DNA from: Terriglobales bacterium
Lineage (GTDB): Bacteria; Acidobacteriota; Terriglobia; Terriglobales; Acidobacteriaceae
Length of the DNA: 52,546 nucleotides
Direction of reading: 5' to 3'
Assembly: GCA_035624455.1 (NCBI GenBank)
Contig: DASPRM010000108.1
Location: 1 to 52,546 of the forward strand
Position numbers and translations under genes: made by a program. Of this stretch, positions 1 through 52,546 are shown piece by piece. The first letter of the stretch is position 1; every line of letters begins with the position of its first letter. Under the pieces are notes generated by a model. That model had not been told where the DNA came from, searched no databases, and saw only the letters and a program-made list of their open reading frames with translations.

Positions 1-13
1 TGCGATTCGCCTG

Positions 14-1171
14 ATGACCTCGGCCGAAGTCGTCATTGTGGGTGGCGGAATCGTCGGCTCGAGCATCGCTTACCACCTGACGGAAGCGGGATGCACCGAC
101 GTGCTCGTCGTCGAGCGGGAGACTCACCAGGGCAAGGGATCAACCGGCAAGAGCATGGGCGGCGTCAGGGCGCAGTTCTCTACGCCCGTTAACATCCAGA
201 TGTCGCTCTACTCGATCCCCTTCTACGCCAGCTTCGAGGAGCGGCTGGGCCACCCTGCTGGTTATCGTCCGCAGGGATATCTGTTCGTTGCCACCAGCGA
301 GGCACACCTGCGTTACCTGCGCGCGAATTACGAGCGCCAGGTCGCGATGGGATTGAAGAACGTGCGTCTGCTCGCGCGCGCTGAGATCGTCTCCGCGTTT
401 CCGAAGCTCAGATCCGACGACATCGTGGGCGGCAGCTTTTGCTCGACCGATGGCTTTGTCGACCCCTATAGCGCTATGGTGGGCTTCATGAAATGCGCCG
501 AGGAGCGAGGTGCGCGGCTTTGGCGGGAGACGGAGGTCACCGGAATCCTGCAGGACGGAAACGGCCTCGCTGCCGTTGAGACCACCCGTGGCCGAGTAGC
601 GACACGAAAGGTGGTGAATGCTGCCGGGCCGTGGGCGGCGCAGGTGGCGAAGTTCGTCGGCGTTGATCTGCCGGTCGAGCCGTTGCGGCGTATGCTGGTG
701 CCGACCGAGCCATATGACGGGTTTCCGCATTCCGCCCCCATGATCATCGACATGTCGAATGGATTTCACTTCCGCCCGGAGTCGCTGGGCTTTCTGTTTG
801 CGTGGAACGATCCGGAAGAGACGCCCGGCTACAAGATGAACTTCGAGTCGTCGTTTCTCGAGAAAATTCTGACGCGGGCGGCGAATCGCGTGCCCGATTT
901 CGAGAATGTTCCAGTGAATCCCAAGCGCGCCTGGGCGGGATTGTACGAGATGACGCCCGACCATCATCCAATCCTGGGCCGGGTGCCGGAAGTGCCGGGG
1001 TTCTTCTTGGCCAACGGCTTCAGCGGACACGGCGTGATGCACGCTCCGGCGACGGGCAAGATCGTGTCCGATCTGGTGCTGCACGGGAAGACGGATTTGA
1101 TCGATGCCCGGCTACTGGACTTCGAGCGCTTTGCGGAAAGGCGGATGATTGAGGAGACCGCGGTGCTTTAG
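14..1171 (+). CDS. FAD-dependent oxidoreductase (DAO / sarcosine oxidase beta type)
   Basis: This is a 385-residue flavoprotein of the D-amino-acid oxidase superfamily, which oxidises secondary or tertiary amines or amino acids at a flavin; the substrate cannot be told. The N-terminus carries the dinucleotide-binding glycine motif GGGIVGSS at residues 10-17 after a hydrophobic strand, with an acidic/basic VVERE segment closing the Rossmann unit. The C-terminal family signature, from GLYEMTPDHHPILG to FSGHGVMHAP, is intact. Length fits sarcosine oxidase beta, HcnC or proline dehydrogenase beta subunits. A TGA at 12-14 overlaps the ATG (TGATG), which suggests coupling to a gene left of the window. 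Its TAG shares bases with the stop of the convergent yjbQ. Confidence 0.85.
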   Translation: MTSAEVVIVGGGIVGSSIAYHLTEAGCTDVLVVERETHQGKGSTGKSMGGVRAQFSTPVNIQMSLYSIPFYASFEERLGHPAGYRPQGYLFVATSEAHLRYLRANYERQVAMGLKNVRLLARAEIVSAFPKLRSDDIVGGSFCSTDGFVDPYSAMVGFMKCAEERGARLWRETEVTGILQDGNGLAAVETTRGRVATRKVVNAAGPWAAQVAKFVGVDLPVEPLRRMLVPTEPYDGFPHSAPMIIDMSNGFHFRPESLGFLFAWNDPEETPGYKMNFESSFLEKILTRAANRVPDFENVPVNPKRAWAGLYEMTPDHHPILGRVPEVPGFFLANGFSGHGVMHAPATGKIVSDLVLHGKTDLIDARLLDFERFAERRMIEETAVL

Positions 1172-1596
1172 TGATACACCTTGAATTCTGCATCCGTTTT
1201 ACTTCTCCGCAGGAACGTAAATATCACCTCCCGTTCTCTCGGCTCGTCCAATTCCACCAGCACAATCCTCTGCCAGGTGCCGAGCACAAGTTCGCCGCGC
1301 TCGGCGGGAACCGAGACCGAGGTGCCGATCAAGGCAGAAAGAATGTGATCGGGGACGTGCGCCGGGTTGTGTGGATGGCGGTATTTCAGCCTGGGGATCA
1401 TAGCTTCGAAGTCGAGCATGTCGAGATCGGTGCCGGGATCGAGGTCGGCGGTGGTCAGCGCCGCCGTGGTGTGCAGGACAGACAGGTGGCACACTCCCGA
1501 GCGATCCGCATAGGATTTGCGCAAGGCGAGTGCGACCTGGTCGGTGATGTCCAGCACTTCACGCTTTTTTCGGGTTTTGAAGGTCAGCCGGTGCAT
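1168..1596 (-). CDS. YjbQ family protein (UPF0047)
   Basis: A 142-residue cytosolic protein of the YjbQ/UPF0047 family, full length for the family. Members are annotated as secondary thiamine-phosphate synthases because some rescue thiE mutants, but the true role is unsettled. Family hallmarks visible here are the HTTAAL stretch near residue 42, a histidine cluster YRHPHNPAH with a following DHI (likely metal or phosphate ligands), and the GTWQ motif near the C-terminus followed by an acidic DEPRER segment. The gene is convergent with the FAD oxidoreductase: its TAA (1170-1168) and the neighbour's TAG (1169-1171) overlap, so no terminator fits between them. Confidence 0.88.
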   Translation of the reverse strand: MHRLTFKTRKKREVLDITDQVALALRKSYADRSGVCHLSVLHTTAALTTADLDPGTDLDMLDFEAMIPRLKYRHPHNPAHVPDHILSALIGTSVSVPAERGELVLGTWQRIVLVELDEPREREVIFTFLRRSKTDAEFKVYH

Positions 1597-1634
1597 GGTG
1601 AGTTCATCATTTCTGCATTCCAGGAACTACGTGG

Positions 1635-1674
1635 GAACGGACGTCCCGTCCGTTCAAGTCGAGCGGAGCTCGAC
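1635..1674. repeat. Paired short hairpins in the yjbQ upstream region
   Basis: Two adjacent perfect hairpins are visible: GAACGGACG/CGTCCGTTC (1635-1655, 9-bp stem, 3-nt loop) and GTCGAGC/GCTCGAC (1658-1674, 7-bp stem, 3-nt loop). No T-tract follows on either strand, so they are not typical terminators. They resemble the small intergenic palindromes I associate with Acidobacteriota chromosomes. Confidence 0.55.
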
Positions 1675-1771
1675 GGCACCCGGGTCCACCGCAGCCTGAA
1701 GGCCGTCCATGATCGCAATTCTTGCAACTGTCATCTTGAGCGAGGACGGGCTCAGCATGACCACGGCTCTT

Positions 1772-1928
1772 GGGTGGAGCAGGGCTTCCAGCCCTGCATT
1801 TACACAGCGCCTAAGAACCTCGGCTTTAGCCGCTGAGGATATCCTGCGCATTAACAAAATTACCTCAGCGGCTGAAGCCCGCGTCTTTGCTGCATCCTCT
1901 GATGCAGGCCTAAAGACCTGCTCTACCC
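1772..1928. repeat. Nested palindromic intergenic element
   Basis: This roughly 157-bp block folds on itself. The outer arms at 1772-1783 and 1917-1928 are 12-nt inverted repeats with one mismatch. The inner arms at 1822-1838 and 1863-1879 (GGCTTTAGCCGCTGAGG and its complement) are 17-nt with one mismatch. A third hairpin CAGGGCT/AGCCCTG sits at 1780-1796. A TCATCTTGAGCGAGG segment just upstream (about 1732-1746) resembles the GTCATTCCGAG sequence near 11819. Stretches open in several frames across it are by-products of the symmetry. The 1597-1961 gap holds this element, the small hairpins at 1635-1674 and no gene. Confidence 0.65.
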
Positions 1929-1961
1929 TTACGAGTGATCGCGATAGATGTTTTAGGAGCC

Positions 1962-3176
1962 TCATGGCACCTGGCGTGCGTATGGGTCTTTGGCCTGCGG
2001 CGGGAAGGGCAGCGGCCGTCCCTGGAATAGCGCGGCGCAGTTCTCGAGCCGCTTGGTGCCGTCGTGCACGGCGAACTTCGCAGGACGATCGGGGGGCCCG
2101 CTCCACAGGCTCACGCCCGCGTATTCGCCGTCTTTCCGCAAAATGTAGTACTTCATGCTGATGTAGCGCAATTTTCGCGGGTTGCTAAGGTAATTGCGCA
2201 CGATGCGTTTGAGCGCTTCGAGTCCGGCGTCTCGCGGCGACATCCCGCGACGCATGTTCTCGACGATGGTATGAGCACCTGCCACTTTGATGTTCTCTTC
2301 GCCGCTGCCCGTGGCTCCCGCCGAGCCCACGTCCTGATCGGTATAGCAGCCAGCGCCAATGATGGGGGAATCACCCACGCGCCCAGGAATCTTCCAGGCG
2401 AGTCCGCTGGTGGTTGTCATGCCTGAGATCTCGCCTTTTTCGTTCAGCGCCGAGACATGAATGGTTCCGGTCGGCGGGTAGAGAATTTTGCGAATGGCAG
2501 CGAGGCGAAATTCGGGATCAATCCCCAGGACCGCTGCGCGCTCGAGAAGCCGCTCGAACATTTTCGGTTGGAGTTCAGCTTGTGGCGGCGGCATGTCAGC
2601 AATATCCGGAGAAATCCTGTAGTTCGGATCGTCCAGGCCCGGTCCCCACCAGTCGTACTTGGGATTGCTTTCCTTCCAGAGCAGCCAGATTTTTCGGGAG
2701 CGCTCCGTAAGCAAGTTTTCCTTCGGAAAGCCCATGGCAATGGCGAAGCGTTCTGCGCCTTCTCCGACCAGCATCACGTGGCCGGAGTGCTCCATGACCG
2801 CTTTCGCCACTAACGACACGTTCTTGATATTGCGAACGCCGCCAACCGCACCCGCCCGGCGGCTTGGGCCGTGCATGCAGGAGGCATCGAGTTCGACGAT
2901 GCCTTCTTCGTTGGGAAGCCCGCCGAGACCCACGCTGTCGTCATTGGGATCGTCTTCCTGGACTTTGCCCACGGCAATGGCCGCATCCAGTGTGTCGCCG
3001 CCCTTGCTAAGGATCTCGAATCCCTGACCAATTCCGTTAATGCCATTGGCGCTGGCGACCAGGATGGGGGCACGCTTCGGCTTTGACGATGAAACGGGTG
3101 CCTTCTGTGCGTCAAGAGATAGAGCGAACGAAGCCAGGCCAGCGGTAGTGAGAAAGTCTCTGCGGGAAAATCCCAT
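1962..3176 (-). CDS. N4-(beta-N-acetylglucosaminyl)-L-asparaginase (glycosylasparaginase), Tat-exported
   Basis: An Ntn-hydrolase of the glycosylasparaginase family, which cleaves the GlcNAc-asparagine bond and matures by autocleavage. I start at the ATG at 3176, preceded by AGGAGG; an upstream frame to 3221 is open but lacks that signal. The N-terminus MGFSRRDFLTTAG is a twin-arginine export signal. The predicted nucleophile is Thr238 in the PTGTIHV segment. The downstream substrate-binding block GRVGDSPIIGAG (265-276) and the GATGSGEE loop are intact and match flavobacterial periplasmic enzymes. The length of 404 is slightly longer than usual. It probably acts in the periplasm on glycopeptide scavenging; no substrate is provable. 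It has no operon partner. Confidence 0.9.
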   Translation of the reverse strand: MGFSRRDFLTTAGLASFALSLDAQKAPVSSSKPKRAPILVASANGINGIGQGFEILSKGGDTLDAAIAVGKVQEDDPNDDSVGLGGLPNEEGIVELDASCMHGPSRRAGAVGGVRNIKNVSLVAKAVMEHSGHVMLVGEGAERFAIAMGFPKENLLTERSRKIWLLWKESNPKYDWWGPGLDDPNYRISPDIADMPPPQAELQPKMFERLLERAAVLGIDPEFRLAAIRKILYPPTGTIHVSALNEKGEISGMTTTSGLAWKIPGRVGDSPIIGAGCYTDQDVGSAGATGSGEENIKVAGAHTIVENMRRGMSPRDAGLEALKRIVRNYLSNPRKLRYISMKYYILRKDGEYAGVSLWSGPPDRPAKFAVHDGTKRLENCAALFQGRPLPFPPQAKDPYARQVP

Positions 3177-3314
3177 GCGTCCTCCTGAAAGGAATCGGCC
3201 ACGGACTGGACGGATCGTCACCGATCAGAAAAGGGGAAGAAGGATAGCATGGAGGACCTTCGCATTTAGTAATCTGAAAATGGTAATCGGGTAATTGCAA
3301 GCCAACTCTAAGAG

Positions 3315-3347
3315 AAAAACCCCGCCCAAGCTTTGCTTGAACGGGGC
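3315..3347 (-). terminator. Intrinsic terminator after the HPF-sigma/baeRF unit
   Basis: On the minus strand a GCCCCG...CGGGG stem (3347-3320, inner AAGC/GCTT pairing, two internal mismatches) is followed directly by TTTTT (3319-3315). It lies 47 nt beyond the baeRF stop and upstream of the asparaginase start, so it closes the baeRF transcript. Confidence 0.7.
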
Positions 3348-3393
3348 ACCCTCAGGATCTTCGTTTACGCGATCACAGAAGCAGAATTCACCG

Positions 3394-4560
3394 CTAGCTG
3401 GCGATGCGCTCCGCCCCGCGTTCTGCGCGGAAGCGCAGGCGTGCAGCGATATTGCCGGCCTTCTGCAGGTCGGGGTCGTTAGGCACGTAAACGACCTCCA
3501 CTCCATTGCGCAGGGCTAATCCAACCAGGGCATCGGAGATATCTTCGACCTCGCGCGTCTCGCACCCGCAGACCGTGCACTCCTTCACCAGGTGCATGTC
3601 GATGTGTCCACAGTTGGAGCAGTGCACACCGGGAGCAGCAAAACTGCTTTCGATCAACAGGGTTTGTACTTCAGCCTGCTCCATCGAGCGGAGCACCCTG
3701 CGCAGGCCTACTGCCCCGTGATTCCGGGAACGGGCTTCGTCGAGCACCTCCCGCACCAGGTTCCGGCGCTGCTTGTCGCGGAAAGCACTCAGCATGCCCC
3801 GGGCGCGTTCGCGCACCTGCTCGGCGGTAGCGGTGGCAATGTCGATATCGAAACGTCCCGCCAAACACCCTCTCAGGTAGGGGTGCAATTGACGCTCGAT
3901 CTCAGGCCACACGTCCTCGCGGCAGCCGAAGATGAGGCGGTCGCAACTGCCCTTCTGCTGGAGTTCCAGCAGGCGGTCTGCGACCCGCTTGAAATGGCCA
4001 AGCGCCTCATTTTCTACCCGTCGTTCGGCGTGACCGGCATCGTAGCCGAGAAACCCATCACTGCGGCCACGGCGCGGAAGGAGAGCTACAAAGTCCTCGC
4101 GCTCCTGGATCTCGCCTTCCTGCATGTGGAACAGGCGAGCCTTGTTGCGCTCTACCAGCGCAACATAGGTGCTGCACAGGGCATCTTGCAGGGCCGACAA
4201 AGGCCGAAGATGAAAGCGCGTGTTCACATGCAGCGCGGTTCCCGGAAGCTGCGCCGGCAGATCGAATTCCTTCCACAGGCGCGTGGAAGCGCAGGCAAAC
4301 ACCGCCTTGGCTCTACCCTGATTTCCGTGCAAGCCTTCCGCCCAGGCCAACAACCGATCCAAGTCAGCTTTGAGCAGCTTGCAACCCTTGCCGTTTTTGT
4401 CCGCCTCGCGGACCGCGTCCTTGACGAGGTCCTTGATGCGCAACGCCTCCTCGCGGTGCGACTTGTCTGAAGGAGTGGTGGGTTGGTAGTAAAAGGTGAC
4501 CGCGTTACACTGCGCAGATTGGAATTCAGCTAATTCGCGAATTTCATCTCGCGTAATCAT
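3394..4560 (-). CDS. baeRF-family (bacterial eRF1-like) protein with zinc ribbon
   Basis: A 388-residue protein I assign to the bacterial archaeo-eukaryotic release factor superfamily, probably family 10. The middle part (about 125-265) looks like an eRF1/Vms1-type central domain: ALVERNKARLF strand, then a loop at 168-181 where Vms1 has its catalytic GGQ/GSQ-like Gln. Here the loop reads GYDAGHAERR, so that Gln is absent. The C-terminal L7Ae-like domain (about 296-375) contains a zinc ribbon with Cys314, Cys317, Cys328 and Cys331. A ribosome-associated role in rescue, splitting or hibernation is inferred from the family, not shown. It starts 20 nt after the HPF-sigma gene with a GGAGGT Shine-Dalgarno, so the two are one operon. 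Confidence 0.75.
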   Translation of the reverse strand: MITRDEIRELAEFQSAQCNAVTFYYQPTTPSDKSHREEALRIKDLVKDAVREADKNGKGCKLLKADLDRLLAWAEGLHGNQGRAKAVFACASTRLWKEFDLPAQLPGTALHVNTRFHLRPLSALQDALCSTYVALVERNKARLFHMQEGEIQEREDFVALLPRRGRSDGFLGYDAGHAERRVENEALGHFKRVADRLLELQQKGSCDRLIFGCREDVWPEIERQLHPYLRGCLAGRFDIDIATATAEQVRERARGMLSAFRDKQRRNLVREVLDEARSRNHGAVGLRRVLRSMEQAEVQTLLIESSFAAPGVHCSNCGHIDMHLVKECTVCGCETREVEDISDALVGLALRNGVEVVYVPNDPDLQKAGNIAARLRFRAERGAERIAS

Positions 4561-4580
4561 TGCACCTCCATGCCGACGGC

Positions 4581-5627
4581 TTAAACAGGTCGAGGTTGCT
4601 GAAACGTTTTGTTCCTCAATTGGCCGGGATCGGACAAGTTCCGGCGTAGATGTTCTCTTGCAGAATTGATGGAATGACGCACGTCCTGGCTCGAGCGTCC
4701 GCTGATAGCAGATATTTCCTCAACATTGAACCCTTCAATCCCAAACAGTAGAAATGCTTCCCGGTCTTCCCGCCGAGTGCCACGCAATGCGCGTTCCACC
4801 AGGTTTAACATCTCATCGGAGGCCACCGTGTCTTCCGGGGAAGCGGCGGAACGATTGGGAATCAGATTTTCTTCGGTGATGGTTTCATCCGGTTGGTGGA
4901 ACTCGACGTAAGCTTCGTCGCTGTGCCGCTCCAACTCTTCCTGCGGCCGGCGGGGATGCTCTTCCAGTGATACCGCGTCGACGCTATCACGCTGGCGACG
5001 CGGCAATTCGTTCATGGCGCGCACCGCCAGGCGATAAATCCAGGCTTCCAAGGCGAGCTTCTCGGGTTTTTCTCCGTCGCTAAGAGCATTCGCGATGGCT
5101 TCGTCGATCACTTCTTCGGAGCGAAGCTGGAAGGGAGTAAGCTCACCCAGGCTCTCCCGGTAGCGCAACTCGCGTTCGACAAAGCGCTGGAGTCGCGAGA
5201 GATTAGCATTCACATATCCACTGATGTCCTCGTCGGAGACCTTGGGGGCCTGCACTGCCGCGAGCGTACTTTCAAACGGAACCTGCTCCGGAGCACGGCC
5301 CTCCTTCTGACGGCGTGGCCACTGGCGATGATTGCGCAGCCGGGCTTTATGACGTGTAATCTGTTGAATCAGATCATCAAAGGCACTCTTGATGGCGGTA
5401 GTGACCGTGGGCGCACTGTTGCTGGTGGCGATGTCTCCGGAAGGCAGCCGCAGGTCCAAGCGTACAAGGATTCCAGCTCGGGCTGGTTGGTCTTCCAGAA
5501 TGGCGTGGAGATGAACTAACTCAGGACGGAAAACCTGCAGCCTTTTCCGCACTTTTTGAATTTGTAAGTTGATTTCCCGTTCGACGTTGGAGTTCTTGGA
5601 AAGTTTATAGCTGATGTGGACATTCAT
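4581..5627 (-). CDS. Ribosome hibernation factor (HPF/RaiA) domain fused to ECF-like sigma factor
   Basis: A 348-residue chimera. Residues 1-105 look like an HPF/RaiA/YfiA domain: an MNVHISYK opening strand, a basic VRKRL helix, a VRLDLRLPSGDI strand pair, then an AIKSAFDDLIQQITRHKARLR helix. HPF domains bind the 30S decoding site and silence ribosomes. Residues about 138-212 resemble sigma region 2, including the AWIYRLAVRAMNELPRR core-binding/-10 segment. Residues about 272-332 resemble sigma region 4, with a helix-turn-helix around 298-328 (EGFNVEEISAISGRSS... then AREHLRR). An acidic linker (about 220-265) joins them. Known HPF long forms end in a dimerisation domain instead. No frameshift is needed. 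It is first in an operon with the baeRF gene. Which activity is live, if both, cannot be seen. Confidence 0.75.
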   Translation of the reverse strand: MNVHISYKLSKNSNVEREINLQIQKVRKRLQVFRPELVHLHAILEDQPARAGILVRLDLRLPSGDIATSNSAPTVTTAIKSAFDDLIQQITRHKARLRNHRQWPRRQKEGRAPEQVPFESTLAAVQAPKVSDEDISGYVNANLSRLQRFVERELRYRESLGELTPFQLRSEEVIDEAIANALSDGEKPEKLALEAWIYRLAVRAMNELPRRQRDSVDAVSLEEHPRRPQEELERHSDEAYVEFHQPDETITEENLIPNRSAASPEDTVASDEMLNLVERALRGTRREDREAFLLFGIEGFNVEEISAISGRSSQDVRHSINSAREHLRRNLSDPGQLRNKTFQQPRPV

Positions 5628-5680
5628 TCGTGCCTCGAATGCAGGATAAGTTCCTGCTAGCCCACTTATCTAGCAAGGAA

Positions 5681-5708
5681 ATTGTACACCTATACGATAA
5701 GAGGCAAG
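5681..5708 (-). promoter_or_regulatory. Possible sigma70-type promoter of the HPF-sigma/baeRF operon
   Basis: On the minus strand a TACAAT -10 (5686-5681) is preceded, after 16 nt, by CTTGCC (5708-5703), a weak -35. The start codon is 53 nt downstream of the -10. The -10 matches consensus at five of six bases, but the -35 is poor. The 5628-5880 gap holds nothing else I can name. A GGAACTT string nearer the start is too close to the ATG to act as an ECF -35. Confidence 0.35.
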
Positions 5709-5880
5709 AGCCTGCGGAAGATGTTGCCTTTTCCAGTGTGATAAATCGGGAATTGCGGAGAAAATTAATCTTGACTTTAGGGAACCTCGGGAAGCAAAGA
5801 AGTGTCGGAATTCGTGACTTGACGACAGTTTACCAACGAAGGGTGAAAAGGCGTCCTGTCTGCTCTCGAAAAGGGGGGCC

Positions 5881-6999
5881 ATGTCAGTAACTGGCATATT
5901 AGCAACGGTTTTGATGTTGAGCTCACTGACGTACGGATGCGGGGGTGGCAGCGGAGGAGAGAGCGGAGGGGGAGCAGGAAATCCGACTGCGGCACCCTCC
6001 AGTTCCACAAGGGCGGCCAGGAATGGTGCAGTGATCGTGAGCCTAGGCTCATCGACCGCGGGAGCTGCTATCTACTACGCGGTTGACGGAAGCACGCCGA
6101 GTGCTTCTTCCCAGCAGTACCAGGCTCCGTTTCTGGTGGCCTCCAACCTGACGGTCAAAGCTATTGCCATCGCAGGAGGAACGTCCAGTACTGTCACGAG
6201 CCAGTCATTTTCAGCGAACATTCCGTCGGGAACCCTGGTTTGGAGCGAGGAGTTCTCGAATTCCACCGGCACCATGGCGCAGCCCGACCCTGCGATCTGG
6301 ACGTACGACACTGGCAACAGCGGTTTTGGCAACAAGGAACTGGAGACTTATTGTGCCTGGGGATCGTCGAGCTCGCCCTGCAGCACGAGCAATCCCAGCG
6401 TATACGTTGGAGCAGACGGCTACCTGCATATCGTGGCGCAGCAGCCGACGGCGGGCGTGTATACATCGGCGAGGCTCAAGACCCAGGGCCTGTTCAGCTT
6501 CCAGTATGGGCGAGTGGAAGTACGAGCCCTGGTGCCGGAGGCGCAGGGCTTTTGGCCGGCAGTCTGGCTGTTGGGCAATAACATCGCCACCGTGAATTGG
6601 CCCGCCTGTGGCGAACAAGACGTGCTGGAGCGGGTGAACGCCGCCGAGACGCCCGACTGGACCATCGGCTCCATTCATGGGACCGGCTTCACCGGAACTG
6701 CGCTGGGCACCAGGTACAATTTTCCGAGCGGACAGACGGCGGCTCAGTGGCATACCTATGGCATGATCTGGTCGCCGAAAAGCGTGGAGTATTACGTGGA
6801 CGATCCCACCAAGCCGTACGCGAGCTTCACGCCGGCCAGCCTTGACGGCCGAAGCGGGGCGGTCTGGCCCTTCGATGCGGGCCAAAGCTTCATCATTCTG
6901 AATCTCGCCATTGGCGGAGACTGGCCTGGGTCGCCCAATGCAGCGACGCCATTTCCGTCAGAGATGCTGATTGACTACGTGCGGATCTATGCGAACTAG
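5881..6999 (+). CDS. GH16 beta-glucanase (laminarinase-like) lipoprotein
   Basis: A 372-residue secreted endo-beta-1,3(4)-glucanase candidate. A hydrophobic N-terminus ends at Cys20 (LTYGC, an imperfect lipobox) followed by a Gly/Ser-rich linker, so surface or periplasmic lipid anchoring is likely. Residues about 45-112 form a chitobiase C-terminal-like beta-sandwich (IYYAVDGSTPS ... LTVKAIA). The GH16 domain spans 118-372, with SARLKTQGLFSFQYGRVE and the catalytic ExDxxE as Glu245, Asp247 and Glu250. The usual Ile after the first Glu is Gln here. An AAAAGGGGGG ribosome site precedes the ATG. The gene stands alone, convergent with mqnE. Confidence 0.88.
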   Translation: MSVTGILATVLMLSSLTYGCGGGSGGESGGGAGNPTAAPSSSTRAARNGAVIVSLGSSTAGAAIYYAVDGSTPSASSQQYQAPFLVASNLTVKAIAIAGGTSSTVTSQSFSANIPSGTLVWSEEFSNSTGTMAQPDPAIWTYDTGNSGFGNKELETYCAWGSSSSPCSTSNPSVYVGADGYLHIVAQQPTAGVYTSARLKTQGLFSFQYGRVEVRALVPEAQGFWPAVWLLGNNIATVNWPACGEQDVLERVNAAETPDWTIGSIHGTGFTGTALGTRYNFPSGQTAAQWHTYGMIWSPKSVEYYVDDPTKPYASFTPASLDGRSGAVWPFDAGQSFIILNLAIGGDWPGSPNAATPFPSEMLIDYVRIYAN

Positions 7000-7053
7000 G
7001 CCAAGTCTCAGAGTGCAGCTCGGGCGCAAGCTTAAAGGAAACCGTGACAGGCG

Positions 7054-8202
7054 CTAAACGGCTACGGTAAACGTCGTGTCCGTGCGAGTCACCGGCCGAT
7101 AGAGCGTGTCGCGCTCGATCGGCTCCCGTCCAGCTTCCCGGATCAGCCGCACCAATTCCTGGCGGCGCAGGCCCTGTGGAGTGGCAGCGCCAGCGTCGTG
7201 ATAGATCTTTTCCTCGACCACCGTGCCGTCGATATCATCTGCCCCGAATCGCAAACAGATTTGCGCGATCTTGGGCGTCAGCATCTGCCAGTAGGCTTTG
7301 ATATGAGGAAAGTTGTCCAGCACCAGGCGTGAAACTGCCATCTGCTTGATATCCGTAAAGCCGGTGGTCCAGGGAAGATGGCTCAGTGGCGTGTTGTCGG
7401 GATGAAACGCCAGCGGTATGAATGTCTGGAAACCTTGGGTGGCGTCCTGCAGCGAGCGCAGCTTGAGGAGATGGTCCACCCGGTCATCGTCGCCTTCGAT
7501 GTGGCCGTAGAGCATCGTGGCATTCGATTTCAGTCCCAATTCATGCGCCGTACGAGCCGTCTCCAGCCACTGATTTCCATCAATTTTGTGATCGCAGATG
7601 ATATGCCGCACGCGCTCTGCGAAGATCTCTGCGCCCCCGCCGGGAAGTGAGTCCACTCCTGCTTCTTTCAGTGCGACGAGGGTGTCGCGAATGCTGAGCT
7701 TGGCGCGCTTGGCCAGATAAGCAACTTCTACCATCGTGAACGCTTTCAGGTGAACCTGCGGAAAGCGCGACTTCAAGCCCGCGATCAGATCGAGGAAATA
7801 CTGAAACGGCAGGTCAGGATGCAATCCGCCGACAATGTGGAACTCGGTTACGGCTTCCGAGTAGCCTGAAGCGGCAGCCTGCCAAGCCTCCTCCAGCGCC
7901 ATGGTGTAGGCGCCCGGGGCGTCTTTCTTGCGGCCAAAAGCGCATAGACGGCAATAGGCCACACAGACATTGGTCGGATTGAGGTGGCGGTTGACGTTGA
8001 AGTAGGTTTGGTTGCCGTGATGGCGTTCCCGGACTGTATTCGCCAGCCAGCCTAGTGCCAGGATGTCCGTGGTGGCATAAAGCGCGAGTGCGTCCCGGCC
8101 ATCGAGCCGCTCTCCGGCGAACACCTTGTCCGCGATGGGTCGAAGTTGCGGATCGTCCGTCTGGAACGAGTGTCTGGTTGCCATCCCGGGCATTTCAACC
8201 AT
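7054..8202 (-). CDS. mqnE: Aminodeoxyfutalosine synthase (radical SAM), menaquinone pathway
   Basis: A 382-residue radical SAM enzyme of the futalosine route to menaquinone; MqnE joins SAM with 3-[(1-carboxyvinyl)oxy]benzoate to form aminodeoxyfutalosine. The [4Fe-4S] cysteines are Cys80, Cys84 and Cys87 (CVAYCRLC). Family blocks HIVGGLHPDLPF, HLKAFTMVE and LPGGGAEIFAERVR are all present and fit MqnE better than its relative MqnC. Three Met codons (residues 1, 4 and 7) compete as starts, and the first is kept. No other menaquinone gene is adjacent, but a UbiA/MqnP-like prenyltransferase lies 2.7 kb away. Confidence 0.88.
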   Translation of the reverse strand: MVEMPGMATRHSFQTDDPQLRPIADKVFAGERLDGRDALALYATTDILALGWLANTVRERHHGNQTYFNVNRHLNPTNVCVAYCRLCAFGRKKDAPGAYTMALEEAWQAAASGYSEAVTEFHIVGGLHPDLPFQYFLDLIAGLKSRFPQVHLKAFTMVEVAYLAKRAKLSIRDTLVALKEAGVDSLPGGGAEIFAERVRHIICDHKIDGNQWLETARTAHELGLKSNATMLYGHIEGDDDRVDHLLKLRSLQDATQGFQTFIPLAFHPDNTPLSHLPWTTGFTDIKQMAVSRLVLDNFPHIKAYWQMLTPKIAQICLRFGADDIDGTVVEEKIYHDAGAATPQGLRRQELVRLIREAGREPIERDTLYRPVTRTDTTFTVAV

Positions 8203-8335
8203 GGCTCGATGATATCGCAGCCAGCCGGCAAATCATATCCAGCACAGCTTAACTCCGAAGGTCATGTTGACGAGAAGCCAAAGAACATAAAAAACACCCT
8301 AATGTGTAAGGTTTCTGGCGACGATAGAGTAATTG

Positions 8336-9580
8336 GTGGAAAGCAAATCGCATCGCGTGCTGATTGTGGACGACGACGAGCAGGTTTCTTGTTCGGTCGC
8401 CGAGTACCTGCGGCAATCAGGATATGAAGTGGATTGTGCCGCAGAATCCGAGTCCGCCGAAGCCCTGTTGAACAGTCAACGCTATTCTTTGGTTATCGCC
8501 GACCTGGCACTGCGCGATGAGACACTGGACGGCCTGCATCTGGTTGAGGCGGCTGCCCAACGCACCCCACGCCCCAAAATTGTGGCCTTGACCGGACACG
8601 TATCGCGGGGGACCGAAGAGGCAGCCCGCCGGCGGGGAGCGGACGAATTTCTGGCCAAGCCGCAGCCGATTCATCAGCTTCTCGGTGTAGTTAGCCGCCT
8701 GGTATCGGAAATCGATCCACTGGTCGAAGCCGGACCAGCTTCCAGGTGCACGAATAAGTCTCCTCTGTTGAAGAAATTAATGGCTCCGGGAGGAACCTTC
8801 CCCCACGTGCAGCCGATCTACCGTGTCAGCAGTAAAGGACAGAGGCTGGCAGGACTGGAACTGCTCACTCGGGGCCCCACCTCGAGTCCATTTGAGCGGC
8901 CCGATGTGCTGTTTGACTACGTTCGTCGCAAAGGTCTGGAAGCTGAATTCGACCAGCACTGCATTGAAAACGGACTGACCGCAATTTCCCCCGTTCCCGG
9001 CTTGCTTCCCATCTCGGTCAACGTGCACGCTTCCACACTGAGCGCCGGCCTGCATTTTGCGGAATGGCTGAAACAAACGCTGGAGCAACACGCCATAGCG
9101 CCCAGCCGAATGACTGTGGAAATCGTGGAGCATGCTCCCGCATGGAACCAAAGCACATTTCTCAATTCCCTGGACTCTCTGCGTGAGGCGGGCATAAGAA
9201 TTGCTCTGGACGATATTGGACTGGGACACTCCAATTTCAAAATGCTTCTCGATGCTCAGCCCGACTGCTTCAAGGTTGATCGCTACTTCGTTCAGGGCTG
9301 CGCCATGGATCGCCTGCGTCGCGCAATGATCCGTTCAATCGCCAATCTGGCGTGGGAATTCGGCGGATATGTGGTAGCCGAAGGAATCGAAGAGCCGAAC
9401 GACCGAGATGCCCTGCTGAGCATGCAGATTCAGCATATGCAAGGTTTTCTGTTATGTCCCGGCGCCCAGCCCCTCACGGAATGCGCTTCGCGGACAAACT
9501 GCTGCCCGGGGGTCGCGAGTTGCCCGCTTCCGCAGACGGGTTCGTGCTTGCGGGAACAATCATTAGGGCGAATCGTCTGA
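8336..9580 (+). CDS. Response regulator with EAL domain (cyclic-di-GMP phosphodiesterase)
   Basis: An N-terminal receiver domain (residues 6-125) has the acidic pocket Asp12-Asp14, phospho-acceptor Asp56, Thr86 and Lys108. After a linker, an EAL domain spans about 150-385. The signature motif itself is ELL (LELLTRG), but the other catalytic positions look retained: an Asn in SVNVH, a Glu in VEIVEH, the Asp pair in LDDIGLGH, the Lys in FKVDRYF and a Glu in VAEGIEE. Cleavage of c-di-GMP controlled by phosphorylation is therefore plausible. I use GTG at 8336; TTG at 8333 is in frame. The last 30 residues are unusually Cys-rich and may mark a frameshifted tail. No partner histidine kinase is adjacent. 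Confidence 0.85.
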   Translation: MESKSHRVLIVDDDEQVSCSVAEYLRQSGYEVDCAAESESAEALLNSQRYSLVIADLALRDETLDGLHLVEAAAQRTPRPKIVALTGHVSRGTEEAARRRGADEFLAKPQPIHQLLGVVSRLVSEIDPLVEAGPASRCTNKSPLLKKLMAPGGTFPHVQPIYRVSSKGQRLAGLELLTRGPTSSPFERPDVLFDYVRRKGLEAEFDQHCIENGLTAISPVPGLLPISVNVHASTLSAGLHFAEWLKQTLEQHAIAPSRMTVEIVEHAPAWNQSTFLNSLDSLREAGIRIALDDIGLGHSNFKMLLDAQPDCFKVDRYFVQGCAMDRLRRAMIRSIANLAWEFGGYVVAEGIEEPNDRDALLSMQIQHMQGFLLCPGAQPLTECASRTNCCPGVASCPLPQTGSCLREQSLGRIV

Positions 9581-9676
9581 TCATCCCTCACCTTCCTCCG
9601 CCCGTTGCAACCAGGAGAAAACGCGCTTAACCTAGTAGCAGATACTTCTCGTTCCGGCAGACTCGCTGGTATTTAC

Positions 9677-10870
9677 ATGCGTGGCGTTATCCGATTTATA
9701 TTCCTTTCGAGCTTGTTTCTTCCGGTTGGCGCAGCACCCCAGGGATTCCAGATCCAGGACTCAGGCGCGCCTTTCAGCTCGAAAAATCCAGTAACGCAGA
9801 CTCCGGGTGCGCCGTCGGAGGCCCAACCTCAGGCCTCGACCACAGCTTCGACTCCAGCCTCAGCAGCGAAACGCAAGCTCTCCGCGGACGTGAAAGTCAG
9901 CGCGGCGCAGCCGTGGATCGATACCGGAATCGATCTCGCCCCGGGCGACAAGGTCCAGATCAGTGCCGACGGCGCACTCGATTATCTCGGCCAAAAAGCC
10001 ACTCCCGATGGGCTGACACGAGGCTGGAAAGACTTGTTGCGCGCGCTTCCTGTAAACAGCGCGGGGTTGGGGGCGTTAGTTGCGCGCCAGACAAATGATC
10101 CGGCCTCGGTGCCTTTCCTGATCGGCAGCAAACATGAATTCAGCGCCACTCAGCCGGGCCGTCTTTTTCTCGGCGTCAACCAGACGGCCAATGATGCAAG
10201 CCAGGGAGACTACAACGTCAAGATCAAGGTGGTTCCCGGTCAGGCCAGCAGCGAGCCGGTCAGCACCACGGTCAGTTTCGATCCCGCTTTGTTACATAAG
10301 CTGCCGCGCAGGGTAACTGATCAGCAGGGACATCCAGGCGACATGGTTAATTTTCTTCTGCTTGGCTCGGAAGCCAGGATGAAAGCGGCTTTTGAAGCAG
10401 GAGGCTGGGTTCCGGTGGATAAAACCCACGAGGACGCGGTATTGCATGCGGTTCTGGCAACGCTCAGCAAGAAGGCTTACACCGAGATGCCAATGAGCGA
10501 GTTGTACTTGTTCGGGCGTTCCCAGGATTTTGGGTTCGCTCGTGCCGATCCCATCGAAGTAGTTGCATCGCGGCATCATTTGCGAGTGTGGAAGGCGCCA
10601 TTTGAGGTGGACGGGCAAACGCTCTGGGTGGGTGCGGCCACGCACGATGTGGGTTTCGAGAAAGACAATCGCACGGGTGGCCTCACGCACAAGATTGACG
10701 CCAACGTCGACCAGGAGCGCGATTTCGTGGCGGCTAGCTTGGCTGGTGGAGGCAGCGTCATGGCCAAGAATTACCTTGTACCCACCGATCCCTTGCGCGA
10801 GGCGAGTACCGCTACCGGCGGCAGCTTCCACTCCGATGGACGAATCCTGGTGATGCAGTTGGGGCGCTGA
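9677..10870 (+). CDS. Secreted protein with PA-IL-like and LssY C-terminal domains
   Basis: I place the start at the internal ATG at 9677, giving MRGVIRFIFLSSLFLPVGAA, a clean signal peptide; the frame is open upstream to 9605. A Ser/Thr/Ala/Pro-rich linker follows. Next comes a beta-sandwich segment (WIDTGIDLAPGDKVQISADG) resembling the galactose lectin LecA/PA-IL family. The C-terminal half matches the LssY C-terminal domain: VDKTHEDAVLHAV, ELYLFGRSQDFGFAR and GAATHDVGFE. The LssY-C domain has no established biochemical role. The product is probably periplasmic or exposed. The UbiA-like gene follows by 25 nt. Confidence 0.72.
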   Translation: MRGVIRFIFLSSLFLPVGAAPQGFQIQDSGAPFSSKNPVTQTPGAPSEAQPQASTTASTPASAAKRKLSADVKVSAAQPWIDTGIDLAPGDKVQISADGALDYLGQKATPDGLTRGWKDLLRALPVNSAGLGALVARQTNDPASVPFLIGSKHEFSATQPGRLFLGVNQTANDASQGDYNVKIKVVPGQASSEPVSTTVSFDPALLHKLPRRVTDQQGHPGDMVNFLLLGSEARMKAAFEAGGWVPVDKTHEDAVLHAVLATLSKKAYTEMPMSELYLFGRSQDFGFARADPIEVVASRHHLRVWKAPFEVDGQTLWVGAATHDVGFEKDNRTGGLTHKIDANVDQERDFVAASLAGGGSVMAKNYLVPTDPLREASTATGGSFHSDGRILVMQLGR

Positions 10871-10894
10871 CTCGTTTGCGTTAATATCGTTTCG

Positions 10895-11758
10895 TTGGCG
10901 CTGTTTCGCAACATCGCGGTGACGCTGGAGATGATCAAGTGGGAGCACTCTGTTTTCGCGCTTCCCTTTGCTCTCTGCGGTGCGTTGCTGGCGGCAGGAG
11001 GTTTGCCTGCGGGTCGCCAGTTGGTATGGATTATTGTCGCCATGGTTGCTGCGCGTTCGGCAGCCATGGCGTTTAATCGGCTTGCTGACGCTTCGCTTGA
11101 TGCCGCGAATCCGCGTACGCGCAGCCGCGCGCTGCCTTCTGGGATTCTGTCGCGCCAGTTCGTAGCAGGATTTGTGCTGGTCTCCAGCAGCATCTTTGTC
11201 GTAGCCGCCGCCCAATTGAACCGCCTGGCCTTCTACCTTTCGCCCCTTGTGCTTCTGATTTTGCTGCTTTATTCCTACACGAAGCGATTCACGCGCTGGT
11301 CACACGTGGTGCTGGGATTCGTCCTGGGAATGGCTCCGGCCGGAGCCTGGATCGCGATCCGCGGTTCGCTCGATCCGCGCATCCTGATTCTTACCCTGGC
11401 CGTGACTTGCTGGGTGGCCGGGTTCGATGTGCTCTATGCCTGCCAGGATTGTGACTTCGACCGCGTGCATGGTCTTCATTCCATCCCTCGCTACATGGGT
11501 ATACGTAATGCGCTGCTGGTAGCGCGTCTCCTGCACGCAATCATGCTGGCGCTCTTAATTGCCTTTGTCATTTCGTTCAAGCTGGGTGCAGTGGCGATTG
11601 CAGGAGTGATTGCGGTAGCGCTTCTGCTGGCCTACGAGCACTCGCTGGTTTCGCATCACGACCTTCGACGCCTCAACGCGGCATTCTTCACCATGAATGG
11701 AATCATCTCGATAGTGTTTCTGATCTTCGTTGCGGCGGATGTGTTGGGGCGGCGGTAA
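10895..11758 (+). CDS. UbiA-family polyprenyltransferase, probably MqnP-type
   Basis: A 287-residue integral membrane prenyltransferase with about eight to nine transmembrane helices. The two aspartate motifs that bind the Mg-diphosphate of the polyprenyl donor are NRLADASLD with NPRTRSR, and YACQDCDFDR. The opening LEMIKWEHSVFALPFAL is typical of the UbiA-like clade used in futalosine menaquinone synthesis (MqnP). That reading is supported by mqnE nearby, but it could be another 4-hydroxybenzoate-type enzyme. The start is a TTG without a clear ribosome site; an ATG 36 nt downstream (10931) would cut the conserved first helix. It probably runs with the LssY-C gene. Confidence 0.8.
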   Translation: MALFRNIAVTLEMIKWEHSVFALPFALCGALLAAGGLPAGRQLVWIIVAMVAARSAAMAFNRLADASLDAANPRTRSRALPSGILSRQFVAGFVLVSSSIFVVAAAQLNRLAFYLSPLVLLILLLYSYTKRFTRWSHVVLGFVLGMAPAGAWIAIRGSLDPRILILTLAVTCWVAGFDVLYACQDCDFDRVHGLHSIPRYMGIRNALLVARLLHAIMLALLIAFVISFKLGAVAIAGVIAVALLLAYEHSLVSHHDLRRLNAAFFTMNGIISIVFLIFVAADVLGRR

Positions 11759-11786
11759 GGGATCCGGAACGAGCGGAAAAACTCGT

Positions 11787-11880
11787 CATTCCGTAAGCTT
11801 GTCATTTCCCAAAAATTTGTCATTCCGAGTGGAGAAGATCATTGGCATCGCGAACGATCTTCGAGTCGAGGGATCTGCTT
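11787..11880. repeat. GTCATTCC-type intergenic element
   Basis: Three near-copies of a GTCATT(C/T)C phrase occur at about 11787, 11802 and 11819. They are followed by a 7-bp stem GAAGATC/GATCTTC (11834-11840 with 11856-11862) and the phrase GAGGGATCTGCTTTTTG. It fills the gap between the convergent ubiA-like gene and the Tyr-rich protein gene. I recognise the style from other Acidobacteriota intergenic sequence; copy number cannot be judged here. Confidence 0.5.
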
Positions 11881-11913
11881 TTTGGAATTGCAGTGAAGGA
11901 AGAACTCAGGATG

Positions 11914-12645
11914 CTAGTGGCCGGGAAGTTGGAAGGGAACTCCGCGTTCCTCGTTGATTCTGGCAGTTGCTTGCAGATCTAACTGAGATAACGGATAGCG
12001 TTTCGTCATCCCATCATCCATGATCCAGAAGTTGTAACCCACGATAGCGTAGTTGCGGGCTTCCAGTTGGCGGCCATCACGAAACACAAAAGAAACGGGC
12101 GGATAGGCAGGCGCGGGTGTGGTCTCGGCTTTCGCTTGCGGCCGGGGTGCTTGTGGGGGCCTGGCGTCGGATTGCTCCGCGGCGCGCGCCTGTGCTTCCC
12201 TCAAGTCCGCGATGTCGTCTCGCAGGCGCTGAATTTCGGCATAAAGCGCTGAATTGTCCTGAGTGCGAGGGTAGTCGTTGGCGGAATAGTCGGAATAGTC
12301 GTAGTCAAAATAGCCGTAGGGATAGTAGGGATAGTAATAGCCGTAGTATCCGTAGTAAGGCCAACGATTGCGGAAGAAGAATCGGTCGTGGACGAAGGGT
12401 CTGGCGAACGCTCTCGGGGTTGGATGGTGAACAATGGCTGTTCTACCTCCATGAAAGCCCATCCCGCCGGTGAATCCGCGAGGTCCCAACGAAGTTACAG
12501 ACGGGCGCGAAGCGAAGTGTCCGCCTCCGGCAAAGCCGCGCCCACCCGCAACCATCCCATGCCCGCCTCCACCATGCATCTGGCCGAACAGAGGCAGAGC
12601 AAGCGCCGTTGTGAGAAACGCCGCCATGAAGAATGTGCGACGCAT
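11914..12645 (-). CDS. Secreted Gly-rich/Tyr-rich protein of unknown function
   Basis: I do not recognise a functional family. The 243 residues divide into a signal peptide (1-21), a Gly/His-rich region (24-70), a tract with 15 tyrosines between residues 97 and 125, a short charged coiled-coil-like helix (about 131-158) and a Pro/Ala linker. A C-terminal module of about 55 residues (FRDGRQLEARNYAIVG ... WIMDDG ... YPLSQLDLQAT) resembles small beta modules at the ends of other exported acidobacterial proteins. It follows pcm by 25 nt on the same strand and may be the last gene of the outer-membrane operon. Confidence 0.65.
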   Translation of the reverse strand: MRRTFFMAAFLTTALALPLFGQMHGGGGHGMVAGGRGFAGGGHFASRPSVTSLGPRGFTGGMGFHGGRTAIVHHPTPRAFARPFVHDRFFFRNRWPYYGYYGYYYPYYPYGYFDYDYSDYSANDYPRTQDNSALYAEIQRLRDDIADLREAQARAAEQSDARPPQAPRPQAKAETTPAPAYPPVSFVFRDGRQLEARNYAIVGYNFWIMDDGMTKRYPLSQLDLQATARINEERGVPFQLPGH

Positions 12646-12670
12646 ACGCAGATTATAGCCCCGTTTTTGT

Positions 12671-13348
12671 TCACCACGCCGGTCCCTGAGAAAAACCCTG
12701 GCGGCCGATGAGCGGAACGAACCTGCATCCCTCCAGTTGGCGAACTATTGCCTGCTGGTTTCTTTTTAGGACGAGCTGTAACTCCTGCATTTCCGGCGGT
12801 CCTACGGGCAGGATCAGCCGCCCCCCCTCGCCTAGCTGTTCGAACAGGGGATGTGGAATATCCGGGGCGGCGGCGCCGACGGTAATTGCGTCGTACGGAG
12901 CCCCTAGACCATAACCCTCGCTCCCATCGCCCTCGACGAGAACAATGTTTTGATAGCCCAGCCGATCCAGGATGATGCCGGCCCGCCGCAAAAGGCTTGC
13001 GTACCGTTCTACAGAATAAACTTCACTCACCAACTCGGCCAGCAGCGCGGTTTGATAACCGGAGCCGGTACCGATCTCCAGAACCTTGTCCTGAGGCTGC
13101 AAGGCCAGAGCTTCCAGCATGTACGCGACGATGTAGGGCTGGGAAATAGTTTGCGCTTCACCGATGGGAACGGGAGTGTCTGCGTAAGCTTCGCGCTCGA
13201 ACTCGTGCGGAACAAACAAGTGCCGCGGGACGCAACGCATGGCGTCGAGCACGCGCTCATCCTGTATACCTCTCTGCCGCAGCTGAGTTTCCACCATTGC
13301 GGCTCTGGCTGTGGCATAGGGGTCGACTTGAACATCGCCAGACATCAC
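12671..13348 (-). CDS. pcm: Protein-L-isoaspartate O-methyltransferase
   Basis: A 225-residue SAM-dependent enzyme that methylates L-isoaspartyl residues in aged proteins so that they revert to aspartate. Visible are the family opening VETQLRQRGIQDERVLDAM, the substrate-binding block TISQPYIVAYMLEAL, and the SAM motif VLEIGTGSGYQTA followed by VYSVER. The length is normal. It begins 48 nt after tamB on the same strand, so it is probably co-transcribed; a repair enzyme for damaged envelope proteins would fit, but no export signal is visible. Confidence 0.93.
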   Translation of the reverse strand: MMSGDVQVDPYATARAAMVETQLRQRGIQDERVLDAMRCVPRHLFVPHEFEREAYADTPVPIGEAQTISQPYIVAYMLEALALQPQDKVLEIGTGSGYQTALLAELVSEVYSVERYASLLRRAGIILDRLGYQNIVLVEGDGSEGYGLGAPYDAITVGAAAPDIPHPLFEQLGEGGRLILPVGPPEMQELQLVLKRNQQAIVRQLEGCRFVPLIGRQGFSQGPAW

Positions 13349-13396
13349 AACACGGTAATACCGCGAGCCAGAAACTGTCTTTGAATTTTTTTCTGG

Positions 13397-16300
13397 CTAG
13401 CGCTTGCGTTTGCGCATCCGGATTTCAACGGAGAACACTCCATACTGGTCGCGCCCTCCCCGAAAGGATAGATTCGGGTTGACGTGGTACTCACCCTGGA
13501 TGGACTGTTGCGACGACTGCGAAAGGTTGCTGGAGTAGGTTACGGTGACCTTGTCGGAAATCTGCTGCTCGATGGTCAGCTGCGTATAAGGATTGATTTC
13601 GGTGGGACTGTAACCCGGGGCGATTCGGATGTTGCTGACTCCGAACAACCGCTGAATTCGATTGCCTACGACAGTGTTGAAGGCTTGGCCGATGATGGCG
13701 TTGGAAACACTCTCGCTCAAAGCCGAGGCTCCCCCGCCGACAATTTGGGACTCTTCGCTGGTTCGCCCGAAGGCGAGCAGGCTGATGATATCCGCCGTCG
13801 GCAGTGGAGGGTCAGATCGATAGGTAGTGGTGAAGCGGTCCACCGGTCCATGCAAGCCAATCGTGATGTTGTATTGCAGCACCGTAGCAGTAGCTTCCAT
13901 ATCGATGCTGGGTTCGATCCGAATGGGATTGGCGAAAGTAAGGTCCGCTCGTTCCAACTGATACTTCTGTCCGTTAAAGGTGATTTGCCCCTCGGTGGCA
14001 CTTACTCTGCCCAGAAGGATGGGATGTTCGGGAGTGCCGCGCAGCCGCAGATCCACGTCTCCCGCCACCTTCCCCAGCGCCGTCGTCACTAACAGATCGG
14101 AAGAGGAAGTCACATGGATTTCGAAGTGCACGCCACTGAGCGGCGAGTTGGAGACAGTTACTTCGGGCATAGCGCTGCTGCCCGACATCATGGCAGCGAC
14201 GTCGAGCTGAGAGTTCAGGCCGAACTTAGTGAGCTGAACATTGCCGGACATAGTGGAACTCTCCAGGCTGCCGGAAAATTTCAGATCCAGATTCAGGGTG
14301 GAACTGACGCCCGGAGGGTAACGCACGCGAACCGAATTGCCTTGTGCCGTGAGGTTGAAGCTGGGATTGCGGGCGAAGGTGGTGAAACCGCCGATGCTGA
14401 TCGTGCCTCCGCCGGTTTGCGCGGTCAGTTTCTGGATTTGCAGCCGGTCCTGGCTGAAAAATAGAGAGCCATCAATCGCACTGAGGCCCAGCGGCATGTC
14501 CTGCGACGACACTGCCGCATTCTGAATGTGCAGCTCGCCGGATAAGTTGGGTTTGGCGAGCAGCCCGCCGACCGTGACATTGACTACTGCCAATCCAGTG
14601 GAGCGCAAGCTGGGGTACAGAGTCTGCAACAACTTCAGATTGACGCGGCCCTCAGCACGAAGATTCATCTCGTGCTCGCCGGCCAGATTCATCCGCCCAC
14701 TGGCTGATAGTTCGGTATCTTCGCCGGTCAGACGCAAGCGATCGATGCGCAGCCGACTGCGCGCAACACTGAACTGGATCGGACCATCGCTCTGGATTCG
14801 CACTCCCGACACGCTGGCAGAGAACTGGGGTATATCGGCGGTGATGGTGAGCGCCTGACGATCGGCCAGCGGTCCCTCAATGGAAAGTTTGCCAGCCACA
14901 CTGGAGTGCCCCGTCAGCCTGCCTTGCAGGAAGGTCTGCAACAGCGGGTCAATGTCAAGGTGGGAAAAATGCAGTTCCGCATTGACAGGGTGCGGAGCGT
15001 GAATGCCGATGGTGCCGGTGCCGTCCAACTCTGTGCCCTGGAGATTGGAGGACAGGCTCAAATTCAGCGCATCGTTCTCGGTCTTGAACGCAAGATCCAT
15101 GTCGCCGGTGCGCTCACCGTTGAACACTAAGTTACGCAGGCTGGCTGTGCCATTAATAACGGGGTGCTCGACCGTGCCCGATCCGCTGGCAGTAAAGTTC
15201 AGCAATCCGGCGTCGGTGAAGCGTGAACTCTGCAAACGCCGCAGAGTGGCCAAACTGAAATTGCTTCCCTTGGCATTAAATTGAATGGCTTGGTTGATCA
15301 GGTTGTAGCTGCCGGTACCGCCCAATTGTGCCCCGTTGTGAGCCAGTGCGAGATTGGTGATTCGCAGCTCATGATTCGCCAGAGCCAGATCGGCGGAAAG
15401 CGAACGAATGGTCTCGCCAAAAACCGTGGCATCGCTGAGCTTGCTTCGCCCGCTCCCCTGCGGGTTCGAGCGCGTGCCGCTGAAGGCCACAGTCTGCGAA
15501 AGCTTCCCGGTGATCGGGTAGTCATAGCCGAGGACGCGTTGCAGATTTGCAAGATCAGCGTTGGTGACGATGATGTGACCGCCAATGTGACTGTTATCAG
15601 TCAGACGCCCATCGGTCAGGGCGGCACTGAGATCAAATTTGGCCTGGGCTGCCGAACGATTCAGTACCCCGTTGCGCACTATCACGCCCGTAGGTGAATA
15701 CTGTAAGTCCGCAGATAGTGAGTCCAAATGGACGCGGCCGGCAGATCCCGCCGTTGTGCTGGCTCCCGTAGTGGGCAGCGCGCCAGCCAGCGCACCGCGG
15801 ATCACCGCCACCGGAAAAGAGAAGTTGCTGAGCTTGATCTGTCCACTAACGCTGGGTGCACTCAGCCTGCCGCCGATTGAGCCCTGGAAGCTGCCCTCTC
15901 CCTTCAAGTCAGCCAAAGGACTTTGCCCAAGGCCGAGGAGCGCAAGGAATGGACGGAGCTGGCTCAAGTCCGTAGCGTTGAGGTTTACCCGCAGATTCTC
16001 GCTATAGCTTCCCAGCCGGCCGCTGGAAGCGACCACGAGGCCGGGGGTAGACACTTCGGCCTGATCGAAGTGTTGCTGTCCACTGGCGAAATTGTGGGTT
16101 CCGACAAGCTTAACGGTGATTGGAAGCTCCTGCGGACTTACTTGCGGTGGAGGCGTAATCTCCAGATGAAAACGGGCTAATGCGTAGGAGGGTGAGCCAC
16201 GCCATTGAAGTTGAAGCGTACCCCAACCCGTACCGCGGAGTCGCAAATCAGACAGTGGCACGGTTCTTGTAGAAAGAGCTTGAGCGACACGATCCGCAGG

Positions 16301-17485
16301 CAGATCACGAATCTTTAGGTCTACCACTCCCGCTTGTTCGCCTGCTGCCTCCGGGAGTTTGCTTAGCCTTTCTTTGCGCCCACCGGCTGGCGTAGCTTTA
16401 GCGGTCCAGTTGTGAATGTCAACGCTGCCGGTGAATATGCCTCCCATTGCGCGCGCGACCAGGTTCGTGATTTTTATATCTTTCGCATCGATGTCGTACT
16501 TGGCCGCGGCATCGGTGTGGGTCAAACTGAAAGAAGGAGTGCTGTACTCAACGTCGCTTGCGGTCGAACGTCCGCTCACCAGGAACCCGCTGGCAGAAGT
16601 GGTAAACGTGCCGTTCAATTCAAGCGTGCCGCGGCGCAGTTCTCTTGTTCCTGTAGCCGATGCAACTTCACGCAAATCGAGTTTGCCTTTGTAGCGCACC
16701 TCCACTTTAGGATTGGCGAAGTCCTCAATCGTACCTTCAGCTTCAATCAGTGAAGTTGGCGTGCGCAGACGAGCTGACGTTACCTGTAGACGATTCCGGG
16801 AAAGAACGAATTGTGCCTCCACGCTGCCGGCTACGGGCGCGAGCTTGCCGTATTTTTCCCGCACTCTCGCTGCCTGGACTGAACCCTCATAGCGGTTCAG
16901 TGCCGTACTGAACTGCATGTCTGCGTGAACGTCCTCAGCCGAGAAGTCCAGGGCTATGCGCCGCTGATTCACAATCAGCTCTCCATTGCTCACCGTGACC
17001 CGGTCCAAGGAAATGTCAAACACAGGTGTGGATGCAGTCTGACTGGTGCCGGCGGCAGTGGCTTTGGGTTGGGGCTGGTTGGTGCTGCCATCCGGGAACA
17101 CGATCAAGTGAAGAATGGGACGGTCAACATCCACGGATCGCAACGTGATCCGCCGCCGCAAAACCGAAAGCACCTTTAGGCGAATCCGGATTCGGTCGGT
17201 GTGGGCATAAGGGACCTCATTGGGGCCTTCTAATCCATGAATGGTTACATTGCTGGCGTCCACCTCAAGGCGCGAGAGATTCCAATTCAGAGCTCCAATC
17301 TCCACGCGCCCGCCGGTGAGAGCTTGTATCTGATCAATTACGCGCTGCTGCACCATTATCCGGAAGGCTGGACTGCGCAGATACGAGATCGCCAGCCAGG
17401 CGGCGCCCGCGACCAGCAGCAGGAGCAGCACGCCGGCAATCATAAGCCGCCGTAACCAGCTTCGTTTCTTGGTGGGTTCACTCAT
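13397..17485 (-). CDS. tamB: TamB-family translocation/assembly module protein
   Basis: A 1362-residue inner-membrane-anchored, periplasm-spanning protein. A basic N-terminus and one transmembrane helix (about 10-33) precede an AsmA-like start (FRIMVQQRVIDQIQALTGGRVEIGALN) and a very long run of beta-strand repeats, as expected of the hydrophobic-groove proteins of the TamB/AsmA superfamily. The C-terminal TamB (DUF490) domain is clear: GTPEHPILLGRVSATEGQITFNG, a TADIISLLAFGR block and a final QYGVFSVEIRMRKRKR. It acts in outer-membrane protein insertion or phospholipid transport. It overlaps the SurA-like gene by four bases (ATGA). Confidence 0.92.
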   Translation of the reverse strand: MSEPTKKRSWLRRLMIAGVLLLLLVAGAAWLAISYLRSPAFRIMVQQRVIDQIQALTGGRVEIGALNWNLSRLEVDASNVTIHGLEGPNEVPYAHTDRIRIRLKVLSVLRRRITLRSVDVDRPILHLIVFPDGSTNQPQPKATAAGTSQTASTPVFDISLDRVTVSNGELIVNQRRIALDFSAEDVHADMQFSTALNRYEGSVQAARVREKYGKLAPVAGSVEAQFVLSRNRLQVTSARLRTPTSLIEAEGTIEDFANPKVEVRYKGKLDLREVASATGTRELRRGTLELNGTFTTSASGFLVSGRSTASDVEYSTPSFSLTHTDAAAKYDIDAKDIKITNLVARAMGGIFTGSVDIHNWTAKATPAGGRKERLSKLPEAAGEQAGVVDLKIRDLPADRVAQALSTRTVPLSDLRLRGTGWGTLQLQWRGSPSYALARFHLEITPPPQVSPQELPITVKLVGTHNFASGQQHFDQAEVSTPGLVVASSGRLGSYSENLRVNLNATDLSQLRPFLALLGLGQSPLADLKGEGSFQGSIGGRLSAPSVSGQIKLSNFSFPVAVIRGALAGALPTTGASTTAGSAGRVHLDSLSADLQYSPTGVIVRNGVLNRSAAQAKFDLSAALTDGRLTDNSHIGGHIIVTNADLANLQRVLGYDYPITGKLSQTVAFSGTRSNPQGSGRSKLSDATVFGETIRSLSADLALANHELRITNLALAHNGAQLGGTGSYNLINQAIQFNAKGSNFSLATLRRLQSSRFTDAGLLNFTASGSGTVEHPVINGTASLRNLVFNGERTGDMDLAFKTENDALNLSLSSNLQGTELDGTGTIGIHAPHPVNAELHFSHLDIDPLLQTFLQGRLTGHSSVAGKLSIEGPLADRQALTITADIPQFSASVSGVRIQSDGPIQFSVARSRLRIDRLRLTGEDTELSASGRMNLAGEHEMNLRAEGRVNLKLLQTLYPSLRSTGLAVVNVTVGGLLAKPNLSGELHIQNAAVSSQDMPLGLSAIDGSLFFSQDRLQIQKLTAQTGGGTISIGGFTTFARNPSFNLTAQGNSVRVRYPPGVSSTLNLDLKFSGSLESSTMSGNVQLTKFGLNSQLDVAAMMSGSSAMPEVTVSNSPLSGVHFEIHVTSSSDLLVTTALGKVAGDVDLRLRGTPEHPILLGRVSATEGQITFNGQKYQLERADLTFANPIRIEPSIDMEATATVLQYNITIGLHGPVDRFTTTYRSDPPLPTADIISLLAFGRTSEESQIVGGGASALSESVSNAIIGQAFNTVVGNRIQRLFGVSNIRIAPGYSPTEINPYTQLTIEQQISDKVTVTYSSNLSQSSQQSIQGEYHVNPNLSFRGGRDQYGVFSVEIRMRKRKR

Positions 17486-18174
17486 GGTTTTCCATGGTTC
17501 ACCAAGGGCGAGTCCTCGATAGAGGGCGGCCCGATGTAAATGTCACTCTGCTCGCGGAGCGTCTTCAACCAGTAATCGACCGTCTTGGCCAGCTCTTCCT
17601 GAACCAGGATTTCCTGGATCTGTGAATAGACCTGGCCCAACGGGACATCCTTAGCCCCGGACCGGCGTAACTCGGGGAGAAATTTCTCGCGGTAATATGC
17701 AGTCACCATTGAGCGATCGACGCGTACGGTGGGACGAAGCCGAGCATCCAGAAAATGAAGAATCTCCAGTTGCGCTCTCACCTGTTCGGTTACATCTTCC
17801 GCGGTGAGCCCGGCGCGCTGCAAAGCCTGCTGCCACCCAGTCTCGGTTTCCGCGCCGGGGACGTGTTTGCGAAGTTGTTGAAGCTGCTGCTGAATTTCCG
17901 CCTGCGGCGGAGAAACCGTGGGATAGTTGTGCATCTCTTGCCGAATGAGCTCTTGATCGATCATGCGATCCAGTTCCTTTTTGCGCTCCTCTTCGCTCAA
18001 CTGATCCACCGATTTCCCTTGCTGGAGCGCCTCAAAGCTGAGTGCGTCTTCCAGTTGGCTGCGAAAGATTGCCTTGTTATTGACCACCGCAAGAATGCCG
18101 TCCACGACCTCGCCGGCGTAACTCAGACCGAGGCCGGCGAGGACTACTGCCACGAGTTGAAGAACAGGTCGCAT
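17482..18174 (-). CDS. SurA-like periplasmic chaperone lacking a parvulin domain
   Basis: A 230-residue exported protein with a signal peptide (about 1-20, ending SYAGEV). The SurA N-terminal fold follows: DGILAVVNNKAIFRSQLEDAL, then a helical core with the acidic SEEERKKELDRMIDQELI, and a returning C-terminal helix (VQEELAKTVDYWLKTLREQSDIYIG). No parvulin PPIase domain is present between them, so it should be a pure holdase that carries unfolded outer-membrane proteins. Its start overlaps the Omp85 stop by one base (TAATG) and its end overlaps tamB, which indicates tight translational coupling. Confidence 0.82.
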   Translation of the reverse strand: MRPVLQLVAVVLAGLGLSYAGEVVDGILAVVNNKAIFRSQLEDALSFEALQQGKSVDQLSEEERKKELDRMIDQELIRQEMHNYPTVSPPQAEIQQQLQQLRKHVPGAETETGWQQALQRAGLTAEDVTEQVRAQLEILHFLDARLRPTVRVDRSMVTAYYREKFLPELRRSGAKDVPLGQVYSQIQEILVQEELAKTVDYWLKTLREQSDIYIGPPSIEDSPLVNHGKP

Positions 18175-21100
18175 TAGAACGTCTGACCAATGCTAAAGTA
18201 GAAATTCACCCGCCGCGTGGTTTGCGGGGTGAATACCTGTTGCCCAGCAGAGTTGGTGGTGAACTGGGGATAGACTGTTGGGTTCAAGTTATATCCTACG
18301 TCGACGCGCACCGGGCCAATCGGCGTCTGGTAGCGAAGGCCTCCTCCCACCGCCTGGGACATGTAACTGAAACTGCATTGTGCCGATAAGTTGGGGTCCC
18401 TGCACAGGTCCTGTCTGGGCTGATACCAGCGAAATACGCTACGTACCATCTCCTTACTGTCCTCAAAGACGTTACCGACGTCATGGAAGGCGACAAAGCT
18501 GAGACCTTCTCCTATCCAGGGAAGGGACATCGGCGGAAAACGGAGTTCCAGGTTGTTCAGCAACAGGGCATTCCCTCCAAGGGGGGATCCAGTCCCCAGA
18601 TCTCGTGGTCCCGCCTGGTTGAGCGAAAAGCCACGATGGGTGTTGGCGCCTCCCGCAAAAAATCGCTCCGGCAGAGGCACAATGGTATCCGCCCAAGGTT
18701 CCGCTATCCCTACCTGCAGACTCCTGGCAAATACCCACTTCTTATGAAAAGGGTGATAGGTGGAATTGGTGATTAGAAAACGTCCGAAGTCGGCTTCGGA
18801 GCCGAACGCTGTCGCCGCCACTCCAACATCAAATGTGGTGTAGTTACCTTTGTGACTGTCAACGGGGCTATCGCGCTTGTCGCGAATGTAGGTGAAGGTA
18901 GGCATGCCGACGCGAACCGGCAGCGACAGGATGGGAATCAAGTCGGGGGAGACGACGACATTGGTAGCTTTCACGCGACGGTAGATGAACCGGTAGAGCA
19001 GGGTCGTAGATCGGTTAACCCTCTGCTCGAGTTGTGCGGAGCCTTCCAGCCGCTCGCTGGTGAAGGTGGTGACATCGATGGTGTTGTCGTAAAGCGCAGT
19101 AAACGTCAAACGAAGCTTCGGATCCCCCAACCAGCGGGGAGCGTCGTAGCTGATCAAAGCACGTTTTTGCAGACTTCCATAGCTGGACTTCAGGGAAATA
19201 GTGTGTGCCCGCCCGCGGAAATTGATACGCGTCACGTCGAACGACACGCGCGGGCTGACTCCCGATTTCCCCTGGGAAATGGTTGTGGGATTTGCTTCGC
19301 CGGAAGACACGCTAGAAGTGCCGGGCTGACCGCTGCTGGCTTCGATGCCGAATCCGTAGTTGAAAGTCCAGCGCTTCGCTTCCTGGAACTGCAGCAGAAC
19401 GTCTTTGAACCGCGAGTCTCCATCGGGGTTCTGGACGGCTATCTGGACCTCATTGAAAACTCCCAAATTGTAAAGGCGCTCCTGTGACTTGAGCATTTCA
19501 ATCTGGCTGAGCGGATCTCCATCCCGAATCTGCAATTGTTTCTCAACCACATTCTGGCGTGTGAACAGCAATTGCGACAGCAGTACTCGATCTACAAACA
19601 CCTGCTGGCCCTCGCTGATCTTGTAAGTCACGTCCAGCAGGCTGGGTTGGTCGGGAAGCGGCGACGTTGTGGCCTGAAAATCTACATCCGGATATCCATG
19701 GTTAAAGTAGTAACTCAAAACCGATTCGCGATCGGCAGCAGCATTTGCGGAAGAATAGGGCTGGCCCTCGACCATGGTCAGCAGTGCCCGCAATTGATCC
19801 TCAGGCACCTGGTTATCACCCTCAATTCTCAGCAAGTGAACGCGTGACTGCGGTCCCTCGGTGAAATGGAACGCGATGGCAAGGTCGCTTGGTTTTCCGT
19901 TGTAGTTGCTGAGCACTTCAGTCTTGACTTTGACCTGATCAAACCCGTTGGCACGATAAAGGTTAGTCAAATTGTCCACATCATCGCTCAACAACGCCTG
20001 ACTATAACGGCCGTGCTTCAGAGAGAATGACTTGGTTTGAATCTGCAGACGTTCGCGCAGGAGGGGGTCGTCGAAATATTTGTTGCCATCGAACTGAATG
20101 GCCGCCAGCGTGCGCTTGTCGCCGCGTTCAATGCTGTAAATAATGTTCAGCCGATTGTCGGCGGTTTGCTGCCGGTAAGCGACTTCCGCGTCAAAGTAAC
20201 CTTCGGTTTGTAAGTAGTTACGAAGGTTGCGGCTGCCCTCATTGAGCAGGTCGGCGTCCACCGCGTGTTCTTCATAAATGGGCACATACTTCTTAAGCTT
20301 TCGTTTGCCGATACTGGCTCCGTCTGTCCGAACCGCCACCTCGCGGCCACGAAAAATTTTGAGAGTAAAATCAACGGTGTTGGTCTCCGGATGGTACTTG
20401 CGATCGATGAGGGAAACCTGAGCTTCCAGATAGTCACCTTTAGAGTATTTCTTCCGCAATTTTTGCAGCGCCTTAGAAATACGATCAGCCGTGACCGTGT
20501 GTCCGGTCTCTAAATTGGTACTCTTGGCAATCTGCTCCGCAGAGAATCCCGCGTCTCCTTCGATAGTGAGCGTGCCAATGTGCGCCGGAGGGCCGGGGTC
20601 TATAACGTAGTTCACGTCAATCAACTGGTTTTCCGGACGGACTGTGGTGCGGGCGGTGAGCTGCGCCTGATAGAAGCCGTTTTCGGCCATCAGTGCCTTC
20701 ATACGACGGATGGAGGAATCGATTTTCGATTGCGTGAAGAGCTCGCCGAGCTGAATCTTTGCGCTGTCCAGAAGCTGGCCAGATGTGGGTCGCTTCGGCC
20801 CACCTTCGGTAGTTTTGTAGCCGACAAAATAGTTGGGACGGGTGACAAAAGCCAAAATGAGATCGCCACCAGCGAGCGGCTCGACTACCGCTTCCACATC
20901 GGAAAAACGACCGCTGGCATATAGCGCTTGCAGGCTCTCGCGGATTTTCCGCCGATCGAATGGCTCGTTATTTTTTTGGACCACCAGATCCCGCAGATAG
21001 TCCTGTACTCTCTCGTCGCCTAGAGCGCCCCGAATTTCAATCGCGGCAATTCTGCGATCAGCGTACTTGGCGTAGTTGGAAACCAATCCGGGACTGTTTG

Positions 21101-21245
21101 ACCCTTTAGAAGCGGATGGCAGATTCGACTGTGGCTGAGCGCCAGTCTGGGCCGCAACTTGCCCCAACAGCGGGGGGGCCATTGCTAAGCAGAGCAGAGT
21201 CAGGCAAAGTGCCGTCCTTGGGCTGATCCTCGGATATATGTGCAC
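18174..21245 (-). CDS. Omp85-family outer-membrane assembly protein (BamA/TamA type)
   Basis: A 1023-residue outer-membrane protein. The signal peptide (about 1-30) is followed by several POTRA domains (about 65-580); clear POTRA strands include IAAIEIRGAL, VHLLRIEGDNQVPEDQLRALL and VFVDRVLLSQLLFTRQNVVEKQL. The C-terminal beta-barrel (about 640-1023) contains the Omp85 lid-lock motif as THRGFSLNQAGP and ends in Phe, the usual barrel terminus (FSIGQTF). The start codon is GTG. Coupling with a SurA-like protein and tamB argues for a TamA-like partner role, but the multi-POTRA length is also BamA-like, so no symbol is assigned. Confidence 0.88.
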   Translation of the reverse strand: MHIYPRISPRTALCLTLLCLAMAPPLLGQVAAQTGAQPQSNLPSASKGSNSPGLVSNYAKYADRRIAAIEIRGALGDERVQDYLRDLVVQKNNEPFDRRKIRESLQALYASGRFSDVEAVVEPLAGGDLILAFVTRPNYFVGYKTTEGGPKRPTSGQLLDSAKIQLGELFTQSKIDSSIRRMKALMAENGFYQAQLTARTTVRPENQLIDVNYVIDPGPPAHIGTLTIEGDAGFSAEQIAKSTNLETGHTVTADRISKALQKLRKKYSKGDYLEAQVSLIDRKYHPETNTVDFTLKIFRGREVAVRTDGASIGKRKLKKYVPIYEEHAVDADLLNEGSRNLRNYLQTEGYFDAEVAYRQQTADNRLNIIYSIERGDKRTLAAIQFDGNKYFDDPLLRERLQIQTKSFSLKHGRYSQALLSDDVDNLTNLYRANGFDQVKVKTEVLSNYNGKPSDLAIAFHFTEGPQSRVHLLRIEGDNQVPEDQLRALLTMVEGQPYSSANAAADRESVLSYYFNHGYPDVDFQATTSPLPDQPSLLDVTYKISEGQQVFVDRVLLSQLLFTRQNVVEKQLQIRDGDPLSQIEMLKSQERLYNLGVFNEVQIAVQNPDGDSRFKDVLLQFQEAKRWTFNYGFGIEASSGQPGTSSVSSGEANPTTISQGKSGVSPRVSFDVTRINFRGRAHTISLKSSYGSLQKRALISYDAPRWLGDPKLRLTFTALYDNTIDVTTFTSERLEGSAQLEQRVNRSTTLLYRFIYRRVKATNVVVSPDLIPILSLPVRVGMPTFTYIRDKRDSPVDSHKGNYTTFDVGVAATAFGSEADFGRFLITNSTYHPFHKKWVFARSLQVGIAEPWADTIVPLPERFFAGGANTHRGFSLNQAGPRDLGTGSPLGGNALLLNNLELRFPPMSLPWIGEGLSFVAFHDVGNVFEDSKEMVRSVFRWYQPRQDLCRDPNLSAQCSFSYMSQAVGGGLRYQTPIGPVRVDVGYNLNPTVYPQFTTNSAGQQVFTPQTTRRVNFYFSIGQTF

Positions 21246-21410
21246 GCGTCTTCTTTATGACTGACTTGGGTACTGTGTTCGATGTGCACCACTTGGCGCC
21301 ACGTTGCACACCGAGGGTCGCCTTAACCGTCCGCGGATACGGCTTCAGATCTGCTGCGAAACCGGTAGTCCCAGCCCGACTTTTGATCTTCGCGCCGAAG
21401 CCGTCAAGAA

Positions 21411-21438
21411 TTCGTTCCTGGAAACGAGTATCTATAAT
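21411..21438 (+). promoter_or_regulatory. Possible promoter of the thiF-like gene
   Basis: A perfect TATAAT (21433-21438) lies 24 nt before the ATG, with a weak TTCGTT at 21411-21416 (16-nt spacer). The perfect -10 is the only good evidence. The surrounding 21246-21462 gap separates divergent genes and should also hold the promoter of the Omp85 operon, which I could not place. Confidence 0.35.
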
Positions 21439-21462
21439 AAATGGCGTTTCAGTGAGGAATGA

Positions 21463-22485
21463 ATGCCGATCCCTCTTGACGATCGTTATTCCCGCCAGGT
21501 TCTGTTCGTCCCGATCGGGCCTGAGGGACAATCCCGGCTTCGCCAGTCTTCGGTAGTAATCGTGGGCTGCGGCGCAACGGGATCGGCGCTGGCGGGATTG
21601 CTGGTGCGAGCGGGCATCGGCCGGCTGCGGATCATCGACAGGGATTATGTTGAGCCCAGCAACCTGCAACGACAGTCACTGTTCGACGAGCGTGATGCCG
21701 CCGAATCCTTGCCCAAGGCAGTTGCCGCATCCGCAAAGCTCAGCAGTTTCAACTCCGATGTGCAGGTCGAGCCATGCGTCGCCGACGTAACTCCCGGGAA
21801 CGTGCGGGAATACCTTCGTGATGCTCAGATGATTCTTGATGGTACAGATAACTTTGAGACCAGGTATTTGATCAACGACTTCGCAGTTTCCAACCGCATT
21901 CCCTGGATTTACTCGGCCGCTGTTGGCAGCTACGGGGTGACCCTAACTGTCCAACCGGGAGAGACGGCATGTCTCACCTGCCTGTTTCCTGCCCCTCCCG
22001 AGGGGCTGGTTGAGACCTGCGATACGGCGGGCATTCTGAATTCGGCAGTGAACTTAGTCGCCTCTCTGGCCGCAAGCGAGGCGCTCAAGTACCTGGTTGG
22101 AGCAAAAGACAATCTTCGCCGCACCTTGCTTTCCTGGGATGTCTGGAACAATGAACATGCCGAAGTGTCTGCTGAACATCCCCGCCAGGACTGCCGCACC
22201 TGTGCCCAACACGATTACGTGTATCTTTTGGGAAAAAGTCGGCCGCATCTGACGCTCTGCGGGAGAAATTCTGTGCAAATCCACGAACACGGCCGGCCTA
22301 TCGATTTTGCAGAAATGATGGGGCGCCTCCAGCCTCATGGCACAGTCCGTTACAACGAATTTGTGCTCAAGTTCTGGCGGGAACCCTACGAAATTACCCT
22401 GTTTCGAGATGGCCGTGCCATCGTAAAAGGCACTACCGATACGGCAGTAGCCCGCAGCCTTTACGCCAGATTTGTGGGTAGCTAG
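21463..22485 (+). CDS. ThiF/MoeB/HesA-family E1-like adenylyltransferase
   Basis: A 340-residue enzyme that should adenylate the C-terminal glycine of a ubiquitin-like sulfur carrier (ThiS, MoaD or similar). The nucleotide-binding loop is GCGATG (35-40), with the DRDYVEPSNLQRQ block after it and DGTDN at 126-130. Two CxxC pairs (Cys170/Cys173 and Cys244/Cys247) should bind zinc, and Cys186 (ETCDTAG) is the likely persulfide or thioester cysteine. A C-terminal extension of about 90 residues ends FRDGRAIVKGTTDTAVARSL, a tail found on many free-standing ThiF proteins. No sulfur-carrier gene is nearby, so the pathway is open. A GTGAGGA site precedes the ATG. Confidence 0.85.
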   Translation: MPIPLDDRYSRQVLFVPIGPEGQSRLRQSSVVIVGCGATGSALAGLLVRAGIGRLRIIDRDYVEPSNLQRQSLFDERDAAESLPKAVAASAKLSSFNSDVQVEPCVADVTPGNVREYLRDAQMILDGTDNFETRYLINDFAVSNRIPWIYSAAVGSYGVTLTVQPGETACLTCLFPAPPEGLVETCDTAGILNSAVNLVASLAASEALKYLVGAKDNLRRTLLSWDVWNNEHAEVSAEHPRQDCRTCAQHDYVYLLGKSRPHLTLCGRNSVQIHEHGRPIDFAEMMGRLQPHGTVRYNEFVLKFWREPYEITLFRDGRAIVKGTTDTAVARSLYARFVGS

Positions 22486-22596
22486 CGACCGCGGCTCGTT
22501 GCCGATGCGCATCTGGGAGCCGACCTGCAGATGGCTGGCTGATCTTTGCAGGAGGCCCTAAGGGTTGGACCTGTGATTCCTGGTTCCGAGTGGCGC

Positions 22597-22610
22597 CTCT
22601 TCCGGAAGAG
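22597..22610. promoter_or_regulatory. Perfect 14-nt palindrome upstream of the MFS gene (candidate operator)
   Basis: CTCTTCCGGAAGAG is fully symmetric and lies eight bases before a TATATT -10-like hexamer (22619-22624) and 36 nt before the MFS start. That position overlaps the -35/spacer region, as a repressor site would. No regulator gene is adjacent. The rest of the 22486-22645 gap shows nothing further. Confidence 0.4.
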
Positions 22611-22645
22611 CAATCTGCTATATTGCGTTTCTGCAAGCAGGAATA

Positions 22646-24019
22646 ATGGCCGAACCCACAACCCACCTCACCACTGCGCCAATCCGCTCTGAGCCCTCCA
22701 AAACCTATCGCTGGATTGTTTTAGTGTTCGTCAGTCTGGCGATGTTTGGGAATTACTACATCTACGACAGCATCAATCCCCTGGAAGACATCTTCCGCAA
22801 ACTCCTGGGTTATAGCGCCGAGATGTTCGGGTGGCTTAATGCTTCCTATAGCGTTGCCGCAGTGGTAACCCTGCTCATCGGCGGCATCATCATTGATCGC
22901 ATTGGGATCCGCAAAGCCTTGCTGCTGTTTTCCTCCCTGTGCCTGATCGGTGCAGCACTCACTTCCGCGAAAGGAAGCTTCCCCACAATGATTGCGGGCC
23001 GCACCATCCTCGGCCTGGGAGCGGAGTCGCAGATTGTCGCCGTAACCACCGCCTTGGCCAAGTGGTTCAAAGGCAAAGAACTGAGCTTTGCTTTCGGAAT
23101 CAATCTAACCATAGCCAGGCTGGCTTCGGTCGCGGCTGACAATTCCCCTAGTTGGGCGGGCTGGGCCTTTTACCCCCACGGCCTGGGAGGAGAGCCCAGC
23201 TGGCAGGGACCCCTCTTGATCGCGGTTGGAGCGGGCCTCATCAGTCTGACTACCTCTGGCGTGTACTGGTATCTGGAGACCTCCGCCGAGCGCCATTTTC
23301 AGCTCGGGGCGGCAGGAGCGATTGACAAGCTGGACATCAGAGAAATTTTTCGCTTCAATCTCTCTTATTGGTTTGTGGTTGCGCTCTGTTTTACCTTCTA
23401 CTCAGCCATTTTCCCGTTCCGCACCTTCGCCATTGACTTCTTTACCAACAAGCTGCTTGCCACCATGGGAGGGATTCACGCCAGTGCCGCCGCGAAGGTA
23501 TTGGCACATGAAAAAGCAGGCTTCTTCAACAGCATGCTGCCGTTTTCCGCCATGCTGGCGACCCCCTTGTTCGGGCTGTTGGCCGACAAGATCGGACGCC
23601 GCGCTACACTCATGATGGTGGGATCCGTCCTGCTGATGCCGGTTTATCTGATCATGGCCTATAGCCAGTTGCCTCTCTGGCTGCCGGTCTCCATGATGGG
23701 CATCGCCTTCTCGCTGATCCCGGCGGTCATGTGGCCTTCCGTGGCTTATATTGTTGATCAGAAGAGACTTGGGACCTCCTACGCGCTTATGACGCTGATC
23801 CAGCAGATCGGTTTCTTTCTCCTGAATTTGGCCATCGGTAAGGCCAATGACATCGCACATGCCGGTCTCGCCCATGTGCAGGGATACGCTCTCGGTATGT
23901 GGATCTTCTCCAGCCTAGGATTTATTGGGCTGTTTTTCTCCATCCTGCTGCGGATTCGTGAAACTGGACCGGAAGGCCACGGATTAGAGACCATTACGGC
24001 GTCTGGTTCATCTAACTAG
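22646..24019 (+). CDS. MFS transporter (MFSD1-like)
   Basis: A 457-residue major facilitator with about twelve transmembrane helices. The loop 2-3 motif appears as GGIIIDRIGIRKALL and its second-half copy as GLLADKIGRRATLM, the usual MFS symmetry. The first helix segment SLAMFGNYYIYDSINPLEDIF resembles the eukaryotic MFSD1 and bacterial relatives, for which dipeptide transport has been shown in animals; that substrate is only a suggestion here. A CAGGAATA ribosome site precedes the ATG. The gene is followed by a terminator and appears monocistronic. Confidence 0.85.
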   Translation: MAEPTTHLTTAPIRSEPSKTYRWIVLVFVSLAMFGNYYIYDSINPLEDIFRKLLGYSAEMFGWLNASYSVAAVVTLLIGGIIIDRIGIRKALLLFSSLCLIGAALTSAKGSFPTMIAGRTILGLGAESQIVAVTTALAKWFKGKELSFAFGINLTIARLASVAADNSPSWAGWAFYPHGLGGEPSWQGPLLIAVGAGLISLTTSGVYWYLETSAERHFQLGAAGAIDKLDIREIFRFNLSYWFVVALCFTFYSAIFPFRTFAIDFFTNKLLATMGGIHASAAAKVLAHEKAGFFNSMLPFSAMLATPLFGLLADKIGRRATLMMVGSVLLMPVYLIMAYSQLPLWLPVSMMGIAFSLIPAVMWPSVAYIVDQKRLGTSYALMTLIQQIGFFLLNLAIGKANDIAHAGLAHVQGYALGMWIFSSLGFIGLFFSILLRIRETGPEGHGLETITASGSSN

Positions 24020-24036
24020 CAACCACTGGATCGCTT

Positions 24037-24066
24037 GGGAGGCAAAAAGTTTGCCTTCCCATTTTG
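24037..24066 (+). terminator. Intrinsic terminator after the MFS gene
   Basis: GGGAGGCAAA (24037-24046) pairs with TTTGCCTTCCC (24050-24060) with a single bulge and a 3-nt loop, followed by ATTTT. It lies 17 nt after the MFS stop and separates that gene from the sigma-factor unit. Confidence 0.65.
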
Positions 24067-24138
24067 GTTACTTTGGGCACGGAACTGGTACAACAGTCGG
24101 CTAGTTAGACTGCATCCTACGAAACGTCGGCTTGGACA

Positions 24139-24744
24139 TTGACACAAGCGAAAAGACAGGTGGCCCCGGGGCTCTCGGAAGCCGAGGCGATATCCCGGGC
24201 CCAAAGGGGCGATGCGGATTCGTTCGAGATCCTCTATGGGCTCCATAAGCGACGTGTCTATTCGCTGTGTTTGCGCATGACGGGAAATTCGGCGGAGGCG
24301 GAAGACCTGACCCAGGAGGCGTTCCTGCAGCTCTACCGCAAGATCGGAACCTTCCGCGGCGAGTCGGCGTTCTCCACCTGGCTGCACCGCATGGCGGTGA
24401 ATGTGGTTCTCATGCATCTTCGCAAGAAGAGCCTGAATCAGGTTTCGCTCGACGAAACGTTGGAGCCGCAGCAGGAGGACGGCCCGCGCAAGGATCTGGG
24501 CGTCGAGGATAGTTCGCTGGCCGGCTCAATCGATCGGGTTCACCTGGAGCGTGCCATCGAAAGTCTGCCTCCGGGATATCGCATGATATTTGTTCTGCAC
24601 GACGTGGAAGGATTCGAACATAATGAAATTGCCGAGATGATTGGCTGCTCGATCGGCAACAGCAAGTCGCAACTGCACAAGGCGAGAATGAAGTTACGGG
24701 ATCTCCTGAAATCCAGCAGAGCCGAAAAGGCCTTAAAGCGGTGA
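24139..24744 (+). CDS. ECF RNA polymerase sigma factor (RpoE-like)
   Basis: A 201-residue group 4 sigma factor. Region 2 (about 22-95) has the [21 protein letters not shown] and [16 protein letters not shown] blocks and the [17 protein letters not shown] promoter-melting/-10 helix. Region 4 (about 130-192) has [43 protein letters not shown], the -35-reading helix-turn-helix. The start is TTG. An anti-sigma gene with a zinc-binding motif follows, so this is a signal-responsive pair. A GGAAC at 24081-24085 upstream might belong to an autoregulated ECF promoter, but no convincing -10 partner is seen. Confidence 0.93.
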
Positions 24745-24811
24745 GGAGATGGCCAGAGCCACTCGCGGTGGCCGATGTACGCTGATGTTTTATCCGGGGA
24801 GAGAAATCGTA

Positions 24812-25459
24812 ATGAATTGCGCAGAATTCCAGAAAGTTCTGCCTGACATGCTTGAGGGTGCAAAAGATGCAGCCCAAGAAGCCCATCTTCGCAGCTGTCC
24901 TGCCTGCTCGGAGCTGGTAGCAGATCTGAATTTCATAACCCACGAAGCCAAGCGGCTTCTTCCCTCCTACGATCCTCACCCACGCGTCTGGGAGGGTATT
25001 CGCGCGCAGTTGGAGCGGGAAGGTCTGATTAGCGAAGTTCCTGTCACGCCCCACCGCATGATCTCTTTTTCACATCCCGCCGTTCCCTGGCTGGCGACGG
25101 CAGCTGCCATGCTGTTACTCGCCTTTGGTGGTTTCCTTTATCGCCGGGACCTCGTTTCCGGCCAGAATCTCGCGCGAGTCGGCACAGCCGCTCCCACTCT
25201 CGATCGGAACCGCGGAGTGCTTACTGCTCAGGGCCCGAACAGCGAGGATGAGCAACTGGTTCGGCAAATTGCCGCTGAGAACCCCTCTTTGCGCGACACA
25301 TATGAAGACAATTTAAGACTGGTGAATGCGTACATTTCCGACGCCGAACAGAGCGTACAACAGAATCCGAACGATGAAGAGGCACGGCAGGCACTGATTC
25401 GGGCGTACGATCAGAAGGCCATGGTTTACCAAATGGGCTTGTCACGATCGATGGAGTAG
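24812..25459 (+). CDS. Zinc-finger (ZAS-type) membrane anti-sigma factor
   Basis: I start at the ATG at 24812 (MNCAEFQKVLPDM), preceded by GGGGAGAG; the frame is open to 24749. The cytosolic N-terminus has the zinc anti-sigma motif: an early Cys3 and HxxxCxxC (HLRSCPAC). One transmembrane helix follows at about residues 90-110 (AVPWLATAAAMLLLAFGGFLY), then an extracytoplasmic tail of about 100 residues. Such proteins hold their cognate ECF sigma at the membrane until a redox or proteolytic signal. The protein should control the sigma factor encoded 67 nt upstream. The tail contains a helical stretch (NLRLVNAYISDAEQSVQQN) of unknown role. Confidence 0.85.
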   Translation: MNCAEFQKVLPDMLEGAKDAAQEAHLRSCPACSELVADLNFITHEAKRLLPSYDPHPRVWEGIRAQLEREGLISEVPVTPHRMISFSHPAVPWLATAAAMLLLAFGGFLYRRDLVSGQNLARVGTAAPTLDRNRGVLTAQGPNSEDEQLVRQIAAENPSLRDTYEDNLRLVNAYISDAEQSVQQNPNDEEARQALIRAYDQKAMVYQMGLSRSME

Positions 25460-25519
25460 TGCATAAGCTGGTTGGTTGCGGGCAATGAATTGGGCTGGGA
25501 GTTGGTGAGGAGAGCAGCT

Positions 25520-26368
25520 ATGTGGAGTGGAAAGTTCGGCGTGGTAGTTGCTTGCACGGTTGCGTTGATATCCGGGGTCTCCTGGGCCCAAGCCAAGAGA
25601 GAACTCCACTATTCCGTGACCAGCGGAGCCATGGTTTCGATTGTCAATGACTATGGTCCGATTTCCGTCAAGCCCTCCGCCGGGAACTCCGTACTGATAA
25701 ATACCAACGCCCGCAGCAATAAAGTCGAGATCGACGGAAACCAGAATGGGAATCGCATCGAAGTCCGAACCCATTATTTGCAGCGTGTCGGCCCGGAGGA
25801 AGGACAGGTCGATTACGAGGTACAGGTTCCCTCAAATGCCAACCTAACCGTGCAGTCGGCGCTGGGAGGGATTACGGCCGAAAAATTGATGGGGGATATA
25901 ACCCTGGAGGGCGATTCCTCCAATGTCCAGGTACGAGACTTCACGAATGCGCATCTTCACGTGCGGACTGTCAATGGACCGGTATTCCTGACGAATGTGC
26001 GTAACAGCCACGTGGACATCAATTCCGCCTCGGGTGACGTTACGCTGTCGTCTGTCACAGGGCCCAAGGTGTATGTGAACACCACTAAAGGCCAAATCAA
26101 GTACACGGGCGATTTAGCTGGTGGCGGAGATTACGCCTTCACGAATCATTCCGGGGATATTGATGTGGCCATTCCGGCCAGCGCTTCCGTGGATGTCAAC
26201 GCCCGCTCGGTATTTGGCAGTGTGGAAGATGCCTTTCAGTTTCGTCCCAACTCCCACATGACCTTCGTGCCTTCACAAGGCAAGTCATTTGCCGGGGTTT
26301 CAAATTCTGGCGGCGCATCACTGAAGCTGCATTCCTTTACGGGCAAGATTAAGGTCCACAAGCAATAG
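25520..26368 (+). CDS. Secreted DUF4097-type beta-repeat protein
   Basis: A roughly 282-residue exported protein, started at ATG 25520 (MWSGKFGVVVACTVALISG), where GAGGAG lies upstream. After the signal peptide the sequence is a regular run of short beta strands with an alternating ValXVal pattern (VQVRDFTNAHLHVRTVNGPVFL, VDINSASGDVTLSSVTG), as in DUF4097/bactofilin-like beta-solenoid adhesin folds. It follows the sigma/anti-sigma pair closely on the same strand. In many bacteria such proteins accompany anti-sigma genes, so it may be a regulon or sensor member; that is inference. Confidence 0.75.
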   Translation: MWSGKFGVVVACTVALISGVSWAQAKRELHYSVTSGAMVSIVNDYGPISVKPSAGNSVLINTNARSNKVEIDGNQNGNRIEVRTHYLQRVGPEEGQVDYEVQVPSNANLTVQSALGGITAEKLMGDITLEGDSSNVQVRDFTNAHLHVRTVNGPVFLTNVRNSHVDINSASGDVTLSSVTGPKVYVNTTKGQIKYTGDLAGGGDYAFTNHSGDIDVAIPASASVDVNARSVFGSVEDAFQFRPNSHMTFVPSQGKSFAGVSNSGGASLKLHSFTGKIKVHKQ

Positions 26369-26397
26369 ACCTAGCACCTTCGAATTCGCCAGAGTAA

Positions 26398-27024
26398 ATG
26401 CCGCCGGTATTTCCTCCCGCCAGCGTTTACAATCTTGCTATCGCGACCTCTCATAACAAAACTTGCCGTGGCGATCTTTTTGCCGTGGTTCTCGTTGGCT
26501 TCATGGGTGCCGGCAAAACTAGTGCAGGACAGGAGCTGGCGCGATTGTTGCACTGGCCGTTTGTGGATCTGGACGATGTTATCCGAACCCAATCGGGCCG
26601 CGAGATTGCGGAGATCTTTCAACGGTCGGGAGAATCGGAGTTCCGTCGTCTGGAAAGCCAGGCACTTAAAGCCGTGCTCAGCAGTTCGAATGCGCAAACG
26701 GTGCTTGCGATCGGTGGAGGCGCCTTCGTCCAACCGGAGAACCAGGAACTGCTGCGGTCAATTCCGGCGCGAATCGTGTTCCTGGATGCTTCCCCGGAGA
26801 TCCTGATGGCGCGCTGCCGCCAGCACGGAGTCCAACGTCCGCTCTTTCAGGATGAGAACCAATTTCGCCAACTGTACGAATCCCGGCGTAGCAGCTATAT
26901 GAAAGCTGATCTTTGCCTCGACACTTCTCAGCTCTCGATCAGCCAGGTTGCGGCGGAAGTGGTGAAGGCGCTGGAACTGATCTTGCAGATTCCTGTTTCC
27001 AAGGATTCTTCTGATGAAGTCTAG
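26398..27024 (+). CDS. aroK: Shikimate kinase
   Basis: A 208-residue P-loop kinase that phosphorylates shikimate at O3 in aromatic amino acid synthesis. Walker A is GFMGAGKT (34-41). The shikimate-binding Asp lies in FVDLDD, the Arg in SEFRRLE, and the GGG loop in AIGGGAF. The LID segment contains RPLF. About 30 residues precede the P-loop strand, longer than usual, so the real start may be a later GTG. Its 3' end overlaps the next gene by 11 bases, implying coupling to a secreted protein with no obvious link to the pathway. Confidence 0.9.
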   Translation: MPPVFPPASVYNLAIATSHNKTCRGDLFAVVLVGFMGAGKTSAGQELARLLHWPFVDLDDVIRTQSGREIAEIFQRSGESEFRRLESQALKAVLSSSNAQTVLAIGGGAFVQPENQELLRSIPARIVFLDASPEILMARCRQHGVQRPLFQDENQFRQLYESRRSSYMKADLCLDTSQLSISQVAAEVVKALELILQIPVSKDSSDEV

Positions 27025-27745
27025 AATATTGCTCACAGTCTGGGTTCTTGTTCTCTTTCCCGCGGCCCTGTTCGGCGGCAGCAAAAAGGCGCCTGGACAG
27101 ACAGTAGATTCCGGCACGTTCGCTATCTTCGTTGCTGGCCGGCGGGTAGCCACTGAAAAGTTTCAGATTCAGCAATCGCCGGAAGAGAGCAGCGCCAGCT
27201 CCGAGCTGCGTCTCGAGGATGGAAGCAAGGGCGGGCAGCGTGCGGAAATGCAGCTTTCGCCTCGCGGTGACCTGGTCAAATACAAGTGGTCGGAATTCGG
27301 GTCGGGAAACGCCCAGGCAGTTGTTGAGCCGCAAAATGAGTTTCTGGTGGAGCGCGTTGCCGCCAGCGAAAGTCAGAAGGCCGCCGAGCGCTCTTTCCTC
27401 CTACCCACCTCCACCCTGATTCTGGAGGACTACTTCTTCAGCCACCGCGAGATCCTTCTTTGGCGCTACCTGGCATCGCAATGCAGCCCCAACGCGCAGG
27501 GTCAAAAGGGGTGCCCCATGACCCGTTCCCAGTTCGGAGTGTTGGTCCCCAGACAGCAGAATTCCCAAATGGTTAGCGTGGAGTATGCAGGCAAGGAGAC
27601 CACAACCATTCGCGGCGCCCAGCAGGAACTGAACCGGTTCAATATGCAGGTCGAGGGCGTGGAATGGGTTTTCTGGCTGGACGAACAATATAAGGTCCAG
27701 CGCATTCTGATCGACTCCGAAAAGGTCGAGGTCGTACGGGAGTAA
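27014..27745 (+). CDS. Secreted protein of unknown function (DUF3108-like architecture)
   Basis: A 243-residue protein with a clear signal peptide (residues 1-22, MKSRILLTVWVLVLFPAALFGG). The mature part reads as a beta-rich periplasmic domain: VDSGTFAIFVAGRRVATEKFQI, later SFLLPTSTLILEDYFFSHREIL, and a C-terminal VEWVFWLDEQYKVQRILI strand pair. This pattern resembles DUF3108-like lipid-associated barrel proteins, but I cannot assign a family with certainty. The ATG lies inside the end of aroK, so translation is probably coupled. Confidence 0.65.
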   Translation: MKSRILLTVWVLVLFPAALFGGSKKAPGQTVDSGTFAIFVAGRRVATEKFQIQQSPEESSASSELRLEDGSKGGQRAEMQLSPRGDLVKYKWSEFGSGNAQAVVEPQNEFLVERVAASESQKAAERSFLLPTSTLILEDYFFSHREILLWRYLASQCSPNAQGQKGCPMTRSQFGVLVPRQQNSQMVSVEYAGKETTTIRGAQQELNRFNMQVEGVEWVFWLDEQYKVQRILIDSEKVEVVRE

Positions 27746-27825
27746 TCTTCTTACGCTTCTAAAATTCTCCCATTTCCCGATTCCAGCCGCTAGAATCGGG
27801 CGGAACGCGGCTTCCTCTACAAACC

Positions 27826-28935
27826 ATGGAATCAGGAGAGAAATCACCAGGATTGGGTTTCAAGACCCACCGCTCTGACATCCTGTTCACCTTCGGTGTT
27901 TTGTTGTTTTTGTGGTTGTGTTGGGTGGCACGCGACGTGCTTATGCTGGTCTATGCCAGCGTGCTGTTTGCGGTCGTTTTGAATCCGGCTATTGAAGCCA
28001 TCCGCCGCATCCACATTGGCCACTGGTGGCCCGACCGCATCACCGCCATTCTGATCATCATCGCGGCTGTGCTGGTGATCTTCACGCTGTTGGTGATTTT
28101 CGCCATTCCGCCAATCCTCCGGGATCTGGAGAACTTTTCGGCTGCTTTTCCGCAACGCATGGCGGGCGTGTCGGGGCATATCCGCCAGCTTCCTCTCATG
28201 CAGACCTTTGATCCCGCGGTGTTCGAGGATCGTGTAGCGGCATCGCTGGGCAGTCCACTGGAGATCATGAAGAATGTCGCGGGCTTGCTGATCGCTTTAT
28301 TCAGCTGGGCGATCCTGACGGCTTATTTCATTCTGGATGGTGAGCGCACCTTTTACTGGTTTCTCTCGTTCTTTCATGAGCCACGCCGGGGACGAGTGCG
28401 TTCCATCGCCCTGCGAGCGCAGCGTCGCATTCGTCATTGGCTGATCGGACAAGGGCTGCTCATGTTGCTGCTTGGCGTCACCAGTGGGCTTGCTTTCTGG
28501 TTCTTGCACATTAAGTACGCTCTGGTATTGGGATTTGTGGCGGGCGTTCTCAACATCGTGCCCTTTGTTGGCCCGATTACCGGGTTCGTGCTGGCTTCCG
28601 CAGTGGCGATGTTCGATGCCTGGCCGAAGTTTCTGGGAGTTTGCGCCTACTATTTTGTTTATCAGCAGTTCGAGCAGGCCTATCTCGCGCCCAAGATTAT
28701 GACGCTCAGCGTGGATCTGCCCCCGCTGGCGGTAATCGTTGCCCTCAGCGTGGGAGCCGCCCTGGGTGGGGTGCTGGGAGCTATTGTCGCCGTCCCAACG
28801 GCAGCCGTTATCGCAGTGCTGGTAGAAGAGTACCTGGTGCGCTTCCGCCCTCATCCGGCAGCAATCGTCCCGGTTCGTGTGACCCAGCAAACACCTGAAG
28901 AAGAGGAAGACGAATCCCCGGCTTTTCCGGATTAG
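27826..28935 (+). CDS. AI-2E family transporter / PerM-like permease
   Basis: A 369-residue membrane protein of the AI-2E exporter family, with about eight transmembrane helices in the usual arrangement: two early helices (FTFGVLLFLWLCWVARDVLML), a periplasmic helical domain (ENFSAAFPQRMAGV), then the family core GLLMLLLGVTSGLAFWFL, GVLNIVPFVGPITGF and PLAVIVALSVGAALGGVLGAIVAVPTAA. Substrates of most members are unknown; autoinducer-2 export and Na+/H+ antiport have been claimed for some. The C-terminal tail is acidic. It converges on the CGNR gene with a 25-nt gap. Confidence 0.87.
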   Translation: MESGEKSPGLGFKTHRSDILFTFGVLLFLWLCWVARDVLMLVYASVLFAVVLNPAIEAIRRIHIGHWWPDRITAILIIIAAVLVIFTLLVIFAIPPILRDLENFSAAFPQRMAGVSGHIRQLPLMQTFDPAVFEDRVAASLGSPLEIMKNVAGLLIALFSWAILTAYFILDGERTFYWFLSFFHEPRRGRVRSIALRAQRRIRHWLIGQGLLMLLLGVTSGLAFWFLHIKYALVLGFVAGVLNIVPFVGPITGFVLASAVAMFDAWPKFLGVCAYYFVYQQFEQAYLAPKIMTLSVDLPPLAVIVALSVGAALGGVLGAIVAVPTAAVIAVLVEEYLVRFRPHPAAIVPVRVTQQTPEEEEDESPAFPD

Positions 28936-28960
28936 ACCTCACGAAGTGCCTCTCGGTCTG

Positions 28961-29593
28961 TCAAGCTCCGCGAACACGTTGGCGAACTGCATAGGCCGCG
29001 ACCTTCAGCCGGTTTCCACACAGTCGCATGCTGCACCAACGCCGTGTCCCTTTCTTGCTGGTGTCATAGAAGTGCAGCACGCAGTGTCCGCATTTGCGTA
29101 CGCCCTGGCGTTCTGCGTGCGCGAACAGCTGGGCTGCAGCGTGCGCCAGAGGAGCTCGCAAGTCTTGCGGTTGGCGGGGGTCGAACCAGAGCTCTATTGA
29201 AGGCGCATCTAGACCCGGATTCAGCCTGGCAAGCATGGGGTGCTCTGCCATCAAGCGATTCAGTTCGTCGATGGTCTTACGAGTCAAAGTGCCATTACGT
29301 TCCCAAGCGAGAACCTCTGTCCTGAGTCTCTCGCGCAGTCCCCTCACGGCCTCAACAGCACGTCGAGCCTGGGGCGATTCTTCCCAGGCTCTCGCAAGGC
29401 AAGTTACCTTATTTGAACTGAGTAATCCGGCCGCCCGAAACCAACTTAAGAGAGCTCTGAAATCAGGCAGCAATTCCATTGCTTTACCGTCCTGGACAGG
29501 ACGGGTATTGAGAAAATCGAGAGCCAGGTGGTTGCCGACAAAAAGAAATCCATCCCGCCAATCGGACTTGCCAACTTTCCCAGGTTGCCCCAT
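28961..29593 (-). CDS. CGNR zinc-finger protein with ABATE domain (putative transcriptional regulator)
   Basis: A 210-residue protein. The N-terminal ABATE domain (about 15-150) carries its signature NHLALDFLNT. The C-terminal CGNR zinc finger has Cys168, Cys171, Cys187 and Cys192, the last being part of CGNR itself (192-195), followed by a basic helix expected to contact DNA. The family is predicted to be stress-linked transcription regulators; the ABATE ligand is unknown. It is transcribed away from the alpha/beta hydrolase gene 132 nt upstream, the classic layout of a regulator and its target. Confidence 0.87.
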   Translation of the reverse strand: MGQPGKVGKSDWRDGFLFVGNHLALDFLNTRPVQDGKAMELLPDFRALLSWFRAAGLLSSNKVTCLARAWEESPQARRAVEAVRGLRERLRTEVLAWERNGTLTRKTIDELNRLMAEHPMLARLNPGLDAPSIELWFDPRQPQDLRAPLAHAAAQLFAHAERQGVRKCGHCVLHFYDTSKKGTRRWCSMRLCGNRLKVAAYAVRQRVRGA

Positions 29594-29725
29594 ATTTCAA
29601 TCTGTCGAAATCTTAACACCAATAATGAAACCTTTTACCGGTTAGCCAATCTGATTTTGTAAGGTGAACAAAGCAGCGTGGGATGGCTTTGGCTCATCGG
29701 CCCATAAATTCCAAAGGAGGTGTCT

Positions 29726-30601
29726 ATGATTCGTTACCAACATGCTCTCGTGGACGGCTTGAAGATCTTCTACCGCGAAGCCGGTTCGAAAGATTCGCCG
29801 GCGATCTTGCTGCTGCATGGGTTTCCCACATCGTCACACATGTTCCGCAATCTGATTCCAGGTCTTGCGGACCGTTTTCATGTAGTCGCGCCCGATCTTC
29901 CCGGGTTCGGTTTCTCCGATGCACCTGACCGCAAGCAATTCCGCTACACGTTTGAGAACCTGGCCAAAGTGATCGATCGCTTTACCCAGACAATCCAGTT
30001 GCAGCGCTATGCCATTTATGTGTTCGATTACGGAGCGCCGGTGGGATTCCGCCTCGCGCTGGCGCATCCCGAGCGGATCACCGGCATCATCTCGCAGAAC
30101 GGGAACGCTTATGAGGAAGGCTTAAGCGAAGGTTGGAATCCGATCCAGAAATACTGGAAGGAACCCACCCCAGAGAATCGTGCCGCCCTGCGGCAGTTCT
30201 TAACGCCTGAGGCAACCAAGTGGCAATACCTGCATGGCGTCGAGGACGAGGCGCTGGTGGCGCCGGAAGCCTATGGGCTTGACTCCGCACTGCTCGCCAG
30301 GCCTGGCAATGACGAGATTCAGCTTGACCTGTTTTTGGACTATGCCAGCAACGTCGCGCTCTATCCCCAGTTCCAGGAATATTTCCGCTCCGAGCAACCG
30401 CCGCTGTTGGCAGTCTGGGGCAAGAGCGATCCCTTCTTTCTGCCTAACGGCGCCGAAGCCTACAAGCGCGATAACCCGAACACCGAGGTCCATTTTTACG
30501 ACACTGGCCATTTCGCGCTCGAGACTCACTATCAGGAAATTGCCCAGGCGATTCGAGATTTCCTCGCTCGCAAGGTGGTAAGAGTGGCAAAGATCGCCTA
30601 G
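29726..30601 (+). CDS. Alpha/beta hydrolase (haloalkane dehalogenase / epoxide hydrolase-like)
   Basis: A 291-residue alpha/beta-fold hydrolase. The start is ATG 29726 because AAAGGAGG lies five bases upstream; a GTG at 29720 is in frame but overlaps that site. The oxyanion motif is HGFP (31-34). The nucleophile is an aspartate, Asp101 in VFDYGAPVG, so the chemistry should be dehalogenase or epoxide hydrolase rather than serine esterase. The acid is probably the Asp of WGKSDPFF and the base the His of DTGHFALE. Substrate unknown. It is divergent from the CGNR regulator. Confidence 0.85.
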   Translation: MIRYQHALVDGLKIFYREAGSKDSPAILLLHGFPTSSHMFRNLIPGLADRFHVVAPDLPGFGFSDAPDRKQFRYTFENLAKVIDRFTQTIQLQRYAIYVFDYGAPVGFRLALAHPERITGIISQNGNAYEEGLSEGWNPIQKYWKEPTPENRAALRQFLTPEATKWQYLHGVEDEALVAPEAYGLDSALLARPGNDEIQLDLFLDYASNVALYPQFQEYFRSEQPPLLAVWGKSDPFFLPNGAEAYKRDNPNTEVHFYDTGHFALETHYQEIAQAIRDFLARKVVRVAKIA

Positions 30602-30710
30602 ACGGGCACAGCGCAATGAACCCAGGTTAGTTAGGACGAACAAACGAATGGAGCCGCGGGAACGCCAGGTCTAGAGGCCGCCGTGATCCATCGGGAAGCT
30701 CGGAGACCAA

Positions 30711-31349
30711 ATGAGAGTCGTTTCCGTGAATGTGGGACTGCCACGAGAAGCCGTCTGGAATGGTAGGAGCGTCCAGACGGCGATCTTTAAGGAGCCTGTG
30801 CAAGGATCAGTGGCCATCGGGCGGTTAAGTCTCGCCGGCGATCAACAGGCGGACCTTACAGTTCATGGTGGATTGGAAAAAGCGGTCTACGCCTATCCCG
30901 CTGAGCACTACGCTTATTGGCAGAAGGAGTTACCTGAGGTCGCGTATTCCTGGGGCAGGTTCGGTGAGAACCTTACGACCGAAGGCCTGAGGGAAGACGA
31001 TTTGTGCATCGGCGATTGTCTGAAGGTTGGATCGGCGCTCTTGATCGTCACTCAGCCCCGGACGCCTTGTTACAAATTGAACCTCAGATTTGGCCGCGAC
31101 GACATGATCAAGAGGTTCCTGCTAAGCGGTCGCAGCGGATTTTACTTTTCGGTGGTCGAACCAGGGGAGGTCAGTGCGGGTTCGACAATCGAGATCCAGG
31201 AGCGCGATCCTAACCGAGTCACTGTCGGTGACATCTTGCACCTCCATGTTGGACCCGTACGCGATCCGGAACTCCTTGAGCGAGCGACACGCGTAAGTTC
31301 ACTGTCGGCGAGTTGGAAAGCTCACCTGCTGCTGCGGGCGCAGGCATAA
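30711..31349 (+). CDS. MOSC domain protein (YiiM-like)
   Basis: A 212-residue MOSC-domain protein, the beta-barrel domain that handles molybdenum cofactor and sulfur. The family blocks are present: a DLTVHGGLEKAVYAYPAEHYAYW segment, WGRFGENLTTEGL, and QPRTPCYKL, whose Cys is the conserved cofactor/sulfur cysteine. The lack of an N-terminal 2Fe-2S or beta-barrel extension and the length match YiiM, which reduces N-hydroxylated compounds such as 6-N-hydroxylaminopurine. It lies 22 nt before asd but is not functionally related to lysine synthesis. Confidence 0.88.
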   Translation: MRVVSVNVGLPREAVWNGRSVQTAIFKEPVQGSVAIGRLSLAGDQQADLTVHGGLEKAVYAYPAEHYAYWQKELPEVAYSWGRFGENLTTEGLREDDLCIGDCLKVGSALLIVTQPRTPCYKLNLRFGRDDMIKRFLLSGRSGFYFSVVEPGEVSAGSTIEIQERDPNRVTVGDILHLHVGPVRDPELLERATRVSSLSASWKAHLLLRAQA

Positions 31350-31371
31350 TGCTAGAATCCAGTAGCTTGTT

Positions 31372-32427
31372 ATGAGTGTGAGAAAACTACCTGTAGGAAT
31401 TTTGGGCGCGACGGGGGTGGTAGGACAGCGGTTTATCCAGATGCTCGAACCTCATCCCTGGTTCGAAGTGGCCTGGCTCGCCGCCTCGGAGCGCTCGAGC
31501 GGACAGATCTACGGCGAAACCGTGCGCTGGCGCTTGAAGACGCCGCTGCCGGCCAGGGTTGCTGGAATGCGAATCTCACCGGCCGTACCTGATGGATCGC
31601 CGAAGGTGATCTTCGCCGCCCTGGACGCCGGAATCGCGCAGGAGTTGGAGCCCGCATTCGCGGCTGCGGGTCGGGCCGTGGTGTCCAATTCCAGTGCTTT
31701 TCGCATGCAACCAGATGTGCCGCTGGTAGTGCCTGAGGTCAACGCCGATCACATCCGCATTCTGGAATCGCAACGATGGTGGCGAGAGGCGCGCGGGTTT
31801 ATCGTCACGAACCCAAACTGCTCGGCGATCGGCCTGGTGATGGCGCTGGCCCCGCTGCATCGCACATTCGGCCTTGAGAAAGTCTTTGCTGTGACAATGC
31901 AAGCAGTCAGTGGCGCGGGATACCCCGGCGTGGCTTCGCTCGACATCCTCGGCAATGTGATCCCCTACATCCCCAAAGAAGAGGAAAAGATGGAGGCGGA
32001 GACCCGCAAGCTGTTGGGCAGCGTGAATCAGACTTCCATCCATCTGGCTGACTTCGCCATGAGCGCGCAATGCAATCGCGTGGCGGTGGAAGACGGACAC
32101 ACGGAGTCAGTCTCTATCAAGCTGAGCCAGCCCGCTGAGCCAAGGCAGATGATCGAGGCGTGGAACTCATATCGTGCCGTGCCGCAGCAGATGAAGCTGC
32201 CCACGGCTCCAGAGCAGCCGGTCTATTACGATTCTTCGCCCGATCGTCCGCAGCCGCGTTTCGACCTTGAGCGCGGACGCGGCATGACAGCCACCGTGGG
32301 ACGCCTGCGTCCCTGCGGCCTGCTCGATTGGAAGTTCACAGTGCTCTCTCACAACACCATTCGGGGAGCCGCTGGAGCGGCCTTGCTGAATGGCGAACTG
32401 CTGAAGTGCCAGGGTTACCTCGACTAG
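31372..32427 (+). CDS. asd: Aspartate-semialdehyde dehydrogenase (archaeal/fungal-type)
   Basis: A 351-residue NADP-dependent enzyme converting aspartyl phosphate to aspartate semialdehyde, the branch-point step to lysine/DAP, threonine and methionine. The nucleotide loop is GATGVVGQR (12-20) and the catalytic cysteine is Cys150 in NPNCSA. Features such as LGNVIPYIPKEEEKMEAET and the GHTESV base segment match the archaeal/fungal branch rather than the enterobacterial one. No strong ribosome site is visible at ATG 31372; a GTG two codons on is an alternative. It heads asd-lysC-dapB-dapA. Confidence 0.93.
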   Translation: MSVRKLPVGILGATGVVGQRFIQMLEPHPWFEVAWLAASERSSGQIYGETVRWRLKTPLPARVAGMRISPAVPDGSPKVIFAALDAGIAQELEPAFAAAGRAVVSNSSAFRMQPDVPLVVPEVNADHIRILESQRWWREARGFIVTNPNCSAIGLVMALAPLHRTFGLEKVFAVTMQAVSGAGYPGVASLDILGNVIPYIPKEEEKMEAETRKLLGSVNQTSIHLADFAMSAQCNRVAVEDGHTESVSIKLSQPAEPRQMIEAWNSYRAVPQQMKLPTAPEQPVYYDSSPDRPQPRFDLERGRGMTATVGRLRPCGLLDWKFTVLSHNTIRGAAGAALLNGELLKCQGYLD

Positions 32428-32439
32428 GATCAGCAGCCG

Positions 32440-33819
32440 ATGATCGTGATGAAATTCGGCGGCACCTCAGTCGAGAATGCCGCTGCCATTGATCGTGTCG
32501 CTAAAATCGTTTGCGGCCGTCTGTTGGAGAGTCCAGTCATCGTAGTGAGTGCCATGGCGAAGGTCACCGACGGCCTGATAGCCATGGCCAAAGCCGCCGG
32601 CGAAGGTGAACGCGACAAAGCCCTGGCGCTCTCCCTGGGAATCCGCAATCGCCATTTAGAAGCCGCCAGCGAACTGCTGGAAACCGGCGTCTACACGGAA
32701 TTTCATGGCGAGCTTGAAGCCGAGTTCAACGCCCTGGATGATCTGCTCAAGGGCATCGCCGCCGTGGGCGAACTCACCCCTCGCACCCTGGACAACCTCG
32801 TCAGCTATGGGGAGCGGCTTTCCAGCCGGCTGGTCACAGAAGGGTTCCTTCACCGCGGTATGAAGGCCGCCCATGTGGATGCTCGTCGCTGTATTGTCAC
32901 GGATAATGCTTTTACCCGCGCTATTCCGCTATTTGAAGAGACCAACGACCGTCTCAGGCTGCTCGTAAAACCGCTGCTTGGGGGTAGCCAGATCCCGGTT
33001 ATGGGTGGTTTCATCGGTTCCACTAAGGAAGGAACCACGACCACAATCGGCCGTGGCGGCTCCGATTTTTCCGCCGCCATCATCGGCGCGGGTCTCGACG
33101 CCAAACGCATCGAAATCTGGACCGATGTGGACGGCATGAAGACCACCGATCCCAATCTTTGCCCCAGCGCGCTGCGCATCAAGAGCATCGGCTTCGAGGA
33201 GGCAGCGGAGCTGGCGTATTTCGGGGCGAAAGTGCTTCACCCGGCAACATTGTTGCCCGCAATTCAGAAGAACATTCCGGTGCTGGTGCTTAACTCACGC
33301 AATCCCACGAACGAAGGCACGACCATCACTGCGCGCGCGCCTCACTGCAGCAATACCTTCAAAGCGATCGCCGCGAAGAAGCGAATCACCATTATCGACA
33401 TCACTGCCACGCGCATGCTGGGTGCCCATGGCTTCCTGCGCAGGATCTTCGAAGTCTTCGACCGACACAAGTGCGCGGTGGACGTGGTGTCAACTTCCGA
33501 GGTCAGCGTATCCGTGACCGTGGACTCGAACGAAGCCATCCCGGCCGTCGCTGCTGATCTGGATGAACTTGCGGATGTCAAATATGAAGGCCGAAAGGCG
33601 ATCGTCTGCCTGGTGGGCGAGAATATCCGCGAGACGCCCGGCATCGCCGCCAAGGTTTTTGGCGCCGTATCGAATATCAATGTGCGCATGATTTCCCAGG
33701 GGGCATCGGAGATCAATATCACGTTTGTGATCGATGAAGACGACGTCCCCAGGGCCGTGCGCCAGCTCCATGATGTATTCTTTGCCGATCCCGATCCGGA
33801 AGTCTTCGCACGCGCATGA
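32440..33819 (+). CDS. lysC: Aspartate kinase
   Basis: A 459-residue kinase performing the first step of the aspartate pathway. The N-terminus MIVMKFGGTSV is the kinase phosphate-binding signature. The catalytic domain continues through VSAMAKVTDGL, the GRGGSDFSAA block and an EIWTDVDGM aspartate-binding segment. Two C-terminal ACT domains (about 315-455; ITIIDITATRMLGAHGFL and AIVCLVGENIRETPGIAAKVF) predict allosteric feedback by lysine and/or threonine. It is a monofunctional enzyme with no homoserine dehydrogenase fusion. It starts 12 nt after asd and overlaps dapB by four bases. Confidence 0.95.
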   Translation: MIVMKFGGTSVENAAAIDRVAKIVCGRLLESPVIVVSAMAKVTDGLIAMAKAAGEGERDKALALSLGIRNRHLEAASELLETGVYTEFHGELEAEFNALDDLLKGIAAVGELTPRTLDNLVSYGERLSSRLVTEGFLHRGMKAAHVDARRCIVTDNAFTRAIPLFEETNDRLRLLVKPLLGGSQIPVMGGFIGSTKEGTTTTIGRGGSDFSAAIIGAGLDAKRIEIWTDVDGMKTTDPNLCPSALRIKSIGFEEAAELAYFGAKVLHPATLLPAIQKNIPVLVLNSRNPTNEGTTITARAPHCSNTFKAIAAKKRITIIDITATRMLGAHGFLRRIFEVFDRHKCAVDVVSTSEVSVSVTVDSNEAIPAVAADLDELADVKYEGRKAIVCLVGENIRETPGIAAKVFGAVSNINVRMISQGASEINITFVIDEDDVPRAVRQLHDVFFADPDPEVFARA

Positions 33820-34502
33820 ACCTTCTTTTGCTGGGCAAGGGCAAGACCGGCTCTCTGGTGGCCGAGGTGGCGCGCGAGCGTGGCCATCAGGTGCGAGCCG
33901 TCGGCAGCGCGGAAAACCGTGGCGCTGCTGCTCTGACTGCGCAATCCTTGCACGATGTGGATATGGTTATAGACTTCACCACTCCCCACGACGTGGTGGA
34001 CAACATCAAACATTGCGTAGCCGCCGGGATGAACATCGTCGTAGGCACCACCGGATGGTACCAGCAGATCCCCACGATTCGCGAGTTGGTGGAGGAGCGC
34101 GGCATGGGATTGGTTTTCGCCGCCAATTTTTCAGTCGGGGTAAATCTCCTGTTCGAAGCCGCTACGGCAGTAGCGCCGGCATTGCGCCAGGGATATTCCG
34201 GGCGCATCGTGGAGCGGCATCATATCCATAAAAAAGATAAGCCCTCGGGAACGGCCGTCGCCCTCAATAACATCCTGCGCGAAAATTCTGGTGGTATGGA
34301 ATTGCCTATCGATTCCGTCCGGGAAGGCGAGATCGTCGGTGAGCACGTGATTGAACTGGAGTCGCCGAACGATATACTTAGACTGGAGCATTCGGCGAAA
34401 TCGCGCCGCGGCTTTGCTGACGGAGCAGTACGCGCGGCGGAATGGCTTAAAGGCCGGAAAGGCTTTTACGATTTCAAGGATATATTCCGGCAACTGCCGT
34501 AG
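33816..34502 (+). CDS. dapB: 4-hydroxy-tetrahydrodipicolinate reductase
   Basis: A 228-residue reductase of the DAP pathway, slightly shorter than typical DapB. The nucleotide-binding loop is GKGKTGS (7-13) in place of the usual GxxGRMG. The middle VIDFTTPHDVVDNI and VVGTTGW motifs are standard. The catalytic signature ERHHIHKKDKPSGTA (His-His plus Lys) is intact. The altered, basic loop suggests different NADH/NADPH preference, which the sequence alone cannot settle. The ATG overlaps the lysC stop as ATGA. Confidence 0.92.
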   Translation: MNLLLLGKGKTGSLVAEVARERGHQVRAVGSAENRGAAALTAQSLHDVDMVIDFTTPHDVVDNIKHCVAAGMNIVVGTTGWYQQIPTIRELVEERGMGLVFAANFSVGVNLLFEAATAVAPALRQGYSGRIVERHHIHKKDKPSGTAVALNNILRENSGGMELPIDSVREGEIVGEHVIELESPNDILRLEHSAKSRRGFADGAVRAAEWLKGRKGFYDFKDIFRQLP

Positions 34503-34525
34503 GGCTGGAGAGAAGCGAGGTTGAC

Positions 34526-35425
34526 ATGCTGAAATTGCGTGGCTGTGGCACGGCCCTGGTAACACCGTTCAAATCCGATGGCTCGCTTGACGAGCCCGCG
34601 CTGCGCTCCCTGGTGGCCTGGCAGGTGGAGTCGAAAATTGATTTCCTGGTCCCTTGCGGCACGACTGGCGAAACTCCGACGCTGACGCATGACGAGTGGC
34701 TACGAGTCATCGATATCACGATCGAGGTGGCTGGGGGACGCGTGCCCATCGTGGCTGGCGCAACCTCCAACAACACGCGCGAAGCCGTCGACAAGGCCCG
34801 CACTGTGGCTTCACGCCGCGGAGTGGATGCCATCCTCACCGCCTCCCCTTACTACAACAAGCCTACGCAGGAAGGCCAGTATCAACATTTCCGCGCCATC
34901 GCCGACGCGGTGGACAAGCCGCTCGTACTCTACAACGTTCCCGGCCGTACCGGCGCGAACATCGAACCTGCGACCCTGGGCCGTCTGGCGCAGATCGAGA
35001 ACATCATTGCCGTCAAAGAAGCCAGCGGCAACATGTCGCAGATCGCGGATGTTTTCAACGCCGTGCCCAGCAGCTTCCTGGTGTTTTCCGGTGATGACGC
35101 CATTACTTTGCCGGTGATCTCTCTCGGCGGCGTTGGCATTATTTCGGTGGCCTCCAACGAGATTCCCCGGGAGATGGCGGAGATGACGAACGCCGCTCTC
35201 AAAGGCGACTGGACGAATGCGCGCCGCCTCCAGCGAACTTACCTTCCGCTGATGCAAGCGAATTTCCTCGAATCCAATCCCATGCCGGTCAAAGCAGTGC
35301 TGGCCATGATGGGACGGCTTGAAGAGAACTACCGTCTGCCGATGGTGCGAGTGAAGCCCGAAACCCGCGCCAAGCTCGAGAAGATTGCGGCCAGCGTCGG
35401 CCTGCTGCAGCCCACGGCAGCGTGA
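34526..35425 (+). CDS. dapA: 4-hydroxy-tetrahydrodipicolinate synthase
   Basis: A 299-residue TIM-barrel aldolase that condenses pyruvate with aspartate semialdehyde. The Schiff-base lysine is Lys164 (AVKEASGN), with Tyr136 in LYNVPGRTG and the CGTTGE substrate loop at 44-49. The length is standard. It is the last gene of the lysine cluster, 23 nt after dapB. No LYS riboswitch is visible upstream of asd, so control is probably enzymatic through the lysC ACT domains. Confidence 0.95.
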   Translation: MLKLRGCGTALVTPFKSDGSLDEPALRSLVAWQVESKIDFLVPCGTTGETPTLTHDEWLRVIDITIEVAGGRVPIVAGATSNNTREAVDKARTVASRRGVDAILTASPYYNKPTQEGQYQHFRAIADAVDKPLVLYNVPGRTGANIEPATLGRLAQIENIIAVKEASGNMSQIADVFNAVPSSFLVFSGDDAITLPVISLGGVGIISVASNEIPREMAEMTNAALKGDWTNARRLQRTYLPLMQANFLESNPMPVKAVLAMMGRLEENYRLPMVRVKPETRAKLEKIAASVGLLQPTAA

Positions 35426-35446
35426 GCCGGCAGTGACGTGCTAACA

Positions 35447-35475
35447 CCGCGGACAGGAGTCATCGCGCCCCACAT
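35447..35475. repeat. Degenerate copy of the CCGCGGACAGGAGT element
   Basis: The first 14 bases (CCGCGGACAGGAGT) are identical to the complement of 37280-37293, and the following CGCGCCCCACAT resembles the other copy's CGCGCCACACAT. The hairpin arm is broken here. It lies in the 141-nt gap between dapA and a secreted-protein gene. Confidence 0.5.
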
Positions 35476-35566
35476 CCTTCCTGCTAACCGAGGCGAGCTC
35501 GGTCTCGTCCAACTCTTCAAGCTAACCTGGTAACTTCCGACTTTTATTCTCAATCCCGGAGGACTC

Positions 35567-36124
35567 ATGATGCATTTTCTTCGGCAGACTTCTTTTCTCG
35601 TATCAGTTCTGATTTGTGCATCTGCGGCAGTGTCTCAGCAGACAGGAAAGACACTTCCGTCGGTCGAGACTAGCGCGAGCCCGGAAATGAATCGGCTAGC
35701 GAAGGCATTTGCCGGGGATTGGGACACCGTCGAGACCATGGAGCCCAGTCAGGCTCTTTCCAATGGCGCTGGACGGCGCGGCTTCAATCATTGGGGACTG
35801 GGCACGGGTGGAACGACATTCATCGGCGAGGGACAGTCGGACGGCTCAGCAGGAAAATTGAGCTTCCTGATCGTGTTGTGGTGGGACAAGGATGCCAGCC
35901 TCTATCACTTTTTCATGTGTTACAACAGCCACAAACATCCCTGCGAGGTGCGTGGTACGGCGCATTGGGAAGGCGAGACGCTGGTGAACGACTACGACGA
36001 GATGGTTAATGGCAAGAAAACGAAAATTCCAGGATTGGTATACGGAGATTACCCCAACCTCATTCACGATCGTGGAGGCAATGGATGCCGGCGACGGGAC
36101 CATGAAGAAGCAGATCACGACTAG
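35567..36124 (+). CDS. Secreted DUF1579-like protein, 3' end apparently frameshifted
   Basis: As read, 185 residues with a signal peptide (LVSVLICASAAVSQQ) and a small beta-barrel-type domain (MNRLAKAFAGDWDTVE ... FLIVLWWDKDASLYHFF ... AHWEGETLVNDYDEMVNGKK) like the DUF1579/lipocalin-type secreted proteins of acidobacteria. After about residue 151 the sequence turns basic and unlike the family. In the +2 frame from the AAAA run at 36023-36026 it continues sensibly as FQDWYTEITPTSFTIVEAMD, then AGDGTMKKQITTRLTRR, to a TGA at 36138-36140. One extra A therefore probably breaks the gene, or is a sequencing error. A GGAGGA site precedes the start. Confidence 0.65.
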   Translation: MMHFLRQTSFLVSVLICASAAVSQQTGKTLPSVETSASPEMNRLAKAFAGDWDTVETMEPSQALSNGAGRRGFNHWGLGTGGTTFIGEGQSDGSAGKLSFLIVLWWDKDASLYHFFMCYNSHKHPCEVRGTAHWEGETLVNDYDEMVNGKKTKIPGLVYGDYPNLIHDRGGNGCRRRDHEEADHD

Positions 36125-36143
36125 GTTGACGCGAAGATGAAGC

Positions 36144-37130
36144 TTATTCGTTGTCGTGAGTTATCGGATTCCAGTTCCCATCGCTGTTATTGCGATACCA
36201 CTCACGCCAGAGGGCGGCGTCGTGGGGTATGGTCTGTCCGGTAATGTCGCGGAGGGCCTGAAAGACCCACTTATGGGTTTCGGGGTCGAGCGCAGGATCG
36301 TCAGCAAAATCGAGCAGCTTGGGCACGGCGTGGCGGCGCTGTTTCTCGCTCAGCATGCCGGATTGAGCCAGGCCACAGGCCGCGCGCTCGCGGATCATGG
36401 CCGAGGGATCATCATGAAAGACTTCGAGTAATGGAGCAATGGTCTCGTCAGTGCCGATATAGGACAGGCCCTCTACCGCCCAATAGCGAATGTTAATGTT
36501 CGCGTCGTGGATGGAAGCAATCAGAATCTGAGCGGCGCGCTGCGGTTCGATGCCGCGGCTGCCGAGCAGACCGATATCCCACAGAGCGTTGGCGCGGGGT
36601 CCCTGCTCGCCGTTGCGGGCGTCGGGCTCGAGGCGGTCAACGGTGGCCGAGGCTTTTTCCAGATTGCGCGCGGCAAGGTCGACTTCGATGGCAGCCGCCC
36701 GAACCCGCAGATCGTCTGAGTTCAGGGCGGTGACAAACAAACCGTTGAGGTGATCGTCCAACGTGATCTGACCCCGCCAACTGTTGACGCGAGCCGCGAT
36801 CTCATCATTCGCGCCCTTGAAATGGTTGATGGAGCGTTCCAGCAGAAGTCCTGCCTGGGCCTGCGGGCTCATTTTGTCCAGCACTTCGATTTCGTGTTCC
36901 GACAAGACGTTGGCCGAGGCCGGTTTCGGGTCGCCGTGAAGGCTGAGCAATTCTTCGATCTCCTGCCAGGCTGCCCGCGCGGTGGGTGTCCCGACAAAAA
37001 GGAACAATAGAGTCAGCAAGAGCACGAGGACACCGACCGCCAGGAAGCGCCGTGGTCCGCCTGGCGTGGGCGGTTTCATGGAAGGCGGAGTTCCGACTTC
37101 AGTGGGCGGTGGAGTGAGTACCGTGTTCAT
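36144..37130 (-). CDS. Membrane-anchored HEAT-repeat protein
   Basis: I start at ATG 37130 (MNTVLTPPPTEVG); the frame is open to 37259 but the extra 43 residues look non-coding. The 328-residue product has a Pro-rich cytosolic N-terminus, one transmembrane helix (FLAVGVLVLLLTLLFLFVG) and a periplasmic alpha-helical part. That part contains HEAT/PBS-lyase repeats (LRVRAAAIEVDLA, INIRYWAVEGLSYIGTDETIAPLLEVFHDD, IRERAACGLAQSG), which usually serve as protein-binding scaffolds. It ends WREWYRNNSDGNWNP, a motif I have seen at the end of similar acidobacterial HEAT proteins. No partner is evident. Confidence 0.75.
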   Translation of the reverse strand: MNTVLTPPPTEVGTPPSMKPPTPGGPRRFLAVGVLVLLLTLLFLFVGTPTARAAWQEIEELLSLHGDPKPASANVLSEHEIEVLDKMSPQAQAGLLLERSINHFKGANDEIAARVNSWRGQITLDDHLNGLFVTALNSDDLRVRAAAIEVDLAARNLEKASATVDRLEPDARNGEQGPRANALWDIGLLGSRGIEPQRAAQILIASIHDANINIRYWAVEGLSYIGTDETIAPLLEVFHDDPSAMIRERAACGLAQSGMLSEKQRRHAVPKLLDFADDPALDPETHKWVFQALRDITGQTIPHDAALWREWYRNNSDGNWNPITHDNE

Positions 37131-37263
37131 GCCATTCCAGTGTAGGACGCGCCCGGACGGCGCAAAACGTGACTTTGGTAAGCGTACCGAAGTGCTGGTG
37201 TTGGCAGGTACATGCGCTGGGACGAACTGGCGATCAATGAAGATGAACTGCTGATTCAAGGTG

Positions 37264-37293
37264 CATGTGTGGCGCGGACACTCCTGTCCGCGG
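37264..37293. repeat. CGCGGACA hairpin element
   Basis: CGCGGACA (37273-37280) and TGTCCGCG (37285-37292) form a perfect 8-bp stem with a 4-nt loop. Related sequence occurs at 35447-35475. It sits at the 3' end of the minus-strand glycosyltransferase gene; there is no T-tract, so simple termination is unlikely. Confidence 0.5.
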
Positions 37294-37295
37294 AT

Positions 37296-38522
37296 TTACC
37301 GTGCTGACAGTGAGGCATGCTTGTCGCCGGCTGTTTCCAATATTGGCATCAATTGCTCTAAATGCCGCTCCAGCGTGAACTTGCTGGCGCGGCGGAAAGC
37401 GCCGTGGCGCAGACTGGCATAGCCGGCTAGGTCCGCGAGAGCGCGAACGATGGCTTGCGAGAGAGCGTCGGCGCGCGGAGGGTCGGCGTCCGCCAGGCAG
37501 CCATTCACTCCTTCCTCCAGCCACTCCGGGATGCCGCCGGTGGCGAAGGCAGCGGTGGGAACACCGTGAAGTCCGGCTTCGAGTCCAGCCAGTCCGAAGG
37601 GCTCGGGCCAAAGGCTGGGCATGACCAGGAGATGAGTGCGCGAGAAGCAATCGCGCAGGCCGTCCCCGGACAACCATCCGGTGAATTCAACTTTAAGCGC
37701 AGTGTGACGATCGGTGATGGAACGCGCCATCGATTCCCAGCGTTGGCGGTTGGGGCCGTCTCCGGCAAAGCTCACGTGCAATTCATGCTCGAGTTGCTGC
37801 AGCACGGCAGGCAATGCCTCCAGGAGAACATGGCCGCCTTTCAAAAAGTCCATGCGCCCAAGGAACAACAGGCGCCAAGGTTCACGGGCAGCAGGGGGAG
37901 AAAGAAGCTCCGGCTCAGCCTCCAGACAAGCTTGCGGGAACAAGTGAATAGCGTGCCCGGAGAGTCCATGCCTTGCCAGTTCCTCTGCCAGGTAGCGGGA
38001 ATTGGTAACGATGGATTGATAGCGATGCAAGAAGCGGTTGCGCGCGGATTGCAGCTGAAACGAATTCCACATGGCCATGGGATTTAGTCCTCCGCAGCGA
38101 TGCGGGTAGTAGTGGAGCAGGCAACCCCCTCCGAACCTGCGCTGGCAGGGGCGAGGTATGGGCGACTTGAAAGTCTTTTCGCCGCTAATGCAGGTTCCGT
38201 AGAAGTTGTGCATGAAGAAGACGGCGGGCGCAACCTCGAGCAGCGCTGCTTCCAGATGAGGATCGACAAGACCGTGGCAGAAGAGAACGTCGGGGTCGAA
38301 TCGCCGCACAGAATGAAGGGCCTGCCGGCGCCCGAAGCCTTCGACAATCCAGCAGGGCGAACCTGCGGGAAGCTCTATCTCTGATCGGGATGCGGGCGCG
38401 TCTATTTCCGCGAGCAGCCCGATCTCGTGCCCGGTCTGCGCCAGGGCAGGCAGGAGGGCGGAGAGGTAGGTCTCGCTTCCGCCAGCCTGGCGGTAATGGT
38501 GGTTCGCGACGGCAATCCGCAT
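37296..38522 (-). CDS. GT4 family glycosyltransferase
   Basis: A 408-residue GT-B retaining glycosyltransferase, with an N-terminal acceptor domain (MRIAVANHHYRQAGGSETYLSALLPAL) and a C-terminal nucleotide-sugar domain. The C-terminal domain shows LLFLGRMDFLKGGHVLLEAL and the E-x7-E motif in PEPFGLAGLEAG. A Cys-rich stretch (HNFYGTCISGEKTF ... CQRRFGGGCLLHYYPHRCGG) sits in the N-domain; similar Cys patterns occur in other polysaccharide GT4s. It is cytosolic or peripheral and transfers an unidentified sugar. It lies at the left edge of the polysaccharide locus and is divergent from the acyltransferase. Confidence 0.85.
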   Translation of the reverse strand: MRIAVANHHYRQAGGSETYLSALLPALAQTGHEIGLLAEIDAPASRSEIELPAGSPCWIVEGFGRRQALHSVRRFDPDVLFCHGLVDPHLEAALLEVAPAVFFMHNFYGTCISGEKTFKSPIPRPCQRRFGGGCLLHYYPHRCGGLNPMAMWNSFQLQSARNRFLHRYQSIVTNSRYLAEELARHGLSGHAIHLFPQACLEAEPELLSPPAAREPWRLLFLGRMDFLKGGHVLLEALPAVLQQLEHELHVSFAGDGPNRQRWESMARSITDRHTALKVEFTGWLSGDGLRDCFSRTHLLVMPSLWPEPFGLAGLEAGLHGVPTAAFATGGIPEWLEEGVNGCLADADPPRADALSQAIVRALADLAGYASLRHGAFRRASKFTLERHLEQLMPILETAGDKHASLSAR

Positions 38523-38583
38523 TCCCAGTCACTCTAGTTGCTATTCCCGGACAAATACAGTGTGTAGTTAAGTTACAAGCGGG

Positions 38584-39768
38584 TTGAACATCAAACAGAT
38601 TCCAGATCTCGACGGAGTGCGGGGTATCGCGATCCTGCTCGTGCTTCTTCTGCATTTTTCAAAGTTGGTTAACTGGTACCCGCTGGTGAAAAGCGCTGCT
38701 GTGGGTTGGGTGGGCGTCAATTTGTTCTTTGTGCTCTCTGGGTTTCTGATTACCGGAATTTTGCTGGACGCGAAGGGCAGCAAACGGTACTTCCGCAATT
38801 TCTATGCGCGGCGTGTTCTGCGTATCTTTCCTTTGTATTTCGGCTTTCTGGCACTGGTGCTAATGCTATCGCCCTGGTTTGTCTCGGCCCCGAGTGTGAA
38901 TGCCTTGCGTCGGGAGACGCCGTGGTATTTGAGCTATCTGTTTAACTGGCGTGCGGCAAGTGCTCAAGTCCCGCTTGGGCATCTCTGGTCGCTGGCTGTC
39001 GAGGAACAGTTCTACCTGGTTTGGCCTTTTCTGGTGTACGTGATGAGCAGTCGAGCACTCAAAATCACTTGCTTCGGATTGATTTTTGGCTCGTGCGTCT
39101 TTCGCGTGATTGCTGTGGCGTATGGCTTTCCCAGGTTCGCTTACTTCGCCACGCCGGCTTGCATGGAGGAATTGGCCTATGGAGCGCTGGGCGCAGTGAT
39201 GGTACGTGAGTCTGGTTCGCTATGGTGGCGGAACAGGGCCCTAGGAGTCGGAGCAATCGGATTTGTCGCAGTCTTCGCTGCTGCCCGGGGATTTGAGCCA
39301 AACAAGCCTCTTGTGATCACGGCAGGAGTTGCGAGTCTCTCGTTGAGCTTCTTTGCGATTGTGCTCCTGGCGTATGCGGGCAACTGGAGTTGGTTGCGCG
39401 CAATGCCACTGAGATGGTTAGGGAAGTACAGCTACGGTCTCTACATTTTGCATTTTCCGATCGTGCTTTACTGCGAGCGCTGGGGAGGACTCGCGGCAGC
39501 TTCGGCAGGCATCCTTGCCTCTTGCGGGCTGGCGTGGATCTCTTACACACTGTATGAACAGCGCTTTCTAAAACTGAAAGACCGTTTTTTGGCTTTCGAT
39601 ACTAGCCCGGCCGTCTCTGTGAAAGCGCGGCAGAACTCGCTGTTGTCGCAGGCCTCAGAAGGGGGCGCGGACGAGCCGAGATGGGCCGAACACGATCCAG
39701 CCCTTGCATCCGGCTTTCCTGCTGACGACTGGTTGGGTAAAGAAATACATGAAAGCCCTCAACCCTGA
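38584..39768 (+). CDS. Acyltransferase family 3 (OafA/YrhL-like)
   Basis: A 394-residue integral membrane acyltransferase that O-acylates surface glycans. Ten or so helices are visible. The family opening IPDLDGVRGIAILLVLLLHF contains the catalytic His, and RRVLRIFPLYF and GHLWSLAVEEQFYLVWP are the further signature blocks. The start is TTG (MNIKQIPDLDG). No SGNH domain follows. The last 54 codons run antisense into the end of the neighbouring membrane-protein gene, an overlap of 167 bases. It is the only plus-strand gene of the polysaccharide locus and probably adds acetyl groups to its product. Confidence 0.87.
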   Translation: MNIKQIPDLDGVRGIAILLVLLLHFSKLVNWYPLVKSAAVGWVGVNLFFVLSGFLITGILLDAKGSKRYFRNFYARRVLRIFPLYFGFLALVLMLSPWFVSAPSVNALRRETPWYLSYLFNWRAASAQVPLGHLWSLAVEEQFYLVWPFLVYVMSSRALKITCFGLIFGSCVFRVIAVAYGFPRFAYFATPACMEELAYGALGAVMVRESGSLWWRNRALGVGAIGFVAVFAAARGFEPNKPLVITAGVASLSLSFFAIVLLAYAGNWSWLRAMPLRWLGKYSYGLYILHFPIVLYCERWGGLAAASAGILASCGLAWISYTLYEQRFLKLKDRFLAFDTSPAVSVKARQNSLLSQASEGGADEPRWAEHDPALASGFPADDWLGKEIHESPQP

Positions 39769-41308
39769 GTGGGGAAGAGGGCGCAAGCGCGATGTATCCA
39801 GCGGCCAGGGCCTCGGTTTGCGACGAGTCGTTGTCTGCCAGAACTACCGAAGCGAAATGATGCTGTCGCAATAATTGAAGCAGGCTGGGTTGCATCAGGC
39901 CCCGCGAAACCGCGGCGGACTCGTAGATAGGATCGGGATTATAGGCGGGATAACGATCATCGGTCGCGTACCACGGCAGCAGCAGCACTTCGTCTCGAAT
40001 GTAAAGCGGCTTGGGAAGGGACTGGAGTTGCGAGGCCAGCTTCTGGCGCTGAGCCAGCTGTTCAGGAAACGCCAATTGGACATGCCACGGAGTTCGGCCC
40101 TGCTTGAGTTGCGACACTGATCCCAGCCCGAAATCGCCCGTCCTGAGACCTTGGCCTTGAGAGGATGAGCCAAAAGCAATCAGATAGCCCAACTGGGCAG
40201 CTGGATAAGCAAGCCAGGCCAGTGCAAGCAACAGAACCACGTACCGCAGCTGGTTTTGCTGCGGCTCGATGATCGCAGGCGCCAGCTCCGAAAAAGCCAG
40301 GGCTGCAGCCGCGACGAAGACTTCCAGGAGATGATTCTTGGCTGCTCCTTGCTTGGAAAGCAGCAGGCTGGCCAGCGGAACGCCGGCCAGCAGAGTGCAA
40401 GTCATCATAGCTAGCACAGGTGCTTCCAAGAAATTCTTCCAGCCGCGCGCTCCCAGCCGCACCACGGCGAGAGCGGCCAAAATCCAAACGATGAGATTGA
40501 GAATGATTACCTTGCCCCATTCAGAGAAAGCGTCGTGCCAGGAGTAGGACGCGACCACGCGGGGAGCCGCAAGAATGTTGTATCGATAGACTTCGCCCCC
40601 AATTGCCAACGTGAACACAACGAGTGTCCCGAAGGTTGCGATCAACACCCCAAGCAAGCGGAAACGTCGCGAGAGCAGGAAAAACAGGCAAACTCCCAGC
40701 AGCAGGGCGATCGCAGACTGCTTCATCGACCACGAGGCGTAGTACAAAAGCGCGCTGAGGATCATCCAGACGCTGGAATCTCGGTCGACGGCACACAGGG
40801 TGGCAAGCATAGCGAAGGTTGCGATGCTGACGGCAATCACGTCTGGCCGGATTGTCAGCACGTACCAGCCCAGAAAAGATGTGCTGAGCCAGACGAGGCT
40901 GGCAGTCATGATTGCCAGCAATAGCGCGCGCTTTCTCAGCGTTTCCGGCAGGGATCGCAGCATCAACGCGGCTGAACCGGCGATGCCAAGCGCGCAGAAG
41001 CAAAATGTCAGGATCCTTCCGTATACCAGGAGGCGGGCATCGCTCATTCGCAGCCCAGATAGAAGGCTGGCATACAGATAATAGAAGAGCCAGTTGTACA
41101 AGGTTAGCGAGAAGGAATTGCGGTTGGGCCATTCATAGAGTGGAAACCCGTGTTGCACCTTCCATAGGGAGTAGGCCATCAGCGATTCCGAGCCGTTGGT
41201 GGGATAAAGGGCGCCCGCCCGGAGATTGGACGAGAAGCGAACTCCCAGAATCGCGGCGCAAGCCACACAATTCAGAACCAGCAGAGCAATCGTGAGCCGA
41301 CGAGACAT
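39602..41308 (-). CDS. Polytopic membrane protein, GT-C (ArnT/GT39-like) fold
   Basis: A roughly 568-residue membrane protein with about ten to twelve helices. It starts at ATG 41308 (MSRRLTIALLVLNC) or at the TTG four codons earlier. An early loop (YPTNGSESLMAYSLWKVQHGFPLYEWP) resembles the first periplasmic loop of lipid-linked-sugar glycosyltransferases and contains the expected acidic Glu. A soluble periplasmic domain ends the protein. It may transfer a polyprenyl-phosphate sugar on the periplasmic side. The final 50 residues are Arg/Pro/Ser-rich and overlap the acyltransferase gene, so the true end could be unusual. The family call is moderate because no short diagnostic motif exists. 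Confidence 0.65.
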   Translation of the reverse strand: MSRRLTIALLVLNCVACAAILGVRFSSNLRAGALYPTNGSESLMAYSLWKVQHGFPLYEWPNRNSFSLTLYNWLFYYLYASLLSGLRMSDARLLVYGRILTFCFCALGIAGSAALMLRSLPETLRKRALLLAIMTASLVWLSTSFLGWYVLTIRPDVIAVSIATFAMLATLCAVDRDSSVWMILSALLYYASWSMKQSAIALLLGVCLFFLLSRRFRLLGVLIATFGTLVVFTLAIGGEVYRYNILAAPRVVASYSWHDAFSEWGKVIILNLIVWILAALAVVRLGARGWKNFLEAPVLAMMTCTLLAGVPLASLLLSKQGAAKNHLLEVFVAAAALAFSELAPAIIEPQQNQLRYVVLLLALAWLAYPAAQLGYLIAFGSSSQGQGLRTGDFGLGSVSQLKQGRTPWHVQLAFPEQLAQRQKLASQLQSLPKPLYIRDEVLLLPWYATDDRYPAYNPDPIYESAAVSRGLMQPSLLQLLRQHHFASVVLADNDSSQTEALAAGYIALAPSSPLRVEGFHVFLYPTSRQQESRMQGLDRVRPISARPRPLLRPATTASSAALSQRRPG

Positions 41309-41380
41309 GGGACTGCGCAAAATTCAGATTAGAAGAACCTGCGATTGTGTCAGATAGAGCGCAGCCGAGGCTATTACCAG

Positions 41381-42544
41381 TCAGACGCCGAGTGTGACCG
41401 GTGATTCGCACAATCGATTCAGAACTACGGGCCAATCGAAGTGCTCACGATAAAACTCGCGGGCGCGGGTTCCAAGCTGCCGACGCAGGTGAGAGTCGGC
41501 GAGCAGACGCAGTGTCTGCGCCACGAGTTGATCCGAACTCGCTGCTGGGGCAAGCAGTAGCGCATTACTACGCCCCCAGAGATCTTCGCTGAGCTTTCCC
41601 AATGTCGAGACCACCGGCAGGCCATGAGAGAGGCAGGCCATCAGACTGGTACGGCGGGAACTAGCGCCGTCGGGATAAGGCTGAAGCATCAGATCGCAGG
41701 CTGCGAGATGAAGCGAAAGCTCACGGCTGCTAAGACGCCCGCCCCCATGAATGCGGCCGGCGAACTGAGGATGTTGCGATGACAACAACTGTGCCTCCGC
41801 GTCACTGCCACGGCCGAGCTGAAGGACGTTTGCCGTTGAACATTCGGTAAGAACCGTTTGCAGAGCGGGACGAAGGATGCCTGAAATCAGATTTCCATAG
41901 GTGCCGAGGTGGCCGATCAGGGTCGATTGGTCATCGCCAAGATAGCGGGCACGAATAGTTGCGCTGGTGCCGGGATCGGAAAACACCGGTACCGTGCTCG
42001 GGATTGGCAACCACACAAATGGGAGCGACGGGGGTGCGTAAGGGCGGAGCATTGGCTCCCAAGCGGGGATCGAAATAAACACGCGGTTGGCGGCTTTCAG
42101 CAATGTTGATGTCATTACGCGATGCAGGGCTGCGGGCAAGTTCTGCCGCCAGGATTTTGCGCTGAAAGAGAGGAAAGGTTCGTGGATCATTAAATCCAGC
42201 AGGTCGCCCTTTCTCGCGCGTGCTGCGATCCATCGGCAGAAAGCAAGATTCATCGACCTCCGCCCGTAGCCATGCGGCACCCACTGCAACAAAATCCTGC
42301 GTGGATGAGGAAACTCCTCCAGCAGGGCGCCGGCATGGCGGAGATCGCGAGGGGAGAAGGAACCCATCTCCGGATGGTGTCTAACGCCTGGTTGCCTAGG
42401 CAGCGGGTCAGCCGAATCCGGCGGGTACCAGACGTGTACCGAATCACCGCGGCGGGCGAGTTCGCCGGCGAGGAGATAGCTGTAATCGGCAACCCCTCCC
42501 ATCCGGGGCGGATACTCGCAGGTGATAATGTGCCATTCAGGCAT
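41381..42544 (-). CDS. GT4-type glycosyltransferase
   Basis: A 387-residue GT-B enzyme. The N-terminus WHIITCEYPPRMGGVADYSYLLAGEL is the standard acceptor-domain start (PPxxGGVADY). The C-domain shows LIGHLGTYG and, instead of the usual E-x7-E, a YPDGASSRRTSLMACLSHGLPVVS block, a pattern found in a GT4 subgroup. Donor and acceptor are unknown. It begins three bases after the stop of the upstream glycosyltransferase, so they are co-translated in one operon with the export genes. Confidence 0.82.
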   Translation of the reverse strand: MPEWHIITCEYPPRMGGVADYSYLLAGELARRGDSVHVWYPPDSADPLPRQPGVRHHPEMGSFSPRDLRHAGALLEEFPHPRRILLQWVPHGYGRRSMNLAFCRWIAARARKGDLLDLMIHEPFLSFSAKSWRQNLPAALHRVMTSTLLKAANRVFISIPAWEPMLRPYAPPSLPFVWLPIPSTVPVFSDPGTSATIRARYLGDDQSTLIGHLGTYGNLISGILRPALQTVLTECSTANVLQLGRGSDAEAQLLSSQHPQFAGRIHGGGRLSSRELSLHLAACDLMLQPYPDGASSRRTSLMACLSHGLPVVSTLGKLSEDLWGRSNALLLAPAASSDQLVAQTLRLLADSHLRRQLGTRAREFYREHFDWPVVLNRLCESPVTLGV

Positions 42545-42547
42545 AGG

Positions 42548-43657
42548 TCAGGCCTGCGCGTAAATTTCCAGGCAGCGTTTAACCACTGCGGGCCACAGGA
42601 ACTTCTCCAGGACGCGCTGCCGGGCGGCTTGCCCCATGGTGCGTGCCTGGTCTGGATTTTCCCGTAGCCACAGAATGCGCTTGCGAAGCGTGGTCTCGTC
42701 ATCAGGGGGAACAACGAATCCCGAGACGCCGTCCTCCACGATTTCCGGCAGGCTGGCTACCGCAGTGCAGATCGCTGGACGTCCACATGCCATGCCCTCA
42801 AGCAGTGTCTGTCCCAGAAGCTCGGGGACTTTAGTGGTTTGGCCGTAGAGATTCCGATAAAGGCTGGGAAGGACAACACAGAGAGCGTGACGGTAGGAGC
42901 TGATAAGCTCTGCGTCCGTGCAGTCATGATGAAAGGTGACCTGCTTGCGCGCGGCGAGAGCGCGAAGCTCTGTATAGTAAAGCTCGCCTTCCCCTATACG
43001 TGGCCCGATTAGATCGAGCGGGACGTGATCTGGCATAGCTCGGATCAGGAAGTCCACCCCCTTGTGCGGCAGAAGGCGGCCCACAAAGAGCACGCTGCTC
43101 GCGCCATTCGGCAAGATGGAATCGTTGGGAGAAAATTTCTCCGTATCCACACCACCCAGGATGACATGTGCCCACTTCCGGCGATCGTGACCGAAGGCGG
43201 CGCGGCTGTACTGGCTGATGTGCAGGTGGCCGTGATACCAGCGATCGGTGGAAAGGTAGGCGGAGATGTCCCAGCCGCCTCCCCCGAGATCGGTCACGAA
43301 GACCTTGCGTCCGGTTAGGCGCGAGCACAATGCGGCGAGCGAGCTGGCCAGAACATGCTGCTGATGACAGTGAATCACGTTGGCCCAGCGCAGCTCGGAA
43401 AACAGCGCTCCAGAGAATGGATTTGAGCGCTGGCCGCGGACGTACCACGAATGTCCCGCCACCCTAATGCGGAGACCACCATCCATCTGCTCGATCTCCT
43501 TATCGCCGAAGGTCAGCAGGCGGGTGGGGACTTCGCGCGACATGTAACGCGCCAGCTCCAGGGCGTATCGCTCCGCTCCACCCACCACGCCGGTCGGTCC
43601 GAAGAGCGCGGGGACGATGTGGAGAACCCGCATTTGGTGGGAAGAGCCGTTTCGCAT
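42548..43657 (-). CDS. GT4 family glycosyltransferase
   Basis: A 369-residue GT-B enzyme. The sequence MRVLHIVPALFGPTGVVGGAERYALELARYM is the acceptor-domain start; the first Met (MRNGSSHQ) is eight codons earlier and either could be used. The C-domain has SVLFVGRLLPHKGVDFLIRAM and the E-x7-E motif as PELLGQTLLEG. It sits four bases after the methyltransferase gene and directly before the next glycosyltransferase, so all are in one transcript. The specific sugar cannot be read from the sequence. Confidence 0.86.
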   Translation of the reverse strand: MRNGSSHQMRVLHIVPALFGPTGVVGGAERYALELARYMSREVPTRLLTFGDKEIEQMDGGLRIRVAGHSWYVRGQRSNPFSGALFSELRWANVIHCHQQHVLASSLAALCSRLTGRKVFVTDLGGGGWDISAYLSTDRWYHGHLHISQYSRAAFGHDRRKWAHVILGGVDTEKFSPNDSILPNGASSVLFVGRLLPHKGVDFLIRAMPDHVPLDLIGPRIGEGELYYTELRALAARKQVTFHHDCTDAELISSYRHALCVVLPSLYRNLYGQTTKVPELLGQTLLEGMACGRPAICTAVASLPEIVEDGVSGFVVPPDDETTLRKRILWLRENPDQARTMGQAARQRVLEKFLWPAVVKRCLEIYAQA

Positions 43658-43661
43658 TGAA

Positions 43662-44474
43662 TTAACTGGTCAAGGTACTTCGGGTTAGCCGGCGCAGAAT
43701 TCGGCTTGCGCTCGCCCGGATGACCGAAGGTCCGGCTGCCAGCCATTGGCGGAAACCTGCGGCGCTCCTTCGTTCACTCGCCAGGCGTTCCCGGAAGGCC
43801 CGGGGATGAACGATGGCAAATGGGCCGGCGCTCTTGCGGGCTTCTTCCAGTAATAAAGGTGAGGATTGCAAGTAGTCATCCCGGACCATAAGGAGAGTGT
43901 TCTGTGCGTACCACCACTCGACTTTGGGATCGTTCCATATACGGCGGCGAATGCAGTCCACGGGAACGAAGCCGAACTTGCGAAAGTGTTCAATCCACCA
44001 TGTTGGCCATTGTTCGTTGATGTGATTGGTTCCGGTCTGAGCAGGAACAGCGGCAGAGAACAGGATCACCGGTGAGAGCGCGACCAGCGATTCGATGAAA
44101 CTCTCCGCGCTGGAAGCCGGAAGATGCTCGGCAACCTCAAGCGACATAGCAAGGTCGAAGACTCGATCGACGCCGAACGGCCGCGTCAGATCGCGAGGGC
44201 AGAAGTTTTCAGCCGCGATGAGCAGAGTGGAGCGATCGACGTAATCTCCATCAATGCCCAATACGTCGTCCACTCCAAGTTTCTGGGCAGCAGCCAGCCA
44301 GGCGGCCACACCGCAGCCCACGTCCACCACGGAGCGTACCGGTATCAACTGCAATACCTGCGGCAGCACGCGCAGCGCAGATTGATAAGAGCCTTGCTGC
44401 TGCTGCTCATAAAAGGCTCGGGTGTACGGTGCGGATTCCGCCGCAAGTGTCGGGTTGGCTGCGGTGTTTGTCAT
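43662..44474 (-). CDS. Class I SAM-dependent methyltransferase
   Basis: A 270-residue methyltransferase. Motif I is VVDVGCGVAAWLAAAQ followed by VLGIDGDYVDRSTLL (motif II acidic residue), with FDLAMSLEVAEHLP as the motif IV region. It overlaps the ABC ATPase stop by four bases (ATGA). In ABC-exported polysaccharides a methyl group on the last sugar can be the chain-terminating mark read by the ATPase's C-terminal domain. The position right after such an ATPase makes that role attractive but unproven. Confidence 0.82.
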   Translation of the reverse strand: MTNTAANPTLAAESAPYTRAFYEQQQQGSYQSALRVLPQVLQLIPVRSVVDVGCGVAAWLAAAQKLGVDDVLGIDGDYVDRSTLLIAAENFCPRDLTRPFGVDRVFDLAMSLEVAEHLPASSAESFIESLVALSPVILFSAAVPAQTGTNHINEQWPTWWIEHFRKFGFVPVDCIRRRIWNDPKVEWWYAQNTLLMVRDDYLQSSPLLLEEARKSAGPFAIVHPRAFRERLASERRSAAGFRQWLAAGPSVIRASASRILRRLTRSTLTS

Positions 44475-45748
44475 CTTGGGCGGGAGGAAACGAAGGCAAT
44501 CTCAACCGGCTCAAGAGTCCAGGTTGCAGGCCAGAAGATCGGACCGCACTCAGCACCAGGAAGCTGGCCATTCCCGAAAACATCGGCAGAGATCACCTCA
44601 AATGAAAAGGCGTCGTAAAGGACGTCGTAGTCGTCGTAGAGATCCCCGAAGAAAAGATCTACGCAATAGGTGTCCGGCATAAGCGGGAGGTTAGCCAAGC
44701 GACAGGTGATGATGCCTTCGGACGCTGCATCCTCGAATTGGTAACCGCGAACCATACGGTTGTTGATTCCGAATACTGGCGAACCATGATTGTTCTTTAC
44801 TATCAACCCCAAGACTGGCCTAAGGGGTTGAGGGCTGCAGTATTCGACGCGAAGAGACAACGAACTCCCCATGCGTATCGTTGACGTCGGCATTCCATCA
44901 TCGCCCCGGAGCGACACACTCCGCATAATCGGCTGATAACCCGCCGGACGCCCCGGGTGGAGAACGAGATCATTAGAGCTCTCTTTGGGGGCGGCATCCG
45001 CGGAGAGATATCTGCCAATCAAGTCGTGCGGAGTTCCAAGGCCCTCCAGCCGTCCCCCGGAAATGTACAGGCAGCGATTGCAGAGCGACTCCACTGCGGC
45101 CATGTTGTGGCTGACGAAGAGCACGGTACGGCCGCTGGAACTGACGTCGCGCATCTTCCCCAGGCACTTCTTTTGAAATTTGGCATCGCCCACGGCGAGG
45201 ACTTCGTCCACCAGCAGGATTTCCGATTCGAGAAAAGCGGCCACCGCAAAGGCCAGACGAAGATACATCCCGCTGGAGTAGCGCTTGACAGGCGTGTCGA
45301 TGAAGCGCTCGACTTCAGCGAAAGCTACGATGTCGTCAAATTTGGCGTCGATCTCGGTTCGCTTCATGCCGAGGATGGCGCCGTTGAGATAGACATTTTC
45401 GCGTCCCGTGAGTTCGGGATGAAAACCGGTGCCAACTTCAAGCAGACTGCCGACTCGGCCATAGAGATCGACGCGGCCCGTGGTGGGTTCGGTGATGCGC
45501 GAAAGAATTTTGAGCAGCGTGGACTTGCCGGCGCCGTTCCGGCCAATGACTCCGATCACGTCGCCAGGCACGGCCTGAAAGGAAACATCTTGCAGCGCCC
45601 ATATCATTTCTGGCTTGGGTTTGCGAAGCTGCGCCAGCGGCGCGCGAACAACCCGCATGATGGCTTCACGAAGGGTCTCGTAGCGATCCTCCAGGGCGCC
45701 GATCGCGTACTGCTTGCCCAGGCTCTCGACTTGGATAATCGGCTTCAT
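44471..45748 (-). CDS. wzt: Polysaccharide ABC exporter ATPase with C-terminal glycan-binding domain (Wzt-like)
   Basis: A 425-residue ATPase started at ATG 45748, two bases after the permease stop; an open extension to 45823 lies inside the permease gene and is rejected. Walker A is GRNGAGKST (69-77), the signature YSSGM (157-161) and Walker B ILLVDE (177-182), typical of the O-antigen/teichoic acid exporter subfamily. Residues about 275-425 add a beta-sandwich like the C-terminal domain of Wzt (LGLIVKNNHGSPVFGINNRM ... GIITCRLANLPLMPDTYCVDLFFGD), which in known systems recognises the modified chain end. It energises export across the inner membrane with the adjacent permease. Confidence 0.9.
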   Translation of the reverse strand: MKPIIQVESLGKQYAIGALEDRYETLREAIMRVVRAPLAQLRKPKPEMIWALQDVSFQAVPGDVIGVIGRNGAGKSTLLKILSRITEPTTGRVDLYGRVGSLLEVGTGFHPELTGRENVYLNGAILGMKRTEIDAKFDDIVAFAEVERFIDTPVKRYSSGMYLRLAFAVAAFLESEILLVDEVLAVGDAKFQKKCLGKMRDVSSSGRTVLFVSHNMAAVESLCNRCLYISGGRLEGLGTPHDLIGRYLSADAAPKESSNDLVLHPGRPAGYQPIMRSVSLRGDDGMPTSTIRMGSSLSLRVEYCSPQPLRPVLGLIVKNNHGSPVFGINNRMVRGYQFEDAASEGIITCRLANLPLMPDTYCVDLFFGDLYDDYDVLYDAFSFEVISADVFGNGQLPGAECGPIFWPATWTLEPVEIAFVSSRPR

Positions 45749-45749
45749 C

Positions 45750-46658
45750 CTAAATCGTGTCCGCGAAAGTGCGCTCCAGGCGCCGAAAAGAGTAGGCGGC
45801 GTATACCAGTAATGCCACAGCAACGAGACTCGAGGTCAGGAGCGCCTGCCAGGGAAAGGGCTTGCCGAACAGAGCGGAACGAAAACTCTCGATCACGCCG
45901 GTCAGCGGATTCAACGCCAGAGCCCAGCGCCATTTCGCGGGCACGAGGCTGGCCGGATAGATGACCGGAGTGGCGAACATCCAGAACTGCACCGCAAAGG
46001 GCAAGGCGTAGCGAATGTCGCGATATTTCACGGTCAAACCCGCGAACAGCATGCCGACTCCAAGTGAGAGCGTGGTGACCAGAGCGATCAAGAGGGGCAG
46101 CACAAGGATGCTGGAATGAATGGGCAGGCGATACCAGAACATGAGCCCCGCGAGCAATGCGAAGGCAATGAAGAAATCCACCAGGGCCGCCAGTACGGCT
46201 GACCCGGGGATAATCATGCGCGGAAAATAGACTCGGGTAATGAGGTTGGAACTGCCGATGATGCTGGTCGAACTGCTGCCTACCGCGTTGGCAAAATATG
46301 TCCAGGGAAGCAGTCCCGCGTAAGCAAAAACCGAATAGGGGATGCCGTCGGAAGGAAGGTGGGCAAGCTTCCCGAAAAACAAGGTGAAGATGATCATCGG
46401 GAAAAGTGGCTGAATGATGGCCCAGGCCGCGCCCAAGGCGGTTTGCTTATAGCGAATCTTGATGTCACGCCAGGTAAGAAAGTAGAGCAGCTCGCGGTGG
46501 GCCCATACGTCGCCCAGGTCAAGCGAAATCCAGCCCTCACTGGGGCGGATGGTGAGAACGGGCTGCTCGGGTAGCGTAAAAGCATCCGCGTGCGGACGGC
46601 CGCGGGAGTCGCTGACCGACGCAAGCTCTTGTGGTTCGAGTGCTACCGGCTGAGACAC
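45750..46658 (-). CDS. wzm: Polysaccharide ABC exporter permease (Wzm-like)
   Basis: A 302-residue ABC-2 type permease with six predicted transmembrane helices. The N-terminal WISLDLGDVWAHRELLYFLTWRDIKIRYKQTALGAAWAIIQPLF is the diagnostic start of O-antigen export permeases, and VQFWMFATPVIYPASLVP and LNPLTGVIESFRSALFG close the domain. Start codon GTG with AAAGAAAGGA upstream. With the following ATPase it forms the exporter of the locus, so the polymer is probably completed on the cytosolic side. Confidence 0.92.
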   Translation of the reverse strand: MSQPVALEPQELASVSDSRGRPHADAFTLPEQPVLTIRPSEGWISLDLGDVWAHRELLYFLTWRDIKIRYKQTALGAAWAIIQPLFPMIIFTLFFGKLAHLPSDGIPYSVFAYAGLLPWTYFANAVGSSSTSIIGSSNLITRVYFPRMIIPGSAVLAALVDFFIAFALLAGLMFWYRLPIHSSILVLPLLIALVTTLSLGVGMLFAGLTVKYRDIRYALPFAVQFWMFATPVIYPASLVPAKWRWALALNPLTGVIESFRSALFGKPFPWQALLTSSLVAVALLVYAAYSFRRLERTFADTI

Positions 46659-46740
46659 CGATTTCCTTTCTTTGTGCTAGAGGTTAGCAAATTAAAGCCC
46701 GCTTCGGAGGCAAACTCACGTGCAAGTCCTTCCGGGGTGT

Positions 46741-47814
46741 TTACAGAGTTGGCTCGACCTGCAGCGGTCCGGCTGGCGAATCTCCACGGATTCCGGTCAT
46801 CAGGCGCCGCACCTCCGACGATCGCTGGTTGTACCAGGGCCGCGCCGCTAGCAGGCCGTCAAGACGTCCGTGCAAAAATTCGCAGCGCAGAACATCGGGG
46901 TCGCCATCGCGGCCGAGTTTGAGGCTCCGTTTCAAAATGCCGGAGGGCGTTAGGAACAGCTGAGCGAGCATGCTGGTTGTCTGCCAGATCCAGCTTTCAC
47001 GAAGATAGCGCACTTGCAGTAAAAGGCCGTTCCGCGGCGGTTTGCAGGCATAAACCAAAGCGTCTCTTTCAGGGGTAGTGTAGGCAGACCAGTAGGCAAG
47101 CTGCCGCGCATAATCCCAATGCAGTCTTCGCTCAGGGAGGAAGTGTTTCATGCGCAGTGTCGGATCAATCCACAAGCGCCAGCCGGCCAGGCGAAGCGAG
47201 TAAGTAAGCTCGGAGTCTTCTCCTGAGCCGAGGGATTTGCCAGTGCGCCCGACGGAAATAAAGCGAAATTCTTTTTGGTCGAGGTCAACCAGGGCAGACT
47301 TCCGAACCGTAAGCCCGGCGCCGCAGAGCATGTGAATGCCCGTGACGTCTCCGGAGGGCTCGCCTGCCGGACCCAAAGCATAAAGATAAGAAACGGGCGC
47401 GAACCAGGAGGGACGTTCAGTCTCGAACTCCGGCTCAACGATTCCGCCCAAGGCCCCGACTTCCGGATGATCACGCATTACTGCATAGACCAACTGCACC
47501 CAACTGGGGTTGAGCCAGTTGTCGTCATCGATGAAGGTGAGGAACTCGTAGCTGGCCTCCGCCATTCCGCGAGCACGGGCATAGGCAAGACCAAGCTTGG
47601 GTTCTTCCACAACCCTCAGGTTGGCTCTTGACTCCGCCGGCCAGAGTCGCCGCGCAAGAGAGGCAGTGCCATCGGTAGACGCGTTGTCGACAATCAGTAC
47701 TTCCCAGGGAATATGCGGATCGACGCGTTGCTGTGCAAGATGCTCGAGAGTACGAGGCAGAAGGGCGCTGGAATTGTGGCAACAGATTATTACCGTGACG
47801 CCCGAGTGGTTCAA
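46741..47814 (-). CDS. GT2 family glycosyltransferase
   Basis: A roughly 357-residue GT-A enzyme. I choose TTG 47814 (MNHSGVTVIICCHNSS) because GGAGG lies four bases upstream; a TTG at 47847 would overlap the preceding gene by 20 bases without a ribosome site. Family blocks: VTVIICCHN, VLIVDNASTDGT, the metal-binding DxD as FIDDDNWL and the acceptor-side GSGEDSELTYSLRLAGW. It is an inverting transferase with a probable nucleotide-sugar donor. The last hydrophobic stretch may associate with the membrane. An 82-nt gap separates it from the permease gene. Confidence 0.85.
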   Translation of the reverse strand: MNHSGVTVIICCHNSSALLPRTLEHLAQQRVDPHIPWEVLIVDNASTDGTASLARRLWPAESRANLRVVEEPKLGLAYARARGMAEASYEFLTFIDDDNWLNPSWVQLVYAVMRDHPEVGALGGIVEPEFETERPSWFAPVSYLYALGPAGEPSGDVTGIHMLCGAGLTVRKSALVDLDQKEFRFISVGRTGKSLGSGEDSELTYSLRLAGWRLWIDPTLRMKHFLPERRLHWDYARQLAYWSAYTTPERDALVYACKPPRNGLLLQVRYLRESWIWQTTSMLAQLFLTPSGILKRSLKLGRDGDPDVLRCEFLHGRLDGLLAARPWYNQRSSEVRRLMTGIRGDSPAGPLQVEPTL

Positions 47815-47827
47815 CGATCCTCCATAG

Positions 47828-49096
47828 TCAATCTTTGCAGACCACAATCAAGTCAGAGCCAGCCAATCGGCTTGGGTCGCTCTCCTGCGTGACGGGCGTT
47901 GCCTCCAGCCATTGTTCTTCACGGCCCAATGCCTTCATGTAAAGCGCGAGTGTGTTCCTGGCCATGGCTTCGCGAGTGAAGTGTTGCGAGCGCCGCTCGG
48001 CGGCGTGCCCAAGATCAGCGCGACGCGTGGGATCGTCGAGCAAGGAGCGGATCGCGGTCGAGAGCAAAGCAGGATCCCGGGTTTCAGTTTGTACCCCGGC
48101 ATCTGCCAGTATTTCCGCCATGGCGGACTGGTTGCGAACGACGGTGCAGGCGCCGGCGGCCATGGCCTCCAATACCGGAAGACCGAACCCCTCGTACAGC
48201 GACGGAAAAACAAACAGCGCAGCCCGCCGGTATAGCAGGCTCAACTCCTCATCCGAAATGAAGCCTGTCATTACCAGGCGATCCTGCAGTCCCAGCTCGC
48301 GGACATCGGCTCGGAATCGTTCTTCGCGCTCCGGAGTGACTGCCGCCCGGCCGAACAGGACCAGGCGGACGTCCGGATGATGCCGTCGCACGTCGGCCAT
48401 GGCTCGCAGCAGCGAAATCAGATTCTTTCGCGGTTCAAGATTGTAGGGAGAAAGCAGGAATGGCTTGGCGGCGATTTCCGCCACGGAACTGGATCTACTC
48501 AGGTCCTGCTCGGTGGCGGATTGGGCGCAGAGATAAACCACCGATATTCGTTCTCTGGGGATTCCCCAGAGCCGGTGGACATCATTTGCCGTAGCCTCGG
48601 AGATAGCGATGATAGAAGGGCCCGTCGACTGAACCGCGTGTTTGAAGGCACGATACGGCTTCGAGTCCACGGCAGCCTGATACTCGGGAAACAGCTCGAA
48701 CATCATGTCGTAGATGGTCACGACCGCACGTGCGCCGGAGAGCGGTGGAAGAAATGAATGCAGGCTGTGCAGGAGATCCACACGATGATGACGCAGGAGC
48801 CGGCGGTAGCGGAGGGGATACGTCCGTTGCCCACCCCGGATGTTCCAATCCGCAAGCTGAACGTACCGCCACCAATTGCCGTTCTGGAAAATTGACCGGA
48901 TGGGTTCTGGTGGAGATGGTTGCGACCCGATGACGATGAAGTTGAAATCGAGAGGTAAGACCGCGAGACTGCTGATCAAATCCACACAATAGCGATATTG
49001 CCCATTGCCGAAGTTGAGCCGATCCAGCCAGCGGAAATCCAGGGCAATGGTGGATGTCTTTCTTGCTATCTGCCTAGATGTAGCGGATCGGGTCAC
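47828..49096 (-). CDS. GT4 family glycosyltransferase
   Basis: A 422-residue GT-B enzyme. The N-terminal IALDFRWLDRLNFGNGQYRYCVDLISSL resembles mannosyltransferase-type GT4 starts (small-residue loop binding the acceptor). The C-domain has FLLSPYNLEPRKNLISLLRAM and the complete motif SLYEGFGLPVLEAMAAGA with both catalytic glutamates. A GTG start is used. It is probably a mannosyl- or similar transferase in the chain-building set, but the sugar is not determinable. It lies 16 nt after the FkbM gene. Confidence 0.86.
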   Translation of the reverse strand: MTRSATSRQIARKTSTIALDFRWLDRLNFGNGQYRYCVDLISSLAVLPLDFNFIVIGSQPSPPEPIRSIFQNGNWWRYVQLADWNIRGGQRTYPLRYRRLLRHHRVDLLHSLHSFLPPLSGARAVVTIYDMMFELFPEYQAAVDSKPYRAFKHAVQSTGPSIIAISEATANDVHRLWGIPRERISVVYLCAQSATEQDLSRSSSVAEIAAKPFLLSPYNLEPRKNLISLLRAMADVRRHHPDVRLVLFGRAAVTPEREERFRADVRELGLQDRLVMTGFISDEELSLLYRRAALFVFPSLYEGFGLPVLEAMAAGACTVVRNQSAMAEILADAGVQTETRDPALLSTAIRSLLDDPTRRADLGHAAERRSQHFTREAMARNTLALYMKALGREEQWLEATPVTQESDPSRLAGSDLIVVCKD

Positions 49097-49112
49097 GGAC
49101 GGGGTGATCTCC

Positions 49113-49922
49113 TCATCTCAAATGTGCCGCCAGAGCGGCAGTCAACGGTCTCCGGCTAGCAAAAAGGTTACGTGCCTGGTAGGCCCGCTGGTGGCGGAAT
49201 TCGTAGATGCGATAGCCGAAAGGCAAAAGAAGATCGCCGGCGTGACTGCCGGGGAGCGCTTCGAACACGATATCGGGCGCAGAGGATGCCAAGGCGTCGC
49301 CCCCGCCGCGAAATACCGCATCTTCCGCACCCTCGACGTCGATCTTCATGACATCTATTTTTGGGATACGGTGCTCGGCTACGAAGGCATCCAGGGTGCT
49401 CGCCTGGACGGAAATCTGAACCGAATTGTCGCACCGCTGGAGCGAAGAATTTCCATTCTGCTCCGCCCCGTTGGCCACCCAGAAATCGACGGGTCCCGAT
49501 TGATCTGAGAGCGCCAGGTCAAAGGGGTGAATGTTCAAGCCTGGATTCAGCGCCACGTTGGAGCACAATTGCCGGTAAATCGCAGGCGCCGGATCGAAGG
49601 CAAACACTCGGCTGCAACGGCGCGCGGCTAACAAGGAGAAATATCCGACATTAGCTCCGACATCGAAGAAGCACATCCCCGGTTCGAGAAGTGTGTCAAG
49701 CAAGCGAGTCAAAGCGTAATCCCAGCATCCGTAGATGTAGATGGCCCGGCCAACCGGAGTTGTGACGTCGACGTCGATGAGCAGGGCATCGTCAAATTCG
49801 GTGCGAATCAAGCCACAAGCTGCCCCCAAGCGCCAACGAAGTTGCCGAGGGATAGCGCGTCCAAGGTCATGCCACAATTCCGGCTTGGTGTGGGGCAAGT
49901 TCTGTTTGAGGAAGCTCAGCAC
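49113..49922 (-). CDS. FkbM family methyltransferase
   Basis: A 269-residue SAM methyltransferase of the FkbM family, typical of O-methylation of sugars in surface polysaccharides. Visible are FFDVGANVGYFSLLAARR (SAM loop), VFAFDPAPAIYRQL (acidic ribose contact), SLQRC, and DVMKIDVEGAEDAV, the family's C-terminal signature. Start GTG; the gene overlaps the upstream glycosyltransferase by seven bases. It is a second methyltransferase in the locus, so both internal and terminal methyl decoration are possible. Confidence 0.87.
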   Translation of the reverse strand: MLSFLKQNLPHTKPELWHDLGRAIPRQLRWRLGAACGLIRTEFDDALLIDVDVTTPVGRAIYIYGCWDYALTRLLDTLLEPGMCFFDVGANVGYFSLLAARRCSRVFAFDPAPAIYRQLCSNVALNPGLNIHPFDLALSDQSGPVDFWVANGAEQNGNSSLQRCDNSVQISVQASTLDAFVAEHRIPKIDVMKIDVEGAEDAVFRGGGDALASSAPDIVFEALPGSHAGDLLLPFGYRIYEFRHQRAYQARNLFASRRPLTAALAAHLR

Positions 49923-51130
49923 TCAGAGCCCACCTTTGCGATTTCCTCTTCGACTTCGACAACACTATCGGCCGCGATGTTCACGATCCTCTCTGCCATG
50001 TCGCGCCAGGTGTACCGGCGCAGATAGGAACCCAGGGCGAGGAAGGCTTCCCGAGTCTCCGGCATGCGCTTGCGCCAGCGGCGAAGCATTTCCGCCAGGA
50101 TGCGGCAGTTGTCAGGATTGGGGATCAACAGGTGACGGAGTTCGTCGGGATAGTGTTCGGCGACGCCTGCGGAAGCGGTAACCATCGCCGGCACTCCACG
50201 GCAGATTGCTTCCTGAACGTTCATTCCGAAACCCTCATAACGCACTGGGCTGACCAGCAGGTCGGCGGCGGCCAAAACTTCAGGCACACGATCGGTTACT
50301 CCCAACATGCGGACCCGCGGTTCCAAATCGGAAGCGGCGATCTGGAATCGCCAGTCCGGCAAGTTTCTTCCCGCACCGGCAACCACGAGGTTGGCATCCC
50401 AATCGGTAATCCTGCACAATTCGCGAAAAACGGACCACAGAGTGTCGAAACCCTTGTTGTGATCGTGCCCCAGGCCTCCAATGAATGCGATCAGAGGGCG
50501 CTCGGGGGAGAACCCGAGCCACTGCCGCGCCGCCGAACGTTCCTCGCTGCTGGGAGGCCGAGACTCCGGATCGGCGCCGGGATACACGGCGTGTACGCGT
50601 TCGGGTTTAACTTGCAACAACCGGATCAGATCGTCTCGAGTGCGCTCGGAGTTGGCCAGTACCAGACTGGCGCGCGCAATGGCACACTGCTCGCTCCGCC
50701 GCGCCAGGAATTTGCCGAGCCGATTCTTCGCGCGAGACCAAAGCGGTGCCCCCTGGTCGCGGCAGGGCCAGGCATGGTGAACGCAGTGCACCCAGTTGAT
50801 GTCGGGCCAATCGCAATTTCCGCCATTGGCCAGGACTCTGGCGTTTGGCCAGCGGCGGCACACGTCGGTGATTACTTCCCGAGCCCGCCGGCGCAGCAGC
50901 CCTTCAGCCAGCAGATAAGAATTCGCGAATTTCGGCACAATGCAAGCTTGAACCCCTGCGCGGCCGCGTAGTGCCGGATCCACGGAGTGGGCCACGAGGA
51001 AAACGGGGATGTTCTGCTCGACGAGATACTGGGCGAGCATGAAATTAGACTTGTCCATTCCGCCCAACGGGCGGAAATCGCCGGCCACTAAGACCCAGGG
51101 AGCGGATTGGGCAGGCGTACGCTCCTTCAT
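49916..51130 (-). CDS. GT4 family glycosyltransferase
   Basis: A 404-residue GT-B enzyme. The N-domain contains VLVAGDFRPLGGMDKSNFMLAQYLVEQ, an acceptor loop of the GT4 type. The C-domain has LIAFIGGLGHDHNKGFDTLWSVF and VRYEGFGMNVQEAICRGVP, with both glutamates of the E-x7-E motif. A segment with several Trp and Cys residues (NGGNCDWPDINWVHCVHHAWP) is unusual but plausible. It overlaps the O-antigen ligase-type gene by four bases and the FkbM gene by seven, so this cluster is translated as a unit. Confidence 0.86.
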   Translation of the reverse strand: MKERTPAQSAPWVLVAGDFRPLGGMDKSNFMLAQYLVEQNIPVFLVAHSVDPALRGRAGVQACIVPKFANSYLLAEGLLRRRAREVITDVCRRWPNARVLANGGNCDWPDINWVHCVHHAWPCRDQGAPLWSRAKNRLGKFLARRSEQCAIARASLVLANSERTRDDLIRLLQVKPERVHAVYPGADPESRPPSSEERSAARQWLGFSPERPLIAFIGGLGHDHNKGFDTLWSVFRELCRITDWDANLVVAGAGRNLPDWRFQIAASDLEPRVRMLGVTDRVPEVLAAADLLVSPVRYEGFGMNVQEAICRGVPAMVTASAGVAEHYPDELRHLLIPNPDNCRILAEMLRRWRKRMPETREAFLALGSYLRRYTWRDMAERIVNIAADSVVEVEEEIAKVGSEC

Positions 51131-52473
51131 GAAACTCCCGCCGTCCGAGAAAGAATAAGCTCTGGAGAAAGCAATCCACGGGCTCCATGCATCTCCAGCA
51201 CTCCCTCACTGCAGGAAACCGCAATCCAACCCATCTCCATCAGGAAGAAAGCCGATGCCGGAATCGAAGTGAATAACCCAAGTCCAATGAATGCCATCGA
51301 GCCGTAAGCCAGCACAGCAAAGTAGGCGAGCCGCCGGCCCAGGAACATGGGAAGCTGCGGGTTCCCCTGGCGTCGAGTGAAGACCCAGAGCAGAAAGAAT
51401 ACCCAGGAGAACAGCCCGAGCACGCCCGTCTCGAGTTGAATGCGGCCAATTTCGCTTTCGATAATGAGAGGATTGTTCACGCGAGAGGCAAGGAAAAACG
51501 GCATGCTGGTGCCTCCGCCTCCCAATCCATTGCCAAAAGGGTATTGGACGATAGCGTCGACCAGGGAGGTGTTCACGCTTCCCCGCACCCGCTCGGTGAC
51601 AAATTCGGTGTCCCGCAGGCTGGCAAAGCGCTGCAAGCGCTCCTGGGAGGACACCACCCAAAAGATCAAAGCTGCGATCAACAGCCAGGCCACTCGATAG
51701 ATTGGGCGGACGCGGGTAGAAAAAGTGAAAACGCAGAACAGCACCATCAGCAGCAGAAAAGAGGTTCGTGAAGCACACAGAAAAATGCCCAGCATCGCCG
51801 TGACGATGCCCGCCATCAGAAGCTGCCGCCGGCGTATACCGGACTGTTCGCGTACCCAGGAACCGACGATCAGGGGCAGAGTCACCAGCATGGTGCCGCC
51901 GTAGGCATGGGCATTGGCAAAGATCGCCGGAATACGATGAGCTCCCGCACTGCCCACATCGTTGCTGCGATAGATGAGCTGCGTAACTGCACTGTAGGGG
52001 TAGAAGGGTTCGATGCCCATTACAAATTCTGCCGCCCCGAAAAGGAAGGCGACAAGGTTCAAGATAGACAGCCAGAGTGCAATTTGTTCGATTTCATCAG
52101 TGCGGATTTGCGCTCCCACCAGCAGAAAAGGAATCAAGAAGATGCTGCCGCGCAATCCCACCAGTTGCACCAGAGGGTCCTGAACGGGGACGAAGAACAG
52201 GATGAGAGGCCAGGTGATGAGCAGCAGCACCCAGTGCCTGAGCCTTTGGCCATCAAGGCTGGCGAAGGGGCGGATCAAACGGTTGATCTGGGCGCCGTAA
52301 AGACCAACTACTGAGAAATCAAAAAGAAAATGAGAAGCGGGGTGAATAACGTTGGCCCGAATGATGCCGTAGAAGTAGCCGGTCGCGATCACAGCCAGCA
52401 GGCCCCGAACCAGCGAGTGGCGGGCAGCAACGTAGGTGCCGATCAGTGCCAGGGCGCACAACAGGTATGCCAT
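51127..52473 (-). CDS. O-antigen ligase/polymerase family membrane protein (Wzy/WaaL-like)
   Basis: A 448-residue polytopic membrane protein with about eleven to twelve helices. The central periplasmic loop (RLQRFASLRDTEFVTERVRGSVNTSLVDAI) and the following FGNGLGGGG resemble the O-antigen ligase domain, whose members ligate or polymerise undecaprenyl-linked glycans. In an ABC-exporter locus a ligase role fits better than a Wzy polymerase, but the short family motif cannot separate them. It overlaps the following GT4 by four bases. Confidence 0.8.
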   Translation of the reverse strand: MAYLLCALALIGTYVAARHSLVRGLLAVIATGYFYGIIRANVIHPASHFLFDFSVVGLYGAQINRLIRPFASLDGQRLRHWVLLLITWPLILFFVPVQDPLVQLVGLRGSIFLIPFLLVGAQIRTDEIEQIALWLSILNLVAFLFGAAEFVMGIEPFYPYSAVTQLIYRSNDVGSAGAHRIPAIFANAHAYGGTMLVTLPLIVGSWVREQSGIRRRQLLMAGIVTAMLGIFLCASRTSFLLLMVLFCVFTFSTRVRPIYRVAWLLIAALIFWVVSSQERLQRFASLRDTEFVTERVRGSVNTSLVDAIVQYPFGNGLGGGGTSMPFFLASRVNNPLIIESEIGRIQLETGVLGLFSWVFFLLWVFTRRQGNPQLPMFLGRRLAYFAVLAYGSMAFIGLGLFTSIPASAFFLMEMGWIAVSCSEGVLEMHGARGLLSPELILSRTAGVS

Positions 52474-52476
52474 CGG

Positions 52477-52546
52477 TCAGTCTCCGCTCCCCGTCTGACG
52501 CAGGACGGAGGTGTCGGCGAGTTCGCCAACAGTCCGCGGACCTGAG
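52477..52546 (-). CDS. Possible C-terminus of a further polysaccharide-locus gene (cut by the window)
   Basis: Reading in from the right edge on the minus strand, one frame stays open for about 22 codons (GPRTVGELADTSVLRQTGSGD) and ends at TGA 52479-52477, four bases before the ligase-type ATG. The spacing suits a preceding operon gene, but the fragment is too short to identify and could be chance. Confidence 0.3.
   Translation of the reverse strand, partial: SGPRTVGELADTSVLRQTGSGD

Follow-up and report, generated by a model that had tools for sequence, protein, structure and literature searches.

Does a protein that carries a ribosome-hibernation domain and a sigma-factor-like module in a single chain act on the ribosome, on RNA polymerase, or on both? 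The question is raised by a gene in a 52,546-nucleotide stretch of DNA from a Terriglobales bacterium of the Acidobacteriaceae (contig DASPRM010000108.1), referred to here in its entirety as the window. To our knowledge, the hibernation of ribosomes and the hibernation of RNA polymerase are usually treated separately, and a ribosome-parking domain joined to a sigma-derived module, encoded beside the hibernation factor Balon, opens a physical link between the two machines to direct testing. The evidence described below moderately favors the explanation that the protein is a hibernation factor, with an HPF domain that behaves like RaiA on idle 30S subunits beside Balon and a C-terminal sigma module that does not select promoters.

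The fusion gene and its domains

The gene is an unbroken frame of 348 codons, ATG to stop, on the minus strand (5627–4581), and the plus-strand reading contains stops (Table 1). A single uninterrupted frame of this length had been predicted originally, with no strand given, and this was confirmed.

Table 1. Features of the fusion locus, in window coordinates.
Feature	Position	Strand	Basis or remark
Conserved promoter-like element AGGTGTACAAT	5681–5691	minus	GGTGTA[GC]AAT shared upstream
Leader between promoter-like element and start codon, with GAGG ribosome-binding site	5628–5680	minus	Sequence
HPF / pseudo-sigma fusion gene	4581–5627	minus	348 aa; range includes stop codon
HPF/RaiA domain, residues 1–101	5325–5627	minus	PF02482 above cut-off; RaiA fold match
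Linker 1, residues 102–130	5238–5324	minus	Reduced pLDDT, largely unstructured; dN/dS 0.094, 18 pairs
Sigma region 2-like domain, residues 131–216	4980–5237	minus	Three predicted helices; column counts
Linker 2, residues 217–262, bears family motif	4842–4979	minus	Low pLDDT; dN/dS 0.08
FHQPDE motif, residues 243–248	4884–4901	minus	QPD[ED] in 61/79 family proteins, 0/15 ECFs
Sigma region 4-like helix-turn-helix domain, residues 263–331	4635–4841	minus	PF08281 above cut-off; structure
Balon-type hibernation factor (baeRF family 10), 388 aa	3394–4560	minus	PF18854 66.2 bits; model match Msmeg1130

Two Pfam models matched the protein above their cut-offs: Ribosomal_S30AE (PF02482) at residues 13–98 (32.8 bits, E 1.2e-7, cut-off 23.7) and Sigma70_r4_2 (PF08281) at residues 285–327 (32.1 bits, E 9.2e-8, cut-off 25.7). 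Matches below cut-off were Sigma70_r2 (13.4 bits, cut-off 24), the PhyR sigma-like model PF22233 (25.8 bits, cut-off 27) and the sigma70-ECF model TIGR02937, which spans residues 139–331 (36.7 bits, cut-off 42.9). The C-terminal domain of long HPF proteins (PF16321) was not found in the protein up to E 10, and its Pfam matches include no receiver domain.

The AlphaFold2 model of the whole chain, built from 74 sequences (mean pLDDT 83.3), is confident in the HPF fold (residues 1–101), the sigma-2 helices (132–216) and the sigma-4 helices (264–341). Confidence is low at residues 107–111 and over most of 222–250, in the linkers, and the pTM of 0.38 means that the domains have no defined mutual arrangement in the model. 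The solved structure nearest to the N-terminal domain is a RaiA (8rd8_D; Z 15.2, rmsd 1.3, 98 aligned), that of the P. urativorans ribosome bearing Balon and RaiA. The C-terminal part aligned with the ECF sigma factor 9m9e_F as two domains in a differing arrangement (Z 9.9, rmsd 19.2, 161 aligned), and region 4 alone with the ECF sigma factor 5fgm (Z 9.7, rmsd 2.8, 65 aligned); Foldseek concurred. Because Z values of about 9–10 are common among small helical domains, the assignment of the sigma part leans on the sequence match. The HPF-like N-terminus of the original prediction is thus borne out by both profile and fold. Its sigma regions are supported as well: region 4 is recognized above cut-off and the helices of both regions are modeled, while the region 2 and ECF profiles fell short.

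Across 18 independent pairs, with synonymous sites near saturation, dN/dS was 0.065–0.108 in every segment, linkers included. All segments of the fusion are thus under purifying selection, and the sigma-like module is maintained. A chance fusion is excluded by the recurrence of the same architecture in dozens of genomes.

The protein shares with HPF/RaiA (YfiA) the PF02482 domain above cut-off, the RaiA fold, the position beside Balon and the capacity to be the sole HPF of a genome, but it differs in its sigma-derived C-terminus of about 240 residues, where long HPF has PF16321 and RaiA has nothing. In an archaeal system described in the accessible text of PMC13324472, HPF is likewise joined to a regulatory module put to a new use, although there the module is a CBS module, the hosts are Archaea and the HPF domain is C-terminal. 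The section of that 2026 study on HPF domain evolution, in its accessible text, names no sigma fusion. No published description of an HPF-sigma fusion or of its context was found in the literature accessible to the search.

Distribution, sole-HPF genomes and the adjoining Balon gene

The original prediction turned in part on whether related genomes keep the fusion, and many do. 57 of 100 relatives (the window's own genome counted) had a match to it at E 1e-5. Inspection of the individual rows shows the fusion in 36 of the 60 genomes of the window's own family (f1) and 13 of the 14 genomes of its sister family (f2); these labels denote sets of genomes. Named genomes were also scanned, and 80 loci were retained, nearly all from MAGs, with titles such as Acidobacteriota, Terriglobia, Acidobacteriaceae, Sulfotelmatobacter, Angelobacter and similar; alignment A3 excludes seven of these whose start or end is not clean, and alignment A1 omits L042. 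In a phylum-wide draw, 24 of 396 genomes matched at E 1e-20; they belong to families f1, f18, f22, f41, f63, f66, f73, f74, f85 and f87; one of these matches is partial (residues 1–213) and one begins at residue 120 at a contig end. A class-wide draw gave near full-length matches (1 to 331 or beyond) in 18 of 299 genomes, and in many others the matches were limited to an HPF standing alone, mostly in f7, or to ordinary sigma factors.

PF02482 was found in 97 of the 100 relatives' genomes. The window's own genome encodes a separate, normal long HPF with PF16321 in addition to the fusion, and this C-terminal domain is found in 54 of the 60 f1 genomes versus none of the 14 f2 genomes. In f2, 13 of the 14 genomes have PF02482 matches, each one inside a fusion gene. 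One f2 genome (G072) has two fusions, and another (G069, 82% complete) has neither a fusion nor a PF02482 match. In family f8 the fusion is the sole HPF found in two genomes (G079 and G087), and a third (G094) also has a short HPF. As no other HPF was found in f2, the HPF domain of the fusion very probably works – the strongest argument that the HPF part does the job of an HPF.

The same counts bear on whether the sigma part has replaced the C-terminal domain of long HPF as a ribosome-ribosome (100S) dimerization module. In f2, where that domain is missing and no HPF other than the fusion was found, the extra module could have assumed dimerization. This explanation is improbable overall, given that most f1 genomes keep the domain, the window's own genome in a normal long HPF, and that the fusion itself gives no PF16321 match.

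The gene downstream of the fusion, a neighbor that the original prediction had not recognized as a Balon, starts 20 bases past its stop codon on the same strand. The AlphaFold model of its product (pLDDT 86.7, pTM 0.77) matched the mycobacterial Balon Msmeg1130 with Z 31.0 (rmsd 3.0, 348 aligned) and the P. urativorans Balon with Z of about 25, and the best archaeal release factor aRF1 with only 18.6; as modeled, the product has a Balon fold, nearer to Balon than to aRF1/eRF1. Three NCBIfam equivalog models scored below their cut-offs (NF052287, 45.4 against 330; NF052288, 42.4 against 480; NF052289, 26.2 against 320). According to the accessible parts of PMC6514570 and PMC10901736, Balon or baeRF genes adjoin RaiA/HPF genes, and RaiA and Balon have been shown together on idle ribosomes; the accessible part of PMC10901736 also lists alternative sigma-70 factors among Balon-operon products. 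The window has the same adjacency of Balon and HPF but differs in joining HPF and sigma in one chain, an arrangement not described in those parts of the two papers.

At 70 of the 80 named loci the fusion is followed by a Balon frame on the same strand, and 3 of the other 10 loci end at most 316 bases from the fusion. The fusion and baeRF10 co-occur among the 60 f1 genomes (own included): 27 have both, 9 the fusion only, 3 baeRF10 only and 21 neither (Fisher p 3e-6). Thirteen f2 genomes likewise have the fusion without baeRF10. At fusion loci without baeRF10 the commonest neighbor family is a LysM/transglycosylase protein, not a stress gene.

The survey of neighbors covered 130 frames, identified with a simple rule, at 36 Acidobacteriota fusion loci from f2, f8, other families and f1 (four loci, L047–L050). 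The commonest Pfam families were LysM and SLT (12 each), aminotransferase (7), and acetyltransferase and SpoU methylase (5 each), with lower counts for baeRF10 and CofH_C (3) and STAS (2). These frames have 138 Pfam families, and the commonest 25 include no anti-sigma family, a range that a rare one could escape.

These results can be set against a PhyR-like decoy, in which the protein would be a sigma mimic that titrates an anti-sigma factor when ribosomes idle. PhyR combines a receiver with a sigma-like domain that serves a purpose other than promoter reading. The fusion resembles it in the sigma-like domain, and PF22233, just short of its cut-off in the window protein, exceeds it in the relative L051 (31.2 bits); in addition, a STAS gene is directly downstream of the fusion in L232. 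However, the fusion has no receiver domain, the ordinary r4_2 model outscores PF22233 in the window protein, and anti-sigma families are absent from the 25 commonest neighbor families, all of which leaves the decoy very unlikely.

Several loci have individual arrangements. In most of the f2 loci L033–L046 a LysM/transglycosylase gene comes after the fusion. In f73 a STAS-domain gene follows it (L232:4396–4734, minus strand, and a matching gene in L237), and genome G687 has a second fusion copy (L226) that is followed by a baeRF10 gene instead of STAS. In f11 (L084:3775–5341) a stand-alone HPF-type frame of 122 aa overlaps the baeRF10 gene, so that the pair exists there without fusion. In the window, the first minus-strand gene upstream of the fusion (7054–8202) resembles, by reading, the menaquinone enzyme MqnE; L047 and L049 also have an MqnE-like frame ahead of the fusion, and CofH/MqnC matches were found for three of the neighbor frames.

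The sigma-like module compared with ECF sigma factors

The stretch from sigma-2 to sigma-4 aligns end to end with the ECF sigma factors of the window's own genome and has the same domain order and linker place. It differs from ECF sigmas (TIGR02937) in the region-2.2 Gln and other residues, in an additional QPDE motif and in the attached HPF domain. The comparison was made by alignment column between 15 ECFs of the same genome and 79 fusion-family proteins, with four phylum-wide rows (L240, L242, L243 and L244) excluded from the counts; the assignment of columns to core or promoter contacts follows the general sigma literature.

The region-2.2 Gln is present in all 15 ECFs and is replaced by Asp or Asn in 76 of the 79 family proteins (Asp175 in the window protein). 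Asn203 is found in 13 of the 15 ECFs versus 3 of the 79 family proteins, the window protein having Arg, and Arg210 in 14 of the 15 versus 15 of the 79, the window protein among the latter. Trp196 (72/79) and Glu176 (65/79) are retained across the family. The core-side residues Glu172, Glu176 and Trp196 are mostly kept, which fits docking to polymerase but also a living sigma factor.

Mean net charge falls in the family as well, with p-values that are indicative only since related sequences were treated as independent. In regions 2.3–2.4 it is +3.8 in the ECFs, +1.2 in f1, +1.6 in f2, +1.2 in other Acidobacteriota and −1.0 in Proteobacteria; in the region 4.2 helix the values are +3.6, +1.8, +0.4, +0.2 and −1.7, respectively. 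The f1 group overlaps with the ECFs in the charge of both helices. The window copy has +4 in regions 2.3–2.4 (ECF range 2 to 6) and +2 in region 4.2 (ECF range 1 to 5), and with its Arg210 and ECF-range charges it is among the more sigma-like members. On these sequences, promoter reading by the family as a whole seems unlikely, and within f1 it would be the less likely of the two options.

Another ECF sigma factor, an ordinary one, is encoded in the same window (24220–24705, plus strand; TIGR02937, 113.4 bits).

A conserved element precedes the fusion gene. GGTGTA[GC]AAT is found in 57 of 71 upstream regions (72 collected, 71 kept; 0.04 expected), 58–93 bases ahead of the start codon, at loci within L094–L169. 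In the window's own genome RGGTGTASAAT has two copies, the fusion's own and one other (L214), whose adjoining genes are uninformative by reading; the reversed control gave one match. Autoregulation or a regulon through this element was dropped as a candidate, and these genome matches were not counted as evidence for a sigma. At least two sequence classes can be told apart among the leaders that follow the element. In 42 of 68 leaders (the set omits 3 of the 71, which lack the motif) the GAGG site is paired in a predicted hairpin, with a mean z of −0.6. A consensus leader structure did not survive alignment, the hairpin had no covariation support, and leaders from nine sources had no Rfam match; a structured RNA leader is not claimed for these reasons.

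In one of the two options of the original prediction, the protein would be a functional ECF sigma factor that waits on hibernating ribosomes and, once freed, drives a stress or outgrowth regulon. The end-to-end alignment with the ECFs, the r4_2 match above cut-off, the region-4 core kept in f1, the Arg210 and ECF-like region 2.3–2.4 charge of the window copy and the strongly conserved upstream element all speak for it. The sigma-like features of the window copy make it slightly more probable, and the hibernation explanation slightly less so. It is nonetheless the less supported option and unlikely: the region-2.2 Gln and Asn203 are replaced, Arg210 is mostly lost, charge is lost across most of the family, no anti-sigma family is among the 25 commonest neighbor families, and the exact promoter motif has only two copies in the genome, against one for its reversed control. 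The other option there made the sigma part a ribosome-dimerization module; in the wider sense that this part has turned into another kind of module, it fits better than a working sigma.

The linker between sigma-2 and sigma-4 bears a motif of the form [FYW][HYWF]QPDE. QPD[ED] is present in 32 of 34 f1 proteins, 15 of 15 from other Acidobacteriota, 10 of 10 Proteobacterial proteins, 3 of 3 orf11 proteins (see below) and the one stand-alone sigma-like protein, and absent from all 16 f2/f8 proteins and all 15 ECFs. Among the proteins of named relatives, 68 of 73 have QP[DG][ED]. L240, one of the rows left out of the counts, is a fusion without the motif; the fusion persists in f2, f8 and L240 despite its absence. 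The position is where the linker of a real sigma factor would enter the polymerase cleft, and the motif may do so here.

A hibernation factor with a module that no longer selects promoters could work in three steps. The N-terminal domain would occupy the mRNA/tRNA channel of the idle 30S subunit as RaiA does – a step strongly supported by homology and distribution – and the Balon encoded just downstream would fill the A site beside it. The sigma-2/sigma-4 module, judging from the residue changes in the family, would have ceased to select promoters. More tentatively, this module and QPDE, on their flexible linkers, might dock to a partner, for which the face of core RNA polymerase that binds sigma is the likeliest candidate, and in stress idle polymerase would then be kept off promoters and held beside idle ribosomes. 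The full dual role, with the HPF domain parked on idle ribosomes, the pseudo-sigma module on core RNA polymerase and QPDE at the cleft, is a possibility of low probability; if true, transcription and translation would be shut down and stored together. The sigma-like window copy, the missing QPDE in f2 and f8, and the fusions without baeRF10 count against the hibernation explanation.

Members in Proteobacteria and the heat-tolerance island

Outside the Acidobacteriota the distribution is a lower bound, drawn from plasmid records, to which complete E. coli genomes were added for orf11. With tblastn, 20 plasmid records covered at least 80% of the fusion protein at about 25–32% identity; 292 records matched in all, most of them by short region-4 matches (FecI of Klebsiella and similar). 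The hosts include Burkholderia, Paraburkholderia, Paracoccus, Methylorubrum extorquens AM1, Shinella, Agrobacterium, Roseomonas, Cupriavidus and others. PF02482 was above cut-off in three of the five plasmid proteins scanned. Several of the plasmid members are annotated as sigma-70, sigma-28 or FliA, and proteins so annotated may not be sigma factors. The genes around the Proteobacterial members encode Hsp20, FtsH, an AAA ATPase, HdeD, YfdX and a cation:proton antiporter, or Hsp20, GroEL and DnaK. This placement among stress genes was counted in favor of the hibernation explanation.

An Azospirillum plasmid encodes a stand-alone sigma-like protein with WYQPDE, and the end of its gene overlaps the start of a baeRF10 gene. 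Through this protein orf11 of the tLST/LHR island was found (L245:4611–5756, L246:3611–4756, L247:3611–4756 and L248:3611–4756), annotated as hypothetical or uncharacterized. By hhalign, orf11 matches the fusion family over its full length (probability 99.8 over 330 columns), and its N-terminal 118 residues alone score 62.4, whereas 100 column shuffles reached at most 18.5. Identity to the B. anthina fusion is 32.8% over 92%, and EFYQPDD is retained. Pfam alone gives just r4_2, below cut-off (14.9 bits). orf11 is strongly diverged and differs from the other members in lying between HdeD and Trx genes, with no adjoining Balon annotated. By these matches, orf11 of the Enterobacteriaceae heat/chlorine tolerance island is a diverged member of the HPF and sigma-like fusion family.

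Separate trees for the HPF and sigma parts, in which 10 of 34 f1 and 7 of 14 f2 sequences were used, give the same main groups – f1, f2, f8, orf11, and the Proteobacteria with orf11 – as a single ancient fusion would predict. In the HPF tree, support for the split of the Proteobacteria is weak (0.46).

Of 5,426 complete E. coli genomes, 152 carry orf11 DNA; 297 plasmid records had some match to it, and 280 of them reached at least 60% identity. For this gene of unknown function the fusion family gives a first hypothesis, and if the dual role held, transmissible stress-tolerance islands would be bringing such a factor into enterobacteria. In the accessible part of PMC8407380, 7 of 13 deletions in E. 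coli MG1655 carrying the island cut heat or chlorine resistance, that of orf11 not among them, and membrane oxidation was unchanged by deletion of orf11; the accessible part of PMC5383660 reports orf11 as disrupted in LHR2. As far as these parts of the two papers go, the lack of a deletion effect and the disrupted copy count against an essential role of orf11 in acute stress.

Some plasmid loci have the genes in other arrangements. On the Azospirillum plasmid (L212:4531–6805) DUF5335, sigma-like protein and baeRF10 genes are consecutive, and a Phenylobacterium plasmid (L244) has DUF5335 with a similar sigma-like frame, which is split. A plasmid of Cupriavidus sp. P-10 carries a broken copy of the fusion (L205:5755–6699) that is annotated as two genes.
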